Under the pieces are notes generated by a model. The model was given only the letters and a program-made list of their open reading frames with translations, made no database searches and was not told the DNA's origin. Positions 1-64,000 of a stretch of DNA of 64,000 bases are shown here, piece after piece. Position numbers and translations under genes: made by a program. The number at the start of each line of letters is the position of its first letter. Position 1 is the stretch's first letter. The stretch is from NCBI RefSeq assembly GCF_900177545.1, contig NZ_FXBQ01000001.1:930001-994000 (forward strand), written 5' to 3'. This DNA is from Maritimibacter sp. HL-12 (lineage in GTDB: Bacteria; Pseudomonadota; Alphaproteobacteria; Rhodobacterales; Rhodobacteraceae).

Positions 1-1
1 A

Positions 2-1040
2 TCAGATATCAGGCTACCGGATGAGCCGGACCGGCTCTGGATCGTTGTCACCATCCCGGAACATGTTCAAGATTATTCGCGCCTCGCGATCTACGGCAAG
101 CTTCATCAACTCGGAAACACCGATCTCTTTGCCGCGGGTACGGCTGCAGTTGGAAGTGGTTGGCCAGCTATTGCGGTGCACCATGATCGCGCGTTCGGTG
201 ACCGCAATACGGCACGCACCTTTCTGTCGGACGTGGTTCTCAAGCAACTTCACCCCGATCTGATCGACCTTCTTCAAGCCATTGCGCTCAGTCGCAACGG
301 TCTCGCGGAGGAGCAGTTGGATGTTGGGCATCGCGCAGATCTTCGCTGGCTGGCGCCATTGCTTACGGTGGATCCGTCAAAGGTCTGGAGACTGAAGTCC
401 GGCTGCATAGCCGTCAGCATACTCGAAGAAATCCTCAAAATGGAGCCCGTGTCGCCGGGTGCGGCGGAGGTGCTGTTTCGCAACGCCCAGCCAGATTTCG
501 CGATCCGCTCGTTGGTGCGAGCAGGCCAGCGCAAGTCGGCCCTGGACCTTTTGAGTCGCTGCGGAGGGGTGATGTTCGGCCACCTCCATGGAGCCCAGGC
601 CACATGACGTGCTCGCCGCCTTCGGCCGGGATGAGGTCGACCCCAGCGTTCTTTCGCTTCGCACCATGACGTCGATGACGATGGGTCAGGTCGGCCATGC
701 TCGCCGCGTGCTCGACCTTGCCATGAGCAATCCCGAAGCTGCGAGCGATGTGCAACTCAGGCTCGCCCGTCTTCTCATGGCGATCTACGACGACCGCCAG
801 ATGGATACCGAGATGTCAAAGGAATGCGGCGCATTGCTTGCCGAGGTACCGCCTGAGGCCCACCTCGTCCGCGGAGCGGTTTACAATATTGCGCTCGACG
901 ACAAGATCCGCCGAGGGCTTTCCGACGAAGTCGAGGCAACGGCGGCTCGTGCTTTGATGCACTACCGCAAGGGCAACGCCCCCTATCCGGCGTTCTACAT
1001 ACACGTCCACCGTGCATTGATGCAGCTCGTTGCAGGCACC
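2..1040 (+). pseudogene. LuxR/MalT-type regulator remnant, frameshifted
   Basis: An open frame enters from the left window edge and runs to a stop at 605-607. Coding similarity then continues in the next frame from about 603 (HDVLAAFGRDEVD) through about 1040. The first part has the look of the post-ATPase region of MalT/LuxR-family activators (RTFLSDVVLKQL, then WRLKSG). The second part is alpha-helical TPR-like sequence (ARRVLDLAMSNPEAASDVQLRLARLL). A single indel near 600 breaks the gene, and no C-terminal LuxR helix-turn-helix follows before cas-like sequence begins. The start lies outside the window and the end position is approximate. Family assignment is by pattern only. Confidence 0.5.
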
Positions 1041-1128
1041 GCAACCAAGGCTGTCCATCGTCAGGGATTTTGGGACATATGGCGGCCTGAGCCAAGAGAG
1101 GATCTGGCTCATCTGTTTGGTTTGATAA

Positions 1129-1341
1129 TGCAGCGGCTTCGCGGTGAAGCAAGCGTCGCGTTTCGATGGTCTGGCGCGGCTCATCGTGCTTTATTTGCCG
1201 CTCGGCGACGGGCTTACGCCGGTTTCCGTCGCCCTCACCCGACTGGCAACGTCACTCGGCCGGAGCTTCGAAACCGGAAAACTCGCGCTCGCCCTGCCCG
1301 AACCGCCCGATTCACTGGTCCTTGCGGGCCTCGGGTCGTGA
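1129..1341 (+). pseudogene. cas1: Possible cas1 C-terminal remnant
   Basis: A short frame opens at 1129 after a stop at 1126-1128 and ends at 1341, reading GDGLTPVSVALTRLATSLGR and then ALPEPPDSLVLAGLGS. This resembles the extreme C-terminus of type II-C Cas1 proteins, and it ends 35 bp before the unmistakable Cas2 start, which is the normal cas1-cas2 order. Everything upstream that should encode the Cas1 catalytic core is missing and replaced by the regulator remnant, so this is at most a fragment. The identification rests mainly on the cas2 neighbour; sequence similarity alone is weak. Confidence 0.45.
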
Positions 1342-1376
1342 CACAGCCTGCAACCTTCCTGTCAGGATACCGGAAC

Positions 1377-1687
1377 ATGTGGATACTGTTGATGTTCGAC
1401 CTTCCCACCGAAACGAAACCGCAACGCAAAGCGGCGACAGGTTTTCCGTCCGCCACTTTTCACTCGATAAAGGCTTCGAACGCAGCCAGTTCTCGGTCTT
1501 CGCACGGTTTGTGAATGGCAAGGAAGCCTTCCAGACGCGGGTAAACCGGATCGAACGTTGTCTGCCCGCCCACGGCGACATTCAGATCCTCAACTTCACC
1601 GACAGGCAAAACCGCAATATCGTGCACTTCTCGGATCAAGGGCGTAGAGCCGCCCGCAAAAACCCGGAGCAACTGGTTCTTTTCTGA
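1377..1687 (+). pseudogene. cas2: CRISPR-associated endoribonuclease Cas2, frameshifted
   Basis: The frame starting at ATG 1377 reads MWILLMFDLPTETKPQRKAA, a signature N-terminus of Cas2 as found in type II-C CRISPR loci (first beta strand with the metal-binding Asp of FDLP). Around 1440-1460 the reading shifts by one base. The second frame continues with DKGFERSQFSVFARF, then LPAHGDIQILNFTDRQ, and ends with the typical PEQLVLF at 1687. Together they cover a full-length protein of about 100 residues with one indel. Cas2 normally works with Cas1 to integrate spacers; here it should be inactive unless the frameshift is bypassed. No cas9 and no repeat array are visible next to it. Confidence 0.85.
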
Positions 1688-1725
1688 TGGTTGATTCTCG
1701 GAAACCTGAAGGTCAAAGTCCCGCG

Positions 1726-1748
1726 AAGCACTTGAATTTCAAATGCTT
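1726..1748. terminator. Inverted repeat after the cas2 remnant
   Basis: Eleven-base arms AAGCACTTGAA and TTCAAATGCTT flank one central T with a single mismatched pair. The structure lies 39 bp downstream of the cas2 stop. It lacks a T-run, so it may be a weak terminator or a relic of the lost locus. It occurs once and is therefore not a CRISPR array. Confidence 0.35.
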
Positions 1749-1832
1749 GCGGGGCGGACCAAGTCTAGCTGTTCAGAATTCGAGGTCCAGCTGCATGGTG
1801 TCTCTGCGGAGGATGACCAATTCTGAGCGAAG

Positions 1833-1878
1833 TGGTGCCCGGGGGCGGAATCGAACCACCGACACGAGGATTTTCAAT
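1833..1878 (-). repeat. Left attachment site: truncated tRNA-Phe 3' end
   Basis: This is identical over 46 bases to 13123-13168 and covers the CCA end, acceptor strand, T arm and anticodon region of tRNA-Phe on the minus strand. Sequence diverges at 1879, before the anticodon arm is complete, so this copy cannot give a functional tRNA. It marks the distal att site left by island integration. Confidence 0.92.
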
Positions 1879-2009
1879 TGGTCTGTTGATCCGCGCGCAC
1901 TGTCTCAGGATCGCTCAACCCGTAACGTAGCCGGTTGAAAACCTTGATCTTTGCGCTTGGCAGATCGTCTCTACCCGTCTCGCGCCGGAGCATTCAAGCA
2001 CGCTGCTCC

Positions 2010-2030
2010 TGCTACCCCAGTGATACCCAC
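2010..2030 (+). repeat. Left arm-type repeat (candidate integrase/excisionase site)
   Basis: A 21-base element beginning TGCTACCC and ending TGATACCCAC matches 13036-13056 at 19 of 21 positions in the same orientation. Each copy sits a short distance inside its island end, as expected for arm-type sites bound by the integrase N-terminal domain. Function is inferred from position only. Confidence 0.5.
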
Positions 2031-2097
2031 GGACGCCGAAGACCACACGGGTATCTCGATCCAGTGCATCCCGATCCAAAACCCTGCAAACCCTCTA

Positions 2098-2134
2098 GGG
2101 TTGTCCCTGACGCGGCTCATCCGCCCATCTTATC
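2098..2134 (+). promoter_or_regulatory. Candidate integrase promoter, shared motif
   Basis: GGGTTGTCCCTGACGCG at 2098-2114 contains a -35-like CTGACG (2107-2112), followed after 16 bp by a -10-like CTTATC (2129-2134). The integrase ATG at 2143 lies only 8 bases beyond the -10 box with no clear Shine-Dalgarno sequence, so the transcript may be leaderless or nearly so. The same layout with identical spacing recurs at 7961-7997. Confidence 0.45.
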
Positions 2135-2142
2135 ATGGGCTT

Positions 2143-3342
2143 ATGAAACGCAAACTCACCACCAAGTTCATCGAGGGGCAGAAGCCCAGCCCGTCGAAAC
2201 GTCTCGATTTCCGGGACGAGTTGATGCCGGGCCTCGTCCTGCGCATCAGCACGTCCGGCACCAAGACGTTCTGCCTGCACAAGCGCATCAACGGCAAGAT
2301 GCGTCGCCTGACCATCGGACGGTTCGGCGTCGTGTCGCTGGCCGAGGCGCGCGAACGGGTGCGACAGGTTCTCTACGAAATCGAGACGGGCCGGTTCGAA
2401 GATCGCACGGGCGTCGAGGCCGAAACCAAACCCACGCTGGGCGACGTGATTCCTGACTACATCGAGAAGCACGCGAAGGTTCACAACCGCGACTGGAAGC
2501 GCAAGGAAGCGCTGCTGGCGAAGTTCACGCCCCTGCACGGCAAACGGATCGACGAGATCAAGCGCGCCGATGTCGTGAAAGCCTGCGACGTGATCCACAA
2601 GTCCGCGCCGGTCAGCGCGAACCGGGCGCTGGCCCACCTCAAGCACCTCATGGGCTGGTGCGTCGAGCGCGGCATGATCGATGCCTCCCCCATCGCCGGG
2701 ATGAAACCGCTGTCCAAGGAACGTTCGCGCGAGCGTGTCCTGACCGACGACGAGCTGGGCGCGCTGTGGACGGCCTGTGACGCCGAAGGCTATCCTTTCG
2801 GGGATTGCATGAAACTGTTGATCCTCAGCGGCCAGAGGCGCGCCGAGGTCGCCGAGATGCGCTGGTCGGAACTCGACCTCGAAAAACGCCTGTGGACCCT
2901 GCCTTCGCAGCGCGCCAAGAACGGCAGGCAGCACACGGTGCCGATCACCGACGCGATGCTGGACGTTCTGCGCAGGGTGCCGAGGTTCCTCGGCTCGGAC
3001 TACGTGTTCACGACCACCGGCAAATCGCCCGTGTCGGGGTTCGGTCGCCTGAAAGACCGGCTAGACAAGGCGCTGCCCGAAGGCACGGAACCGTGGATCA
3101 TCCACGACCTGCGCCGCACGATGTCCACGAACATGGCGATGCTGCGCGTCCCCCAGCCCGTGACCGAGGCGCTGCTGAACCACAAAACGGGTGTGGTCTC
3201 GGGCGTTGCTGCTATCTACAATGTCTATTCATACGCGGACGAGAAGCGCGAGGCGCTCGGCGCTTGGTCGCAACATGTGATGAACTTGGTCAGGTCAAGC
3301 AATGACGCCACCGAAACCGAAATTGCGCAAGCGTCAGGTTGA
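2143..3342 (+). CDS. int: Tyrosine-type site-specific integrase (P4 family)
   Basis: The protein has 399 residues from ATG 2143. An N-terminal DUF4102-type domain (about residues 1-85: RLTIGRFGVVSLAEARERVRQ) is followed by a core-binding domain and a C-terminal catalytic domain. Catalytic residues are visible as the first Arg in SGQRRAEV, the HxxR motif in HDLRRT, and the Tyr in AAIYNVYSY near the C-terminus. It should integrate and excise the island at tRNA-Phe. The frame is open further upstream, to about 1951, but that part has no integrase character and overlaps the arm repeat, so ATG 2143 is preferred. The 3' end overlaps the next gene by 41 bp, suggesting coupled expression. Confidence 0.93.
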   Translation: MKRKLTTKFIEGQKPSPSKRLDFRDELMPGLVLRISTSGTKTFCLHKRINGKMRRLTIGRFGVVSLAEARERVRQVLYEIETGRFEDRTGVEAETKPTLGDVIPDYIEKHAKVHNRDWKRKEALLAKFTPLHGKRIDEIKRADVVKACDVIHKSAPVSANRALAHLKHLMGWCVERGMIDASPIAGMKPLSKERSRERVLTDDELGALWTACDAEGYPFGDCMKLLILSGQRRAEVAEMRWSELDLEKRLWTLPSQRAKNGRQHTVPITDAMLDVLRRVPRFLGSDYVFTTTGKSPVSGFGRLKDRLDKALPEGTEPWIIHDLRRTMSTNMAMLRVPQPVTEALLNHKTGVVSGVAAIYNVYSYADEKREALGAWSQHVMNLVRSSNDATETEIAQASG

Positions 3343-3847
3343 CCTCCTGCTTCTCAGCATCATCCGCGCCTACGAACATCCCGACAGGAAAAGCGAGACC
3401 GAACGTCTGGCAATCGTGCGCGAGGCCCTATTCGGCGAAAAGCGTGGGCGTGGTCGAACGGCCGCATTCGATGATCTGGCGCTATTCAAGGTCGTTGATG
3501 AGGTGCGCAAGCGTGAGCTTGATGGTCTTCGACGAGCCATCGCGAAGAAGAACGAAAAGCCTCAAACGCCCGAATGGGAAACTGAAATCGCGCGTGACCC
3601 CATGAAAGTTCGCGAGGCCGCACGGCGTTTCGCGGAACTGGCCGGAAAAAGCGACAACGTGAGCGATGACGCTGTTGAGCATCGCCTGCGCAGGAAGGCC
3701 GGTGCCCAGTTGACGACACGGGAAATGGCCGAAATCGAGTCTCTGTTCGATCCTGACGCGCCCCATACCCGAACGATGATTGCCGTTCTCGAATTGCTCG
3801 AGAACCTCGGCGTTCAGTCTGAAGTGATCTGGGACGAAAACACCTGA
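3302..3847 (+). CDS. Hypothetical island protein, 181 aa
   Basis: The start overlaps the end of the integrase gene in another frame. The product is charged and probably cytoplasmic. It is rich in Arg, Lys and Glu, is predicted helical, and has no signal peptide, membrane segment or cysteine motif. A family is not recognised. Its position between integrase and the AlpA-like genes, and the translational overlap with int, suggest a role in element maintenance or regulation, but nothing in the sequence proves that. Confidence 0.7.
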   Translation: MTPPKPKLRKRQVDLLLLSIIRAYEHPDRKSETERLAIVREALFGEKRGRGRTAAFDDLALFKVVDEVRKRELDGLRRAIAKKNEKPQTPEWETEIARDPMKVREAARRFAELAGKSDNVSDDAVEHRLRRKAGAQLTTREMAEIESLFDPDAPHTRTMIAVLELLENLGVQSEVIWDENT

Positions 3848-3898
3848 TTTGTGTCCCGCGCTTCGGCGCATCGCCCCTGCTAATCTTCGACTGCATGC

Positions 3899-3918
3899 AC
3901 CCCTTTGGGGTCGACCCC
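3899..3918. promoter_or_regulatory. Alternating palindromes upstream of the AlpA-like gene
   Basis: ACCCCTTTGGGGT (3899-3911) overlaps the perfect 12-base palindrome GGGGTCGACCCC (3907-3918), so the middle GGGGT can pair with either side. It lies 25 bases upstream of the ATG at 3944 and is a plausible operator or mRNA switch for the AlpA-like genes. Confidence 0.35.
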
Positions 3919-3943
3919 TTCATCCAACCGATGGAGGACCATC

Positions 3944-4171
3944 ATGAATATAAACGACGGTCGCAAGACCTTGGCCACACGCGCTGATCTCAAGCGCCTT
4001 GGCATCAACGTGAGCAACACGACCCTGCTGCGCTGGGAGGCCCGTGGGCGCTTTCCTCGGCGTATCAGGATGGCCGGGACCAGCGTTGCGTGGTTCCTGT
4101 CCGAGATCGAGGACTGGCTCGCTGAACGCGCCGCCGAGCGCGCCCGCACGCATTACGCAGACGCGGGGTAG
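3944..4171 (+). CDS. AlpA/MerR-like small DNA-binding protein
   Basis: The protein has 75 residues from ATG 3944, chosen because GGAGGA lies 5 bases upstream. It has the AlpA/excisionase layout: a helix-turn-helix (TRADLKRLGINVSNTTLLRWEARGRFPRR) followed by a beta wing and a W-x-x-x-E-x-x-x-W-L end (WFLSEIEDWLAE). AlpA proteins of P4-like elements act as excisionase or activate integrase. It lies in a plus-strand run with a second small protein of similar design directly downstream. Confidence 0.75.
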   Translation: MNINDGRKTLATRADLKRLGINVSNTTLLRWEARGRFPRRIRMAGTSVAWFLSEIEDWLAERAAERARTHYADAG

Positions 4172-4177
4172 CCAGCC

Positions 4178-4384
4178 ATGAAGATCATCATGAAAAGGGG
4201 CTATTGCCCAAAATGCCTCGAAGAACTGGGCGTGCTGAACAGCCCAGATCAACTGAGGGTGCTCGAAGCCCAAGGCAAGTTTCCTCGCCGGGTCGCGCCT
4301 CTCATGTGGGACGCGGACGAGGTCGACGACTGGCTTGAGCGCTTCACGGGCATCCGTCCGCAGAGGCCGGTCTGCGACTGCTGA
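4178..4384 (+). CDS. Second AlpA-like small protein
   Basis: This 68-residue protein starts 6 bp after the preceding gene. It shares the wing signature with its neighbour (GKFPRRVAPLMWDADEVDDWLERF), but the N-terminal half (GYCPKCLEELGVLNSPDQLRVLEAQ) carries a CxxC pair and a shortened helix-turn-helix. Two more cysteines end the protein (VCDC), so a metal-stabilised fold is possible. An internal ATG at 4190 is an alternative start. It is likely a regulator or recombination directionality factor partner; the exact role is unknown. Confidence 0.6.
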   Translation: MKIIMKRGYCPKCLEELGVLNSPDQLRVLEAQGKFPRRVAPLMWDADEVDDWLERFTGIRPQRPVCDC

Positions 4385-4465
4385 CAACATCATCGGTGGG
4401 GCGAAAAGCGCCCTGCCACCCCCCGACATATCGCGGCCTGAAACAACGCGCGTTTCGCGCGACCA

Positions 4466-5455
4466 GTGCTGCTGCACCTAATGAATGGATACATCATGAC
4501 AGCCGAAATCGATGATTTCTTGACGCCAACACTTTGGGAAGACGGATGGCCAGATCGCATGACCGTCAAAGATCAGGACGAGTTCCTTTTCGCGATCTGG
4601 GGACCACAGGTGGGCGACGGCGAGAAGACTTATGCCTCGCTGTGCTTCCGCAAAAAGGGTTCAACCAGAATGGTTCAGGAGTTTGTGCAGATTGACGACG
4701 ACATGTGTGTGGTCGACCTATTGCGCCACTACAGTCGGCATGAATGGGATCAATATTACAGCCCAAACACATACACGCGGAAAGATCGGAAAATCACCAG
4801 CGTTTCCCAAGAATGCTGGTTTGCCTGGTGCGACGTGGACAAAGCCGACCCGTTCGCATTCAAGCCGAAGCCGTCAGTTGTCTGGGAGACGTCGCCGGGT
4901 CGAACGCAGGCTCTGTGGTTCTGGGACCGGCCGCACATGCCCGGGCTGGCGTCAGCCTATTCGAAGGCGCTCACATATCGTCATGGCGGCGACAAGGGTG
5001 GCAGCGCGCCGAACAAGCTGCTTCGGTTGCCGGGGTCATTCAACCACAAGCCGGATTACGACAAGCCGTTCATTCCCCTGTTGAAATTCGACTCAAGCCC
5101 GATCAAGACCCGCCCCAAGCTACTGTCGGGTCACCATGGCGTTGGCGCGACAAAACCCGACGCGCTGGCCATGAACCCCCATGCACATGACCGCCTCGCC
5201 GTCCTGAGGAAATATCGACCCAAGCTGGACACCTCAACGCGCCACCTGATCCGGCACAACCGCGTGAAGGCACCGGATCGATCCAGCAGGATCTTCGCGA
5301 TGGTCGCTGGCCTGCACGAGGCAGGCGCAACACTCGACGAGATCGCCAGCGTGATCTGGTCCAGTCCGTATTTCCGCGACAAGTACGGCGACGACCAGAA
5401 CGCGCTGGAAACCGAAATATCGCGCATCATCGCACGAGTGGGGGCAGCGCAATGA
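4466..5455 (+). CDS. RepB-type primase-like replication protein
   Basis: The protein has up to 329 residues. GTG 4466, ATG 4481 and ATG 4496 are all possible starts; none has a strong Shine-Dalgarno sequence, and ATG 4496 (TAEIDDFL) removes an unlikely leader. The middle carries the pattern of archaeo-eukaryotic-type primases of plasmids and satellites: WFAWCDVDKADPF, then SPGRTQALWFWDR, then GGDKGGSAPNKLLRLPGSFNHKP. The LRLPGSFNHK strand is typical of RepB-like primases. The 3' end overlaps the RepA-like ATPase gene by 4 bp. Together they form a self-replication module, so the element probably replicates after excision. Confidence 0.75.
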   Translation: MLLHLMNGYIMTAEIDDFLTPTLWEDGWPDRMTVKDQDEFLFAIWGPQVGDGEKTYASLCFRKKGSTRMVQEFVQIDDDMCVVDLLRHYSRHEWDQYYSPNTYTRKDRKITSVSQECWFAWCDVDKADPFAFKPKPSVVWETSPGRTQALWFWDRPHMPGLASAYSKALTYRHGGDKGGSAPNKLLRLPGSFNHKPDYDKPFIPLLKFDSSPIKTRPKLLSGHHGVGATKPDALAMNPHAHDRLAVLRKYRPKLDTSTRHLIRHNRVKAPDRSSRIFAMVAGLHEAGATLDEIASVIWSSPYFRDKYGDDQNALETEISRIIARVGAAQ

Positions 5456-6438
5456 CCTCCAAGAAGAAGGAACTGTTTGTCGATCTGAACACCATCGATC
5501 CGAAGGAGGTCGAATGGCTCTGGGAACCGTTCATCCCGTTCAGCATGATAACTATTATGGAGGGCGACCCCGGCGTGGGTAAATCGTTCCTCGCCATGCA
5601 GCTTGCCGCGCAGATCAGCATCGGTGGCGAACTGCCCGAGGGGCAGAAGCTGGATCGCGGTCGCGTGCTCTACCTCAGCGCTGAGGATGACGCGGCCTAC
5701 ACGATCAGGCCACGCATCGATGCGATGGGGGGCGATCCAACGCGCATTCGCGTGCAGGGCGATTTCCTGTCCCTCGACGAGAAGGGGCTAAACGCCCTCA
5801 TGCGCGAGGTGAGGCGCAAGCCACCGGACCTGCTGATCCTCGACCCCTTGTTCGCCTACGTGCCGAGTGGGCAGGACATGTATAAGCCGAACGTGATCCG
5901 GCAGCTTCTGTCGTTCCTCAAGGACATCGCCGAAACCGGCGAGACGGCGGTGCTGATCGTCCGGCACCTGACCAAGGCCAAGCACGACAAGGCCATCTAT
6001 CGTGGTGGTGGGTCGATGGACGTGATCGGCGCGGCACGGTCGGCATTTCTGGTGTGCGAACACCCGAACGACAGTTCGACCAAGCTGGTGGTTCATATCA
6101 AGCACAACATCGCGAAGCGTGGTCAGACCCAGAGCTACGAGATTTACGCCGAGGACGGCGGCATGGCGACGTTGAACTGGCTGGGGCCGTCAGACATCAC
6201 CATCGATGACCTGATTTCGTCCGAGGGTGGCACGCCCAAGATGTCGGCGCTCGACGAGGCAATCCAGTTCCTGCGCGTGTTCCTCAAGAACGGTCCAGAG
6301 CCGACGACCAAGGTCGAGAAGGAAGCTGCCGCGCGCGACATTTCCGAGAAGACGCTGGAACGCGCCCGGCGATCCTTGGGCGTGGTGTCGAAGAAGAAGG
6401 GAAAAAGCTGGGTGCTGTCGCTGCCAGACGAAGAATGA
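5452..6438 (+). CDS. RepA-like AAA ATPase/helicase
   Basis: The 328-residue protein has Walker A GDPGVGKS at about residues 39-46 and Walker B LLILDPLF at about 124-131. It has the RecA/AAA_25 fold of RepA-type hexameric helicases (DLLILDP, then AVLIVRHLTKAK and GGGSMDVIGAARSAF). A C-terminal winged-helix-like segment (AAARDISEKTLERARRSLGV) is common in satellite and integrative-element RepA proteins. The ATG overlaps the primase stop. It should unwind the replication origin, which probably lies directly downstream in the inverted-repeat region. Confidence 0.85.
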   Translation: MTSKKKELFVDLNTIDPKEVEWLWEPFIPFSMITIMEGDPGVGKSFLAMQLAAQISIGGELPEGQKLDRGRVLYLSAEDDAAYTIRPRIDAMGGDPTRIRVQGDFLSLDEKGLNALMREVRRKPPDLLILDPLFAYVPSGQDMYKPNVIRQLLSFLKDIAETGETAVLIVRHLTKAKHDKAIYRGGGSMDVIGAARSAFLVCEHPNDSSTKLVVHIKHNIAKRGQTQSYEIYAEDGGMATLNWLGPSDITIDDLISSEGGTPKMSALDEAIQFLRVFLKNGPEPTTKVEKEAAARDISEKTLERARRSLGVVSKKKGKSWVLSLPDEE

Positions 6439-6832
6439 CCACAGGTAGGATATGAAGTGCGCCAAGAACGCCAACAGCGCCATCGTGTTTGTTGGCGCAC
6501 TTCGAACCCTCAACATCGCCACGAACATGCATGACGGCCTTGGCGTTCTTGACGGTCTTGAAATCGGCTGGGGGCCGAAAATCTCGGCAGTATGTATGAC
6601 CCCTTGTCCGTCCACGAGGCGCGCGCCGATAAAAAAACGCCTCCCCCCACCCCCCTGTGGTCGCCCTGTGACAGCGCCGCGCGGAACGCCTCGGACCGAC
6701 CCGTTGACTATCTATCAGTCTGTCGGATGCGAGCCGGACCCAAATTGTCGTGCCAAATCATGCGGTCCGCAGTCGCGCTGGGTTTCGGTATCGCGCGCCG
6801 GGTTCCACTCGGGTGGCAAACTGCTCGGGCGG
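6439..6832. other. Intergenic region with competing stem-loops; candidate origin
   Basis: No convincing gene is seen in this 394-bp stretch. GAAGTGCGCCAA (6454-6465) is a perfect inverted repeat of TTGGCGCACTTC (6492-6503). The overlapping segment CAAGAACGCCAA (6463-6474) is also perfectly complementary to TTGGCGTTCTTG (6540-6551), so two stems compete for one strand. A C-rich tract (6640-6660) and an A-run (6631-6637) follow. Position next to the primase/RepA pair suggests an origin or replication-control site. Confidence 0.45.
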
Positions 6833-7063
6833 TCATTCTTGCACCCATCCCTTGCGATGGTAATGGCGCAGCACGATGGCGCGGTTGAACAGGGGGAAGC
6901 CGATCCACAGGCCGTTGAGCGTGAAGAACGACAAGATGGCCCAGAGGAACATGCCCTTGAACAGGTAATAGAAGGGGCCGAACAGCAGGCACCACAGACG
7001 GTGCCAGTTGCCCAGAATGATTTTCGTCTGGCCATTGAAGGCCCATGTCGCGCGTATAGTCAT
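6833..7063 (-). CDS. Small membrane protein, 76 aa
   Basis: ATG 7063 is preceded by GAGGAAA at a good distance, which decides the start over longer readings. The product has a short N-terminal segment and one or two hydrophobic stretches (WCLLFGPFYYLFKGMFLWAILSFF, roughly residues 24-47), then an amphipathic end (NRAIVLRHYHRKGW). The layout recalls the DUF2628 family of small membrane proteins of unknown function. A related-looking short protein lies at 12606-12803. It might act as an effector or superinfection factor, but that is speculation. Confidence 0.65.
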   Translation of the reverse strand: MTIRATWAFNGQTKIILGNWHRLWCLLFGPFYYLFKGMFLWAILSFFTLNGLWIGFPLFNRAIVLRHYHRKGWVQE

Positions 7064-7331
7064 TGCCGATTTCCTCGCTGGCTGCTTGCAATGCCAGCGC
7101 AATAAGATCGGGGACCATCGCCCGTCAGGGTAATTCCCGCGCGGACTATGGAGACCACAGGGGTAGCCGTGTCCGTGCAGATGCCGGGATGATCGCAATG
7201 AGCGCGGCGCACAGCGCGCCAGCCGGTTTTGCGACGGGATCACCATGCGCGAAGCACGCCTCGGCGCTCCTGGCTCAATACAACGCCGCCGCGCGCGCGT
7301 TTCGCTGTCGATGCTCGGGGTTTGTTGCAGG

Positions 7332-7715
7332 TTATTCCGAGTTGCACACCGGCAGGCCGCCATGCGTCTCGACATGCTCCCAGATCAGCCGTCGCTCGGC
7401 ATAGGCGATGTAGGGGTGCAGGATTTCCGGCTTGGGGTCGATGCCGTCTGGCAGGTGCACCGAAACGAACAGGCCAGCCGTGTCGCCATCGAACACGCCA
7501 TGGAACGTGACGCCCCCTGCGTGGCCCTTCTGCCCGGTGGTCGCTGACCTGTGGAACGTCCGTATCCTGTGGCGTATCCCCTTCGCACCCCATGTCCGTC
7601 CGATGTAGACGGTGCTTCCCGGTTCGCCGCGCGCAATCAGATACACGCCTGCACGATCAGGCAGGCTCGCACGGTCGGTCCAAGCGACGGGATGGGACAG
7701 CGCCAGTTCCACCAA
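7332..7715 (-). CDS. GIY-YIG-like nuclease domain protein
   Basis: The core reads GVYLIARG then VYIGRTWGAKGIRHRIRTF, matching the GIY-YIG fold (GVY and YIG strands plus the catalytic Arg position), and ends in a conserved-looking region with Glu (YAERRLIWEHV). TTG 7715 and GTG 7712 are the only start codons near the natural domain boundary. Coding-like sequence continues in frame upstream to a stop at about 7791 (HPDHQSIARALADRGL), so the true start may be missing or non-standard. GIY-YIG enzymes cut DNA in repair, homing and restriction. The partner or target here is unknown. Confidence 0.7.
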   Translation of the reverse strand: MVELALSHPVAWTDRASLPDRAGVYLIARGEPGSTVYIGRTWGAKGIRHRIRTFHRSATTGQKGHAGGVTFHGVFDGDTAGLFVSVHLPDGIDPKPEILHPYIAYAERRLIWEHVETHGGLPVCNSE

Positions 7716-7960
7716 ACCCCGATCTGCGAGCGCCCTCGCAATTGACTGGTGATCGGGGTGTTGGAAATCCGCTCTGACACGGACCCTGTGCCTTTAGCCG
7801 GGCGGCCTGTTGTATAACACAGGCACCCCGACCATAGGTCAAAGGCGTTCAGCCGGTTGCCCGGCCTAGTCAGAGAGGGGTTTCCACGCCCCAACACGGC
7901 TGCGTCTGCCGCGTCGAGATCAGTCATAGCAGCAGATCGAGAAAAGCTAAAGATGTTCTG

Positions 7961-7997
7961 GGGTTATCCCTGACACGCTGCCAGCCTTCGTCTTATC
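7961..7997 (+). promoter_or_regulatory. Candidate promoter sharing the integrase motif
   Basis: GGGTTATCCCTGACACG (7961-7977) includes a -35-like CTGACA (7970-7975), then 16 bp, then CTTATC (7992-7997), the same architecture and spacing as at 2098-2134. The rest of the 7716-8026 gap shows no supported gene. An AGGAG at about 8016 and the ATG at 8027 follow. Confidence 0.45.
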
Positions 7998-8026
7998 GAT
8001 CTGCATCAGCAACTTAGGAGATCGAC

Positions 8027-8266
8027 ATGACCGACATTGTGACGCTCAAGGCCATCTGCGACGAACTCAAGATTGACCCACGCGAGGCCCGTGAACGCCT
8101 GCGCGCCGCAGCCAGCGACGCCAAGGCGAACCCTGAACTGGCGAAGGCGCGGAAGCCGCGCACACCGTGGCAGTGGGTGAAGGGGTCCGCCGCCGAGAAG
8201 GAAGCCCGAAAAGCTCTTTCCAATTGTGCCCCAGTAGCAGAAGACGAAGGCAAAAAGAGCAAGTGA
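8027..8266 (+). CDS. Hypothetical island protein, 79 aa
   Basis: The ATG is preceded by AGGAG. The N-terminal half (TLKAICDELKIDPREARERLRAAA) looks like a short helical DNA-binding or helix-turn-helix-like segment. The rest is basic and rich in Lys and Ala (WQWVKGSAAEKEARKAL), typical of small nucleoid-like or phage regulatory proteins. No family is recognised. It shares a promoter design with the integrase and is followed 4 bp later by another small gene. Confidence 0.65.
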   Translation: MTDIVTLKAICDELKIDPREARERLRAAASDAKANPELAKARKPRTPWQWVKGSAAEKEARKALSNCAPVAEDEGKKSK

Positions 8267-8270
8267 ACCA

Positions 8271-8627
8271 ATGAGAAAAACTGAAAAACCGAAAGGGCTT
8301 TTGCCGCCTGCTCCTGCTCAGGATGCGTCACGGAAGACTTACGGAGAATGGCAGATCACGGACACCGTTTCCAGTACACGAAAAAACCTGTTCAGCATTG
8401 ACCCGCACAGCGGCTATCATGTTGGGACAATTATTTCGGGCAGCAGAAGCAAGCTAGATCGTTTCGAGAGGAGCCTCACACTTATTCGATCTGCACCGGA
8501 CATGCTCTATGTTTTGGAGGCCGTGGCCGCGTCTTTAAGAGCGGGTGAGGAGATTGACACAGCCGAGCTATTGTCGTTGATCGACAATGTATTGGAGCGG
8601 GTTGCCTCACCATCTGGTGAAGGTTGA
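8271..8627 (+). CDS. Hypothetical island protein, 118 aa
   Basis: It begins 4 bp after the preceding gene, so it is probably co-transcribed. The middle contains GYHVGTIISGSRSKLDRFERSL and the end contains SAPDMLYVLEAVAASL, a pattern seen in small phage and element proteins of unknown function. Its last 121 bp overlap the 3' end of the convergent DUF4338 gene on the other strand. Both reading frames look real, so one of the two C-termini has probably been created by extension into the other gene. Confidence 0.6.
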   Translation: MRKTEKPKGLLPPAPAQDASRKTYGEWQITDTVSSTRKNLFSIDPHSGYHVGTIISGSRSKLDRFERSLTLIRSAPDMLYVLEAVAASLRAGEEIDTAELLSLIDNVLERVASPSGEG

Positions 8628-10639
8628 GCCGCAAGCCCGCCTTTAACGGCACGGAGCTTCAGACTCTCACTGATGGAATGCGGCCCGAGATTTTTTGTTG
8701 CATCCAAGATGCCCGGTTTGTCGATTCGTGGACTTAGCCAACGTTCGATCCAGCAGTTTGAGATGCTTCGAAGTGTAGACGAAGTTCTTCTTTTAGACCG
8801 CGCGCCAAACCCAAGCATATCGTCTTTCGCGTCTTTATAAAGCTCGCACCCATACACTTTACGTCCATGCGACTGCTTCAAGAGAGAGTCGTCATTGATG
8901 CCCAAAAGGTTTAGGCCCTCGCGAATTTGGCGCATCCGCGGACTACTACCTTCGCCAAAAACACTATTGATCCTTCGACGACCATAGACGGCTGTACCCA
9001 ACTGGCGCATGAGTGTCACCGTCTGCTCGCTCAGATGCGTGATGCTTACTCCTGTTCCGCTTTCCAGCTTTTTCCAGACCACATCAGCGCTGAGACGCTC
9101 AAACCGTTCGCGCCGCAGCGCAAGACTCGAATACTGATTACTACCAACACCGTATAGGCTGGTTGTGGTGATGAGCTTAAGATCTGAACTTCGAACTATC
9201 GAGCGCCCCGCAATTTGGGATGCGATCTCACTGACTTGATTTGAGTACCGTTTACCATAGAGCTTTCGCGCCTCGCGTGAGGCCATCGCGAGTGCAACCA
9301 GCTTACCACCAAGTAGAGTATTGTAAGGCGCGATTGCACCACACACAGCCAAGTCGGCCACCTCAGTCGCTAGGTGCCGTTTCTTTATCTCATTGAGCGC
9401 AACACGAATGGCGCTCTGCCCATTTTTGTCAGTGAATGCGAGATAAGTAGCAGCCGCTGGCTCCTTCCGTATTCCCAATTGGACAAGGGTTTGCACAGCT
9501 TTGAGTAAGGGGGCTAGCTGTTCAGCCCTCTTTTTTCGGAATAGCCCTGTTTCTGAAAGGCGTCGCCACCCGTCGTCACCGATTTCTTCTTTCTTGTAGC
9601 CTCTAATATCGATTGGCTCATTGTCTTCGGTCGACGACAAGTCTCGTTTTCTTTGTGCGGCGCCTTCTGCAGCGCCACGCTCCAAACGGATCAATGTGTC
9701 AAAAGTCGGATGCACGATCTCATCGTCTGTGATCAGATCATCGTGGCGGATATCGTTGATTGCGTTCTCAAGCGCAATTAACAGGCGTTTTCCCACACGC
9801 GCCGCTTCATACTCACCGGCCATAATCTTTTCAGAAAGCGCATCAACCTGCCAGCCGATCCATCTATCCCGGCTGCCCAAATTTGCAGTTGGACTTGCGA
9901 GCATGGCAATGCCTATAACGGGGTGGTTTTTTCGTGCCCCGTTTCGCAATAGGAATCTCTGCGTTCGTCCCGGTAGGGGGTTGTATTCAAGGGACCACGT
10001 GTATCGAAAGTAGCGCCAGATGTCTTGAAGCTTGAATCCAGTGTACTCGCACCTTGCATCGGTCGAGCACTCTTGCAAGACAGGCCGAACGATTTTTCCC
10101 AACGCGTCCATTCGGCCTTCCCGCGTTTGCGAGTTCTGCGCCTGTTGCAGCGCAGACGCCAAATCCGCTCCATTATCAATCAAAGAAAGAATTGAAACCT
10201 TTTTCCCTTCAAAGGGCCGTTCACGCTCCATTCGCTTCATAAAATCTTGAACCGAAGCCTCGCCAAGCTGGCGATTACTTGCAATTTCAAGGCCGGCTCG
10301 AATTCGTTTTTTGGCGTGATCAACGGTTTCGCCTTCAAGTGGAGAAAACGAGGCAGACTCCACGGTAATTCCGAAATCATTGAAATCGATTTTCCAACCT
10401 TGCGCGATAAGGTCGGATAGGATTGAGTAAGCTACGGCCATACGCAGGTTGCCACATGCGTCCGTATCCGTCGCGAGCATACTGAATTTATCTGCAAAGC
10501 GCCGGAACTCTCTTGCTCTTTCCTCGAAATCAATATTCTTAGTATCTTCAACTTTCTGTTGGATACGCTTTCTTCCTCCTTCAGATATCTTCGAAGGGAA
10601 GAAGTAGCTCGGGCCATTGGTTTTTTCTTGATTTTTCAT
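8507..10639 (-). CDS. DUF4338 (DruA-like) protein of the cargo operon
   Basis: The protein has about 710 residues from ATG 10639; a GTG at 10669 is an alternative. Roughly the first 200 residues are helical and unassigned. A DUF4338-type region follows: HPVIGIAMLASP and RDRWIGW (about 240-264), then LLGGKLVALAMAS (about 442), IASQIAGR and TTTSLYGVGSNQY (about 491-503), then WIERWLSPR near the end. DUF4338 is the family of DruA, a component of the Druantia anti-phage systems. No Druantia helicase (DruE) is present. The tail after WLSPR is low-complexity and overlaps the opposite gene. It lies downstream of the GHKL ATPase gene, and the two probably form one system. Confidence 0.8.
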   Translation of the reverse strand: MKNQEKTNGPSYFFPSKISEGGRKRIQQKVEDTKNIDFEERAREFRRFADKFSMLATDTDACGNLRMAVAYSILSDLIAQGWKIDFNDFGITVESASFSPLEGETVDHAKKRIRAGLEIASNRQLGEASVQDFMKRMERERPFEGKKVSILSLIDNGADLASALQQAQNSQTREGRMDALGKIVRPVLQECSTDARCEYTGFKLQDIWRYFRYTWSLEYNPLPGRTQRFLLRNGARKNHPVIGIAMLASPTANLGSRDRWIGWQVDALSEKIMAGEYEAARVGKRLLIALENAINDIRHDDLITDDEIVHPTFDTLIRLERGAAEGAAQRKRDLSSTEDNEPIDIRGYKKEEIGDDGWRRLSETGLFRKKRAEQLAPLLKAVQTLVQLGIRKEPAAATYLAFTDKNGQSAIRVALNEIKKRHLATEVADLAVCGAIAPYNTLLGGKLVALAMASREARKLYGKRYSNQVSEIASQIAGRSIVRSSDLKLITTTSLYGVGSNQYSSLALRRERFERLSADVVWKKLESGTGVSITHLSEQTVTLMRQLGTAVYGRRRINSVFGEGSSPRMRQIREGLNLLGINDDSLLKQSHGRKVYGCELYKDAKDDMLGFGARSKRRTSSTLRSISNCWIERWLSPRIDKPGILDATKNLGPHSISESLKLRAVKGGLAAQPSPDGEATRSNTLSINDNSSAVSISSPALKDAATASKT

Positions 10640-10661
10640 GTGGCGTTCATAACAGAATGCA

Positions 10662-10681
10662 CGGGCCACCTAAATGGCCCG
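10662..10681 (-). promoter_or_regulatory. Intergenic hairpin between the two cargo genes
   Basis: CGGGCCA and TGGCCCG (7-bp stem, 6-base loop) lie between the ATPase stop (10703) and the DUF4338 start (10639). There is no T-run, so a role in mRNA processing or in setting the protein ratio is more likely than full termination. Confidence 0.4.
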
Positions 10682-10702
10682 CGCTGCATAGTGAAGGAAA
10701 AC

Positions 10703-12517
10703 TTATTCTGCGGCGATGTTGTCGTCTTCGCTGTCCACAACATCTTCGTCGTGACCGAAGCGATGCAGAACGTCGAGGGCGACTTCCAGTCTTTCAGACC
10801 ATGCAATCTTTTCCACATGGTAAAAGTTCGACTTGTCCTGATTGCCCAGGGCATCGAGTTCAGCTTCGCCCACTGAGAAGAGCATTACCTCAAGGCCAGC
10901 GCGCAGAAACCGGTTCGCGGCAGCCGACGCATAAAGATCGGTGTAGAAACGGTGTGACATATTGATTTCGAGCACCTTCATCGCGCCGCGCTGAATGACC
11001 CTGTAAAACGGAGCATTAGGATGACTTGCGAACTCTACCTTATACGGGTGCTTCGCTTCCTCTTCTTGCGCCTCATTCCGAACCGTCTCCTCGGGGCGTT
11101 TCTGCTCCTTTGCTTTCTGCTTGACGTACTGTTCGAATTGCTCCCGTGCCTTGGCTTCACGCTCAGCCGAAGTGCCACCAGCGCGCTTGCGCCGGAATTT
11201 CTCGCTTTCCTTCATCGAAGCTTCAGACGCTCGATCTTTCTCGGGGTCCTCGGGCTTTGAGGCATCGGCTTTCTGCATTGCAGACACCTCTTTACGTAGA
11301 GTGCGGATGACACGCTCCACGCCCGCGTCCTGCAGCAAATCCCAGATCCGGTCGGACATGACCACGCCTTGCTTTGAATTCGCAATCGTGAATTCTTCAT
11401 CAAGCTCGGCTGGAAAGTCGATCTCAAGCGCCCAATAGCGGTCATCGTTTCGGAACTTTTCTAATCCCCGCCAAGGCGTGCGCTCAACCACGTCGATCTG
11501 GCGTCCCATACGGCACACAATTACGCCACGATGATCATTCGCTACCTTGAAGCGGTTGTTGGAGTTCCCGTGCTGAGCATCTTTATCTTTGTCCCTAGAA
11601 AAGAAGCGATGGGGGAACAGCGCATACCGGATAGCGATCTTGACCTTCTTGTCTGGGTTGCGCTTGGACTTCACTTCAATTTCGGCTGGCTCCAACGCTT
11701 TCGCACGATCTTCGTCTTCATCGAAGTAGCGGAAACCGGGTGTGAGGAAGAGCGGGTCAAGCGGCTCAATGGAGGTGCCATCAAACTTTAGACCGACTTG
11801 CTGGAGGTAGTTCCGAAACATCACCCCGAAGTGCTGCAGGAGGTTGTCGCGCATCCCCTTTGTGGTCTTCCACTTGATCCGGTCCATTTTTTCCCACAGC
11901 ACGATGGTTCCGTGCGTGAGTTTGCCGCCGGGCATGTGTTCCGAAATATGTTCCATGACCCATTTCGGTGGTTCGGTGCCCTCTACTTCGTCGGGCATGC
12001 GCACGGTATCCGTATTGTCCGTATATTTTCCTGCAGCGATGTCATCGAGGTCGACGGTAAGAGACCGCCAGTTTCCGCCCTCTGTGATCGAGAAAATTGA
12101 GTAGCGACGGGCTTGGTTAACGGATGCGCTAGGCAAGCCGAAACCAAAGCGCCCGAAGCCACTCCGGTTCTCTTCATTGTGACGATGAGTGCCACCCCAC
12201 GCGGCAGCCGGCTGCAACATTCCTTTAGGCATGCCATGACCGTCATCGATCACGGCGAGTGCGTCGGGCGTAGCGGTGCTCTTGCCACTATACCCAAGCG
12301 CTATGCACACTTGCGTCGCTCCAGCTTCGATTGAGTTGTCGATCAACTCGTCGAGTGCGGTACCAGTGTGTTTGTAGTGAGTGTTCCGCATACTTTCGAC
12401 AAAGGCCGTGCCGACGGCGAAAGTGTACTTGAAACCCTTTGCCGAAAGGCTCTCGGCATAAGCTTTCTGCTTGTCGAGATCAGATTTCGGGGCTTCAATC
12501 TTTGCTTCGATAGTCAT
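10703..12517 (-). CDS. GHKL (Hsp90/MORC-like) ATPase of the cargo operon
   Basis: The protein has 604 residues from ATG 12517, with AGGA just upstream. The Bergerat nucleotide-binding fold is complete: N-box ALDELIDNS (about 54-62), G1 box DDGHGM (91-96) and G2 box GRFGFGLPSAS (122-132). A second, S5-like domain follows. Near 440-495 there is a long charged, probably coiled-coil segment rich in Lys and Glu, then a C-terminal domain (YKVEFASHPNAPFYRVIQ). MORC, Hsp90 and GyrB-type ATPases use ATP binding to clamp a dimer, often on DNA. The following gene encodes a DUF4338 protein, an arrangement I cannot match to a named defence system. Confidence 0.88.
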   Translation of the reverse strand: MTIEAKIEAPKSDLDKQKAYAESLSAKGFKYTFAVGTAFVESMRNTHYKHTGTALDELIDNSIEAGATQVCIALGYSGKSTATPDALAVIDDGHGMPKGMLQPAAAWGGTHRHNEENRSGFGRFGFGLPSASVNQARRYSIFSITEGGNWRSLTVDLDDIAAGKYTDNTDTVRMPDEVEGTEPPKWVMEHISEHMPGGKLTHGTIVLWEKMDRIKWKTTKGMRDNLLQHFGVMFRNYLQQVGLKFDGTSIEPLDPLFLTPGFRYFDEDEDRAKALEPAEIEVKSKRNPDKKVKIAIRYALFPHRFFSRDKDKDAQHGNSNNRFKVANDHRGVIVCRMGRQIDVVERTPWRGLEKFRNDDRYWALEIDFPAELDEEFTIANSKQGVVMSDRIWDLLQDAGVERVIRTLRKEVSAMQKADASKPEDPEKDRASEASMKESEKFRRKRAGGTSAEREAKAREQFEQYVKQKAKEQKRPEETVRNEAQEEEAKHPYKVEFASHPNAPFYRVIQRGAMKVLEINMSHRFYTDLYASAAANRFLRAGLEVMLFSVGEAELDALGNQDKSNFYHVEKIAWSERLEVALDVLHRFGHDEDVVDSEDDNIAAE

Positions 12518-12605
12518 GATATGCTGTCCTAAGCTTGTGCAGCCACTGTTCGGCCGCGTTTCAGGTTGGGCGCGTGCCCGGACAACCCGGACACGCCAAG
12601 TCGCC

Positions 12606-12803
12606 TTACGCGACGAACACTTCCAGATGATCGAAAACGATTTCGATCAGATCGCCACCAATCCATACATAACGGATCAGCAACTGCCGGAACACAAAAA
12701 AGCGCCCGAAGCCATAATGGCCTTCGAACGCGGTCTGATGCGCCAGTTGGACGAAAAGGTATGCGGTATCGGGGCCGCAAATCCCCATCATGCTGAACAA
12801 CAT
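12606..12803 (-). CDS. Small hydrophobic protein, 65 aa
   Basis: ATG 12803 is chosen because GGAGG lies 5 bases upstream; an in-frame ATG at 12815 lacks such a site. The product is aromatic and hydrophobic (FGRFFVFRQLLIRYVWIGGDLIEIVFDHLEVFVA) and may be a single-pass or peripheral membrane protein. It lies upstream of the GHKL ATPase gene on the same strand with an 88-bp gap, so it may be the first gene of that operon. No family is recognised. Confidence 0.5.
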   Translation of the reverse strand: MLFSMMGICGPDTAYLFVQLAHQTAFEGHYGFGRFFVFRQLLIRYVWIGGDLIEIVFDHLEVFVA

Positions 12804-13122
12804 GCCAGCCTCCATATGGTTTCAACCAACGGAGGCCCACCAGCTCTAGGTGACCTTCTCTGTCCGCCTTCATTCTGCAGTCGCTATGACCGCGTTGATC
12901 CGTCAGACCTCCGGTGCGAATAACATCTGCGCATCACTTGAGCATTTCAAGCCCCCTCGGAAAGAAAATTTCTACTCCCTTGGTCTGGGCGTTCCTTTTA
13001 CGTGCGCCGAGCATCAGTCAGCAGACCGTCTACAGTGCTACCCAAATGATACCCACACCAACCTGCGCGGCCTCACGAGACCGGAAATCATTGGCTAAAA
13101 AATTGATTTAATTGAGTTTTAA
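12804..13122. other. Non-coding island end next to tRNA-Phe
   Basis: No gene is seen in these 319 bp. The stretch contains the right arm-type repeat (13036-13056) and becomes AT-rich immediately before the attachment site (13091-13121). It probably carries the promoter of the leftward small gene and the cargo operon, but no convincing -35/-10 pair stands out. Confidence 0.5.
13036..13056 (+). repeat. Right arm-type repeat
   Basis: This is the partner of 2010-2030, matching 19 of 21 bases, in the same orientation, 67 bp inside the tRNA-Phe end of the island. Both copies contain two CTACCC/ATACCC-like half units. It is a candidate integrase arm site. Confidence 0.5.
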
Positions 13123-13197
13123 TGGTGCCCGGGGGCGGAATCGAACCACCGACACGAGGATTTTCAATCCACTGCTCTACCCCTGAGCTACCCGGGC
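13123..13197 (-). tRNA. tRNA-Phe (GAA)
   Basis: The minus strand folds as a complete tRNA: acceptor GCCCGGG with CCCGGGC, D arm GCTCAGGGGTAGAGC, anticodon loop TTGAAAA with anticodon GAA, T arm GGTTCGATTCC, and an encoded CCA end at 13123-13125. The anticodon stem has one T-T mismatch. The 3' half (13123-13168) is duplicated at the far end of the island, so it is the integration target. The yacG end lies about 80 bp away on the same strand. Confidence 0.96.
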
Positions 13198-13278
13198 ACG
13201 GGTGAACGGCGATGCGTTCGGGTGGCGGCTTTCTAGTCGGGCACCGGGCTGGTGTCCAGAGGGAAAAGAGCCGCGGGA

Positions 13279-13461
13279 TCAGTGCGGTTTCGGTGACGGT
13301 GTTGCCGATGGCAAAGAGCTGGTGTCGTCGTCATCGACAGGCTCGGCCGGGATCGCGTAGGCCCCCTTGAGCCAGCGGCCAAGGTCGACATCGGCGCAGC
13401 GGCGCGAGCAGAACGGGTGGTAGGCTTTCACCGCATCCTTGCCACAGATCGGACAGCTCAT
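13279..13461 (-). CDS. yacG: DNA gyrase inhibitor YacG
   Basis: A 60-residue zinc-binding protein with the family's four cysteines (CPIC at 3-6 and CSRRC at 18-22) and the following [10 protein letters not shown] motif. YacG binds GyrB and blocks its DNA binding. It is the last gene of the infA-maf-rng-yacG run, and its ATG overlaps the RNase gene stop by 3 bases. The acidic Asp-rich C-terminal tail is usual for the family in this group. Confidence 0.95.
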
Positions 13462-14498
13462 CCCAGAGCCTCCTCGAGCGGGCGACGTTCGCGTTTGCGC
13501 TGCATCTCGAAATGCCCCAGCGGCGTCCAGCCCGCAAGGGCGGTCTCGATCGGATCGGTACGGAAGGCGGCGCGCAGCGCCTGTTCGAACCCGCGCCGGT
13601 CTTTCTTGGGCATCGGTGCCAGATCCAGCGTGATCTGCCCGCCAAGTCCCTTGCAGCGCAGCAGCCTCGGCAGGGCGCGGGCGAGGGCGATGTTGGCCTT
13701 GAGACCGGCGGCGGGCGAGGTATCGTCGCCGGTGTTCACATCGACGGCGACGAGTGCACGGGTTGGTTCGATATGGGCAAATGCCCCCCCGGGAAGCGGG
13801 GCGAGAGAAGCACGCAATGCAGCAATCATCTCATCCGCGCCATGACGGGCAAAGCTTCCCGGGGTGTCGTCGAATTGATCCGGCGCGGCCCAGTCGCGCC
13901 AGGCGAGCAGATGGGCATCGGGGCCATCGACAAGCAGATCGGGCGCGCGCCCGTCGGCATCGGCGGCCACCGCCCGGGCAAGTTCATGCATCGCGGCAAT
14001 ATCGTCGGCGACCGCCGCATCGTCCCCCTCGACAGCCTCCGAGCGCAGGATCAGCCCGGTCTCACCGGCCTCACCCGCGGCCTCGTGCGCGATGTCGAGC
14101 AGGCGCACCCGTTCTTCCTCGTCATGGATCCGGCGCGACAGGTTGATCCCCGGCGCGCCGGGGGTGATGATCGCGTAGCGCGACTTGAACAGCACCTTGG
14201 CCGTCAGCGGCACCGCCTTGCCCGGCTCGGCCCAGCCGGTGACCTGCACCAGCACGGCCGCGCCCGGCTTCAACCCTTGCGCCTGCCGCAGGTATCCCGA
14301 GACTTCCGGCAGACGCACGAACATCCCGCCCTGCCCTTTCACCGGACGGTCGCAGATCGCGCGGTAGATCGCGCCGGGACGCGGGGTGGCATCCTCGGGG
14401 GCGGGGTCGATCAGCAGATCGTCGAGCTGACCATCGATGATCCGCGCCGCAGCCTTGCGGCCGGCGATCTCGTCGAGTGCGATCACGCTGCCCTTCAT
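13458..14498 (-). CDS. Short RNase E/G-family protein
   Basis: 346 residues from ATG 14498, which overlaps the Maf stop as ATGA. The C-terminal half has the RNase E/G catalytic pattern: [11 protein letters not shown], supplying the first metal-binding Asp, and [11 protein letters not shown], supplying the second. The protein is shorter than RNase G (about 490) and lacks the zinc-link and small domain. This compact form is regularly found beside maf and yacG in Rhodobacterales. It probably cleaves single-stranded RNA, with a narrower role than the main RNase E. Confidence 0.88.
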
Positions 14499-15091
14499 GC
14501 CCAGCCCTCGTGCACCGGGTAACCCGCTGCCACCAGAAGCGCGGCGGTCTCGGCCACCGGCAGGCCCATCACGGCGGTGTAGCTGCCCTGGATCCACGGG
14601 ATGAAGGCCCCGGCCGGGCCCTGGATGGCATAGGCACCGGCCTTGCCGCGCCAGTCGCCGGAGGCAAGGTAGGCGGCAAGCTCGGCATCGCTGAGCCGCT
14701 TCATCTTCACGCTGGTCACCACGTCGCGGGCAAAGCTCGTGCCTTCGTTGCGCACAACCACCGAGGTTATTACCCGGTGACGCCGCCCCGAGAGCCCGCG
14801 CAGGAATGCTTCCGCCTCGCGTTCATCCCCGGGCTTGCCAAGGATGCGGCGGCCCAGCGCCACGGTGGTATCGGCACAAAGCACCACCTCGCCCGCGCCC
14901 ACCGCCATCGCGGCAGCCTTTTCGGCGGCGATGCGGCGGCAGTAATGCAGCGGGATCTCGCCCTTGGCCGGGGTTTCATCGATCTCGGGCGGGCGCACCG
15001 CGTGCGGCGTTATCCCCAGCGTCAAAAGCAGTTCGGCCCGCCGAGGCGAGCCGGAGCCGAGGATCAGTTTGGACGCAAAGGGCACGCCCAC
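14495..15091 (-). CDS. maf: Maf-family nucleotide pyrophosphatase
   Basis: Hallmark Maf motifs are [14 protein letters not shown] at the N-terminus, [14 protein letters not shown], and [13 protein letters not shown] near the C-terminus. Maf proteins hydrolyse non-canonical or modified nucleoside triphosphates to monophosphates. Start chosen as GTG 15091, two bases after the infA stop; GTG 15085 is an alternative, and an upstream start would overlap infA. About 198 residues, normal for the family. Confidence 0.93.
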
Positions 15092-15092
15092 G

Positions 15093-15311
15093 TCACTTGA
15101 AGCGGAAATTGATCCGGCCCTTGGTGAGGTCATAGGGCGTCATTTCAACCTGAACCCGGTCGCCGGCCAGAACACGGATGCGGTTCTTGCGCATCTTGCC
15201 TGCCGTATGCGCAATGATCGTATGGCCGTTTTCCAGCTCGACCAGGAATGTCGCGTTCGGCAGGAGTTCCTTCACGACGCCTGGAAATTCGAGCAGTTCT
15301 TCCTTGGCCAT
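15093..15311 (-). CDS. infA: Translation initiation factor IF-1
   Basis: 72 residues from ATG 15311, with GGAG 6 bases upstream. It is a single OB-fold (S1-like) domain: [22 protein letters not shown], then [19 protein letters not shown] and the ending KGRINFRFK. It occupies the A site of the 30S subunit during initiation. First gene of the minus-strand maf/rng/yacG cluster. A GTG six bases earlier (15317) is less likely. Confidence 0.98.
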
Positions 15312-15390
15312 GGTCACTCCGTTATTGATCGCCCACCATGCTGCGGGCGCGATCTAAATGGCCCCATTGACCCGGATTTTCAAGCTCTAA

Positions 15391-16272
15391 TCACGCCAGC
15401 GTCACGCATCGCACCGATTGCAGCCGGGGAGGCTGCTCGGACCAATGCGCCATGGTCAGCACGTTGCCGTCGGCGCGGGCGGCGCGCACGCGGGCAAGAT
15501 CGACCTCGGCGATGGTCCAGCCCGGCGCGTTCATCGCGCCCTCGGCAAGAATGCCGGTGGCGGGAAAACCCCGGTCGGGCGGGCCATAGATACTGGCAGC
15601 GCCAGTGTTTTCATCGACCACCGGATTCCACGGCGCGGCCCCCAGGGTCGGGGCGTGGACCACCACGCATTGCCCTTCGAGCGCGCGCGCCATCGCGCCC
15701 ACGCGCACCCGGCTGAACCCCTCCAACGCCTCGGTCGCGGAGGGCACGAGGATGATCTCGGCCCCTGCCTCCACCAGCGCCCGGGCCAGCAGCGGAAACT
15801 CGGCGTCGTAGCAGATCAGCACGCCGATCCGGCCCAACGCGGTTTCCATCACCACCAGCGGGTCGCCGGGACGCACGTCCATCGGGTCACGCTCCCAGCG
15901 GGTCATGATCTGCTTGTCATGCGGCTGGCGCTTGCCGTCAGGGGTGAAGAACATCGCCCGGTTTACCGCGTGATCGCTTGCGAAATACGGGCCGGAGGCC
16001 GCGAGAATGTGCACATTGTGGCGCGCGGCAAGCTCGGCGTGCAGATCCCAGGCGCGCGGCAGGGCCACGCTGACGGCCCGCATCGAGCCTTGCGTATCGG
16101 CCGCCACCGCGCGCCCGGCGAAAGCGGCCAGTTCCATCGCGCCATACTCGGGAAACACCAGCAGATCGGCCCCCTGTCCTGCTGCATCGGACACCCATGA
16201 GGCGAGCTTGTCGGCGTAGCAATCGAAGCCTTCCATCCAGTCGATCGGGTAGCAGGCGGCGGCGAGTTTCAT
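15391..16272 (-). CDS. Carbon-nitrogen hydrolase (nitrilase superfamily)
   Basis: 293 residues. The catalytic Glu-Lys-Cys triad is visible: Glu in VFPEYGAMEL (about 43), Lys in HDKQIMTRWE (about 119) and Cys in VLICYDAEFP (about 154). Likely an amidase or omega-amidase-type hydrolase acting on a small amide; substrate not predictable. Its ATG overlaps the stop of the upstream acetyltransferase gene, so the two are translationally coupled. No signal peptide; cytoplasmic. Confidence 0.9.
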   Translation of the reverse strand: MKLAAACYPIDWMEGFDCYADKLASWVSDAAGQGADLLVFPEYGAMELAAFAGRAVAADTQGSMRAVSVALPRAWDLHAELAARHNVHILAASGPYFASDHAVNRAMFFTPDGKRQPHDKQIMTRWERDPMDVRPGDPLVVMETALGRIGVLICYDAEFPLLARALVEAGAEIILVPSATEALEGFSRVRVGAMARALEGQCVVVHAPTLGAAPWNPVVDENTGAASIYGPPDRGFPATGILAEGAMNAPGWTIAEVDLARVRAARADGNVLTMAHWSEQPPRLQSVRCVTLA

Positions 16273-16859
16273 GGTTCGAGCTTTCGTATCCAGAATTGCA
16301 GGGGTTTGCGGCTTTGTTCCGTCTCGCCGATGTCTTTCCAGGAAAACTCGGCCATCACACCGGCAAGCGGGTAATACCCGCGTTTGCGCCAGAATCCGTC
16401 GAGCGGCAGGTAGTCCTCCGGTCGGTCGGGGTGGTCGTTCGACCGCACCACACCGCAGAAGGCGGCGAAACGGCGCCCCAGCGCGCGGGCATGGGCCTCG
16501 CGCTGATCGAAGAAGGCATGGCCGATGCCCTGCCCCCGGTAGTCGGGCAACAGCACCGACTCGGCACAGTAGAAAATCTCGTCGAGCGGATAGCCGGTAT
16601 CTTCGAAGGCGCGGGCGAAATCCTCGGCGTGGTCTTCCATCGGGGTGCCGGTTGCCGCGCCCACCAGCCGGCCTTCATCGAAAGCCCCAACCACGATCGC
16701 CGCGTCCGACTCCCGGTAGCTTTGCAGGTAGCGCTCTTCATAGGCGAGATCGCCATCGTAAAGGTAGGGCCAGGCCCGGAACACCTCGATGCGCAGCCGC
16801 GCCACCTCGGGAAGCGCGCGGGCGAGATCGTCGCCGGTGAGCGGGCGGACCTCGATCAC
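16269..16859 (-). CDS. GNAT-family N-acetyltransferase
   Basis: 196 residues with the acetyl-CoA-binding region around SVLLPDYRGQGIGHAFFDQREAHA (R-G-Q-G-I-G pyrophosphate loop). Overlaps by 4 bp both the hydrolase gene downstream and the NTF2-like gene upstream, forming a compact operon. Acetyl acceptor unknown; pairing with an amidase suggests an amine or amide metabolite. Confidence 0.88.
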   Translation of the reverse strand: MIEVRPLTGDDLARALPEVARLRIEVFRAWPYLYDGDLAYEERYLQSYRESDAAIVVGAFDEGRLVGAATGTPMEDHAEDFARAFEDTGYPLDEIFYCAESVLLPDYRGQGIGHAFFDQREAHARALGRRFAAFCGVVRSNDHPDRPEDYLPLDGFWRKRGYYPLAGVMAEFSWKDIGETEQSRKPLQFWIRKLEP

Positions 16860-17254
16860 GAGACCTGCCTCAGCCAGTCGGCAAGGTTGTAATAGGTTGT
16901 CACCCGCGCGATCTTGCCGTCTTCGAGCGTGAAGAACGACCCGGCGGGGAGAACGTAGCCCTGCTCCTGCGCCTCGGGAAGCCCTTCATCGGTGGCGAGG
17001 TAGGTGCCGTGCACCACGTATTCCGCCGCCGCCCGGTCGCCTTCGGCGAAAACCACCATGTCGCGCAGCTCTTCGCGGTAACAGCGCGCCATGTGCTCGC
17101 AAAAGGCCCGGAAGAGATCCTTGCCGCACCGCACCTGCCCTTCGTTGACGTGATGGGCTACGTCGTCGGAAAGGACTGCCAGCATCCCGTCGATATTACC
17201 CCGGTTGAAGGCGTCGAAATAGCGGGCGATCACATCCTTGCTCATAGCGCTCAA
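16856..17254 (-). CDS. NTF2-like (SnoaL/ketosteroid isomerase-related) protein
   Basis: 132 residues; cone-shaped NTF2 fold signature: YFDAFNRGNIDGMLAVLSDDVAHHVNEG at the N-terminus and FTLEDGKIARVTTYYNLADWL at the C-terminus. Members are small isomerases, cyclases or binding proteins. Overlaps its neighbours on both sides by 4 bp. The annotated function in relatives is usually generic, and the catalytic role here is open. Confidence 0.85.
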   Translation of the reverse strand: MSAMSKDVIARYFDAFNRGNIDGMLAVLSDDVAHHVNEGQVRCGKDLFRAFCEHMARCYREELRDMVVFAEGDRAAAEYVVHGTYLATDEGLPEAQEQGYVLPAGSFFTLEDGKIARVTTYYNLADWLRQVS

Positions 17255-17727
17255 TCTCCTTCGTAGTCGGTGTCGGGCAGCGGCGGGCCGAAGCGGGCGA
17301 TCATCCGGTCGCGGATCTGGTCGCGCGCCTGGCGGTAGGCCGAAAGCTTCTCGTCGCGCTTCGTTCCCAGCCCGGTCGGATCGAGCACCGGCCAGTATTC
17401 CACCTCGAGGTGATGGTAACGGGTCAGTTCGAGAACCCGGCGCTGGCTTGCCGGGCTGAGTGCCACGATCAGGTCATAGGCCGACAGGTCGTCGCCCCAT
17501 TCCTGCATCTCGTCGAAGGAGCGCACCTTGTGCTGGTGCAGCGGCACGCCGATCTCGTCGCAGACGGTCACCGAAAACCCGTCCACGTCGAGCTCGCTTT
17601 TCACCCCGGCTGACTGCACATAAACCCGCTCACCATAGAACTTCTTCATCATGCCCTCGGCCATCGGCGAGCGCACTGCGTTGTGATCGCAGCAGAACAG
17701 CACCGACTGGGGGAGCGCCGCACCCAC
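17251..17727 (-). CDS. Low-molecular-weight phosphotyrosine phosphatase family
   Basis: 158 residues from GTG 17727, 5 bp after the UPF0262 stop. The P-loop is VLFCCDHNAVRSPMAEG (C-x4-N-x-x-R-S), and the general-acid region is VLDPTGLG. The motif differs from classical CxGNxCRS and matches the branch commonly found next to UPF0262 in Rhodobacterales. Could be a protein phosphatase or arsenate reductase-like enzyme; the former is more likely because no arsenic genes are near. Confidence 0.85.
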   Translation of the reverse strand: MGAALPQSVLFCCDHNAVRSPMAEGMMKKFYGERVYVQSAGVKSELDVDGFSVTVCDEIGVPLHQHKVRSFDEMQEWGDDLSAYDLIVALSPASQRRVLELTRYHHLEVEYWPVLDPTGLGTKRDEKLSAYRQARDQIRDRMIARFGPPLPDTDYEGD

Positions 17728-17731
17728 CGCC

Positions 17732-18208
17732 TCAACCCCAGTGCAACACGCAGATGAGGGTGAACAGGCGACGCGCGGTGTCGGTGTCGACATCGGCCTT
17801 GCCTTCGAGCCGCTCCTGCACCACCCGGGCACCCTCGTTGTGAATGCCGCGCCGGGCCATGTCGATGGTTTCGATCTGGGCAGGGGGCAGCTTCTTCACC
17901 GCGTCGAAATAGCTCTCGCAGATCTGGAAATAATCCTTCACCACCTGCCGGAACGGCCCGAGCGACAGGTGAAACTCGCCGGCCTTTTCGCCCGCCTCGG
18001 TTTCGATATCGAACACCAGCCGCTTGTCGCGGATCGACAGGCGCAGCGCGTAGGGGCCTTCCGGCAGCACAGCTTCGCTGCGCGCCACGGGTGCGAAACT
18101 GTTTTCCTCCAGCAGGTCGAATACCGCCACCCTGCGCTCCTGCTCGATCTCGGGCGTGGGCGCGGCGAGGCCGGTATCGTCTATCTCGATCCTTGCAATG
18201 CGGTTCAT
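17732..18208 (-). CDS. UPF0262 family protein
   Basis: 158 residues from ATG 18208. The sequence RIARIEIDD at the start, LRLSIRDKRLVFDIE in the middle and ARRLFTLICVLHWG at the end match the uncharacterised UPF0262 family of Alphaproteobacteria. Function is unknown. The Shine-Dalgarno AAAGG sits inside the stem of a 9-bp hairpin (18213-18240), so translation may be controlled by the leader. Followed by the phosphatase gene with a 4-bp gap. Confidence 0.92.
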   Translation of the reverse strand: MNRIARIEIDDTGLAAPTPEIEQERRVAVFDLLEENSFAPVARSEAVLPEGPYALRLSIRDKRLVFDIETEAGEKAGEFHLSLGPFRQVVKDYFQICESYFDAVKKLPPAQIETIDMARRGIHNEGARVVQERLEGKADVDTDTARRLFTLICVLHWG

Positions 18209-18212
18209 TGGG

Positions 18213-18240
18213 CCTTTCCGGTCTGGTCCTGCCGGAAAGG
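18213..18240 (-). promoter_or_regulatory. Leader hairpin masking the UPF0262 Shine-Dalgarno
   Basis: CCTTTCCGG and CCGGAAAGG form a perfect 9-bp stem with a 10-base loop. On the minus-strand transcript the 3' arm carries AAAGG only 4 bases before the ATG, so the ribosome site is paired when the hairpin forms. Confidence 0.5.
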
Positions 18241-18299
18241 GGTAAACCATGCGCCCCGCGGGCACAATCGCGGCCAGCGCCAACCCTCGGGGTCGCAAC

Positions 18300-18326
18300 C
18301 CTGCCCCGGCATCGCGCCGGGGCAGG
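18300..18326 (-). terminator. Hairpin downstream of luxI
   Basis: CCTGCCCCGG and CCGGGGCAGG form a 10-bp GC-rich stem with a 7-base loop, beginning 8 bases after the luxI stop. No long T-run follows on the minus strand, so termination is probable but not certain. Confidence 0.6.
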
Positions 18327-18334
18327 TGCTGGAC

Positions 18335-18922
18335 TCAGTGCATCTTCTCGCTGAGGTTGATCGACACCACCTGGTTGTCGATCCCGTCGATATGCATCAC
18401 GCGTCCGGCCGCTTCCGCGTCGAGCCCGCGGCGGCGCGCCCAGCGCGGCCAGTTTGCCGGGATCAGGCCGAGCACCCGGGTGGCCCCAAGGTCGCGGGCG
18501 GCTTTGGTCATCTCCTCGATCAGATGCAGATGCACCACCCGGCGCAACTTCTGCGGCGTGTCATGGGCCACGAAGACCCGCGAGCTTTCCCACACGTTCT
18601 CCGCCACCGGGGCCTCCTCGTAGAGCAGATCGGAGGGGATCGAGTCGAGCAGCCCGCGCTGGGCATCGCGGATCATGTAGGTGTAGATCCCCACCCGCGC
18701 CGTGGTCGGCGTGAGGCGGATACCGGCATAGACGCGACCGAAGTCGTGCACCGCCACCCAGCGGCTTGCAGGGGTGTCGTATTGATCGAACTCCATGCCC
18801 ATCGCTTCGGGCAGATCCCAGTTGTTCTGGACGATGAAGCTCTGCCGTCTAGCGCGAAGCAGGTTGGCAAAAAGCTCGCCATGGTTGTGCAGATTGGCGA
18901 AGGAAAGTGTGGTCGTTTGCAT
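18335..18922 (-). CDS. LuxI-type acyl-homoserine lactone synthase
   Basis: 195 residues. Conserved LuxI positions are visible: RARRQSFIV near residue 23, WDLP...EFDQYD (about 35-48), GIRLTPTT (about 67) and the WESSRVFV motif (about 110). It should make an N-acyl-homoserine lactone from S-adenosylmethionine and an acyl-ACP or acyl-CoA. The luxR-type regulator lies directly upstream on the same strand, a common quorum-sensing layout in roseobacters. The acyl chain cannot be predicted. The upstream gap carries two palindromes that may be regulator sites. Confidence 0.93.
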   Translation of the reverse strand: MQTTTLSFANLHNHGELFANLLRARRQSFIVQNNWDLPEAMGMEFDQYDTPASRWVAVHDFGRVYAGIRLTPTTARVGIYTYMIRDAQRGLLDSIPSDLLYEEAPVAENVWESSRVFVAHDTPQKLRRVVHLHLIEEMTKAARDLGATRVLGLIPANWPRWARRRGLDAEAAGRVMHIDGIDNQVVSINLSEKMH

Positions 18923-18984
18923 GGTCTTTCTCCAAGTCAGGGTTGAACAGCAGCTATCCGCCGCCCCCGACCTGGGCCCCGCGT

Positions 18985-19019
18985 ACCTTCGAAAGGTTTG
19001 ACCGGTAGCCTGACAGGCT
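18985..19019. promoter_or_regulatory. Palindromes upstream of luxI (candidate lux boxes)
   Basis: ACCTTCGAAAGGT (18985-18997) is a near-palindrome, and AGCCTGACAGGCT (19007-19019) is a perfect 6+1+6 inverted repeat touching the luxR stop codon. They lie 63-97 bp upstream of the luxI start. Either could be the LuxR-family binding site; the second could instead be a terminator for luxR. Confidence 0.4.
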
Positions 19020-19705
19020 CAGAGCAACCGGTAATCCTTCGCGCGTTGTATGGCTTCGGCAGAGGTGCGGGCGAATAGCTTCCTGCGCGCCGACGCCAAC
19101 CGGGCCTTCAGCGCAGACTCGGAAATTCCGAGCCGCGCGGCACCGGCGGCATAGCGCTCCCCTGACGCGACGATCCGCAACGCCTCGATCTCGGCGGGCG
19201 TGAGATTGTCGGGGGGTTCGGTCTCGTGGTGCAGGCGCAGAACAATGCCGGTGATCGTCGCGATCTCCTCGTCGCTGAATTCCCGGTCAGCACGCGCCAC
19301 CGAGGCGATGGTGCGCGACTTCATCGGCCCGCAGGAGATACAAACACCATAAACCAATCCGAATTGCCGGGCCTCGATCATGATGCCGAAGGGATCGGGG
19401 AGGTCTATTTCGCTCCAGCGGGTGGCACCAGTCCGCGAGATACCCCAGGCGACAATCGGGTCGCGCAGGGCATAGGCATTCTGGGTATAGTGGTCGATCC
19501 AGCGCGGATCATAGGTCTGAAACATCATGAGCGGCGCGGCGAACCTCACGTGCAAGGCGAGATAGTAACCCGACGGGGCCTGATCGCCGAGGTCCACCAG
19601 AAATTCATCTATGTTTTGATTCCGACCCATGGTCTTCAGGTAAGATCGCCAGACAAGCGCGCACAACCCCAAATTGCTAACCCGCGAGAAATAATCCCGC
19701 CCCAT
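19019..19705 (-). CDS. LuxR-family quorum-sensing regulator
   Basis: 228 residues if started at ATG 19705; ATG 19630 gives 203 residues, and neither has a strong Shine-Dalgarno. An autoinducer-binding domain covers most of the protein (YDPRWIDHYTQNAYALRDPIV and GATRWSEIDLPDPFG, with the conserved Trp, Tyr and Asp pattern). A C-terminal LuxR helix-turn-helix follows (LTPAEIEALRIVASGERYAAGAARLGISESALKARL). It presumably binds the signal made by the adjacent synthase and controls it. Confidence 0.88.
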   Translation of the reverse strand: MGRDYFSRVSNLGLCALVWRSYLKTMGRNQNIDEFLVDLGDQAPSGYYLALHVRFAAPLMMFQTYDPRWIDHYTQNAYALRDPIVAWGISRTGATRWSEIDLPDPFGIMIEARQFGLVYGVCISCGPMKSRTIASVARADREFSDEEIATITGIVLRLHHETEPPDNLTPAEIEALRIVASGERYAAGAARLGISESALKARLASARRKLFARTSAEAIQRAKDYRLL

Positions 19706-19870
19706 GCGTCTCTCTGTTGCGGAACGGCCAACAGTTTGCCCGGTCGATCGGGTCCAGTTCAGCGCATCGAAAAAGCGGGGTTTCGGCGGCCGGACCAGCA
19801 TCCCTTCGGTGTGTCGATCAGGATCGGAGTCCGCGCAATCATCGCGTTCGACCTTGCGGCAAGTGCCGTC

Positions 19871-20644
19871 TCAGCGCGCGAGCCAGCCCCCGTCCACCGG
19901 CAGGACCGCGCCGTGAACAAAGTCCGCCAGACCGCTTGCGAGAAACAGAACCGGCCCGACGATGTCTTGCGGCGTACCCCACCGGCCGGCGGGCACCCGG
20001 GCCATCAGGGCGGCGCTGCGGGACTCGTCGGCTTTCAGAGCGGCGGTATTGGCGGTATCGACATAACCGGGGGCCACGGCGTTTACATTGACGCCAAAGG
20101 GTGCCCATTCGTTCGCAAGGGCCCGCGTGAGTTGAGCGATCGCGCCTTTGCTTGCGGCGTAGCCGGGAACCTGGATGCCGCCCTGGAACGACAACACCGA
20201 GGCGACGAATATGATCTTGCCGTGCTTGCGTTCGACCATCTGGCGACCAAGTTCGCGCGCGAGCAGGAACGGCGCGTCGAGATTGACGGCCATCACGTCA
20301 TCCCAATCCGCGTCCGCATGATCCACAGCCCGCGCACGACGAATGACACCAGCGTTGTTGACCAGGATATCGACCTTCCGCCCTTCCGCCGCCAACCTGC
20401 TGATCAGTGCGCGGATCTGGGATCGGTCCGCAAGGTCGCAGTCCACCGCGTGGAATTCCTTCCCCAGCTCTCTGATTTCAGCGCCAAGGCCGTTGTCTTT
20501 GGCCTCGATGTTTCTGCCAACCGCGATGATGTTCGCCCCGGCTCGCGCCAGTGTCAGGGCGATCTCGCGTCCGATCCCGCGGCTCGCGCCGGTCACAAGC
20601 GCGGTCTGCCCGGCAAGGTCGATATGTATGCCGGTCGTTTTCAT
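19871..20644 (-). CDS. SDR oxidoreductase, KduD-like
   Basis: 257 residues from ATG 20644, which overlaps the E3 gene stop as ATGA. Classical SDR: TGASRGIG cofactor loop, NNAG, the Ser-Tyr-Lys set (SVLSFQG...YAASKGA) and C-terminal PVDGGWLAR. Closest in pattern to 2-dehydro-3-deoxy-D-gluconate 5-dehydrogenases and gluconate 5-dehydrogenases. Last gene of the long leftward catabolic operon, suggesting it oxidises a sugar-acid-like intermediate. Confidence 0.88.
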   Translation of the reverse strand: MKTTGIHIDLAGQTALVTGASRGIGREIALTLARAGANIIAVGRNIEAKDNGLGAEIRELGKEFHAVDCDLADRSQIRALISRLAAEGRKVDILVNNAGVIRRARAVDHADADWDDVMAVNLDAPFLLARELGRQMVERKHGKIIFVASVLSFQGGIQVPGYAASKGAIAQLTRALANEWAPFGVNVNAVAPGYVDTANTAALKADESRSAALMARVPAGRWGTPQDIVGPVLFLASGLADFVHGAVLPVDGGWLAR

Positions 20645-22017
20645 AGATCCGTGAGAGTCCCGAGGGCGCGCTCGGCGGAAAACGCCACGGTTTCGGACAA
20701 TGTGGGATGGGCATGCACCGATAGCGCCAGATCTTCGAGCGTCGCGCCCATCTCCATGGCCAGCACCAGTTCCGCCAGCAGTTCGCCCGCATTGCGACCG
20801 ACAACGGTGGCCCCCAGCAGGCGGTGCGTGTCGGGGTCGTAGACGATCCTGGTGAGCCCGTCGCTCCCGCCCGAAGCGAGGTTGCGGCCACTCGCCGCCC
20901 AGGGGAAGCTCGTGAGCTTGTGGGCGATGCCCGCCTCTTTCGCCTGCGCGGGTGTGAGTCCAGCCCAGGCCAACTCGGGATTGGTGTAGGCGACCGAGGG
21001 GATCAGGGCATCCAGCCCCGCGGCATGGCCAGCGGCGACCTCGGCGGCGACGTGGCCCTGGTGGGTGGCCCGGTGGGCGAGCATCGGGTTGCCGGTGACA
21101 TCGCCAATGGCGAAGATGTCCGGCACCTGCGTCCGGCATTGCGCATCCACCGCTATGACGCCGCGCGCGTCCACCTCCACCCCGGCCGCCTTCGCGTTCA
21201 CCAGCGATCCATTGGCGCGGCGGCCAACGGCCTGGATCGCGGCGTCGGCCTTGATCTCGCCCTCGAAGGCACCTTCGCATGCGAGCGTCAGCGCCGCCTT
21301 GCCGGCCTTCACCGCGGTAACCCTGGTGGCGCTGTGAATCGTGACCCCCTGCCCTTCCATCGCGGCGCGCAGGATTTGCACCGCCTCGGCATCCGCGCCG
21401 GGGGCGATCTGGTCGAGGAATTCGATCACCGTCACGGCGCTGCCGAGGGCGGCGTAGATCGTGGCCATTTCCAACCCGATGATGCCGCCTCCGACGATGG
21501 CAAGGCGTTTGGGCACCGACCGCAGTTCGAGCGCGGCGGTGGAATCCCAGATCCGCGCATCCTCGGGCCAACCCGGCAACTGCACCGGGGCCGAGCCCAC
21601 CGCGATCACCGCCCTGTCGAAGCTCCACGTCTCGCCGTCAATCTCAAGGCTCTTCGGCCCGGAAAATACCGCCGCGCCACGCACCACCCGCACCTTGCGA
21701 CGTCGCGCGAGCCCGGACAAGCCATCGGTCAACTGACGAACAATGCCATCCTTCTTTGCCCGGAGCGCGTCGAGGTCCAGCTTCGGATCGCCAAACCCGA
21801 TCCCCCAAGCGGCCATATGCGCCGCCTCGCGGATCACCTCGGCGGCGTGCAGCAGCGCCTTTGACGGGATGCAGCCTTCGTTGAGGCAGACCCCGCCGAG
21901 GCTCGCGCGCGGGTCCACGAGGGTGACATCGAGGCCAAGATCGGCGGCGCGAAAAGCGCAGGCGTAGCCACCGGGGCCCGCGCCCAGCACGATGAATGGC
22001 GCGTGTTTGTCAGCCAT
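20641..22017 (-). CDS. lpd: Dihydrolipoyl dehydrogenase (E3)
   Basis: 458 residues. FAD-binding GAGPGGY at the N-terminus, redox-active disulfide GGVCLNEGCIPSKALL (about 40-55), NAD-binding GGGIIGLE in the middle and the C-terminal HAHPTLSE motif with the catalytic His-Glu pair. It reoxidises dihydrolipoyl groups of the complex encoded upstream. Belongs with E1, lipoyl and E2 genes in one operon; as a second E3 it is probably dedicated to this complex rather than to the housekeeping pyruvate dehydrogenase. Confidence 0.95.
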   Translation of the reverse strand: MADKHAPFIVLGAGPGGYACAFRAADLGLDVTLVDPRASLGGVCLNEGCIPSKALLHAAEVIREAAHMAAWGIGFGDPKLDLDALRAKKDGIVRQLTDGLSGLARRRKVRVVRGAAVFSGPKSLEIDGETWSFDRAVIAVGSAPVQLPGWPEDARIWDSTAALELRSVPKRLAIVGGGIIGLEMATIYAALGSAVTVIEFLDQIAPGADAEAVQILRAAMEGQGVTIHSATRVTAVKAGKAALTLACEGAFEGEIKADAAIQAVGRRANGSLVNAKAAGVEVDARGVIAVDAQCRTQVPDIFAIGDVTGNPMLAHRATHQGHVAAEVAAGHAAGLDALIPSVAYTNPELAWAGLTPAQAKEAGIAHKLTSFPWAASGRNLASGGSDGLTRIVYDPDTHRLLGATVVGRNAGELLAELVLAMEMGATLEDLALSVHAHPTLSETVAFSAERALGTLTDL

Positions 22018-22028
22018 GCGGGCCCTCC

Positions 22029-22907
22029 TCAGACCATGATCCGGCGCGGATCGGCGATCAGCCCGGCGAGGTAGATCATGAACCGCGCCGCATCCGCGCC
22101 GTTGATCACCCGGTGATCATAGCTCAGGTCGAGCGGCACCATCGGCACCGGCTGGAAGGCCGCGCCATCCCAGACCGGGGAAATCTCGGTGCGGGTGATG
22201 CCGAGGATCGCCAGTTCCGGCGGGTTCACAATCGGTGAGAATGCCGTGCCGCCGATGCCGCCGAGGTTGGTGATCGTCATCGAGGCCCCGCCCATCTCCT
22301 CGGGGCGCACCTTGCGCTCCTGCGCCCGACCGGCAAGATCGGCGATCTCGCCCGCGATCTGCCACAGGCCCTTCTTGTCGACGTTGCGCAGCACCGGCAC
22401 CATCAACCCGTGCGCAGTATCGACGGCGATGCCGATGTGGACGTAATGCTTGAGCACCAGCGTCTCGCCATCGGCCGAGAGCGAGGCGTTGAACCTGGGA
22501 AACTCGCCGAGCGCGCGCGCCAGCGCCTTGACCTGAAAGGCCAGCGCCGTGAGCTTGATGCCGCGCGCCTGCGCCTCGGGCTTGAGCTCTTTGCGCAAGG
22601 CTTCGATGGCGCTCACGTCGGCGCGGTCGTGATGGGTCACCGCCGGGATCAGCGCCTGCGCTGCGGCGAGGTTCTGCGCCGCCACCTGTGCGAACCGGCT
22701 GAGCGGCTCCTCGGTGACCGGGCCGTAGTCGCCATGGTTCACCTGCCAATAGGAGGTGTCGCCTGTCGGGCCGGCCGCGGCGGGAGCGCCCTCAAGATCC
22801 TCCCGCGCAATGCTGGTGCGGCCCAGTTCGGCGGCCAGCTTCTCGAGGTCGATACCCTTCTGGCGGGCCAGCGCCCGGACCGAAGGCGGAGCTATCAGAT
22901 CTGCCAT
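22029..22907 (-). CDS. 2-oxoacid dehydrogenase E2 core without lipoyl domain
   Basis: 292 residues from ATG 22907. Begins with a peripheral subunit-binding domain (PPSVRALARQKGIDLEKLAAELG), then goes straight into the trimeric acyltransferase core ending with SYDHRVINGADAARF. The Asn in HRVING also occurs in some E2p enzymes, so the active site is not obviously defective. No lipoyl domain is present. Lipoyl groups must come from the separate double-lipoyl protein encoded two genes upstream. Confidence 0.9.
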   Translation of the reverse strand: MADLIAPPSVRALARQKGIDLEKLAAELGRTSIAREDLEGAPAAAGPTGDTSYWQVNHGDYGPVTEEPLSRFAQVAAQNLAAAQALIPAVTHHDRADVSAIEALRKELKPEAQARGIKLTALAFQVKALARALGEFPRFNASLSADGETLVLKHYVHIGIAVDTAHGLMVPVLRNVDKKGLWQIAGEIADLAGRAQERKVRPEEMGGASMTITNLGGIGGTAFSPIVNPPELAILGITRTEISPVWDGAAFQPVPMVPLDLSYDHRVINGADAARFMIYLAGLIADPRRIMV

Positions 22908-22917
22908 ATCCGCCTCC

Positions 22918-24348
22918 TCACCAGCTTGCCGAGATGTATTGCGTTTCCATGAATTCGAGCATGCCCTCGTGGCCGCCCTCGCGCCCCAGCCCCGATTGCT
23001 TGACCCCGCCAAACGGTGCGGCGGGATCGGAGACGAGGCCCCGGTTCAGCCCGACCATGCCGTATTCGAGCCGCTCGCAAACCTGCAACCCGCGCTTCAT
23101 GTTCTCGGTGAAAACATAGGCGACGAGGCCATATTCGGTGTCGTTGGCCCGGGCGATCACGTCGTCCTGCTCGGTGAAGGTCTGGATCGCGGCGACCGGG
23201 CCGAAGATCTCGTCGCGCAGGCAGTCGGCATTTTCAGGCACCCGGGCGAGCACGGTGGGCGGGTAGAAAAAGCCCGGCCCGTTCGGCACTGCGCCGCCCA
23301 GCCGCAGCTCGGCCCCCTTTTCCACCGCGTCACTGACGAAGTAGGCCACCTTGTCGCGGGTATCGGCGTTCACCAGCGGACCGACATCGACATCGTTCTC
23401 GATCCCGTTGCCCATCTTCAGCGCCGCCATCGCGGCGGTGAAGCGCTCGGTGAACACCTCGGCCACGTCTTCATGCACATAGAAGCGGTTGGCGGCGGTG
23501 CAGGCCTCGCCGAGGTTGCGCATCTTGGCCAGCATCGCGCCCTCGACCGCCACGTCGATATCGGCATCTTCAAACACGATCAGCGGCGCGTTGCCGCCCA
23601 GTTCCATCGCCGGCTTCAACACCTGGTCGGCAGCCCCGCGCAGCAGCTTGCGGCCGACACCGGTGGAGCCGGTGAAGCTGACCACGCGCACGCGCGGGTC
23701 GTGCAGCATGTGATCGACGAGCGGGCCCGACTGCGTGGTGGGCAGCACGTTGACGAGCCCCGGCGGCACGCCCGCCTCGGCCAGCAACGGCATCAGCGCC
23801 AGCATGGTCAGCGGGGTCTCCCCCGCAGGCTTGATGATCACGCCGCACCCCGCCGCGAGCGCCGGGGCGATCTTGCGGGTGCCCATCGCGGCGGGGTAAT
23901 TCCACGGCGTCACCAGCACGGCAAGCCCGGCGGGCTTGTGCTGCACGATGATCCGCGCGCCGGAGGCCGGCGCATGGGTGATCATCCCGTCGGCGCGCAC
24001 CGCCTCCTCGGCGAACCAGCGGAAAAACTCCGCGGCATAGGTGGCCTCGCCCATCGCATCCGTGCCCGCCTTGCCGTTTTCCAACGTGATCAGCCGGGCG
24101 AAATCGGGCAGACGCGCGGTCATCAATTCCCATGCCTTGCGCAGCACTTCCGCCCGCGCGCGCGGCGTCCGGGCGGCCCAGTCGGCCATGGCCGCTTCGG
24201 CGGCGTCAAGCGCGAGATCGGCGTCGGCAATCTCGGCGGAAGCAACCGAGGCAAGCACGGTTTCGTCGGCCGGGTTGATCACATCGAAGCGCTGGCCCGC
24301 GGCACCTTCGCGCCACGCGCCGTTGATGTAGAGATCTGTGTGGTCCAT
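22918..24348 (-). CDS. NAD(P)-dependent aldehyde dehydrogenase, GabD-like
   Basis: 476 residues. Motifs: TPWNYPAAM, FTGSTGVGRKL, catalytic Glu in ELGGNAPLIV, and the nucleophile Cys in LGEACTAANRFYVH. The pattern is that of succinate-semialdehyde dehydrogenase-type enzymes. Inserted between the lipoyl protein and the E2 core genes of the complex, an unusual place that ties it to the same pathway, presumably oxidising an aldehyde intermediate. Confidence 0.9.
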   Translation of the reverse strand: MDHTDLYINGAWREGAAGQRFDVINPADETVLASVASAEIADADLALDAAEAAMADWAARTPRARAEVLRKAWELMTARLPDFARLITLENGKAGTDAMGEATYAAEFFRWFAEEAVRADGMITHAPASGARIIVQHKPAGLAVLVTPWNYPAAMGTRKIAPALAAGCGVIIKPAGETPLTMLALMPLLAEAGVPPGLVNVLPTTQSGPLVDHMLHDPRVRVVSFTGSTGVGRKLLRGAADQVLKPAMELGGNAPLIVFEDADIDVAVEGAMLAKMRNLGEACTAANRFYVHEDVAEVFTERFTAAMAALKMGNGIENDVDVGPLVNADTRDKVAYFVSDAVEKGAELRLGGAVPNGPGFFYPPTVLARVPENADCLRDEIFGPVAAIQTFTEQDDVIARANDTEYGLVAYVFTENMKRGLQVCERLEYGMVGLNRGLVSDPAAPFGGVKQSGLGREGGHEGMLEFMETQYISASW

Positions 24349-24365
24349 GTCGTGAGCCTTTCGGG

Positions 24366-25655
24366 TCAGAGAAGGTGCCTGAGCGGCTCGGCGAGCCGGC
24401 CGGCAAATCCATCGATCAGCACGATCGCCGCATCGGCGTCGAGCGCGCCGGGGGCGAAGTCGAGGCTGAGCGCGTAAGCCTCGCCATCTTGGGTGATGGT
24501 CAGCACCGGGGCCTCGGCAGCGCCCAGCGCGCCGCCGGTGATGCGGCTGCCGGTGAGGTCGCGCAGGATCAGAGCGGGCGGGCCCGGATCCTCCGCAGGG
24601 GCCGTTTTGGATAGCGGTCCGAAGTCGGGATCAGCGAAAAAGACCGTCGTCGCGAGGGTGGGTTGATCGACGCGCACCACGAGCGCCTCGGCCCCGGTCG
24701 ACGCCCTGAGGCTGGCCCCGGCGAAGGCAGCCCAGACCGCGCCTCGCGTCGCCGCGCCATCGAGGAACGCGGTGAAGCCGGCAAAGCCCTCGGCAGGCAC
24801 GCGGGCGGTGAGATGCGCCGACGCGGCGCTGCCGGTCGCGGCCTTGGACGGCAGTGCCCGCAGCCTGTCGAGATCGGCCACGTGGTAGGGCATCGGGTGG
24901 CCTTCATCCGCAAGACGCGCAAGATCGAGCCCCTGTTCCAGCGCCAGCCGCCGGGCCTTGGGCGATGCGAGGATGCGCCCGCCCGCCTGTTGCGGGGCGG
25001 CGGGTCTGGGGGCCGGTCCCGGCTTCGGCCCTGCTTCTTGCCTTGTCGGCGCGGCCGCAGGCTCCGGGGACACGGACACCGACACGGATCGTGCCACCGG
25101 GTTTGCGGGAGCCTCATCGCTGATGATGGCCACCGCGCCGCCCACCGGCACCTCTTCGCCTGCCTCGGCAAGGGTCGCGGCAAGGTAGCCGTCACGGCCC
25201 GCCTCGACCTCCATGGTGCTCTTGTCGGTCTCGACCTCGAACAGAAGATCCGCAGCCGCGACCGCATCGCCGGGGGATTTCAGCCAGGCAACCAGCACCC
25301 CGGTATCCTGCGCCATGCCCAGTTGCGGCATGGTCACCGAATGGCCCCGGGGCAAGGCGTCCTCGTCGGCTTTGGGAGCCTCCGCCGCCCCGGCGGGCGC
25401 TGCAGCATCCTCCTCCGCACTGTCCGAGATCCGGGCAATCACCGCGCCCACCGGCACATCGTCGCCTTCAGAGGCGGTCACGCCGGTCAGAAACCCGTCG
25501 GCCTGCGCCTCGACCTCCATCGTGGCCTTGTCGGTTTCCACTTCGAACAGAGCCTCGCCCTTGGCCACGGCATCGCCCGGTGCCTTGAGCCAGGACACGA
25601 TCTTGCCGGCATCCTGCGCCATGCCAAGCTGAGGCATAGTCACGTCATGCGGCAT
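24366..25655 (-). CDS. Double-lipoyl E2-like protein with degenerate core
   Basis: 429 residues. Two N-terminal lipoyl domains, each with the modified Lys in ETDKAT (about 43) and ETDKST (about 147), and MPQLGMAQD at both starts. A subunit-binding domain follows (ILASPKARRLALEQGLDLARL, about 227-247). The C-terminal part keeps E2-like length and spacing but lacks the catalytic HRxxDG motif. It resembles protein X-type components that carry lipoyl groups and bind E3. The gene overlaps the E1 beta stop by 11 bp. Confidence 0.88.
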   Translation of the reverse strand: MPHDVTMPQLGMAQDAGKIVSWLKAPGDAVAKGEALFEVETDKATMEVEAQADGFLTGVTASEGDDVPVGAVIARISDSAEEDAAAPAGAAEAPKADEDALPRGHSVTMPQLGMAQDTGVLVAWLKSPGDAVAAADLLFEVETDKSTMEVEAGRDGYLAATLAEAGEEVPVGGAVAIISDEAPANPVARSVSVSVSPEPAAAPTRQEAGPKPGPAPRPAAPQQAGGRILASPKARRLALEQGLDLARLADEGHPMPYHVADLDRLRALPSKAATGSAASAHLTARVPAEGFAGFTAFLDGAATRGAVWAAFAGASLRASTGAEALVVRVDQPTLATTVFFADPDFGPLSKTAPAEDPGPPALILRDLTGSRITGGALGAAEAPVLTITQDGEAYALSLDFAPGALDADAAIVLIDGFAGRLAEPLRHLL

Positions 25656-26640
25656 GGATCATCTCCCCCGACATCAGTTTGCGGGCGTACTCCACCACGC
25701 CCTCGGGCGTCGGCACGGTGATGTCTTCGAGTGCCGGGCTGAACGGCACCGGCACGTCCATCGCGCCCATCCGCAGCACCGGCGCGTCGAGGTGGTAGAA
25801 GGCCTTCTCGTTGATCCGGCTGGCGATCTCGCCGGTGATGCCGTAGCTCTGGTGGCCCTCGTCCACCACGATCACGCGGCTGGTCTTCCTGGCCGAGGCC
25901 AGCAGCGTGTCTTCGTCGAGCGGCACGATGGTGCGCGGGTCGATCACCTCGGCGCTGATGCCCTCCTGCGCGAGCATCGCGGCCGCCTTTTCGCAGACCT
26001 GCACCATCGAGGACGTGGCGATCAGGGTGATGTCGGTGCCCTCGCGCAGCACATTGGCCACGCCGAAGGGGATCAGGTATTCCTCCTCCGGCACCGGGGC
26101 CTTGTCCTGATACATCAACTTGTCTTCGAAAATCACCACCGGGTTGTTGTCGCGGATGGCGGTTTTCATCAAGCCCTTGGCCTCGTAGGCCGACGAGGGC
26201 ATCGCCACCTTCAGCCCCGGAATATGCGCCACCAGCGCCTGCAGCGATTGGCTGTGCTGCGCCGCCGAGCGGCGGGTCGCGCCCATGTTGGTGCGCAGAA
26301 CCATCGGCACGGTCAGCTTGCCGCCCGACATGTAATGCTGCTTGGCCGCCTGGTTGCAGAGCTGGTCCATCACCAGGTAGATGAAATCGCCGAACATCAG
26401 ATCGACGATCGGCCGCGCCCCGGTCATCGCCGCGCCCACCGCCATGCCGACGAAGCCGGGCTCGGAAATCGGCGTGTCGATCACGCGGTCGGTGCCGAAC
26501 TCCTCGACCAGCCCGGACAACACCTTGAACGGCGTCCCGGCCTCGGCCACGTCTTCGCCGAGCAGGAACACCGTGTCGTCACGGCGCATCTCCTCGGCGA
26601 TGGCCTCGTTCACGGCCTGCGACAGGGTAATCTCGCGCAT
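25645..26640 (-). CDS. 2-oxoacid dehydrogenase E1 beta subunit
   Basis: 331 residues from ATG 26640. Transketolase-like pyrimidine-binding domain (ALGEDV-type start LLGEDVAEAGTPFKV, the ISEPGFVGMAVGAA loop, GATRRSAAQHSQSLQAL), then the C-terminal transketolase domain (EVIDPRTIVPLDEDTL and VVVDEGHQSYG). With E1 alpha it forms the thiamine diphosphate heterotetramer that decarboxylates a 2-oxoacid or acetoin. 11-bp spacing from E1 alpha. Confidence 0.93.
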   Translation of the reverse strand: MREITLSQAVNEAIAEEMRRDDTVFLLGEDVAEAGTPFKVLSGLVEEFGTDRVIDTPISEPGFVGMAVGAAMTGARPIVDLMFGDFIYLVMDQLCNQAAKQHYMSGGKLTVPMVLRTNMGATRRSAAQHSQSLQALVAHIPGLKVAMPSSAYEAKGLMKTAIRDNNPVVIFEDKLMYQDKAPVPEEEYLIPFGVANVLREGTDITLIATSSMVQVCEKAAAMLAQEGISAEVIDPRTIVPLDEDTLLASARKTSRVIVVDEGHQSYGITGEIASRINEKAFYHLDAPVLRMGAMDVPVPFSPALEDITVPTPEGVVEYARKLMSGEMIHAA

Positions 26641-26651
26641 CTTGTCTCTCC

Positions 26652-27635
26652 TCAGTCCGCGTAGACGTGCATGTCCACCTCGGACACGTCGGGGTAGCGG
26701 GCGGCCTCGGCATAGGCGACGGCCTCGGTCGCGTCCTGTTCGATCTCGGCATTCATCGCCTCGATCTCCTCCTCGGACGCGAGCCCTTCCTGCACGAGGT
26801 AGGACCGGAACCGCACGATCGGGTCGCGGTTGTCCTTCCAGTCGCGCTCCTCGTCCTTCGAGCGGTAATACGCGCGGTTGATGTCGCCGACGTGGTGGCC
26901 GTGGTAGCGATAGGTCATCAACTCGATGAAGAACGGGCCTTCGCCCTTGCGGGCCCGCGCAACCAGCTTTTGCGCCAGTTCGTTGACCGCCAGGACGTCC
27001 TGCCCATCGACCTTGTGCGCCTCGATTCCGAAGGCTTCGGCGCGTGCGGTGATCGACCCGGCGGCGATTTCCTCGGTCTTGGTGTATTCGGAATAGCCGT
27101 TGTTCTCGCAGGCATAGATCACCGGCAGCTTCCACAGCGCGGCCATGTTCATGACCTCGTACATCAACCCCTGCGCGGTCGCCCCGTCGCCGAAAAAACA
27201 GACCGTCACATCGTCGGCCCCCTGCAACTTGGCGCGCAGGGCCGAGCCGGTGGCAATGCCCATCGACCCGCCGACGATGGCATTGGCCCCGAGGTTGCCG
27301 TGGCTCTGGTCGGCAATATGCATCGAGCCACCCTTGCCGCGGCAATAGCCTTCCTCCTTGCCCAGGAGTTCGCAGAACATCTCCTTGAACTCCGCCCCCT
27401 TGGCCACGCAATGGCCGTGGCCGCGGTGGGTGGAGGTGATCCGGTCGCTGTCGGTGAGCGCCTCGCAGATGCCCACCGCCACCGCTTCCTCGCCGGAATA
27501 CATGTGCGTGAGCCCCGGCATCTTGGCCGAGAGGTAGAGCTGGTTGGCGTTGTCCTCGAAGGTGCGGATGCGGACCATCTGGCGGTACATCCGCAGGTAG
27601 TCCTCGGCGTTGGATTTGGTCTTGGCTTTGGCCAT
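26652..27635 (-). CDS. Thiamine-dependent dehydrogenase E1 alpha (AcoA-like)
   Basis: 327 residues from ATG 27635. The thiamine diphosphate motif is GDGATAQGLMYEVMNMAALWKLPVIYACENN (GDG...NN), and the conserved THRGHGHCVAKG loop is present. Overall pattern is closest to acetoin dehydrogenase/pyruvate dehydrogenase E1 alpha subunits. The true substrate is uncertain, since an M24 protein, SDRs and an aldehyde dehydrogenase accompany it rather than acetoin genes. Confidence 0.92.
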   Translation of the reverse strand: MAKAKTKSNAEDYLRMYRQMVRIRTFEDNANQLYLSAKMPGLTHMYSGEEAVAVGICEALTDSDRITSTHRGHGHCVAKGAEFKEMFCELLGKEEGYCRGKGGSMHIADQSHGNLGANAIVGGSMGIATGSALRAKLQGADDVTVCFFGDGATAQGLMYEVMNMAALWKLPVIYACENNGYSEYTKTEEIAAGSITARAEAFGIEAHKVDGQDVLAVNELAQKLVARARKGEGPFFIELMTYRYHGHHVGDINRAYYRSKDEERDWKDNRDPIVRFRSYLVQEGLASEEEIEAMNAEIEQDATEAVAYAEAARYPDVSEVDMHVYAD

Positions 27636-27674
27636 GGAACGGTCCTCGATCGGACGGTGGGGACTTTCCACCAG

Positions 27675-28976
27675 TCAATAACGGTGGGTGATCGGCAGGT
27701 CTTCGGCCGGGAACAGGGAGATCACGGTGCAGCCCTTGTCGGTGACCACGACCTCTTCCTCGATCCGGGCCGCCGAGTAGCCGTCGGTGGCAGGGCAATA
27801 GGTCTCCAGTGCAAAGACCATGCCGGTCTGGATTTCCATCGGGTTATCCAGACTGACCGCGCGGCTGATGATCGGGCGTTCATGCAACGCGAGCCCGAGA
27901 CCGTGGCCGAATTGCAGCCCGAAAGCCGAAAGCTCGTCGGGAAAGCCGAACTCGTGGCATTCCGGGAACGCCCGGGCGACCACGTCGGTCGACACGCCCG
28001 GCCGGATCAGCGCGATGGCGTTGTCGAGCCATTCGCGGCAGCGGATATAGGCGTCGTTTTGCGAGGGTGTCGCGCGGCCGATGTTGAACGTGCGGTAGTA
28101 GCAGGTCCGGTAGCCCTGGTAGCTTTGCAGGATGTCGAAAAACGCCTGGTCTCCGGGCCGGAACAGCCGGTCGGTGAAGTTGTGCGGATGCGGGTTGCAG
28201 CGCTCGCCGGAGATCGCGTTGATCGCCTCGACATCGTCCGACCCCATCTCGTAGAGCAGCTTGTTCGACATCGCGACGATATCGTTTTCGCGCACGCCCG
28301 GCTTCAGCTCCTCCCAGATCATGTGGTAAACGCCATCGACCATGCTGGCGGCCTGGTTGAGAAGCTGGATCTCGTCGACGTTCTTGATCTCGCGGGCCGA
28401 GAGCATGACCTGCTGGCCATCGACGACGTTGAGCCCGGCCTCCTGCAGCGCGAAGAACATCGCGGTTTCGGCGTAGTCCACGCCCACCGGCATGTCGGCC
28501 ATACCGGCCTTCTTGATCAGCGCCGCAATCTCCTCGGCGTAGCGCTTCATCAGGCCGAATTCCGGCGGGATGGTGCCGCGCATGCCGGTGACACCGGCAA
28601 GCTGGCGCTGGGGGTCGAGCCAGTCGCAATATTCGCGGTGATGCACCACGGCCGAGCCGAAATCCCACACATAGGGTTCCTCGTCGCCTGCCAGCAGGCA
28701 GAACCGGCACAGCTTGTCGCGCTCCCACTCGCCGATCTTGGTGCCCGAGACGTAGCGGATATTGTTGACGTCGAAGAGCAGGAGCGAGCCGAGGTTCGAC
28801 TTTTTGAGCGCGTCCTTGGCGCGGCTGAGACGGTAGCGGCGCAGCCGGTCGTGATCGACGCGGCGCTCGAAATCGACGGCGGTGTGGCCGAGGGCGGGAA
28901 TGTGCTTGTCCCAACGCCAGTTGGGGTCGATGTCGCCCGGCTGCAGGATGCGCGGGTTGAGAGCATTGGTATTCAT
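27675..28976 (-). CDS. M24-family (creatinase/aminopeptidase P-like) protein with altered metal site
   Basis: 433 residues. N-terminal creatinase-like domain (LLLFDVNNIRYVSGT) and C-terminal pita-bread domain. Expected metal ligands: first Asp in FFDILQSY is present, but the second, 11 residues on (usually R-S-D), is Cys in GYRTC. His in FGHGLGLALHE, Glu in ALETY and Glu in IEEEVVV are retained. Relatives include Xaa-Pro peptidases, metal-free creatinase, ectoine hydrolase and the DMSP lyase DddP. The reaction cannot be assigned. Located between an SDR and the E1 alpha gene. Confidence 0.85.
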   Translation of the reverse strand: MNTNALNPRILQPGDIDPNWRWDKHIPALGHTAVDFERRVDHDRLRRYRLSRAKDALKKSNLGSLLLFDVNNIRYVSGTKIGEWERDKLCRFCLLAGDEEPYVWDFGSAVVHHREYCDWLDPQRQLAGVTGMRGTIPPEFGLMKRYAEEIAALIKKAGMADMPVGVDYAETAMFFALQEAGLNVVDGQQVMLSAREIKNVDEIQLLNQAASMVDGVYHMIWEELKPGVRENDIVAMSNKLLYEMGSDDVEAINAISGERCNPHPHNFTDRLFRPGDQAFFDILQSYQGYRTCYYRTFNIGRATPSQNDAYIRCREWLDNAIALIRPGVSTDVVARAFPECHEFGFPDELSAFGLQFGHGLGLALHERPIISRAVSLDNPMEIQTGMVFALETYCPATDGYSAARIEEEVVVTDKGCTVISLFPAEDLPITHRY

Positions 28977-29044
28977 GGCAGGTCTCCTTGCGCTTGTGGG
29001 CGCCGGTGTTTCAAATGCGATGGAAAGGGCTCAGCCCGGCGGCG

Positions 29045-29854
29045 TCACTGGATGCACCAGCCGCCGTCGATGTGGATCATCTGCCCGGTCATGTAGTCGC
29101 TGTCGTCGCTGGCGAGGAAAGAGGCGGTGCCGACGATGTCGTTCGGATAGGACACCCGCTTGATCTGCAAGGCGTCGCGCACGATGTCATCGTAGGCCTG
29201 CCCCTCGCGCTCCTTGAAGCCGATGTCGACAAGATCCTTGTCGAGCTGCTCCCACAGCGGCGTGACCACCACGCCGGGCGCGTAGCCGTTGACGGTGATG
29301 TTGTGCTCGGCCAGCCCGATCGCGCCACAATGGGTGAGCGCGAGGCAGCCGTATTTCGAGGTGCAGTAGACGGTGACATCCACCAGCGGCTTGCGCGAGG
29401 CGATCGAGCCGACGTTGATCAGCTTGTAGGGGTGCCCCTCCATCGGACCCTGGGCGATCATCTGGCGCGCGGTCTCCTGCATCCCGAGCCACATCGCCTT
29501 GGTGTTGACGTTCATGATCAGGTCCCAGTTGTCTTCGTCGATATCCATGAAGAACCGGGGCTTGTTCAGACCGGCATTGAACAGGCCGACATTGATGGAC
29601 CCGAACGCCTCGACCGTGGCGGCGACGGCGGCGGCATTGTCGGCCCGCTTGGTGACATCCATCCGGACCGCAATGGCCTTGCCGTTCCCGGCGGCGTTGA
29701 TGCGGTCGGCGACGGCCTGCGCCTCGTCCAGCGAAAGATCGCCCAGACAAACATTCGCGCCCTGGTCGGCAAAGCTTTCCGCATTCGCCGCCCCCATGCC
29801 GCGCGCGGCCCCGGTGATGAGGATGTTCTTACCTTTCAAGCGACTGGGGTCCAT
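29045..29854 (-). CDS. SDR family oxidoreductase
   Basis: 269 residues from ATG 29854, with the start 14 bp after the regulator stop. TGAARGMG cofactor loop, NAGLNKPRFF, catalytic set SIASRKPLVDVTVYCTSKYG, and C-terminal MTGQMIHIDGGWCIQ. Strikingly similar in layout to the SDR in the divergent operon at 32944-33741 (NAGVNRPMNF and the same WEQ-D-D segment), so the two probably act on related substrates, perhaps in successive or opposite steps. Confidence 0.9.
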   Translation of the reverse strand: MDPSRLKGKNILITGAARGMGAANAESFADQGANVCLGDLSLDEAQAVADRINAAGNGKAIAVRMDVTKRADNAAAVAATVEAFGSINVGLFNAGLNKPRFFMDIDEDNWDLIMNVNTKAMWLGMQETARQMIAQGPMEGHPYKLINVGSIASRKPLVDVTVYCTSKYGCLALTHCGAIGLAEHNITVNGYAPGVVVTPLWEQLDKDLVDIGFKEREGQAYDDIVRDALQIKRVSYPNDIVGTASFLASDDSDYMTGQMIHIDGGWCIQ

Positions 29855-29868
29855 GGTGTCCTCCCTAA

Positions 29869-31695
29869 TTAACCCGTTGATATTATGCGTTCTTCTGATC
29901 TGGCCTGGGCGCGTGCCAAGGCTTCGGGCGGGGTTTTGACCCCGCGGAGCATGTCGTGAAACTCTTCCCCGCAGATCGAGATGATCTCGCAGATCTCGGG
30001 CACCGGCGGGCGCGGCCAGAACTGCAGCTCGTCGCGCCATGACATCTGGTCGACCGCTTCGAAGATCGGCGACAGGCTGCGCACCTCCGGATCGGCGCCA
30101 ACCGAGTAGCGCGGCGCCGTGCGGCTGCCGTTCTGGACGTAGAGCTTCTGCGCCTGCGGCGAGGTGAAGGCGATCAGCGCCTCGACGGCATCGTCGATCC
30201 GGTCGTCCGGCAGGTTGGCGGGTATGCCCAGCACGTAGCCGCCAACCGGGGCGAGCGGCATGCCGTGCGGCCCGTGCGGATGCGGCAGGTAGCCGGTGTT
30301 GCGATGCGCCGGCGAGGCCGGGTCGAGCTCGAAGTAGGGCGCGAGCAGGGTGTAGCCGTAGGCCATCGCCACCTTTCCGGCGGCATAGGGGCGCACCCGC
30401 TCGTACCACGACATCGAGAGAATATCGGGCGGCGAATACTCCAGCAGCGCCATCAGGTATTCCGCCGCATCCCGGCCGCGCGGCGTGTCGATCATGGGCA
30501 CGAGATCGTCGCGGTCGAGATGATCTGCGTCGAAGCCGCCGGCGATCTCGGGCAGATTGAAGATCGGCTGGCCAAAATCGGCGCAGGTCATCATGAAGGT
30601 ATGACCGAGCGCGGTGCCGCGCGCAGCGTTCCATGCGATGCCGTATTGTCCACGGGTCGGGTCATGGAAATGCCGGGCCGCGGCGAGCAGGTCTGCGCTG
30701 GTGGTCGGCGGTTCGATCCCGGCCTCGGCGAACAGGTCGCGGCGGTAGAACAGAAGCTCCGGCGTGGTCTGGCTCGGCACGCCGTAGGGGCGGCCCCCCC
30801 AGTGCGCGGCGCGCCAACCCGCGGTGTGAAAATCGCCGGGATCGAGCCGGTCGATATCCATCACCTTGTCGAGCGGCAGCAGCACGCCCTGCTTCACGAA
30901 TTCTCCAACCCAGGGCAGGTCGACCGCGATAAGATCGTAGCGGCTTGCCGGTCGCTCGGCATTGCGCCGGGCTTCTTCATGCAGCCGATCGATCGAGAAG
31001 GCGCGCTGGCTGATCTTGGTGCCGACAATCTGCTCGAACTGGCGCTTGAGGTTGTCCATGACCATGAAGGTCGGATCGCCGTGGACGAGGATTCGCAGAC
31101 CGCCCGACAGCTTGAGCGGCGACGGCAGCGCCCGCGGCGGCTGAATCTGCGACTGCGCCGGCATGTAGGAACCGCCGAAATAGTAATCGGCGGTCTCCGC
31201 CGTCTGGTCGGAGGTGCCGAACCGAACCTCGGCGAAGCGGTGGATCCGGTCGGCAAGCTGGCTCCAGTCGGACAGCAGCGCCCGCGTCGGGTGCAACGAA
31301 AAGCTCTTGCCGGTCTTCGACCGCGGGCGCTGGCGGATCAGCCCGGCCTTCTGCATCTCGGCAAGTTTCCGGTTCGCGGTGGCATAGGGCACACCCGAGG
31401 CCGCGATCACCGACGAGGCGGTTACCAGCCGTCCCTCGAGGTGGCTCTGGATCAGGTGCAGGCTCATGTTGAGATAGGGGTTCGGGGCGCTCGGCTCGAG
31501 CGTGGTTTCGACCTCGGCGCAAAGGTCCTGCATGAATTGCACGACCTGGTGAAGCACATCTCCCCGCTGCGGCTCGGACACGGCCTTGGCGATCACGCCA
31601 TCGGCATGTTCATTTTGGATAAACTTGTCCACCGCTTTGTTCAAAGGCTTCGCATCCGCTAGGATAGGTTTGAGAGTTTTCGACTCGCGCTTCAT
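29869..31695 (-). CDS. Winged-helix/solute-binding-protein fusion regulator
   Basis: 608 residues from ATG 31695 with GGAGG upstream. About residues 75-150 form a winged helix (VIAASGVPYATANRKLAEMQKAGLIRQRPR). From about 205 onward it is an extracellular solute-binding protein family 1 fold (RILVHGDPTFMVMDNLKRQFE, then GVPSQTTPELLFYRRDLFAEAGIEPP, GVKTPPEALARAQ at the end). There is no signal peptide, so the sugar-binding-type domain must act in the cytoplasm as an effector sensor. It is divergent to the ABC transporter operon and heads the leftward catabolic operon; it likely controls both. Confidence 0.85.
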   Translation of the reverse strand: MKRESKTLKPILADAKPLNKAVDKFIQNEHADGVIAKAVSEPQRGDVLHQVVQFMQDLCAEVETTLEPSAPNPYLNMSLHLIQSHLEGRLVTASSVIAASGVPYATANRKLAEMQKAGLIRQRPRSKTGKSFSLHPTRALLSDWSQLADRIHRFAEVRFGTSDQTAETADYYFGGSYMPAQSQIQPPRALPSPLKLSGGLRILVHGDPTFMVMDNLKRQFEQIVGTKISQRAFSIDRLHEEARRNAERPASRYDLIAVDLPWVGEFVKQGVLLPLDKVMDIDRLDPGDFHTAGWRAAHWGGRPYGVPSQTTPELLFYRRDLFAEAGIEPPTTSADLLAAARHFHDPTRGQYGIAWNAARGTALGHTFMMTCADFGQPIFNLPEIAGGFDADHLDRDDLVPMIDTPRGRDAAEYLMALLEYSPPDILSMSWYERVRPYAAGKVAMAYGYTLLAPYFELDPASPAHRNTGYLPHPHGPHGMPLAPVGGYVLGIPANLPDDRIDDAVEALIAFTSPQAQKLYVQNGSRTAPRYSVGADPEVRSLSPIFEAVDQMSWRDELQFWPRPPVPEICEIISICGEEFHDMLRGVKTPPEALARAQARSEERIISTG

Positions 31696-31721
31696 CACAG
31701 CCTCCTGTTTGTCCAATTTGA

Positions 31722-31762
31722 TATCCGTCCAGTATCGCAAAAAAATCCATATCGGACAGATA
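31722..31762. promoter_or_regulatory. Inverted repeat between divergent operons; likely operator
   Basis: TATCCGTCCAGTATCG (31722-31737) and the inverted copy read from 31762 to 31747 (TATCTGTCCGATATGG) match at 12 of 16 positions around an A-rich centre. The element sits 27 bp upstream of the regulator start and about 135 bp upstream of the transporter operon. It is a good candidate site for the fusion regulator. Confidence 0.55.
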
Positions 31763-31896
31763 AACATCCAGAATGAATATTTTTGGGCAGGTGCCGGAGG
31801 CGGTTTTCGGGATGAGTAACTGTCAGATTGTCGCAGGTGATTCCCGGGAGGGGGAACTGCGCAGTCACACAAAGGAATGATTGGGAGGAACCTTAG

Positions 31897-32859
31897 ATGA
31901 ACTTCACGAAGAAGGCCGTTCTCGCGGCCACAACGACGATTGCCGGGTCCGCCTTCGCGACTTTCGCGATGGCAGACTCTTACGTGATCGGCATCACGCA
32001 GAACAACGTCGGTGTCGACAGCTACCAGACCACCTATGAAAGGGCGTTCATCGCTGCCGCCGAAGCCAACGACGATGTCGAAGTCGTCGTGCTGGACGCA
32101 GGCGGCGACGTGGCCCGCCAGATCGCCCAGATGGAAGACCTGATCCAGCAGGAAGTTGATGCGATCATCATCTGGCCGACCAACGGCGAAGCGGTGATCC
32201 CCGCCGTGCGCAAGGCGCATCAGGCGGGTATCCCGGTCATCGTGACCAACTCGAACATCGCGGAGCAGGGTTTTGACTTCGTCGCGTCATTCTCGGGGCC
32301 CGACAACATCACCCAAGGGTCGCGCTCCGCCGAGATCATGTGTGACAAGTTCAAGGACATGGGCATCGAGGACGAAGCCCGCGTCGTGCAGATCTCCGGC
32401 CAGCCCGGCTACACCACCGCGATCGAACGGCAGCAGGGTTTCGATGAACGTCTGCCCGAAGTCTGCCCGAATGTGACCCTGGTCGAGACCCAGCCGGGCG
32501 ACTGGAACCGCGAGAAATCGCAACAGGTGATGGAAGCCTTCCTCGTCAAGTACGACGACATCGACGGTGTCTATGCCGGCGATGACAACATGGGTGTCGG
32601 CGCGTTGAACGCCGCCCGGGCGGCTGGCCGCGAAGGGATCATCTTCGTCGGCGCAACCAACTTCTCCGTCGGCTACGAAGCCATGGAAGCCGGGGAATAC
32701 TGGGGCTCGATCTACCAGTCGCCGGTTGATGACGCCGAGGCCGCGCTGAAAACCGCGCTCGACGTTCTGAACGGGGAAGACGTGCCCTTCCTCAACTACT
32801 TCGACACGCCGAAGATCACCCAGGACAACATGGACGAGTTCACCAAGCCGGTGTTCTGA
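31897..32859 (+). CDS. ABC transporter sugar-type substrate-binding protein
   Basis: 320 residues. Signal peptide of about 26 residues ending FAMA before DSYVIG; mature protein has the periplasmic binding protein type 4 (ribose/autoinducer-2) fold (ITQNNVGVDSYQTTYERAF, DAIIIWPTNGEAVIPAV, GVYAGDDNMGVGAL). First gene of the rightward operon, encoding the periplasmic receptor for the two permeases and ATPase that follow. Confidence 0.93.
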   Translation: MNFTKKAVLAATTTIAGSAFATFAMADSYVIGITQNNVGVDSYQTTYERAFIAAAEANDDVEVVVLDAGGDVARQIAQMEDLIQQEVDAIIIWPTNGEAVIPAVRKAHQAGIPVIVTNSNIAEQGFDFVASFSGPDNITQGSRSAEIMCDKFKDMGIEDEARVVQISGQPGYTTAIERQQGFDERLPEVCPNVTLVETQPGDWNREKSQQVMEAFLVKYDDIDGVYAGDDNMGVGALNAARAAGREGIIFVGATNFSVGYEAMEAGEYWGSIYQSPVDDAEAALKTALDVLNGEDVPFLNYFDTPKITQDNMDEFTKPVF

Positions 32860-32943
32860 TCTCCTCCCGGGACGTGCGGGGCGGGTGCGTCTGCCCCGCG
32901 CGTCTCGAGTTTTCAGCAGAGTATCAGTCTCAGGAGGGGCGGC

Positions 32944-33741
32944 ATGTCGCGTGTTTCGGGGCGATCGTGTATCGTGACAGGGGGAGCGCAAGGCATCGGG
33001 CGCGCTATTGGCGAAGCCTTGCTCGAAGAGGGCGCACAGGTGTGTTTTGCCGATATCAACGCCGACAAGGTGGCCGAAGTCGCAGACGCCAACGCCGCGC
33101 GGGCGGCGGCCGTCGGCAGCAAGGTAACCCATGCGGCGGTCGACGTGACCAACCGCGAACAGGTCCGGGCGATGATTGCCCACACCGTCGAACAATTCGG
33201 CCGACTGGACGTCAAGTTCAACAATGCCGGCGTGAACAGGCCGATGAATTTTCTCGACGTCACCGAAGACAACTGGAATTTCATAATGGGAATCAACGGG
33301 CTGGGCTGCATGATCGGGATGCAGGAGGCCGCTCTCCAGATGATCGCCCAGGGCCAAGGCGGCAAGATCATCAACACCGCCAGCATCGCCAGCCGGCAGG
33401 GCTTTGACAACGTGGCCCCGTATTGCGCGAGCAAATGGGCCGTGGTGTCCTTGACCCAATCGGGTGCCCGCGACCTCGCGAAACACGACATCACGGTGAC
33501 CGGCTTTGCCCCCGGCGTGGTCGCCACCGAGATGTGGGAGCAGGTCGACCAGGACCTGATGGAGATCGGCGCGGCCGAGAGACCCGGACAGGCGATGGAG
33601 GAATTCTCTGCCGAGATCCTCAAGGGCCGTGTCGCAACGCCCAAGGATATCACCGGGACAACCACTTTTCTGGCGTCGCGGGACAGTGACTACATGACCG
33701 GGCAGATCATCATGATCGATGGCGGCATGACGTTGGTGTAG
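32944..33741 (+). CDS. SDR family oxidoreductase
   Basis: 265 residues from ATG 32944, with AGGAGGGG upstream. TGGAQGIG cofactor loop, NNAGVNRP, SIASRQGF...YCASKWA catalytic set, and MTGQIIMIDGGMTLV C-terminus. Sits between the binding protein and the first permease, so it is part of the pathway, not of transport. Pairs with the SDR at 29045-29854 on the opposite strand. Confidence 0.92.
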   Translation: MSRVSGRSCIVTGGAQGIGRAIGEALLEEGAQVCFADINADKVAEVADANAARAAAVGSKVTHAAVDVTNREQVRAMIAHTVEQFGRLDVKFNNAGVNRPMNFLDVTEDNWNFIMGINGLGCMIGMQEAALQMIAQGQGGKIINTASIASRQGFDNVAPYCASKWAVVSLTQSGARDLAKHDITVTGFAPGVVATEMWEQVDQDLMEIGAAERPGQAMEEFSAEILKGRVATPKDITGTTTFLASRDSDYMTGQIIMIDGGMTLV

Positions 33742-33768
33742 CGGCACGGCCGCGGGGAGGATGGAAAA

Positions 33769-34740
33769 ATGACGCTCACGAAACAGGACATCGGCCGACT
33801 ACTGGCCAAGCAGGGCATATTGATCGCCTTTGCCGTCTTCATGATCGGCTTCGCCCTGGCGAACCAACGCTTCATCGCGATCGACAACATCGCGGGGGTG
33901 ATCCGGTCGTCCGCCATTCTGGGGGTGATGGCTCTGGGCGTCACCTTCGTCGTGATCGGTGGCAACCTGGATCTCTCGGTCGGGTCGATGATGTCTTTCT
34001 CGACGATCGTGGTGCTCGACCTGCACGACAAGATCGGCCCGACGCTCGCGATTCCGGCGATGTTCGGCCTGACCTTGCTTCTGGGGGCGTTCATCGGTTT
34101 CCTTGTCGGCTATCTGAAGCTGAATTCGCTGATCGTCACCTTGGGGATGCTGTCGGCCATTCACGGCCTGACCCTGACCTGGTCGGGCGGCAAGAACATG
34201 GATATCGCCGACAAGTCCGGCACCTGGTTCTCGTTCTTCGGGCAGGACCGCATCTTCGGCATTCCCATGCCGATCCTGATCTTCGCGCTGCTGGCGGTCT
34301 TGCTGAGCCTGCTGCTCGCCCGAACACCCTTCGGGCGCAAGGTCTACGCGGTCGGGGGCAATGGGCAGGCCGCCACCTTCTCGGGCATCCCGCGCGCACG
34401 CATCGTGTTCTTCACCTACCTGATCTCGGCCTTCTGCGTGGCAATGGCCGGCCTGTTGCAGGCCAGCCGCAGCCTCGGCAGCCAGAACACCGTCGGGCAG
34501 GGCATGGAACTCGAAGTGCTCGCCGCAGTGATCCTGGGCGGCGCGTCGCTGCTCGGCGGGGCGGGCACCGTGTTCAAGACCGTGGTCGGCGTTCTGATCC
34601 TCGGATTCATCCAGAACGGACTGCTGTTGGTCGGCCTCGACTTCTACGTCCAGTACATCGTGACCTGGGCCATCATCATCCTCGCCGTCTGGCTCGATGT
34701 TGCCGCCAAGCGGGGCCGCCTCTGGTCCCCGATTGCATAA
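33769..34740 (+). CDS. ABC transporter permease, RbsC-like (first)
   Basis: 323 residues, 8-10 hydrophobic segments in the branched-chain/ribose permease (BPD_transp_2) pattern: GVTFVVIGGNLDLSVGSMMSF near residue 60 and AVILGGASLLGGAGTVFKTVVG near 260. GGAGG precedes the start. Works with the second permease as a heterodimeric channel. Confidence 0.93.
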   Translation: MTLTKQDIGRLLAKQGILIAFAVFMIGFALANQRFIAIDNIAGVIRSSAILGVMALGVTFVVIGGNLDLSVGSMMSFSTIVVLDLHDKIGPTLAIPAMFGLTLLLGAFIGFLVGYLKLNSLIVTLGMLSAIHGLTLTWSGGKNMDIADKSGTWFSFFGQDRIFGIPMPILIFALLAVLLSLLLARTPFGRKVYAVGGNGQAATFSGIPRARIVFFTYLISAFCVAMAGLLQASRSLGSQNTVGQGMELEVLAAVILGGASLLGGAGTVFKTVVGVLILGFIQNGLLLVGLDFYVQYIVTWAIIILAVWLDVAAKRGRLWSPIA

Positions 34741-34752
34741 GGAGCGCCGGAC

Positions 34753-35754
34753 ATGACGACGGACAACCGCAAGGAAATCCTGAAACGGGGCGCGATCTGG
34801 GCCTTTATCCTGGTGGAACTCGCGTTCTTCTCGATCATCGGAGACCGTCTTTCGGTATCCGACAAGGCGTTCATGGATTACGCCAACATGCTGTTGCTGC
34901 TGAAGCAATCGGCGCCGATCGGGATCATCGCGCTGGGCATGACCATCATCATGATCAACGGCAATATCGATTTGAGCGTGGGCGCGACCTTCGCACTCGC
35001 CGCGATCGTGTTGCTCGACAGCATGACATGGCCGTTCATGCAGGCGCTGGGCGATTGGGCGATCCCGCTGGCCTGGGTCTTTGCCCTGCTGACAGGTGCC
35101 ACGCTGGGGGCGATCAATGGCCTGATTGTCTGGAAAACCGGGGTCGATGCCTTCATCGTCACGCTTGGCTCGATGCTCGGGTTTCGCGGGCTCGTCTTCA
35201 TGTTCAACGGCGAACAACCCACGAGCCACCTCAACTGGACCCTGGTGGATTTTGCCGAGGGGCATTTCCTCGGCCTGCACACGCCAACCTGGTTCCTGCT
35301 TTGCGCTGCACTGGTGCTGTGGCTGTTGATGACGCGCACCGTGCATGGCCGCAACGCCTATGCCATCGGCAACAATCGCGAAGCGGCCGTGAATGCCGGC
35401 ATCCGGGTGGGGCCGCACATGTTGCTGAACTTCATCCTGATCGGCTTTCTGGCCGCGCTGTCGGCGGTGGTGTTCTATTCCGAGAGCGGCTCGGTCAATC
35501 CCAATGACGGGATGCTCTTCGAGCTTTGGGCAATCACCGCCGTCGTGCTCGGCGGCACCAAGTTGGCTGGCGGCTATGGCTCCATCATCTCGACGCTGGG
35601 CGGAGTCATCGCGATCCAGCTCCTGCGCAAGGGGCTGGGCCATATCGGGGCAGATACGCAAACCGTCAACCTTGTGATCGGCCTGATCCTGATCGCGGTG
35701 CTGATCCTCGACCGGCAACTGAACCGCAAGGGTCAAGGGGAGTTGAAGATATGA
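34753..35754 (+). CDS. ABC transporter permease, RbsC-like (second)
   Basis: 333 residues, same family as its neighbour (GMTIIMINGNIDLSVGATFAL and AVVLGGTKLAGGYGSIIST). A larger extracytoplasmic-side insertion with NGEQPTSHLNWTLVDFAEGHF distinguishes it. Its stop overlaps the ATPase start as ATGA. Confidence 0.93.
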   Translation: MTTDNRKEILKRGAIWAFILVELAFFSIIGDRLSVSDKAFMDYANMLLLLKQSAPIGIIALGMTIIMINGNIDLSVGATFALAAIVLLDSMTWPFMQALGDWAIPLAWVFALLTGATLGAINGLIVWKTGVDAFIVTLGSMLGFRGLVFMFNGEQPTSHLNWTLVDFAEGHFLGLHTPTWFLLCAALVLWLLMTRTVHGRNAYAIGNNREAAVNAGIRVGPHMLLNFILIGFLAALSAVVFYSESGSVNPNDGMLFELWAITAVVLGGTKLAGGYGSIISTLGGVIAIQLLRKGLGHIGADTQTVNLVIGLILIAVLILDRQLNRKGQGELKI

Positions 35755-37259
35755 CCGATCCAACACCTGTTCTTCGCCTTGAGGGCATCGTCAAATCCTT
35801 TCCCGGTGTGCGGGCGCTCGATGGCGTGTCTTTCGATGTGCGCCCCGGCGAGGTTCACGCCCTGATGGGTGAAAACGGCGCCGGGAAATCCACCTTGATG
35901 AAGGTTCTGGGGGGCATCCACGCCCCGAACGAAGGCAAGATCTTCATCGCCGAAGAGCCCGTAGTCATGACCTCGCCGATGCAGGCCAAGGCCAAGGGCG
36001 TGGTCTTCATTCACCAGGAACTCAGCCTGGCAGATGAACTGACTGTTGCCGAGAACATCTTTCTGGGCGAACTGCCGTTGAAATCCTTCGGCCGGGTCGA
36101 CTGGGCCAAGCTCTACGCCCGGACCGACGCCATCCTCAAGAAGCTGAACGTGCGCTTCACCGCGAAAACCCGTGTCGGCGATCTGTCCATCGCCAACCAG
36201 CAGATGGTCGAGATCGGCCGCGCCCTGACCGTGTCGCCCCGCGCGGTGATCTTCGACGAGCCAACCGCCTCGCTGACCGATGCGGAAAAGGTGGTGCTGT
36301 TCGACGTGATAGCCGATCTGCAATCGCAGGGCGTCGGCATCGTCTATATCTCGCACCGCATGGAAGAGGTCTTCAAGATCACTGACCGGATCAGCGTTCT
36401 GCGCGACGGACAATATCGCGGAACACTCATCACCGCCGACACCGACGAGGACGAGGTGACCAAGCTGATGATCGGCCGCAGCCTTGATCTGTCGCGCAAC
36501 GAAAGCCATCACGAGATGGGGGATGTCGCGCTCGAGGTGCGCGGCCTGAGTTGCGGAACCTTGTTTCAGGACGTGGATTTTGCGGTGCGCAAGGGCGAGG
36601 TTCTGGGCTTCTACGGCCTTGTCGGTGCCGGGCGCACCGAGATTGCCGAGACGATCTTCGGCCTGCGTAACCCCACCGCCGGGCAGATCTATCTCAACGG
36701 GCGCGAGGTGCGCATCCACTCGCCGATCGACGCGGTGCGCATGGGCATTTCGCTGGTGCCCGAGGATCGCAAGGGCCAGGGCCTCGTGCTGAGCATGAAT
36801 TGCCGCGACAACATGACCTTGCCGCAAGTCGATGACATGACCGCCGGGCCCTTTGTCAGCGACGGGGCAGAGATCGCCATCTTCGACCAGTACCGCGACA
36901 AGCTCGATATCCGCACCCCCGGCTGGCGGCAACTCGTCGGCAACCTGTCGGGCGGCAACCAGCAGAAGATCGTGATCGGAAAATGGCTGTCCATGCGCCC
37001 GGATGTGCTGATCGTGGATGAACCGACGCGCGGCATCGACGTCGGCTCCAAATCCGAGATCCACAGCCTGATCCGCGATCTTGCCGCGCAAGGCTTCGCC
37101 GTGATCGTCATCAGTTCGGAAATGCCCGAGGTGCTGCATGTCTCCGATCGCATCGTGGCGATGTACTCGGGCAAGGTGATGCGCGAATTCACCTCCGAGG
37201 AAGTGACCGAGGACAACCTGATCCAGGCCATCTCCGGGATCACCGAGAAAGTTGCCTGA
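35751..37259 (+). CDS. Sugar ABC transporter ATP-binding protein, RbsA-like
   Basis: 502 residues from ATG 35751 with GGGGAG upstream. Two fused nucleotide-binding domains: Walker A GENGAGKST in the first half and GLVGAGRTE in the second, degenerate as usual in RbsA/MglA; signature LSGGNQQKI in the second half. It energises uptake by the two permeases. Confidence 0.95.
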   Translation: MTDPTPVLRLEGIVKSFPGVRALDGVSFDVRPGEVHALMGENGAGKSTLMKVLGGIHAPNEGKIFIAEEPVVMTSPMQAKAKGVVFIHQELSLADELTVAENIFLGELPLKSFGRVDWAKLYARTDAILKKLNVRFTAKTRVGDLSIANQQMVEIGRALTVSPRAVIFDEPTASLTDAEKVVLFDVIADLQSQGVGIVYISHRMEEVFKITDRISVLRDGQYRGTLITADTDEDEVTKLMIGRSLDLSRNESHHEMGDVALEVRGLSCGTLFQDVDFAVRKGEVLGFYGLVGAGRTEIAETIFGLRNPTAGQIYLNGREVRIHSPIDAVRMGISLVPEDRKGQGLVLSMNCRDNMTLPQVDDMTAGPFVSDGAEIAIFDQYRDKLDIRTPGWRQLVGNLSGGNQQKIVIGKWLSMRPDVLIVDEPTRGIDVGSKSEIHSLIRDLAAQGFAVIVISSEMPEVLHVSDRIVAMYSGKVMREFTSEEVTEDNLIQAISGITEKVA

Positions 37260-37260
37260 C

Positions 37261-38130
37261 ATGCGGATCGGCTTCGCAGGCCTTGGCCGCATGGGCGTCG
37301 AGATGGCCGCCAACCTGGTGGCCGCCGGGCATGACGTTGTGGTGTGGAACCGCACCATCGACAAGGCGCGCGATTTCGCCGCACAGCATCGGTGCGGCGT
37401 GGCCGAAACCCCCGCGGAACTGGCGCAAGCGGTGGATATCATCGTCACGATGCTGGCCGACGATGCTTCGTCGGAGGCCGTGCATCTTGGCGACGCTGGC
37501 CTGTTCACGGCCCCGCGCGCGACGGTGTTTCTGCAAATGGGCACCCTGTCGCCCGATCATGTCGCAGCACTTGCCCATGCCGCGCCGCCGGGATGCCGCG
37601 TGATCGACGCCCCCGTTTCCGGCGCGACCGGCGCGGCAAGGGCCGCGACGCTGACCATCATGGCCGGCTGCAGCGAAGCCGAGGCTGCGCCGCTCCGCCC
37701 GGTGCTCGAGGCGATGGGACACCCCGTCCTGTGTCTTGGCTCTGTCGGCGCAGGGGCGGTCATGAAGCTCGCGGTCAATTCCATGATCCACGGGTTGAAC
37801 CAGAGCCTTGCCGAGGCCCTGACTCTTGCCGAAGCTGCGGGCATTGCGCCCGAGCGCGCCTTCGACGTGATCGAAAACAGCGCCGCCGCGGCACCGATGC
37901 TGTCCTACCGCCGCCCGCTCTATCTCGACGAGACCAGCCACGACGTGACCTTCACCGTCGCGCTGGCCCGCAAGGACATGGACTTGACCGCAGCCCTGGC
38001 AAAACGCTTCGGCGTGGCCATGCCGCAGGGAGGCGTCACGCTCGACAATCTCAAAGAGGCCGAAGCCGCCGGCTATGCGGCGCGAGACATGGCCTCGATC
38101 CTGACATTCATGAGGGAGAAGTTACCATGA
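37261..38130 (+). CDS. 3-hydroxyisobutyrate dehydrogenase-like NAD(P) oxidoreductase
   Basis: 289 residues from ATG 37261, one base after the ATPase stop. Rossmann GFAGLGRMGVEMAANL, substrate-binding DAPVSGATGAARAATL, and the catalytic Lys in GAGAVMKLAVN. Beta-hydroxyacid dehydrogenases of this type oxidise hydroxyacids such as tartronate semialdehyde or hydroxyisobutyrate. Overlaps the ThuA-domain gene by 4 bp. Substrate is presumably an intermediate of the imported compound. Confidence 0.92.
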   Translation: MRIGFAGLGRMGVEMAANLVAAGHDVVVWNRTIDKARDFAAQHRCGVAETPAELAQAVDIIVTMLADDASSEAVHLGDAGLFTAPRATVFLQMGTLSPDHVAALAHAAPPGCRVIDAPVSGATGAARAATLTIMAGCSEAEAAPLRPVLEAMGHPVLCLGSVGAGAVMKLAVNSMIHGLNQSLAEALTLAEAAGIAPERAFDVIENSAAAAPMLSYRRPLYLDETSHDVTFTVALARKDMDLTAALAKRFGVAMPQGGVTLDNLKEAEAAGYAARDMASILTFMREKLP

Positions 38131-38852
38131 AAGCGGCGCTATTCGTCGGCGGCTGGCAAGGCCACGCACCGACCGATTTCAGCACCTGGTATGCCGACCT
38201 GCTGCGGCAGAACGGCTTCGATGTCGATATCTATGACACGCTGGAGCCGCTGGAGCACCCCGACACGCTCGCAGATCTCGACCTGATCACCCCGATCTGG
38301 TCTTCCGCCCGCTCCGGCCACAAGGACAAGTACGGCAACATGACCAAGCTGCAGGAAGACGGGCTCCTGCAACTGATCTCGAACGGCTGCGGCATCGCCG
38401 GTTGGCACGGCCACATGGGCGATGCCTTCCGCGACCGGCCGACCTACCATTTCCTGATCGGCGGCCAGTTCGTCGCCCATCCGCCGGGCTGGCCCGACAA
38501 TCTCCAGCCCCGCGAAGACTACATCGACTACGACGTGACGATCTGCCGGCCGGCCGATCCGATCGTCAAGGGCATCAGGAGCTTCCGGCTGACCTCCGAG
38601 CAGTATTACATGCTGGTGGACCCCTCGAACGAGGTGCTGGCAACCACCACCTTCTCCGGCGAGCATCTGTGGTGGATCGAGGGTACGGTGATCCCGGTCG
38701 TGTGGAAGCGGCGCTGGAACAAGGGCCGGGTCTTCTATTGCTCGATCGGCCACGAACTCGACGACCTCAAGGTGCCGCAAGTGACCGAGATCATACGACG
38801 CGGCGCGATCTGGGCCGCCGAGGGACGCACCAAAGCGGCGCTTGCCTCCTAG
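38127..38852 (+). CDS. ThuA-domain protein
   Basis: 241 residues. ThuA-like amidotransferase fold: ALFVGGWQGH at the N-terminus, GCGIAGWHGHMGDAF near 85, and the C-terminal GRVFYCSIGHE. ThuA proteins act in trehalose and related disaccharide use, often as part of oxidation to 3-keto sugars. Supports a sugar or polyol as the transported substrate. Last gene of the operon. Confidence 0.88.
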   Translation: MKAALFVGGWQGHAPTDFSTWYADLLRQNGFDVDIYDTLEPLEHPDTLADLDLITPIWSSARSGHKDKYGNMTKLQEDGLLQLISNGCGIAGWHGHMGDAFRDRPTYHFLIGGQFVAHPPGWPDNLQPREDYIDYDVTICRPADPIVKGIRSFRLTSEQYYMLVDPSNEVLATTTFSGEHLWWIEGTVIPVVWKRRWNKGRVFYCSIGHELDDLKVPQVTEIIRRGAIWAAEGRTKAALAS

Positions 38853-39371
38853 GGGCACCAAGGCGGTATCCCGCCACTGAGGGATCCTGGCCGTGGCGGA
38901 ACGGAGCGACCGGGACACCTCGGTCGGACCGTGCCTTTGCGCGGATGTTCAACGGCAGAAAGGGCGGGAGCGGGCGTTCACGTCAGCCTGCACGGCGGCC
39001 GGAACTGCAGATGTTCACTGCGACGGCGAAGTTTGGTGATCGGCGAACGCACATAGTGCAGGGCGATCCTGCCATTCGCTTTGGGCATTCGGCCCCACCA
39101 CATCGGGTCACGTCGCGCGCCTGTCGCGGGCCGACGGCACGCGGGTCGAGCAGCCTTGTGCGCACTCACCTGCCATGCAGCGCGTCGAAAAAAGCCGCGC
39201 CAAGCACCCGAGGCTTTCGGTGGTGCGTCTCGTTTACCGGCGGTTTTCAGCAGGTTCGCACCGGCTGGGACAATCCGGTTTGCATCCTGTTAGGGGTTTG
39301 TTAACGTCAACGAGATCCGCTCGTGAACAAACACGCGAAAGCCCCTGCCAAGCAGGGGCGGGGAGGCAGCA
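38853..39371. other. Long intergenic region upstream of nap
   Basis: No supported gene lies in these 519 bp. The end carries a short hairpin, GCCCCTG/CAGGGGC (39341-39359), immediately before the napE ribosome site GGGAGG. No clear FNR-type TTGAT-N4-ATCAA site was found. Promoters for nap must lie here. Confidence 0.6.
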
Positions 39372-39563
39372 TTGTCAGATCGACAAGCCACCGAACCCGG
39401 AATACGACCGGAACGACCCAGTCGCCGCACCGAGTTGACCCGTTTTCTGGTGCTGGCCTTCGGTGTATGGCCTGTCATCGCAGTCGGCGTCGTCGGTGGC
39501 TACGGGTTTCTCGTCTGGATGTATCAGATGATCGCCAGTCCGCCCGGGCCGCCGGGACATTGA
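39372..39563 (+). CDS. napE: Periplasmic nitrate reductase small membrane subunit NapE
   Basis: 63 residues with a TTG start (39372) 6 bases after GGGAGG. A single hydrophobic helix (FLVLAFGVWPVIAVGVVGGYGFLVWM) preceded by a charged N-terminus (ELTRF), the NapE/TorE pattern. Role in nitrate reduction is still unclear in the family. Confidence 0.88.
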   Translation: MSDRQATEPGIRPERPSRRTELTRFLVLAFGVWPVIAVGVVGGYGFLVWMYQMIASPPGPPGH

Positions 39564-39569
39564 GGCGGG

Positions 39570-40061
39570 GTGGCGCGGCCGCCCACCATATCCCGCCGCG
39601 CTCTGCTGCGTGGCAAGCCGCGCCCGGCAGCGTTCAAGCCGCGCCCGCCCGGGGTCTTGCTCGGCTCCCTGGATGCCTGCACGAGGTGTGGCCTCTGCGT
39701 GACCGCATGCCCCGAACGAATTCTTGTTGTCTCTGGCGACGGGGTGGACCTGCATCCCGATCTGGGTGAGTGCACCTTCTGCGGTGCCTGCTCGGCGGCG
39801 TGTCCGGAACCCGTATTCGAGGCCTCCGCCGATATGGCGCACGTCATGGAGATCACCACGGATTGCTTCGTTCAGGCTGGCATCGCCTGCATGTCTTGCC
39901 GCGATTCCTGTCCCTATGACGCGATTACCCTGCAACCACGGATCGGCGCACCCTTCCTGCCGCGCCTCGACCCCACCGCCTGCACCGGTTGCGGAGCCTG
40001 CGTCGCATGTTGTCCGGCCGATGCCATCCGCGCGGTCGAGAGGGAGGTCGAAGATGCCTGA
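39570..40061 (+). CDS. napF: Ferredoxin-type protein NapF
   Basis: 163 residues from GTG 39570. Three to four iron-sulfur motifs: CTRCGLCVTACPE, CTFCGACSAACPE, CMSCRDSCPY and CTGCGACVACCPA. Starts with an arginine-rich N-terminus (SRRALLRG) typical of NapF. In the family it acts in the cytoplasm in maturation of NapA. Overlaps napD by 8 bp. Confidence 0.93.
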   Translation: MARPPTISRRALLRGKPRPAAFKPRPPGVLLGSLDACTRCGLCVTACPERILVVSGDGVDLHPDLGECTFCGACSAACPEPVFEASADMAHVMEITTDCFVQAGIACMSCRDSCPYDAITLQPRIGAPFLPRLDPTACTGCGACVACCPADAIRAVEREVEDA

Positions 40062-40305
40062 GGGTCGCTGGCATGTCTCGTCGGCCGTGGTGAACGTCGC
40101 CGCGGAGGAACGCGAACCCGTGCGCGCCCGCGTAGAGGCGCTGGACGGGGTGGAGGTGCATGGCGGCGACGCCACACGGATCATCATCACCATCGAGGGG
40201 ACGAGCACCGGAGAGTTGGGCGACCGGCTCACCGAAATCAACCTGATGCCAGGCGTGCTGGTGGCCAACATGGTCTTCGAGCATGCGGAGGAAACGGAGG
40301 ACTAG
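40054..40305 (+). CDS. napD: NapA maturation chaperone NapD
   Basis: 83 residues from ATG 40054, with GGGAGG upstream. Ferredoxin-fold NapD pattern: [14 protein letters not shown], then [10 protein letters not shown] and a C-terminal [17 protein letters not shown]. NapD binds the Tat signal peptide of NapA before export. Two bp from napA. Confidence 0.92.
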
Positions 40306-40307
40306 CC

Positions 40308-42809
40308 ATGCCACTTGATCTCACGCGTCGCCAGCTTCTCAAGGCTCATGCCGCAGCGCTTGCCGCGTCCGCGGTCGGGCTCCCGCAGGATGCCCTCGCA
40401 CAGCCCGTGCCGGGCGGGGTCGACGCGCTGGAAATCAAGTGGTCCAAGGCACCCTGCCGGTTCTGCGGCACCGGTTGCGGCGTGATGGTCGGCGTGAAGG
40501 AGGGCAAGGTCGTCGCGACCCATGGCGACATGCAGCACGAGGTCAACCGCGGGCTGAACTGCGTCAAGGGCTATTTCCTGTCGAAGATCATGTATGGTGA
40601 GGATCGGCTGACCACGCCGCTCATGCGCAAGTCGGGCGGCGAGTTCGACAAGAACGGCGCCTTCGAGCCGGTAAGCTGGGACGAGGCCTTCGACGTGATG
40701 GCCGCGAAGGTCAAGCAGGTGCTGGCCGAGAAGGGGCCGGAAGGCATCGGCATGTTCGGCTCCGGCCAGTGGACCGTGATGGAGGGCTATGCCGCGTCCA
40801 AGCTGATGCGCGCCGGGTTCCGCTCCAACAACCTCGATCCCAACGCGCGACATTGCATGGCCTCGGCCGCCACGGCCTTCATGCGGAGCTTCGGAATCGA
40901 CGAGCCGATGGGCTGCTACGACGATTTCGAACACGCCGACGCCTTCGTGCTCTGGGGCTCGAACATGGCCGAGATGCACCCGATCCTTTGGACGCGGCTG
41001 GCCGACCGCAGGCTCGGCACGCCCGGCGTGAAGTGCGCGGTTCTCTCGACATTCACGCATCGGTCGATGGACCTCGCCGACATCCCCATCGTGTTCAAGC
41101 CGGGCACGGATCTCGCGATCCTCAACTACATCGCCAACTACATCATTGAGACCGGCCGGGTGAACCAGGAGTTCGTTGACCGGCACACGGTCTTCAAGAA
41201 GGGTGCCACCGATATCGGCTACGGGCTGCGGCCCGAGCACGAACTCGAGGCGGCGGCCACCGGTGCCGGCAATCCCGGCCTGATGGAGGACAGCGATTTC
41301 GCCGCGTTTCGGGACCATGTATCAACCTACACGCTCGATTACGTGAGCGAGCTTTCCGGAGTCGAGCCGGGGTTCCTCGAGGAACTGGCGGAGCTCTACG
41401 CGGATCCGGACAAGAAGGTCATGTCGCTCTGGACCATGGGCTTCAACCAGCATGTGCGCGGCGTCTGGGCGAACCAGATGGTCTATAACATCCACCTTCT
41501 GACCGGGAAGATTTCCGAACCGGGCAACTCCCCGTTCTCGTTGACCGGCCAGCCCTCGGCCTGCGGCACGGCTCGGGAGGTGGGCACCTTCGCGCACCGG
41601 CTGCCGGCCGACATGGTGGTGACCAATCCAGACCACGTGGCCATCGCCGAGAAGCTGTGGAAGCTGCCGAACGGCCTCTTGAACACCCGACCGGGGTTTC
41701 ACGCGGTGCAGCAGGACCGGATGCTGAAGGACGGGGAGCTCAACTTCTATTGGGTGCAGGTGAACAACAACCTCCAGGCCGCGCCCAATTCCCAGAACGA
41801 GACCTACATCGGCTATCGCAACCCCGACAACCTGATCGTGGTCTCGGACGCCTATCCGACAGTGACGACCATGGCCGCCGACATCATCCTGCCGGCGGCG
41901 ATGTGGGTGGAGAAGGAAGGCGTCTACGGAAACGCCGAACGACGCACACACTCCTGGCACCAACTGGTCGATGCGCCTGGCGAGTCCCGATCGGACCTTT
42001 GGCAGCTCGCCGAGTTTTCCAAGCGCTTCACCACTGACGAGGTCTGGCCGGCCGAGGTTCTGGAGGCCAATCCGGATTATCGCGGCAAATCCCTGTTCGA
42101 CGTGTGCTTCGCCAACGGGGAGGTGGACCGCTATCCGCTGGAAGACGTCGATGCGGACTACGCCAACCAGGAGGCGGAGCATTTCGGGTTCTATATCCAG
42201 AAGGACCTGTTCGAGGAATACGCGGCGTTCGGGCGCGGCAAGGCGCACGATCTCGCGCCCTACGACACGTATCACCAGAACCGCGGGCTGCGATGGCCGG
42301 TGGTTGACGGGCAGGAGACGAAATGGCGCTTCCGCGAGGGTCATGACCCCTATGTCACCGAAGGCGCCGGCGTCGAATTCTACGGCCGGCCGGACGGGCG
42401 CGCAGTCATCATCGCCGTGCCCTACGAGCCGCCGGCCGAAAGCCCCGATGACGCGTTCGACATGTGGCTGGTCACTGGCCGGGTGCTGGAACACTGGCAT
42501 TCCGGTTCGATGACGATGCGGGTGCCGGAACTCTACAAGGCGTTTCCCGGTGCCATGGTGTTCATGAATGCGATCGACGCGCGCAACCGCGGACTGAACC
42601 AGGGGATGGAGGTGCGGGTAATCTCGCGCCGCGGCGAGATCCGCAGCCGGGTGGAAACGCGGGGGCGGAATCGGATGCCCTCGGGTGTGATTTTCGTGCC
42701 GTGGTTCGACGCGAGCCAGCTCATCAACAAGGTGACGCTGGACGCGACCGACCCGATCTCGAAACAGACTGACTTCAAGAAATGCGCCGTGCGCGTGGAG
42801 CCGGTATGA
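40308..42809 (+). CDS. napA: Periplasmic nitrate reductase catalytic subunit NapA
   Basis: 833 residues. Tat signal with [16 protein letters not shown]; a [4Fe-4S] motif [13 protein letters not shown] with a fourth Cys in RGLNCVKG; molybdenum-ligating Cys in [11 protein letters not shown]. The C-terminal molydopterin-binding domain is complete ([10 protein letters not shown]). Reduces nitrate to nitrite in the periplasm, fed by NapB and NapC. Length fits the family. Stop overlaps the napB start. Confidence 0.97.
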
Positions 42810-43267
42810 TGAGACAGTTTCGCCTTTCCGCAATCCTCGCCGCCTGCTTCGCCGCAACGGTCGTGCTGGCACAGACCGTGCCGGAACTGTCGGGCCCGCA
42901 GCCCGACCCGATGGAATCGGTCCCGGCCGAGCCGCTGGAGCGTTACGTGACCGACGACGAGCGCCAGATGCGGGCCTACCCTGAGCAACCGCCGATCATT
43001 CCGCACTCGATCGAGGGCTATCAGTTGTCGGTCAACGCCAACCGCTGCATGACCTGCCACCGGCGGGAGCATGTGCAGGGTTCCGGCGCGCCGATGATCT
43101 CGATCACCCATTACATGACGCGCGAGGGGCAGATGTTGGCCGACGTCTCGCCCCGCCGTTACTTCTGCACCCAATGCCACGTGCCGCAAGCCGACACCGC
43201 CGCCCTGATCGGCAATACCTTCACCGACATGTCCGAAATGGGTGCTGTCGGCGCGGGGAGCGAGTGA
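42806..43267 (+). CDS. napB: Diheme cytochrome c NapB
   Basis: 153 residues from ATG 42806. Signal peptide ([15 protein letters not shown]), then two heme sites CMTCH and CTQCH. Small electron-transfer subunit of the periplasmic nitrate reductase. ATGA overlap with napA. Confidence 0.95.
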
Positions 43268-43268
43268 C

Positions 43269-43922
43269 ATGCGCTGGATCACGAGACCTTTGCGCTGGTT
43301 CTGGAACGTCCTCTGGGCTCCGGCCGGCACACTCGGCCTGGGGTTCCTGACGCTCGGTGGCTTCATCGGCGGCGTCATCTTCTGGGGCGCCTTCAACACA
43401 GCACTGGAAATCACCAACACCGAGGAGTTCTGCATCTCATGTCACGAGATGGAGGCCAACGTTTACGAGGAGATGTCGCGCACCATCCATTTCTCCAACC
43501 GTTCCGGCGTGCGCGCGAGCTGTCCGGCCTGCCATGTGCCGCACGAATGGACAGACAAGATCGCCCGCAAGATGCAGGCCTCCAAGGAGGTCTGGGGTCA
43601 CGTCTTCGGCACGATCAGCACACGAGAGAAGTTCCTCGATCATCGGCTGGTCATGGCAAAGCGGGAATGGGCGCGGCTGAAGGCCAATGACAGTCTGGAA
43701 TGTCGCAACTGCCATTCCGACGTGGCAATGGACCTCAGCCGACAGGCGCCTCGCGCTGCGGAAATCCACACCGAATACCTGCTGAGCGGCGAGCGCACCT
43801 GCATCGACTGCCACAAGGGCATCGCGCATGACCTGCCGGACATGACCGGGGTCGAACCGGGATGGACCGTGCCCGAGGAGCTTCGGGGCGACACCCAGCC
43901 GGGTCTGGCCGAGGCCGAATGA
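43269..43922 (+). CDS. napC: Tetraheme cytochrome c quinol dehydrogenase NapC
   Basis: 217 residues from ATG 43269. One N-terminal membrane helix ([21 protein letters not shown]) and four heme motifs CISCH, CPACH, CRNCH and CIDCH. NapC/NirT family; passes electrons from quinol to NapB. Last gene of the cluster; napG and napH are absent, as in other napEFDABC-type alphaproteobacterial loci. Confidence 0.96.
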
Positions 43923-44157
43923 CTCCATCGCCTTCTGTTGAATCTCTCGTCGGGAGGCAGCTTCTGACCCCCTGGTCGATCCGGTGGTGCAGCGCCGGGA
44001 TCAAGTGACCGTGCACCTCGAACAGGTAGCTTGGCTTGCCGGGGTCGCCGTGATCACCGTGTCACGACCAAGACCGCGCGCCCCCGACACGTTGCAAACG
44101 ATGGCATCCTGAGCGGCATGGTCTTGCAACACGGCCCTTCGTCCGGTGGGCGGCTGC

Positions 44158-44616
44158 CTAGTCCACGAAGGCCAGCATCCGCCCGCAGACCAACACGGCA
44201 AGCCAAATCAGGAGCGAGAGCAGACCGACACGCCAGAGGCCGATGTTCGGGCGCGCGAAGCTGTTGGTGGAATGAAACCACAGGGCGTGGACGGTGCCGA
44301 AGGCGATCAGCGTCAGTTTCAGCAAGAACAGCCGCATCTGCAGGTAATCGGCGGGTCCGGCCAGAAACAGAAGCACCCCGGTCATGATGGCCAGCGTCAA
44401 TCCGAAGGCAGCAACCGGCACCAGCACCCGCGCCAATCCGGGCACGGGAACGGTCGGCCACAGCCCAATCAGCCGCAGATCGAGGCTGGCGATCGCACCG
44501 ACCAACAGGGCAATACCCAGCACATGCCCGCCGCTGACGGCGGCATAGATCCAGCGGCCAGTGCGCATCATCTGGGCGGGAGCGCTGGCCGCGAGAACCT
44601 CGATCAGCGACTCCAC
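44158..44616 (-). CDS. Small multi-pass membrane protein
   Basis: 152 residues with four to five hydrophobic helices (GGHVLGIALLVGAIASLDL, LVPVAAFGLTLAIMTGVLLFLAG, LWRVGLLSLLIWLAVLVCGRML). A pattern seen in DUF6644-like proteins. The following gene encodes an exported protein of the DUF6152 type; the two are commonly paired. Function is unknown. The 235-bp gap between napC and this gene shows nothing recognisable. Confidence 0.8.
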   Translation of the reverse strand: MESLIEVLAASAPAQMMRTGRWIYAAVSGGHVLGIALLVGAIASLDLRLIGLWPTVPVPGLARVLVPVAAFGLTLAIMTGVLLFLAGPADYLQMRLFLLKLTLIAFGTVHALWFHSTNSFARPNIGLWRVGLLSLLIWLAVLVCGRMLAFVD

Positions 44617-44619
44617 GCC

Positions 44620-44985
44620 CTAGCCGCGGTCGGGATAGAGGTCGTGCAGATTGCCGTCGAACCAGATACGCTCGGCCTTGAGCAGCCGCTCCTCCACATC
44701 CGCCGAGGGCTCACCCTCGATGACGATCTCCCGGCCCTCGGCGAAATCGGCATCACTCAGGCCAGCGCTTTCATTGCGCCAGGGCTGGCCGATCTCGACC
44801 TCCCAGATTTCTCCCTCGACATCGACCTGCAACACGCCATGCGGATTGCCAAGTTGCGCCGATTGAATGATTCCGGTGAGCTCGATGTTTTCGCCGCTGG
44901 TCCAGCGCCAGCCATGATGGGCAAGCGCGGGTGCGGCAAGTCCTGCAATTAGTATCGAGAGGGTGAGTCTGCGTCGCGTCAGCAT
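44620..44985 (-). CDS. Exported protein, DUF6152-like
   Basis: 121 residues from ATG 44985 with AGGAG upstream. Signal peptide with an Arg-rich start (LTRRRLTLSILIAGLAAPALAH), then HHGWRWTSGENIELTGIIQ and a GNPHGVLQVD segment, the usual pattern of the small periplasmic DUF6152 family. Possibly metal-binding through the N-terminal His pair. Co-transcribed with the membrane protein 3 bp downstream. Confidence 0.85.
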   Translation of the reverse strand: MLTRRRLTLSILIAGLAAPALAHHGWRWTSGENIELTGIIQSAQLGNPHGVLQVDVEGEIWEVEIGQPWRNESAGLSDADFAEGREIVIEGEPSADVEERLLKAERIWFDGNLHDLYPDRG

Positions 44986-45572
44986 TGGCTTCTCCTTTCT
45001 CTGGGGCAAGGTTAGGCCATGCTGCCATGGCGCGGCAAATCACGGCTTGCGGCGCGAGATACTGGCGCTGCATCCAGAGCAAGACCCGTGGCGAGGAGCC
45101 AAGTCGAAGGAGAGGCCTTATGACAACCTCGAAATGCCGGCTTGCGGTATTCTCCAGTCCTTCGATCTTGTTGTGCAGAAGGTCTGCACCCAGCGCGGTT
45201 CGCCGTAGCGAGCCGTCTGAATGGTGCTGAGCCGTTTTTCCCTGCCATCAGGCGAGTTGGGGGAGATCCGCGCAAAAGGGAGGCACGAGTTCAGGCAATA
45301 GCGCGTTCGGCCGGCGATCGGGATCGTTGGTCTTTTCCGCACGCGGCAATCGCGTGCGCTTCCTGCTGTTGTCCCGGGTCATTGGCCCGAGGGAACTCGC
45401 GCCAATGACCCGGGGCAGCAATACTACGCCCTTCTCGCCGTGGTTCTGTCGGGTCGCGGGTTCCTGTATCATCTGCATTTCTTGATGATTGCAGTGAGCC
45501 CGGTATCCTCCCCTGTTGCATCTCCTTGAGCTGTCCCTTTGGCGCTGCTGTCAGATCCCGGTGCCTTTTACA
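44986..45572. other. Structured non-coding region
   Basis: No supported gene in 587 bp. It holds two hairpins: GCACGCG/CGCGTGC (45339-45357) and a perfect 13-bp inverted repeat CCCGGGTCATTGG (45373-45385) with CCAATGACCCGGG (45402-45414), spacer 16. It could be a structured RNA, a MITE-like remnant or a bidirectional terminator. No coding sequence is convincing in any frame. Confidence 0.5.
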
Positions 45573-47060
45573 CTATCCAGCCAGGTATTGCGGCGTCGAC
45601 GCCAGAAATCTTCCGTAGGCATCGGCGTCGGGATACGAGAATTGCTCTGCCAGCGGGTTCGACCGCTTGGTTTTTCTCGCCCCCATGTCCGCAAGCAATT
45701 CATCGAAATGCTTGAAGTGGAACGGAGCGGAGCACAGACCGCCATAGACCTGTGCGGCCGGACGTTCCTTGCGCCGCCAGTTCAGCATCATCTCGATATT
45801 CTCGCTCATCTCTGCTTCGCTTGGCTGATGTGCCAGTTGGCCGTCCGCATAGCGAACCAGCCAGTTGGCGATCATCTCGGCCGCGAGAACGGTGCAGAAG
45901 CTCGAGTTGAACCCGACGAAGCCCATATCGGGCAGGTCCGGATTGACCGACAGCCGGTAAACCCGGTACTGCCCATCGTCCTCGATCAGCTTCTCGCGGT
46001 ATTCTTCCGGCAGGACCGGAACACCCAGTTTCCAGCCAACTGCCAGGACCGACACATCGCATTTCACCCGGTCACCGTTGGTCAGGACAACGGCGTCACC
46101 GTCATAATGGTCGTAGCTGCCCTGAACCAATTTGATCCGGCCGGTCTCGAGGTTTTCGAAGAACCCGGGCGTGACCAATGGCAGTGAGCAGCTGGCCTCC
46201 TTCTCGATCGGCGTTTCGGGCACCATGTTCCATTTCTTCAACCCGAGCTGCATCTTCAGCATGGTTTCCAGCCCACGGAAATTGGCCCAGACCAGCGGCT
46301 TGGTGATCGTCGCAACCGCTTTTTTCAACGGGCTACGGCCCCAGCTGTTGAACTGCATCTCCTGCGCCCGCATGTAGAGCAGCCGCTTGAAGTTGATCCC
46401 CCCGATGAAATACGGCAAGCGCCAGACGTTCTTGCGGTAGACCATCGTCACCTGTTTGGCACCGTTTTCGGCAGCGTTCACGGCGATATCGGTCGAGGAT
46501 TTCGACCCGCCCAGCACCACGACATGTTTGTCCCGCGCGATCTCCGGGTCGGTGTATTCCGACGAATGCATCACCCGTCCGCCCTGCGCGATGAATTCGT
46601 CCTTCCCGGGGTGGGAGACGATGTTCTTGTAGGAAAACTGCCCGGTGCAGATCGCGACGAAATCAAAGTCCTCCTTGCGCGTGCGGCCCGCGCTTTCCAG
46701 TGTCAGCGTCCAGCCCGGCTTTCCGTCGGCACGACGTTCCATCCCGGCAACATCCGTGTTGAGCTGATAGAGCCGACCCAGCTTGTGCTTGTCGGCATAG
46801 GCGTGGAGATAGGCATGGACCTGCGGGCCCTTGGGCCATTGCGGATACTCGTCCGGCATCGGCAGGTCGGTGAACCTGTACAGGTCCTTCGGGCTTTGCG
46901 TCTGAACCCCGGGATATGAGCGTGACAGCTCCCATACGCCGCCGAAGTCATGGCTGCGTTCGAAGCCGATGACACGGTGGCCCTTTTCGTCGAACGCCTT
47001 GGCTGCAGCCAAACCGGCGACACCGCCGCCGATCACGGCGACCTTCTTTCTCGTAACCAT
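45573..47060 (-). CDS. FMO-like flavin monooxygenase
   Basis: 495 residues. FAD-binding GGGVAGLAAAKAF (10-22), an FMO-type GGRVMHSSEYTD segment and NADP-binding VVVLGGSKSSTDIA. C-terminal region without membrane anchor. Belongs to the class B flavoprotein monooxygenases (N-, S- or Baeyer-Villiger-type oxygenation). With the upstream cupin and the divergent AraC regulator it forms a small inducible unit. Substrate unknown. Confidence 0.88.
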   Translation of the reverse strand: MVTRKKVAVIGGGVAGLAAAKAFDEKGHRVIGFERSHDFGGVWELSRSYPGVQTQSPKDLYRFTDLPMPDEYPQWPKGPQVHAYLHAYADKHKLGRLYQLNTDVAGMERRADGKPGWTLTLESAGRTRKEDFDFVAICTGQFSYKNIVSHPGKDEFIAQGGRVMHSSEYTDPEIARDKHVVVLGGSKSSTDIAVNAAENGAKQVTMVYRKNVWRLPYFIGGINFKRLLYMRAQEMQFNSWGRSPLKKAVATITKPLVWANFRGLETMLKMQLGLKKWNMVPETPIEKEASCSLPLVTPGFFENLETGRIKLVQGSYDHYDGDAVVLTNGDRVKCDVSVLAVGWKLGVPVLPEEYREKLIEDDGQYRVYRLSVNPDLPDMGFVGFNSSFCTVLAAEMIANWLVRYADGQLAHQPSEAEMSENIEMMLNWRRKERPAAQVYGGLCSAPFHFKHFDELLADMGARKTKRSNPLAEQFSYPDADAYGRFLASTPQYLAG

Positions 47061-47072
47061 GTTAGGTTCTCC

Positions 47073-47534
47073 CTACGCGTCGGGCGGGGGCGGCAGGAAA
47101 TCGACCTCGTGCAGCGCCGAGAGACGCACAAGCTCTTCGGGATCGGTGACGCCATCCAGGGCGCAGAACAGATCAAAGAGCTTGCGGGACGGGGCGACTC
47201 CAAAGACGCATTTCGCCTCTGCGCCAGAGCGGTTGAAGACCCCGTGCGCCACGCCCATCGGCATCCGCACCAGATCGCCCGGACCGGCCTTGTTGGGTTT
47301 CACATCCCCCGTCTCATAGCCGAAATCCACTTCCAGTTCGCCCTCGGTGACCAGAATCCACTCATCCTGCGTGGGGTGCACATGCGGCGGCACGAAGGTG
47401 TCGGCCGGCACGAGGGCTTGCCAGATCATGGCGTTATCGGAATGCAATTTCGGTGTGTAGATTTGGCCGACAACGTTCCAGGCAAACCCGCCAAGCCCGG
47501 CGTCGGCTGCGGTTACTCCAATCGTTTCTTTCAT
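47073..47534 (-). CDS. Cupin-domain protein
   Basis: 153 residues from ATG 47534, with GGAGGAG upstream; a TTG start at 47555 is rejected because it would precede this ribosome site. A single cupin barrel with HVHPTQDEWILVTEGELEVDFG, retaining the metal-binding His and Glu. Located 12 bp before the monooxygenase; may be an isomerase, dioxygenase or sensor for the same substrate. Confidence 0.85.
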   Translation of the reverse strand: MKETIGVTAADAGLGGFAWNVVGQIYTPKLHSDNAMIWQALVPADTFVPPHVHPTQDEWILVTEGELEVDFGYETGDVKPNKAGPGDLVRMPMGVAHGVFNRSGAEAKCVFGVAPSRKLFDLFCALDGVTDPEELVRLSALHEVDFLPPPPDA

Positions 47535-47540
47535 TTTCTC

Positions 47541-47569
47541 CTCCCTGAGTGACAAATTGTCGCAGGGAG
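47541..47569. promoter_or_regulatory. Nested palindrome between cupin and AraC genes
   Basis: CTCCCTG (47541-47547) pairs with CAGGGAG (47563-47569) around the perfect core GACAAATTGTC (47551-47561). It overlaps the 5' end of the cupin message and is a likely binding site for the divergently encoded AraC regulator. Confidence 0.45.
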
Positions 47570-47671
47570 CCTAGCGCCGCGGACGCAATTGCCTTATCCA
47601 GAAAACGCAAGAAAATAGGCCACCGGCAAAAGGCTTTGGTTTCCGGGCAAAACCTACCTACACTGGCCAGG

Positions 47672-48679
47672 ATGAGTGTTGGAGACCTCCAAGACCACGC
47701 CGAACCGCTCAGCGCGCACCGTCTGTTTCAGACCAAGGAAGTTGACGTTGCCCGCAATGTGGTTGCGCAGAAATTTTGTCCGCACGACCTGATCCCGGCG
47801 CGGAACCACGAAGCCTTTGCGGTTGCCCACAATCATGCGGCGGGCAAGACCCTGTCGTTGAACTACCTGCGCTACGGCTGCGAGGTGACGATCAATCCCG
47901 GGGAACTGACCGATTTCTACCTCGTGCAGATCCCGGTGCGTGGGCGGGCAACGGTCCGCAATGGGCGCAAGACCGTTGCGGCGGGGCGCGAAACAGCCTC
48001 GATCCTGAACCCGACTCGTGACACGGGCATGACCTGGGGCCAAGGCTGTGAAAAGCTTCTGCTCCAGATTGACCGCGATGCCCTGTGTCAGGTCGCGGAA
48101 CAGCTCGTCGGACGCGCCCTGCCGCACCCCGTTCTGTTCGATCCCGAAGTGACACTTTCGTCCCCGGCTCTGCGGGCTTGGAAACGAAACCTGCTGGCAA
48201 CCGTCGAAGTTGCGGGCAAGGGCGTTGCGTTCGGCCCGACCGCCCACAAACATCAGGCGTTTTTCGAAGAACGCCTGATCACCGGGTTCCTTTTGGCACA
48301 GCCAAGTGCCGTCAGCCACATGCTTTCCGGGTCGGCGAGGCAGTGTTCCTCCGGCCAGGTTCTGCGGGCACGCGCGTTCATGATGGAAAACCTGTCGGAG
48401 CCGATCACGATCGCGCAGATTGCCGCCGAGGCAGATTGCAGCATCCGCAGTCTGCAATTGGGTTTTCAGAGTCACTTCAACTGCACCCCCACCCAATACT
48501 TGATGCGTCAACGCCTGAACCACGCCCATTTCCTGCTTCAGACCTGCCCGCCCGAGACGCTTGTCCAGTCGATTGCGTTCGACTCGGGATTTTCCCATCT
48601 CGGCCGGTTTTCCGGTGCCTACCGTGACACCTTCGGGTGCTCCCCCCGCGAGACATTGTTTGGCAACGCGTTCGCGTAG
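47672..48679 (+). CDS. AraC-family transcriptional regulator
   Basis: 335 residues from ATG 47672. N-terminal ligand domain of the AraC_binding_2 type, then two helix-turn-helices (SEPITIAQIAAEADCSIRSLQLGFQSHF and ETLVQSIAFDSGFSHLGRFSGAYRDTFG). Divergent from the cupin/monooxygenase pair and probably its activator. Confidence 0.9.
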   Translation: MSVGDLQDHAEPLSAHRLFQTKEVDVARNVVAQKFCPHDLIPARNHEAFAVAHNHAAGKTLSLNYLRYGCEVTINPGELTDFYLVQIPVRGRATVRNGRKTVAAGRETASILNPTRDTGMTWGQGCEKLLLQIDRDALCQVAEQLVGRALPHPVLFDPEVTLSSPALRAWKRNLLATVEVAGKGVAFGPTAHKHQAFFEERLITGFLLAQPSAVSHMLSGSARQCSSGQVLRARAFMMENLSEPITIAQIAAEADCSIRSLQLGFQSHFNCTPTQYLMRQRLNHAHFLLQTCPPETLVQSIAFDSGFSHLGRFSGAYRDTFGCSPRETLFGNAFA

Positions 48680-49007
48680 CCGGGCCAGACCGGCCCCGGC
48701 CTGGCCAGAACCCGTATCCGTGTCGCGCTGCCCGCGCGGCGAGGTTCAGCCTCCAAGTCGGAGGCGCCGCGTTTCTTCGATTGGCGCAGTTTGCTCAGCG
48801 CCTGTCACAGGCCCCAGTCGCGACCAAGCTCGCGCGGCCGGAGAGCGATTGAAGGTTTTTAAATCCTTCGCGAAGGCTGTCTGCGCCGCGTCCGGCGTCG
48901 CATGGGCCGTCAGATCATTCGGAAAGGCCGCCTGCACTGCCTCTATCGCCGCCCTCGCCCGGCAAGCGCAGACGGGGGGAGGCTGGCTGCCGCCAGGGCA
49001 CCCCGGC
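48680..49007. other. Intergenic region, no supported gene
   Basis: A 328-bp gap between the AraC regulator and the end of the anthranilate operon. A minus-strand open reading continues through it with some Ala-rich helical sequence (TPDAAQTAFAKDLKTF), possibly a decayed small gene, but there is no start with a ribosome site and no recognisable family. Confidence 0.5.
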
Positions 49008-49415
49008 TCAGGCCGGCGCCGCGCCCAGCACGGCCGTGGCCTCGATCTCGACAAGGGCCGCGTCCTCGATCAGGGCGCTGACCACCACCATCGTCATAGC
49101 CGGGAAATGCCGGCCCAGCACCCGGCGATAGGCTTCGCCCACCTCGCGCTGGCGCGCCAGGTATTCCGACTTGTCGGTGACATACCAGGTCAGGCGCACG
49201 ATGTCGGTCACGTCTCCGCCGGCGGCGCGGACGATTGCGCGGATATTGAACAGCGCCTGCTCCATCTGGCCGACGAAATCATGGGAGCGGAACACCTGTG
49301 ACTCGTCCCAGCCGATCTGGCCGCCGATATACAGCGTGCCGTCCTTTGCGAACACGCCGTTCGCATACCCTTTCGCCGGGGCCCAGCCGTCCGGTTGAAT
49401 GATGTCATGCGTCAC
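49008..49415 (-). CDS. RidA/YjgF family protein
   Basis: 135 residues from GTG 49415. RidA fold: YIGGQIGWDES, NIRAIVRAAGGDVTDIVRLTWYVTD, and PAMTMVVVSALIEDAALVEIEATA with the conserved Glu; the Arg usually in the A-x-P-A-R-x-x position is replaced (FPAMTMV), so it is not the canonical IlvA-type RidA. Enamine/imine deaminases of this superfamily could hydrolyse the amino-ring intermediate of the operon pathway. Overlaps the thioesterase by 4 bp; last gene of the operon. Confidence 0.88.
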   Translation of the reverse strand: MTHDIIQPDGWAPAKGYANGVFAKDGTLYIGGQIGWDESQVFRSHDFVGQMEQALFNIRAIVRAAGGDVTDIVRLTWYVTDKSEYLARQREVGEAYRRVLGRHFPAMTMVVVSALIEDAALVEIEATAVLGAAPA

Positions 49416-49822
49416 TTTTGCGGTCCTTTCACGTATGAATTCAGCTTGTCTCTCACCGCCTCGGGCCACCGGGCCGGCTTTCCTGAACGGTCAACGAAGA
49501 CGAGTGTCGAGGTAGACTCGAAACGGGCTTCCCCGTCGCAGGTCCCGACAATCGACAGCCCGAGGCTGCTGCGTCCGAGCCTTTCGAAGCCCAGCGAGAT
49601 CGTCAGCATGTCGCCGTGCCGGCTCGGGGCCCTGAACCGCGTGCTGATCTCCGCCGTCGGCACGCCGCCGATCTCGAGCAGTTTTTCGAAGGGAAATCCG
49701 ATCGCCTCGTCGAAGAAGCTTTCGACACAATCGTTGATCATTTCGAAATATCGCGGGAAGAACACGATCCCGGCCGGATCGCAGAACTTGAAGAGCACCT
49801 TTTGCGCAAACACGTACTGCAC
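49412..49822 (-). CDS. Hotdog-fold acyl-CoA thioesterase (4HBT family)
   Basis: 136 residues. The N-terminus FKFCDPAGIVFFPRYFEMINDCVESFFDE is the 4-hydroxybenzoyl-CoA thioesterase motif with the catalytic Asp. Likely rescues CoA from dead-end aromatic acyl-CoA. GTG start two bp after the livF stop. Confidence 0.9.
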   Translation of the reverse strand: MQYVFAQKVLFKFCDPAGIVFFPRYFEMINDCVESFFDEAIGFPFEKLLEIGGVPTAEISTRFRAPSRHGDMLTISLGFERLGRSSLGLSIVGTCDGEARFESTSTLVFVDRSGKPARWPEAVRDKLNSYVKGPQK

Positions 49823-49824
49823 GC

Positions 49825-50514
49825 CTAGACCCCCAGATACCGGTCACGCACGTCGGCACCCAGTTCGCCGAACGCCCCCTGCCAGACGGAGCGGCCCTTT
49901 TCAAGGATCACCGCCCGGTCAGCCACGCGCGACAGTTCCCGGATCGACTTGTCGATGACGAGGATGGCCATCTCCGTTTCCGCCTTGAGGCGGGCGACGG
50001 CGGCCCAGATTTCGTTGCGCACGACCGGGGCGAGCCCCTCGGTGGCTTCGTCGAGGATCAGCAGGCGCGGATTTGTCATCAGCGCGCGGGCAATGGCCAG
50101 CATCTGCTGTTCGCCGCCCGAGAGCGACGCCGAAAGCTGGTCCTTGCGCTCTTCAAGCCGGGGAAACAGCCGCGCCACGGCTTCAAAGTCCCACACGCCG
50201 GGCCGCGCGGCGGCGATCAGGTTCTCGCGCACGGTCAGGTTGGTGAAACAGCGCCGCCCCTCGGGCACCAGCCCGATCCCCATCCGCGCCGCGCGGTATG
50301 ACGGTAACGGCGCAAGGTCATGGCCATCGAACATGACCGAGCCGCCGCGATGCCTGAGCAGCCGGCAGATCACCTTCACCGTGGTCGACTTGCCCATGCC
50401 GTTGCGCCCCATCAGCGCAAGAACCTGCCCGTCCTCGAGCGACAGGTGCACGTCGAACAGGGCCTGGCTGGCGCCGTAGAAGGCCGAGACATGCGAAAGC
50501 TTCAACAGGCTCAT
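49825..50514 (-). CDS. livF: Branched-chain-type ABC transporter ATPase LivF
   Basis: 229 residues. Walker A GRNGMGKST, signature LSGGEQQML, Walker B LLILDEATEGL. LivF branch because of its short length and GEQQML. Overlaps livG by 1 bp. In this operon the Liv system probably imports the aromatic acid rather than leucine. Confidence 0.93.
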   Translation of the reverse strand: MSLLKLSHVSAFYGASQALFDVHLSLEDGQVLALMGRNGMGKSTTVKVICRLLRHRGGSVMFDGHDLAPLPSYRAARMGIGLVPEGRRCFTNLTVRENLIAAARPGVWDFEAVARLFPRLEERKDQLSASLSGGEQQMLAIARALMTNPRLLILDEATEGLAPVVRNEIWAAVARLKAETEMAILVIDKSIRELSRVADRAVILEKGRSVWQGAFGELGADVRDRYLGV

Positions 50515-51266
50515 CAGGCATCCTCCTCGCCAAGATAGGCGCTGCGTACCTCTGGATTCTCGCGGATCTCGCCAACCGTTCCCGTGGCGATGATCTCGCC
50601 GTAAACCAGCACGCTGATCCGGTCGGCGAGTGCGAAGACGGCATCCATGTCATGTTCGACCAGCAGGATCGGCGCCTGTGAGCGCAGCCCGTCGAGAAAC
50701 CCCATCAGCCGATGCGATCCCTCGCCGCCCAGCCCCGCCATCGGTTCGTCCATCAAGAACACCTTGGGCGACAGGGTCAGCGCGACGGCGACTTCGAGCT
50801 GGCGGCGCTGGCCATGCGACAATTCTGAGGTGCGGACGGCGTGAAACTCCTCGAGCCCGACGGTTTCCAGCGAATCCCGGGCCCGGTCGAGCAACTCGGG
50901 ATCAGTCATCGCCGGTCGGAAGAAGCGAAAGACATCGCCGCGATGACCGAGCGCGCCCAGAACCGCGTTCTGCAGCACGGTGTAATCCATCGCCAGCGAC
51001 GAGATCTGGAAGGTCCGCCCCATGCCGAGCCGGGCGCGCGCAGCGGTCGACAGATCGGTCACGTCGCGCCCGGCGAAATGCACCCGGCCGCTGTCGGGCC
51101 GCAAACCGCCCGAGATCTGTTTGATGAGCGTCGATTTGCCCGCACCGTTCGGACCGATCAGGGCATGGATCTCGCCCGGGTACAGATCGAGGTTGATGTC
51201 GTTGCTGGCAATGAGCGCCCCGAAGCTCTTGCTCACGCCGCGCACTTCGAGGACGGGATCAGTCAT
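50514..51266 (-). CDS. livG: Branched-chain-type ABC transporter ATPase LivG
   Basis: 250 residues. Walker A GPNGAGKST, signature LSHGQRRQLEVA, Walker B VFLMDEPMAGL. Starts with an 8-bp overlap of livM. Partner of LivF. Confidence 0.93.
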   Translation of the reverse strand: MTDPVLEVRGVSKSFGALIASNDINLDLYPGEIHALIGPNGAGKSTLIKQISGGLRPDSGRVHFAGRDVTDLSTAARARLGMGRTFQISSLAMDYTVLQNAVLGALGHRGDVFRFFRPAMTDPELLDRARDSLETVGLEEFHAVRTSELSHGQRRQLEVAVALTLSPKVFLMDEPMAGLGGEGSHRLMGFLDGLRSQAPILLVEHDMDAVFALADRISVLVYGEIIATGTVGEIRENPEVRSAYLGEEDA

Positions 51267-52242
51267 GCGCCACCTCCCGCCCGGCGATCAGGCCGAACAA
51301 TCCGCCGCGCGCGAACAGCACCACGCCCAGCAGGATCGCGCCGAGGTAGATGTGCCAGTAGTCGCTCACGCCGCCGAGGCTGTGTTCCAGAAGGATGAAC
51401 AACGCTGCGCCCGCCACCGGGCCAAGCACGCGCCCGACGCCGCCGAGGATGACGAAGATCATGATCTCGCCCGAGGTATGCCAGTCGAACATCACCGGGC
51501 TGACGAAACGGTTGAGATCGGCGAAAAGCGCACCGGCGAGCCCGGTGATCGCGCCGGAAATCACGAAGGCGGTCAGATACATGCGGTAGGGAACCTGCCC
51601 CAGCGCCTGGACCCTGTCCTCGTTCTGTCGCGCAGCGCCGAGCATCAGCCCGAAGGAGGAGCGCGACAGGCGGAACACGAAGAACAGCATGACCAGCAGG
51701 ATCACGTAGCAGATGGCGTAGAACTGGATCGGGTCCATCGTGTTGAGGCCGGGGAACTCGTTGCGCACGTAGATCGACAGCCCGTCCTCGCCGCCGTAGG
51801 CCGACCAGGAGATTGCGAAGTAGTAGAACATCTGCGCGAAGGCCAGGGTGATCATGATGAAATAGACGCCGGAGGTGCGCAGGCTCAGCGCCCCGACCCC
51901 GAGCGCCACGAGCGCCGAGACGGCGATGGCCGTGAGCCAGATGATCGGCATGGAGGTCGTCCCCTCGATCACGAAAGGCCAGGTGAACATCGGTACATAG
52001 GTCTGGGCGTGATGGGCGAGGATGCCCATCGCATAGCCGCCCAGCCCGAAGAACAGTGCATGGCCGAAACTGACCAGCCCGCCGAAGCCGAGGGCGAGGT
52101 TCAGCCCGACACCGGCGATGGCGAAGATCACCGCCCGCGTCGCCAGGGTGATCAGGAACGGCTCGTCGGCAACCCAGGCCCAGAGCGGGAAAAGGAACAG
52201 CAGGCCGAGCAGGCTGAAGTTGAGGATGGTTTCTCTTCGCAT
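51259..52242 (-). CDS. livM: Branched-chain-type ABC permease LivM
   Basis: 327 residues with about ten hydrophobic segments and the LivM loop GFGGLVSFGHALFFGLGGYAMG. The end carries an extended cytoplasmic segment (FARGGLFGLIAGREVAHD). Two bp after the livH stop. Confidence 0.92.
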   Translation of the reverse strand: MRRETILNFSLLGLLFLFPLWAWVADEPFLITLATRAVIFAIAGVGLNLALGFGGLVSFGHALFFGLGGYAMGILAHHAQTYVPMFTWPFVIEGTTSMPIIWLTAIAVSALVALGVGALSLRTSGVYFIMITLAFAQMFYYFAISWSAYGGEDGLSIYVRNEFPGLNTMDPIQFYAICYVILLVMLFFVFRLSRSSFGLMLGAARQNEDRVQALGQVPYRMYLTAFVISGAITGLAGALFADLNRFVSPVMFDWHTSGEIMIFVILGGVGRVLGPVAGAALFILLEHSLGGVSDYWHIYLGAILLGVVLFARGGLFGLIAGREVAHD

Positions 52243-52243
52243 G

Positions 52244-53161
52244 TCAGGTCCCTCCGAACAGGCCCTTGGGGCGGAACAGGAGCACGCCGGCCATCAGGAT
52301 ATAGATCGACATCGAGGCGAGAGACGCCCCGACGGAGGTGGCGGCGGCAGGGTCCATGAACAGCCCGAACAGCGCCGGTAGCAGCGAGCGCCCCAGCGTG
52401 TCGGTCATGCCGACGAGGATGGAGCCGATGAAAGCCCCCTTGATCGAGCCGATCCCGCCGATCACGATCACCACGAAGGCGAGGATGAGCACCGGCTCGC
52501 CCATCCCAACCTGCACCGACTGGATCGCGCCGATCAGGGCACCAGCAAAGCCCGCCAGCGCCGCGCCGAGGGCGAAGACCAGCGTGTAGAGCAGCGAGAT
52601 GTTCACGCCGAGCGCGCCGATCATCTCGCGGTCGTTTTCGCCCGCCCGGATCTGGATACCGATCCGGGTGCGCGAAATCATGAGGAACAAGGCGGCGGCG
52701 ACGGCAAGGCCGACGAGGATGATCGCCAGCCGGTAGAGCGAATACCGGATGCCGAAGGGCAACATGACCGAGCCCGAGAGCCAGTCGGGCCGGTCGAGGA
52801 ACAACGGGAAGGACCCGAACACCCAGCGGGTGCCTTCGGAAAAGATCAGGATCAGCGCGAAGGTCGCCAGCACCTGGTCGAGGTGGTCGCGATCGTAGAG
52901 CCTGCGGATCACGACGACTTCGACGATCACCCCGGCAACGGCCGCCGCCGCGAGGCTCGCCGCCAGCGCCAGCAGGAAGGACCCGGTCGCCGCCGCGACG
53001 GTCGCCGCCGCGAAGGCGCCGATCATGAACAGCGAGCCATGGGCAAGATTGATCAGCCCCATCACGCCGAAGATCAGCGTCAGGCCCGCCGCCATGAGGA
53101 ACAGCATGACCCCGAACTGGAGCCCGTTCAGGGCCTGCTCGATCAGGAGAATGGACGACAT
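52244..53161 (-). CDS. livH: Branched-chain-type ABC permease LivH
   Basis: 305 residues. LivH signatures QFGVMLFLMAAGLTLIFGVMGLINLAHGS at the N-terminus and GGIGSIKGAFIGSILVG near 235. Forms the channel with LivM. Confidence 0.93.
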   Translation of the reverse strand: MSSILLIEQALNGLQFGVMLFLMAAGLTLIFGVMGLINLAHGSLFMIGAFAAATVAAATGSFLLALAASLAAAAVAGVIVEVVVIRRLYDRDHLDQVLATFALILIFSEGTRWVFGSFPLFLDRPDWLSGSVMLPFGIRYSLYRLAIILVGLAVAAALFLMISRTRIGIQIRAGENDREMIGALGVNISLLYTLVFALGAALAGFAGALIGAIQSVQVGMGEPVLILAFVVIVIGGIGSIKGAFIGSILVGMTDTLGRSLLPALFGLFMDPAAATSVGASLASMSIYILMAGVLLFRPKGLFGGT

Positions 53162-53222
53162 CGGTGCGTCACCTGCAGCAGGCGCCGCCCCGGCACGAAG
53201 CCCTGGGCGGCGCAGGTTTCAA

Positions 53223-54356
53223 TCACATGCCGCACTCGGCCGCGTAGGCGTCGGCGTGGTTCTCGATGGCGACGCCGATCGTCTTGTTGGTGTAGATATC
53301 GCCCTCCTTGATCACCTCGCGCACGTAGATGTCCTGGATCGGGTGGTTGTTCGGCCCGAAGGCGAAATCACCCCGCGTGGAGGCAAAATCGGCCGCCTTG
53401 AGCGCGGCGCGGAAACCCTCCACGTCCGACACCTCGGCCTTGTCCAGCGCGCTGATCATCAGGTTGCCGGTGTCGAAGCCCTGGGAGGCGTAGAGCGAGG
53501 GCAGACGGCCGTATTCGGCCTCGAAACTCTCGACGAAGGCCGCGTTGGCCGGGTTGTCGAGGTCTTTCGCCCACTGGCTGGTGTTGACCACGCCGAGGGC
53601 GGCATCGCCAACCGCCTGCAGGATGCCCTGGTCGAAGCTGAAGGCCGGGCCGATCAGCGGGATATCGACGCCCGAGTCGGCATATTGCTTGAGGAAGGAA
53701 ATCCCCATCCCGCCGGGCAGGAAGAAAAACACGCTGTCGGCCCCCGAGGCGCGGATCTGGGCGATCTCGGCGGCGTAATCGGTCTGGCCGAGCTTGGTGT
53801 AGACCTCGCCCGAAAGCTCGCCCTCGTAGAACCGCTTGTAGCCGGTGAGCGCGTCTTGCCCGGCCGGGTAGTTCGGCGCGAGGATGAAGGAATTCGTGTA
53901 GCCGGCCGAATTGGCGTAGGCCCCCGCCGCCTCGTGCAGGTTGTCGTTCTGCCAGGCGACGTTGAAGTAGTTCGGATGACAGCCCTTGCCCGCCAGCGCC
54001 GAGGGGCCGGCATTGGGCGAGAGGTAGATCTTGCCCTGCGCCACCGCGCCCGGCACCACCGCCATCGCGAGGTTCGACCAGATGATGCCGGTCAGCACGT
54101 CGACATCCTCGGCCTGGATCATCCGGTCGGCGATCTGCACCGCCACGTCGGGCTTTTGCTGGTCGTCCTCGATGATCATCTCGATATCGTCGCGCCCCGA
54201 TTGCTTGAGCGCGAGCAGGAACCCGTCGCGCACGTCGAGCCCGAGCCCCGCGCCGCCGCCCGAAAGCGTGGTGATCATCCCCACCTTCACATCCGCCTGC
54301 GCACCGCCGGCCAGCGCCGCAAACGCCGCCGCCGCGATCATTGATTTCAGTGTCAT
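53223..54356 (-). CDS. Periplasmic amino-acid/aromatic-acid-binding protein (LivK-like)
   Basis: 377 residues. Signal peptide (MIAAAAFAALAGGAQAD) and a type I periplasmic-binding fold (VGMITTLSGGGAGLGLDVRDGFLLALKQSG). Two Cys (near 126 and at the end). Receptor for the livHMGF transporter; relatives near CoA-ligase genes bind aromatic acids. A 150-bp gap to the ligase gene may hold an internal promoter. Confidence 0.92.
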   Translation of the reverse strand: MTLKSMIAAAAFAALAGGAQADVKVGMITTLSGGGAGLGLDVRDGFLLALKQSGRDDIEMIIEDDQQKPDVAVQIADRMIQAEDVDVLTGIIWSNLAMAVVPGAVAQGKIYLSPNAGPSALAGKGCHPNYFNVAWQNDNLHEAAGAYANSAGYTNSFILAPNYPAGQDALTGYKRFYEGELSGEVYTKLGQTDYAAEIAQIRASGADSVFFFLPGGMGISFLKQYADSGVDIPLIGPAFSFDQGILQAVGDAALGVVNTSQWAKDLDNPANAAFVESFEAEYGRLPSLYASQGFDTGNLMISALDKAEVSDVEGFRAALKAADFASTRGDFAFGPNNHPIQDIYVREVIKEGDIYTNKTIGVAIENHADAYAAECGM

Positions 54357-54506
54357 GTCTTCCTCCTGTTGGGTTTCGATGTTCGGACCGCTTTGCGGAT
54401 CCGTTTTTTATTGCGCCCAATCTCGTCCGCATCGCGCTTGGGCTCGGCGCGATCCGCCCTGCCGGGTTCGGCTCGCGGCATCACCGCGCGGCCCCCGGTA
54501 ATCACC

Positions 54507-56138
54507 CTAGTCGGTCTGCGGACGCAGTTCACGCAGAACGAAGCGTTGGATCTTTCCGGTGGCCGTCTTCGGCAACGCGGTGTGAAACCGGATCGATCGC
54601 GGGTACTTGTACGGTGCGATGCTGTCCTTGACGTGGTCCTGAAGCGCCTTGATCAACTGGGCCGATGCCTTGTGACCCGGCGCCAGCACCACATGCGCCT
54701 CGACGATCTGGCCGCGCTCCGGATCGGACGCCCCCACGACCGCGCATTCCGCGACCGCCTCGTGGGCCAATAGCGCGGCTTCGACTTCCGGGCCGGCGAT
54801 GTTGTAGCCCGAGGACACGATCATGTCGTCGTTGCGCGCGGCGAAATGGAAGTAGCCGTCCTCGTCGCGCCAGAAACTGTCGCCGGTGATGTTCCAGCCA
54901 TCCCGCACATACTCGCTCTGGCGATCGTCGTTGAGATAGCGGCAGCCGGTCGGGCCGCGCACCGCGAGGCGGCCCACTTCGCCATCGGGCAGATCCATCA
55001 TCTCGTCGTTCACGATCCGGGCCTCGTAGCCGGTGACCGGGCGCCCGGTGCAGGCCGGCTGCGCATCCTCGAACCGGTTGCTCACGAAGATGTGGAGCAT
55101 TTCCGTGGCGCCGATCCCGTCGAGCATCGGCTTGCCGGTCTTGGCCATCCACTCCTCGTAGACCGGCGCCGGCAGGGTCTCACCCGCCGAGACCGCCGCG
55201 CGCAGGCTGGACAGATCAGCGCCCTCGTCCATCGCGCTCAACATGACCCGGTAGGCGGTCGGCGCGGTGAAACAAACCGTCGCGCCGTAGTCCTCGATGA
55301 TCCCGATCATGTTCGGCGGCGAGGCGTTCTCCAGCAGCGTCGCAGTGGCGCCGAAGCGCAGCGGAAACACCGCGAGCCCACCCAGGCCGAAGGTGAAGGC
55401 GAGCGGCGGCGAGCCCACGAACACGTCGTCCGGCGTGACCTGAAGCACCTCGCGGGCATATCCATCGGCAATGATCAGGAGATCGCGGTGGAAATGCATC
55501 GTGGCCTTCGGGTTGCCGGTGGTGCCGGAGGTGAAGCCCAGCAAGGCGACATCGTCGCGTCCGGTGCGGACGGCCTCGAAATGCACCGGTTTCTGCAGCG
55601 CCAGCCGGTCAAGCTCGGCATCGTGGTTCGAGGTGCCGTCGAACCCGACCACCGTCTTGAGAAACCGGCTGGTCTTGGCGCAGGCGGCGAGGTCGTCCAT
55701 CAGCCGGGTATCGCACAGCGCATGGCTGATCTCGGCCTTGTCGACGATCTTGGCCAGTTCGCCCGCCCGCAGCATCGGCATGGTATTGACGACGACCGCC
55801 CCCGCCTTGGTGGCGGCAAGCCAGCAGGCCACCATCGCGGGATTGTTGGCCGACCGGATCAGGACGCGGTTGCCGGGTTTGACCCCGAGATCCTCGACCA
55901 ACGCCCGGGCAAGGCGGTTGGTCCAGTCGGCCAGTTCCTTGTAGGTTCGTCGGCGTCCGTTGCCGATCAGGGCAGTGCGGTCGCCGAAACCTCTCTCGAC
56001 GATTGCGTCGGTCAGTTCGACCCCGACATTCAGGTGCTCGGGGTAGTCGAAGCCGTCGAGCAGGAAGTCGGGCCACTGCGCCTGTGGCGGCAGCCCGTCA
56101 CGGGCAAACGTGTCGATATGCGCACTCGGTCCAAGCAT
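54507..56138 (-). CDS. Aryl-CoA ligase, 2-aminobenzoate-CoA ligase-like
   Basis: 543 residues. Adenylate-forming motifs: LGFTSGTTGNPKATMHFH, GATEML, RDGWNITGDSF and the C-terminal catalytic Lys in PKTATGKIQRF. The gene is contiguous with the acyl-CoA dehydrogenase gene. Presence of the 2-aminobenzoyl-CoA monooxygenase in the same operon makes anthranilate (2-aminobenzoate) the most likely substrate; benzoate or salicylate are alternatives. Confidence 0.9.
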   Translation of the reverse strand: MLGPSAHIDTFARDGLPPQAQWPDFLLDGFDYPEHLNVGVELTDAIVERGFGDRTALIGNGRRRTYKELADWTNRLARALVEDLGVKPGNRVLIRSANNPAMVACWLAATKAGAVVVNTMPMLRAGELAKIVDKAEISHALCDTRLMDDLAACAKTSRFLKTVVGFDGTSNHDAELDRLALQKPVHFEAVRTGRDDVALLGFTSGTTGNPKATMHFHRDLLIIADGYAREVLQVTPDDVFVGSPPLAFTFGLGGLAVFPLRFGATATLLENASPPNMIGIIEDYGATVCFTAPTAYRVMLSAMDEGADLSSLRAAVSAGETLPAPVYEEWMAKTGKPMLDGIGATEMLHIFVSNRFEDAQPACTGRPVTGYEARIVNDEMMDLPDGEVGRLAVRGPTGCRYLNDDRQSEYVRDGWNITGDSFWRDEDGYFHFAARNDDMIVSSGYNIAGPEVEAALLAHEAVAECAVVGASDPERGQIVEAHVVLAPGHKASAQLIKALQDHVKDSIAPYKYPRSIRFHTALPKTATGKIQRFVLRELRPQTD

Positions 56139-57299
56139 TCATGTCTCCCCTTCGTGTTGGGCCATCACCTGGCGGGCAATCACCACGCGTTGCACATCCG
56201 ATGCCCCTTCGTAGATCCGCAGGGCCCGGATTTCGCGATACAGTTTCTCGACCGTCTCACCCGACTTCACCCCGTCGCCGCCGTGCAGCTGAACGGCCCG
56301 GTCGATGACCTGCTGCGCCTGTTCGGTGGAGAAGAGCTTGGCCATCGCCGCCTCGCGCGTGACCCGCGCGGCGCCCGTGTCCTTGGCCCAGGCCGCGCGG
56401 TAGACCAGCAGCGCGGCGGCATCGACGTCGAGCGCCATGTCGGCGATGTGGCCTTGCACCATCTGCAGATCGAACAGCGGCGCGCCCTGCACGTGCCGGG
56501 CCCGGACCCGCGTCAACGCTTCGTCGAGCGCGCGCCGCGCGAAGCCGAGCGCCGCCGCGGCCACGGTCGAGCGGAACACGTCCAGCACCGACATGGCAAT
56601 GCGGAACCCCTGCCCCGACGCCCCGAGCATGGCGCTGGCGGGCACCCGGCAATCGCTGAACCGCAAGGTGGCCAGCGGGTGGGGCGCGATGGTTTCGAGC
56701 CGTTCGACGATCTCGAACCCGGGCAGACCGGCGGGCAGAACGAAGGCCGACAGACCGCGCGCGCCCGGCGCATCGCCGGTCCGGGCAAACAGGGTGAAGA
56801 CATCCGCGATGGCGCCGTTCGAGATCCAGGTCTTCTCGCCGTTGAGCACGTAAGATTCGCCGTCGCGCACCGCCGTCATCGTCGAATTGGCGACGTCCGA
56901 GCCCGATTGCGGCTCGGTCAGGGCGAAGGCCGAGATCGCCTGGCCACTGCGGGTGAGGGGCAGCCATTCGGATTGCTGTTTCGGGGTACCGAACAGCGAG
57001 ATCGCGCCGGTGCCAAGTCCCTGCATGGCAAAGGAAAAATCGGCCAGCCCGTCGTGGCGGGCCAGGGTTTCGCGGGCAAGGCACAGGCGGCGGACATCGA
57101 GGCTTTCGCCCGCCTCCGCGGCGGTGTGCACGAGCCATCCCGCCTCGCCCATCCGGCGCACCAGCGCGCGGCAGGCGGCCTCGGTGTCGCCGTGGTCGAT
57201 CGCCGCCAGCTCCCGGCCTGCCCAATCGTCCAGCGCCCCGGCGAAGGTGGCATGGTCAGGCGTGAAGAACGGCCAGTCGAGAAAGCTTCGGTCGGCCAT
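56139..57299 (-). CDS. Acyl-CoA dehydrogenase
   Basis: 386 residues from ATG 57299, sharing one base with the enoyl-CoA hydratase stop. [18 protein letters not shown] and the second family motif [35 protein letters not shown] are present. Flavoprotein dehydrogenating an acyl-CoA of the ring-reduced intermediate. Confidence 0.92.
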
Positions 57300-58111
57300 C
57301 AGTCGCCCTCGAACACGGGTTTTTCCTTCCCGACGAAGGCGTGATAGGCCCGCTCGAAATCGCGGGTCTGCATGCAGATCGCCTGGGCCTGGGCCTCGGC
57401 CTCGATCGCCTGGTCGAGCCCCATGTTCCATTCCTGGTTCAACTGGGTCTTGGTGATGCCATGGGCGAATGTCGGCCCGGCCGCGAGCCGTTCGGCGAGC
57501 TTGCGCGCCTCCGCTTCGAGATGGTCGGCGGCATGCAACGTGTTCCAGAAACCCCAGCGCTCGCCCTCTTCCGCCGACATCGTCCGCCCGGTGTAGAGCA
57601 GTTCGGCCGCGCGCCCCTGCCCGACGATCCTCGGCAGCATCGCGCAGGCACCCATGTCGCAGCCGGCGAGCCCGACGCGGGTGAACAGGAAGGCGCATTT
57701 GGCCTCCGGGGTGGCGAGCCGCAGGTCCGACGCCATGGCGACGATCGCACCGGCACCAACGCAGACCCCGTCGACCGCCGCGATGATCGGCTTGCCGCAC
57801 CCGATCATCGCCTTGACCAGGTCGCCGGTCATGCGGGTGAAGGCCAGCAGGTCTTTCATCTCCATGCCCACCAGCGGGCCGATGATATCGTGCACATCGC
57901 CGCCGGAGCAGAAATTGCCGCCGTTGGACGCGAAGATCACCACGTCAACATCCGTGGCATAGGCCAGCGCCCGGAAGGTATCGCGCAGCTCGGCGTAGCT
58001 TTCAAAGGTCAGCGGGTTCTTGCGGTCCGGGCGGTTCAGGCGGATCGTCGCGATCTGCCCGGTGCAACTCCATTCGAAATGCCGCGGTTTCAGGTCAGCC
58101 ATCTTGGTCAT
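57299..58111 (-). CDS. Enoyl-CoA hydratase/isomerase
   Basis: 270 residues from ATG 58111, GGAG upstream. Crotonase fold: [13 protein letters not shown] oxyanion loop and [23 protein letters not shown]. One catalytic position (Glu in the GFT-type loop) is replaced by VGLAGCDMG, so isomerase, hydratase or hydrolase is all possible. Overlaps the marR end by 17 bp. Confidence 0.9.
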
Positions 58112-58553
58112 CGTTTTCTCCTTCGACGCGATGCAGAAGATCACGGATGGTATCGAGTTCGGCGTGGCCGAGCCGCGCGAACAGCCTGTCGATCTCCGCC
58201 TCGTGCGCCCGCGCGACCTCCTCGAACCATGTCCGGCCGTCGCCGGTCAGCTCGACGAGAACCACCCGGCGGTCGATCTCGCTCGGAATGCGGCGCGCGA
58301 TCCCGTCCTTTTCGAGGCGCTCGACCACGGCGGTGGCATTGCCGTTCGACACCAGCAGACGCTGGCTGAGATCGCTCATCTTCATCGGGCCAGCGCTGCG
58401 ATACAGCGCGGCGGCGACATCGAAGCGCGGCAGGGTGGTGTCGAAGTTCAGCCGCAGGAATTCGCGCAGATGGTTCTCGGTGCGGCGGGTGACGCGCAAC
58501 AGCCGGAGCCATGTCCGCAGGCGGCGGCGGTCGAGCGGAGCCAGTGCGTTCAT
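58095..58553 (-). CDS. MarR-family transcriptional regulator
   Basis: 152 residues from ATG 58553. Winged helix: [34 protein letters not shown] plus wing [18 protein letters not shown]. Embedded in the operon between SDR and hydratase genes; likely an aryl-CoA-responsive repressor acting at the divergent 61.6-kb promoter region. Confidence 0.92.
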
Positions 58554-59290
58554 ACCTCGCCCCCCGCGATCGCGACCGCCTGGCCGTTGATCCCCTCCGA
58601 GCCCGGCCCGCACAGCCACAGCGCCGCGGCGCTCACCTCGGCGGGCCGGATCAGCCGGCCCTGCGGGTTGTGCTTGGTCAGCGCGGCGCGGGCCTCCGCC
58701 TCCGACATCCCGGTTTTTGAGACGATATTGGCGATCGACTGGCTGGTCATCTCGGTGTCGAGGAACCCGGGGCAAAGCGCGTTGGCGGTGATCTCGCGTC
58801 GTGCCACCTCCAGCGCGACGGAGCGGATCATCCCGACAACGCCATGCTTGGCCGCCGCATAGGGCGCCACGTATTCATAGCCCTTCAGCCCGGCGGTCGA
58901 GGCGACGGCGATCAGCCGCCCCCAACCATCCATTTGCGCCAGGCCAGCCCGCAAGGTCAGGAATGCCCCCGTGAGGTTGACCGCCAGCATCCGGTTCCAC
59001 CGTTCGAGCGAGGTCTTGGCGAAAGGCGCACTCTCGGCCGCACCCGCATTGGCGACGACGATATCGACCGGCCCCGCCGCCTCGAACAGCGCCGCAACTG
59101 ACGCCTCGTCGGTCACGTCGGCGGGGATCGCCCGGATCGCCGGCGACTGCGCAGCCACTGCCTCGAGCGGACCGGCGCGGCGCCCCGAACAGATCACCTC
59201 GGCACCGGCCGCGGCAAAGGCCAGCGCCATGTCGGCGCCGACACCGGTGCCCCCGCCGGTGATCAATACGCGGTGCCCTTCGAGCGTCAT
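58550..59290 (-). CDS. SDR family 3-hydroxyacyl-CoA dehydrogenase-like
   Basis: 246 residues from ATG 59290, overlapping the monooxygenase stop. TGGGTGVG cofactor loop, ANAG, and a [22 protein letters not shown] catalytic set. Probable NAD-dependent oxidation step of the anthraniloyl-CoA pathway. Confidence 0.9.
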
Positions 59291-61581
59291 ACCCGGATCG
59301 CCTCCTGTTGCTTCTCGCGCAGGCGATAGGCCTGGTCGCGGCCCGCCAGATAGGGATCGGGCCATTTGACATGGGTGTCGCCCAGCTCCACGGCGGCGTG
59401 CAGGGTCCAGTAGGGATCGGCCAGGTGCGGCCGCGCGAGGCAGACCAGATCGGCACGACCCGCCAGCAGGATCGAGTTGACGTGGTCGGTCTCGTAGATG
59501 TTGCCCACGGCCATGGTCGGCATGTTCAGTTCGTTGCGGATCCGGTTGGCAAACGGTGTCTGGAACATCCGGCCATAGACCGGCTGCGCCTCCACGCTGG
59601 TCTGCCCGGCCGACACGTCGATGATATCGGCGCCGGCTGCGCGGAACATGCCCGCGATCTCCACCGCATCTTCCGGGGACACGCCATCCTCGCCGACCCA
59701 GTCATGGGCGCTGATGCGCACCGAGATCGGCTTGCCCTCAGGCCAGGCCGCCCGCATGGCGCCGAACACCTCCAGCGGGTAGCGCATGCGGTTCTCAAGG
59801 CTGCCGCCGTAGTCATCATCGCGCCGGTTCGACACCGGCGAGATGAAGGACGAGATCAGGTAACCGTGTGCGGCGTGCAGTTCGACCATGTCGAACCCGG
59901 CGCGCGCGGCCATTTCAGTCGCGGCGACGAACTGGTCGCGCACTTCGTCCATGTCGTCCCGGGTCATCGCGCGGGGCGGGGCGTTGCGCTTCGACCACGG
60001 GATCGCCGAGGCCGAGATCAGCTCCCAGTTTTCCGCCGCGAGCGGCGCGTCCATCTCCTCCCAGCCAAGCTGCGTCGAGCCCTTGCGCCCGGAATGGCCG
60101 ATCTGCGAACAGATCTTCGCCTCCGTCTCGGCATGGACGAAATCCACCAGCCGCTTCCAGGCCGCCTCGTGTTCGGGGGCGTAGAGACCGGGGCAGCCGG
60201 GCGTGATCCGCCCCTCGGGCGAGACGCAGGTCATCTCGGTATAGACCAGCCCAGCTCCGCCCTTGGCGCGCTCGGCGTAGTGGACGAAGTGCCAGTCGGT
60301 CGGGCAGCCATCGACCGCCTTGTACTGGGCCATTGGCGAGACGACGATGCGGTTCTCAAGCGCCATGTCGCCAAGTTGGAACGGCGCGAACATCGGCGCG
60401 CGCACCGGCGCATCGGGGGCAACGCCGGCCTGGGTCTGGAACCAGCGCTCGGCGCTCTCCAGCCAGTCGGGATCGCGCAGCCGCAGGTTTTCGTGGCTGA
60501 TCCGCTGCGACCGGGTCAGCAGGTTGTAATTGAACTGGACCGGGTCCTGATCGAGATAGCGCTCCACGTCCTCGAACCATTCCAGCGAGTTGCGCGCCGC
60601 CGATTGCAGCCGCAGAACCTCGAGCCGGCGTTCGTCCTGGTAGCGCTCAAATGCCCGCTCCAGGCTCGGCTCCGAGTGCAGGTAGTCGGCCAGCGCGATC
60701 GCGCTGTCGAAGGCCAGGCGCGAGCCAGACCCGATCGAGAAATGCCCGGTCGCCGCCGCGTCGCCGACCAGAACGACATTCTCGTGATACCACTTCTCGC
60801 AGATCACGCGCGGGAAGTTCATCCACACCGCCGAGCCGCGCAGGTGACTGGCGTTCGACATCAGGTCATGGCCGCCAAGGTATTTCTCGAACACCTTGCG
60901 GCAGGTCTCGACCGTTTCTTCCTTCGTCATGTGCTCGAACCCCCAGGCATCCCAGGTGGGCTGCAGACATTCGACGATAAAGGTCGCCGTGTCGTCGTTG
61001 AACTGGTAGACATGCGCCCACATCCAGCCGTGCTCGGTCTTCTCAAAGATGAAGGTGAAGGCGTCGTCGAATTTCTGGTGGGTGCCGAGCCAGATGAACT
61101 TGCACAGGCGGGTGTCGATATCGGGGCGGAACACGTCCTCGTATTCCTTGCGCACCAGCGAGTTGATCCCGTCGGCGGCGACCACGAGATCGTAGTCCGC
61201 GCGGTATTCCTCGGCCGATTTGAACTCGCTCTCGAATTGCAGGTTGACGCCAAGCGCGCGCGCTCGCTCCTGCAGCAGGATCAGCATCTGCATCCGCCCG
61301 ATCCCGGCGAAACCGTGCCCGCCCGACACGGTGCGCACGCCGTTGTGCTCGACTGCGATATCGTCCCAGTAGGCGAAGTGATCGCGGATCGCCTGGGTGC
61401 TCTCGGGATCGTTCTTCTGCATCCGCTCCAGCGCGTCGTCCGACAGCACGACCCCCCAGCCGAAGGTATCGTTCGCGCGGTTGCGCTCCAGCACGGTCAC
61501 GTCGTGGGACGGATCCCGAAGCTTCATGGAAATGGCGAAATAGAGGCCCGCCGGACCGCCCCCAAGACAGATGACTTTCAC
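59287..61581 (-). CDS. 2-Aminobenzoyl-CoA monooxygenase/reductase (two-domain)
   Basis: 764 residues from GTG 61581, with GGAGG upstream. Residues 1-380 form an FAD monooxygenase ([11 protein letters not shown], and FAD loop [16 protein letters not shown]). From about 385 an Old Yellow Enzyme-type reductase follows ([22 protein letters not shown], with GHSGRKGS and [14 protein letters not shown]). This fusion is the known enzyme of aerobic anthranilate metabolism via CoA thioester, which hydroxylates and reduces the ring; salicyloyl-CoA 5-hydroxylase is a related annotation. First gene of the operon. Confidence 0.95.
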
Positions 61582-61654
61582 GAACGAACCCTCCGAAGCG
61601 CATGAAGCAGGGCGCATAGCCCCTCGCGATCAAGGCTAGAGAAGCTCCAATTAT

Positions 61655-61682
61655 GTTTCAAGCTTAAACTTTCATACTTGAA
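61655..61682. promoter_or_regulatory. AT-rich divergent promoter with inverted repeat
   Basis: TTCAAG (61657-61662) and CTTGAA (61677-61682) flank 14 bases; TTTCAAGCTTAAA overlaps the first arm and is itself a near-palindrome. It is an AT-rich island in GC-rich surroundings, 75 bp upstream of the monooxygenase GTG and 50 bp upstream of gcdH. A likely MarR operator. Confidence 0.5.
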
Positions 61683-61732
61683 GTAATTTGCCCTGCCAGC
61701 TAAGACGATCCCGAGACACAACGGAGCTTGTC

Positions 61733-62947
61733 ATGACCAGGAACACCCCCGAACATGCGCGCCAGAAGCCGCCCGCGATGACCTGGGATGACCCCTTCCT
61801 GCTGGATAACCAGCTTGAGGAAGAGGAAAAGATGATCCGCGATTCGGCCCGGGCCTATTGCCAGGACAAGCTTCTCTCCCGCGTCGTCGAGGCGAATCGC
61901 AACGAGGTTTTCCACCGCGAGATCATGACCGAGATGGGCGAACTGGGACTGCTCGGCGCGACCATTCCCGAGGAATACGGCGGCGTCGGCGCGAATTACA
62001 CCTCCTACGGGCTGATCGCGCGGGAAGTGGAGCGGGTCGACAGCGGCTACCGGTCGGCGATGTCGGTGCAATCCAGCCTGGTGATGCACCCGATCTTCGC
62101 CTACGGCAGCGAGGAGCAGCGGCAGAAATACCTGCCGAAGCTGGCCAGCGGCGAATGGGTCGGATGTTTCGGCCTGACCGAACCCGACCACGGGTCCGAC
62201 CCCGGCGGCATGGTCACCCGGGCAAAGCCCGTCGATGGCGGCTACCTGGTCTCGGGCGCGAAGAACTGGATCACCAATTCACCGATCGCAGATGTCTTCG
62301 TCGTCTGGGCCAAGTCCGACGCCCACGAGGGCAAGATCCGTGGCTTCGTGCTGGAAAAGGGCATGAAAGGGCTGAACGCGCCGAAGATCGAGGGCAAGTT
62401 CTCGCTGCGCGCCTCGATCACCGGCATGATCCAGATGGACGAGGTCTTCGTGCCCGAAGAAAACCTCCTGCCGCATGTCTCGGGGCTCGCCGGCCCCTTC
62501 GGCTGCCTCAACCGGGCGCGGTTCGGGATCGCCTGGGGCGCCCTCGGCGCCGCCGAAGCCTGCTGGCACGCGGCGCGCAGCTACACCATGGACCGCACCC
62601 AGTTCGGCCGCCCGCTTGCTGCCACCCAGTTGATCCAGAAGAAGCTGGCCGACATGCAGACCGAGATCTCGCTCGGCCTGCAGGGCTGCCTCCGGCTCGG
62701 CCGGCTGATGGACGAGGACGCGGCCTCCGCGGAACTCATCAGCATGATGAAGCGCAACAATTGCGGCAAGGCGCTGGCCGTGGCCCGCGAAGCGCGCGAC
62801 ATGCACGGCGGCAACGGGGTGAGCGATGAATACCCGGTGATCCGCCATGTCATGAATCTCGAAGCGGTCAACACCTACGAGGGCACCCACGATATCCACG
62901 CCCTGATCCTCGGCCGGGCCCAGACCGGGCACCAGGCCTTTCAGTGA
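61733..62947 (+). CDS. gcdH: Glutaryl-CoA dehydrogenase
   Basis: 404 residues from ATG 61733 with CGGAG upstream. [22 protein letters not shown] at the N-terminus, [19 protein letters not shown], and the C-terminal [29 protein letters not shown] motif identify the glutaryl-CoA branch of acyl-CoA dehydrogenases, which oxidise and decarboxylate glutaryl-CoA to crotonyl-CoA. Divergent from the monooxygenase operon and followed by the hydratase/dehydrogenase gene; supplies the lower pathway. Confidence 0.95.
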
Positions 62948-63048
62948 AGCCGGCCCGCGGCCGATCCGGGACGGCACCATTTCGATGTGACTGACGGGCA
63001 CGAGCGCCCGCCATGTACGCTGTTTCAAACCTTGCTGGGGGCGCCGGA

Positions 63049-64000
63049 ATGAGCGTTTCGATCACCACCGAAAGCGGCATGGCCACCGTCACGATAGACA
63101 ATCCTCCTTGCAACGCCCTGAACCGCGCGGTGCGCGAAGGGCTGGTTCGGGCGGTCGATGCGATCGAAGGCGACCCGGGCGTGGAGGCGGTGGTGCTGCG
63201 GTGCGCCGGCGAGACATTCGCCGCCGGGGCCGATATCGGCGAATTCGGCCAGCCGCTCCGGACGCCGCACTTGCCCGACGTTCTGCACCGCATCGAGACC
63301 TGCCCGAAACCCTGGGTCGCCGCGATTCACGGCACCGCCCTCGGGGGCGGGCTGGAACTGGCGATGGCCTGCCACCTGCGGGTGGCCGACCGGCAGGCGC
63401 GCCTCGGCCTGCCCGAGGTCACGCTCGGCCTGATCCCGGGGGCGGGCGGCACGGTGCGCCTGCCACGCCTCGTGCGCGCCGAACTGGCGATGGACATGGC
63501 GGCCGGCGGCAAGCCGATCCCTGCCGTGATGGCGCAGGAAGCGGGTCTGGTGGATGCGCTTGCCGATGGCGACCTGCTCGAACAGGCGAGGCGTCGGGCC
63601 GCGCAGGCCGCCCGCGACAGCGCCTGGACCGCAACGCTGGCACGGGCGGTGCGGCAACCCGACGACAGGGCTGCGCTGGACGCCAGGGCCGCGAAGATCC
63701 GGGCCCGGGCGGGCGGGCAGACCTCTCCCGGCGCCGCCGCCGCGGCGATCTTCAATGCCCTTGATCTGCCAGCCGAGCAGGCGCTCGACGCCGAACGGGC
63801 AACCTTCCTCGCCCTCAGGGACGACCCGCAGGCGGAAGCCCTGCGCCACGTCTATCTCGCCGAGCGCGACACCACCCGGATCGACCGGCTGAAAAACGTC
63901 GCGCCGCGCCCCTGCACAAGCATCGCCGTCATCGGCGGCGGCACGATGGGCGCCGGCATCGCCGCGGCCGGGCTGCTGGCGGGCCTCGGCGTGATCATGG
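63049..64000 (+). CDS. Bifunctional enoyl-CoA hydratase/3-hydroxyacyl-CoA dehydrogenase, partial
   Basis: Open from ATG 63049 to the right window edge, 317 codons so far. Crotonase domain first (ADIGEFGQ, WVAAIHGTALGGGLELAMACH, PEVTLGLIPGAGGT), then the start of the NAD-binding domain with IGGGTMGAGIAAAG at about 291. Like FadB/FadJ. It would hydrate crotonyl-CoA from gcdH and oxidise 3-hydroxybutyryl-CoA. The C-terminus lies outside the window. Confidence 0.9.
   Translation, partial: MSVSITTESGMATVTIDNPPCNALNRAVREGLVRAVDAIEGDPGVEAVVLRCAGETFAAGADIGEFGQPLRTPHLPDVLHRIETCPKPWVAAIHGTALGGGLELAMACHLRVADRQARLGLPEVTLGLIPGAGGTVRLPRLVRAELAMDMAAGGKPIPAVMAQEAGLVDALADGDLLEQARRRAAQAARDSAWTATLARAVRQPDDRAALDARAAKIRARAGGQTSPGAAAAAIFNALDLPAEQALDAERATFLALRDDPQAEALRHVYLAERDTTRIDRLKNVAPRPCTSIAVIGGGTMGAGIAAAGLLAGLGVIM

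Follow-up and report, generated by a model that had tools for sequence, protein, structure and literature searches.

The window analyzed here, a 64,000-nucleotide stretch of the Maritimibacter sp. HL-12 genome, contains an 11.3-kb island located at a tRNA-Phe gene and flanked by two direct repeats of 46 bp, identical to each other, at 1833-1878 and 13123-13168. The features of the island, in window coordinates, are the following.

1833..1878, no strand: left attachment repeat, 46 bp, which duplicates the 3' portion of tRNA-Phe exactly
1951..3342, plus strand: tyrosine integrase (Pfam)
3905..4171, plus strand: AlpA-type excisionase/regulator
4466..5455, plus strand: RepB-type primase of the element
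5452..6438, plus strand: AAA_25 replicative-helicase-like ATPase of the element
7332..7715, minus strand: 127-aa protein, possibly GIY-YIG (weak)
8271..8627, plus strand: small convergent gene, 118 aa, with a 121-bp overlap with the druA 3' end
8507..10669, minus strand: gene for long-form DruA (DUF4338), with 720 aa if started at GTG 10669 and 710 aa if started at ATG 10639
10703..12517, minus strand: GHKL (MORC-like) ATPase gene, 604 aa, with a Bergerat ATP-binding domain, a transducer and a mostly helical C-terminal part
12515..12625, minus strand: conserved leader immediately 5' of the ATPase start, in which stem-loops are predicted
12606..12815, minus strand: ORF of 69 aa that precedes the ATPase gene and is open in 5/5 close loci
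13123..13197, minus strand: tRNA-Phe (GAA), the insertion site, with the right repeat (13123-13168) inside

With an integrase, attachment repeats and replication genes of its own, the island has the makeup of a tRNA-integrated satellite-like element. GC content is 0.51-0.54 across the cargo, against about 0.64-0.67 immediately to the right of the tRNA, and the right flank is matched in five of six same-genus genomes, where the tRNA match starts at query positions 418-424 (window 13117-13123) and the island side is unmatched in each case. Together with the perfect repeats around the tRNA-Phe insertion site, these data uphold the original prediction that the two genes form the cargo of a tRNA-Phe island. 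An IMG/VR contig (L034) aligns with nearly the entire element (window 1832-12831, except about 4423-5153), and a related unit at locus L031 also adjoins tRNA-Phe, with different neighbors. Within the first 14 kb, the tRNA is the only Rfam match that reaches the gathering score. In the same-genus genome G1124, the repeat recurs as a perfect copy of 49 bp (C2:307356-307404) at a distance of 32.7 kb from the tRNA-Phe flank (C2:340050), which suggests a different element in the same tRNA-Phe hotspot. The 127-aa protein had been read as a GIY-YIG protein; the gene is part of the element, and the label attached to it is weak, with a PADLOC UzuA match at 3e-4 and no Pfam family at E ≤ 1.

The two cargo genes are adjacent, lie on the same strand and are both intact, with 604 and, as originally described, about 710 residues. 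The latter length is plausible because, with the ATG start at 10639, the two genes would be 63 nt apart, much as at loci L032 and L033 (64 and 63 nt). A GC-rich inverted repeat (window 10660-10690) is located between the two genes, close to the DruA GTG start.

The predicted complete Bergerat fold of the ATPase was recovered by Pfam (HATPase_c_3, E 2.9e-17), and its ATP-binding motifs are invariant, with E57, D60, N61, D91, G93, M96, G122, G125, G127, K382 and Q383 present in 10/10 rows of alignment A2. The protein also has a transducer (S5) domain with a conserved lysine, K382 (SKQ). N-box residues are only nearly invariant in the 11-row alignment A4, because the listed second ATPase ORF of L096 starts past the N-box. 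Within the S5 domain, residues 331-341 fit 10/11 positions of the GhXhhpXXRhl motif, as defined in the available text of PMC2292703, in a by-eye reading of A2; the second ATPases of plasmids L037 and L038 fit it in full, and the others do not fit fully. Sequence comparison with solved structures (hmmsearch against PDB) placed MORC2 first (8.8e-11), followed by MutL (5.9e-5). The structural model (pLDDT 75.8, pTM 0.63) has MORC3 as its top match (Z 22.1, rmsd 3.9, 309 aligned, residues 26-415), and MORC4 (Z 21.0) and SMCHD1 (20.5) rank above Hsp90 (18.4) and MutL (16.8), so that the modeled fold is most like that of eukaryotic MORC ATPases. At E ≤ 1, Pfam reports HATPase families only, with no nuclease domain and no C-terminal DUF4263. 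Assignment as a full-length MzaB was rejected (87 bits, where the NCBIfam cut-off is 850, and a match confined to residues 40-259), as was assignment as a full-length MutL (32.2 bits against an NCBIfam cut-off of 180, N-terminal part only). The P. versutus ATPase is 516 aa long, with a C-terminus shorter than that of the window protein. Across 385 genomes of the class, the ATPase is matched in 93 at E ≤ 0.001, mostly through short N-terminal GHKL regions, and a near-full-length match, the window's aside, is found in G259 only.

The DUF4338-like region of the second protein was likewise verified, with matches to the Pfam DruA family (PF14236, E 2.1e-28, residues 427-616) and to the PADLOC long DruA model (PDLC00001, E 1.2e-187, residues 39-676); NCBIfam gave no match. 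The short DruA of plasmid Druantia loci can be aligned with it only around residues 188-283 and 426-651; compared with this short version, the long form therefore has an extra N-terminal part as well as an insertion. The structural model (pLDDT 76.4, pTM 0.71) has a predicted GNAT-like core split by a helical insertion, plus an N-terminal extension. The 50 rows listed by VIA for this model are GNAT-type or GNAT-fold entries by title, a few of them assigned to what we take to be the GNAT fold, with Z 6.2-8.4, where a Z near 8 is middling on the tool's own scale. Foldseek returned no PDB match under 1e-3, and a solved relative by sequence was discarded, the best hit (E 0.039) being judged chance. 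The model weakly resembles GNAT acyltransferases. Its conserved CGA..PY....GGKL stretch sits after a predicted strand and before a helix, which is the place where GNATs bind CoA. Residue N450 is invariant in alignment A1 (12 rows) and not in A3 (10 rows). DUF4338 is named a GNAT domain in the available text of PMC10853773. The accessible portions of the open-licence Druantia literature yielded no function for DruA, and DruA as a whole word is absent from PMC13192584; further literature was drawn on in its available parts (PMC12458937, PMC8565338, PMC8011034 and PMC12774648).

Homologs of the 118-aa convergent gene occupy the same position, with the same overlap of the druA end, in the other five window-clade loci (L031, L032, L033, L034 and L079). 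Its pN is 0.04-0.36 and its pS 0.40-0.87 over 95 codons, overlap with druA included, and its only match is a weak one to PHROG. Upstream of the ATPase gene, the leader stem-loops comprise 28 predicted pairs, with compensatory change in 2 (5 sequences). The 69-aa ORF has no Pfam match, is open on the opposite strand too, and shows a pS of only 0.02-0.46, with pN > pS in one comparison (window-L034). The low synonymous change points to DNA-level constraint and leaves its coding status uncertain; with the open opposite strand and the excess of pN, it is not claimed here as a protein.

A check of the co-occurrence of both families revealed that the pair recurs well outside the window locus, on mobile elements. 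A GHKL gene lies directly upstream, on the same strand, in 13 of the 25 long-DruA loci placed on a tree: the window, L031-L034, plasmids L036-L038, genomes L079 (with a decayed GHKL gene) and L084, and virus contigs L096, L097 and L099. Eleven of the other 12 loci were labeled as a second context, in which the long DruA is either joined to Ssp-type genes or close to them; the remaining locus is cut off. On this quick 25-row tree, in which G779 is labeled by length only, L084 has a long branch, six fused rows entered whole and THAF30 is omitted as a near-twin, the GHKL label requires 2 changes against a shuffled mean of 8.7, and the Ssp label 3 against 8.4.

Full-length long DruA is present in 2/394 genomes of the family (the window's own and G526), 4/398 of the phylum (own, G836, G779 and G805) and 2/385 of the class (own and G259), with four further genomes in each set having partial matches, mostly to short DruA. 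An adjacent GHKL gene accompanies the full-length DruA in G526, G836 (decayed) and G259; G805 has SspG/H-like genes nearby, and G779 a long ORF at a contig edge. Judging by a contig of matching length and content, G526 and G776, the genome of L033, are probably one and the same. Thirteen plasmid records match DruA, 12 of them inspected and THAF30 judged from two matches side by side; 11 are of the long form, with a GHKL gene in 4, Ssp-type genes in 6 and a record end cutting 1. Among seven virus-contig loci with long DruA, four have the GHKL gene and three Ssp-type genes. Public phage records contained no DruA match, and partial GHKL matches in two.

The association is one-way, from long DruA to GHKL. 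Distant GHKL loci (L085-L090) lack DruA in the stretch in 6/6 cases, as does L104, and an adjacent long DruA is found in at least 4 of 55 ATPase-matching plasmid records. Among these relatives, L085-L088 and L104 have PAPS-reductase-like and other conserved genes around them, in clusters that we take to resemble Dnd-type modification loci, and L089 and L090 lie near what is presumably a Vsr-like gene. On plasmids L037 and L038, a small gene on the opposite strand separates two GHKL genes, and a further opposite-strand gene overlaps the end of druA. At L095, L098, L100, L042 and L081 (virus contigs, a plasmid and a genome), long DruA is found within large ORFs with SspG- and SspH-like genes downstream, some matches being weak, and the L100 ORF includes SspF similarity. 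On archaeal plasmids L039-L041, long DruA lies between a same-strand SspFGH-like module and a divergently oriented cluster that includes a match to DruE.

Protein distances of DruA and the GHKL ATPase are strongly correlated (Mantel r 0.94 over 12 loci and 0.77 over 8 divergent loci, p 2e-4), an in-step divergence that is also expected from mere co-inheritance. Across five window-clade copies, pN is 0.01-0.11 and pS 0.21-0.82 for the GHKL gene, and pN is 0.04-0.29 and pS 0.34-0.87 for druA. The five intact copies of the pair are under purifying selection.

Druantia's large helicase, DruE, had been reported as absent, and this holds: none is found in the island, and none in the window genome (G000, 99.91% complete) at E ≤ 0.001, so that DruE as an unlinked partner inside this genome was discarded. 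No DruE was seen in the locus stretches of the window clade, its absence beside L031 and L032 being only partly seen because those stretches end soon after the pair, and no match was found in the L033 genome (G776, G526), G259, the Roseivivax plasmid or the L034 contig; G836 has a 22-bit fragment only. DruE does share a cluster with the pair at 4 of the 13 loci. In P. versutus it is the next gene (2052 aa), and in Leisingera it lies about 1 kb on (2094 aa), with one opposite-strand gene between; PADLOC DruE1 matches them at E = 0 (1430 and 1528 bits), and a NERD gene follows DruE in both (in Leisingera by annotation and phmmer). The other two cases, called by phmmer against the P. versutus DruE, are L096/L101, with an upstream DruE-like ORF of 1851 aa and a PD-(D/E)XK nuclease gene, and L099, with a DruE-like ORF 4.3 kb downstream that is open at the locus end. 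DruB, DruC and DruD have no PADLOC match among four ORFs scanned, namely the ATPase gene and three at 7332-8627, and P. putida DruB-D were dismissed as hidden GHKL proteins, with no HATPase found by Pfam at E ≤ 0.05.

The pair is thus a tRNA-Phe island cargo that recurs and is maintained by selection, and we interpret it, with a probability of about 0.6, as a mobile, two-gene, helicase-free, Druantia-related module against invaders, its defensive role being suggested by context. This reading draws on the recurrence and in-step divergence of the pair, the purifying selection, the DruE and SspFGH contexts, the structural comparisons of both proteins and the VcSduA precedent. Counting against it are the middling DruA structure scores and the empty Foldseek search, the decayed GHKL gene of G836 beside an open DruA, the one-way association, and the finding that the window pair encodes no nuclease. 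Alternatively, the pair could do the sensing for a complete Druantia-like system, with a DruE-type helicase provided in trans by the host, by another element or by a helper phage. The clusters shared with DruE at 4/13 pair loci are consistent with this, as are DruE-family matches elsewhere in the host assemblies of L031 (G774, best 7.5e-84) and L032 (G775, best 7.5e-131), obtained with a model that also matches 12/14 control genomes, probably via other helicases. Such a helicase has no match, however, in the genomes of the window, L033 and G259, and the match in G836 is a fragment, making this reading unlikely.

Service to the element itself, through excision, replication or helper-phage interference, as opposed to portable defence, would agree with the surroundings of the pair, a satellite-like element that also encodes an integrase, AlpA, a primase and an AAA ATPase and that aligns over nearly its whole length with the IMG/VR contig. 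Yet tblastn finds none of these four element genes at L033 or on plasmids L036-L038, and relatives of the pair occur in other virus contigs and on plasmids, so that we regard this role, too, as improbable. Decay would account for the Roseivivax plasmid, which has two ATPases and DruA, no DruE on the plasmid and an IS30 gene downstream, and for locus L079 (G836), where the GHKL gene has decayed at 10072-11446 to ORFs of 359 and 102 aa, with DruA and the convergent gene still open. A Druantia remnant on its way to decay after the loss of DruE is nevertheless very unlikely, because five copies from the window clade are intact and subject to purifying selection; the convergent gene is conserved as well.

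Under the preferred reading of a helicase-free anti-invader module, the MORC-type GHKL ATPase is probably a dimeric, ATP-operated DNA clamp. Its fold and motifs suggest that an ATP-driven dimer would close round incoming or replicating foreign DNA, and the constant gene order and linkage suggest that the clamped state would recruit or activate DruA, with the resulting complex blocking the invader; that phages would be blocked is suggested by genomic context. In lineages with DruE and a nuclease, the block may proceed via helicase-driven DNA processing. In the helicase-free window lineage, the block might speculatively be exerted by the clamp itself, through compaction or silencing of the kind that eukaryotic MORCs perform, and/or by DruA acyl transfer onto a DNA or protein target. 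A bolder and doubtful version is that of a self-sufficient two-protein immunity, in which a MORC clamp would trap foreign DNA and drive a GNAT-fold DruA to acylate DNA or a bound protein, silencing it without helicase or nuclease as a prokaryotic counterpart of eukaryotic MORC silencing.

If right, our interpretation joins bacterial MORC ATPases with Druantia. MORC and Druantia, as whole words, were not found together in any paper of the open-licence literature, which, mostly at the level of titles and abstract openings, also offered no description of a GHKL-DruA pair. Bacterial MORC ATPases are the proposed source of eukaryotic MORC proteins in the available text of PMC2292703, and the two-gene helicase-free version could provide a small unit for probing both the role of DruA and DNA silencing by bacterial MORCs.

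The available text of Iyer et al. 2008 (PMC2292703) places bacterial MORC relatives in restriction-type operons. The window pair has in common with these MORC/paraMORC operons a GHKL and S5 ATPase, a mobile restriction-type context and an SFII helicase near some relatives; it differs in having DruA as partner, with no helicase, nuclease or methylase beside it, and no DruA-type partner is recognizable under any name among the MORC operons of that text. VcSduA, a paraMORC3-type Shedu protein combining GHKL and nuclease, protects against a phage according to the accessible part of PMC12137116, and likewise places a GHKL ATPase with a part in phage defence on a mobile island. It is, however, a single protein with a fused DUF4263 nuclease, whereas Pfam detects no nuclease domain in the window ATPase, and Shedu membership was accordingly rejected. 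Dnd/Ssp FGH systems share the DruA/DUF4338 domain, also in its long form, and the available text of PMC10853773 describes DUF4338 fused to DndF; sister long-DruA loci sit with SspFGH, and these systems have SspF/DndF, SspG and SspH where the window pair has a GHKL ATPase. With MZA, the common feature is the N-terminal GHKL region of the ATPase, which resembles MzaB (PADLOC 1.9e-17), but no other MZA model matched among five ORFs scanned.

Druantia type I consists of DruABCDE. The pair shares with it a DruA homolog, and some relatives of the pair carry a DruE matching PADLOC DruE1; in contrast to type I, the window DruA is long, with an N-terminal extension and an insertion, a MORC-like ATPase stands in place of DruB-D, and both the element and the genome are without DruE. 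The original prediction did not recognize the pair as a named system, and no HMM set examined (PADLOC, NCBIfam) assigns both genes to one system, with PADLOC reporting DruA for one and partial MzaB for the other. What it overlooked is the tie to Druantia: given the full-length PADLOC match to long DruA and the presence of DruE at 4/13 pair loci, the pair is better named a helicase-free Druantia-related variant.
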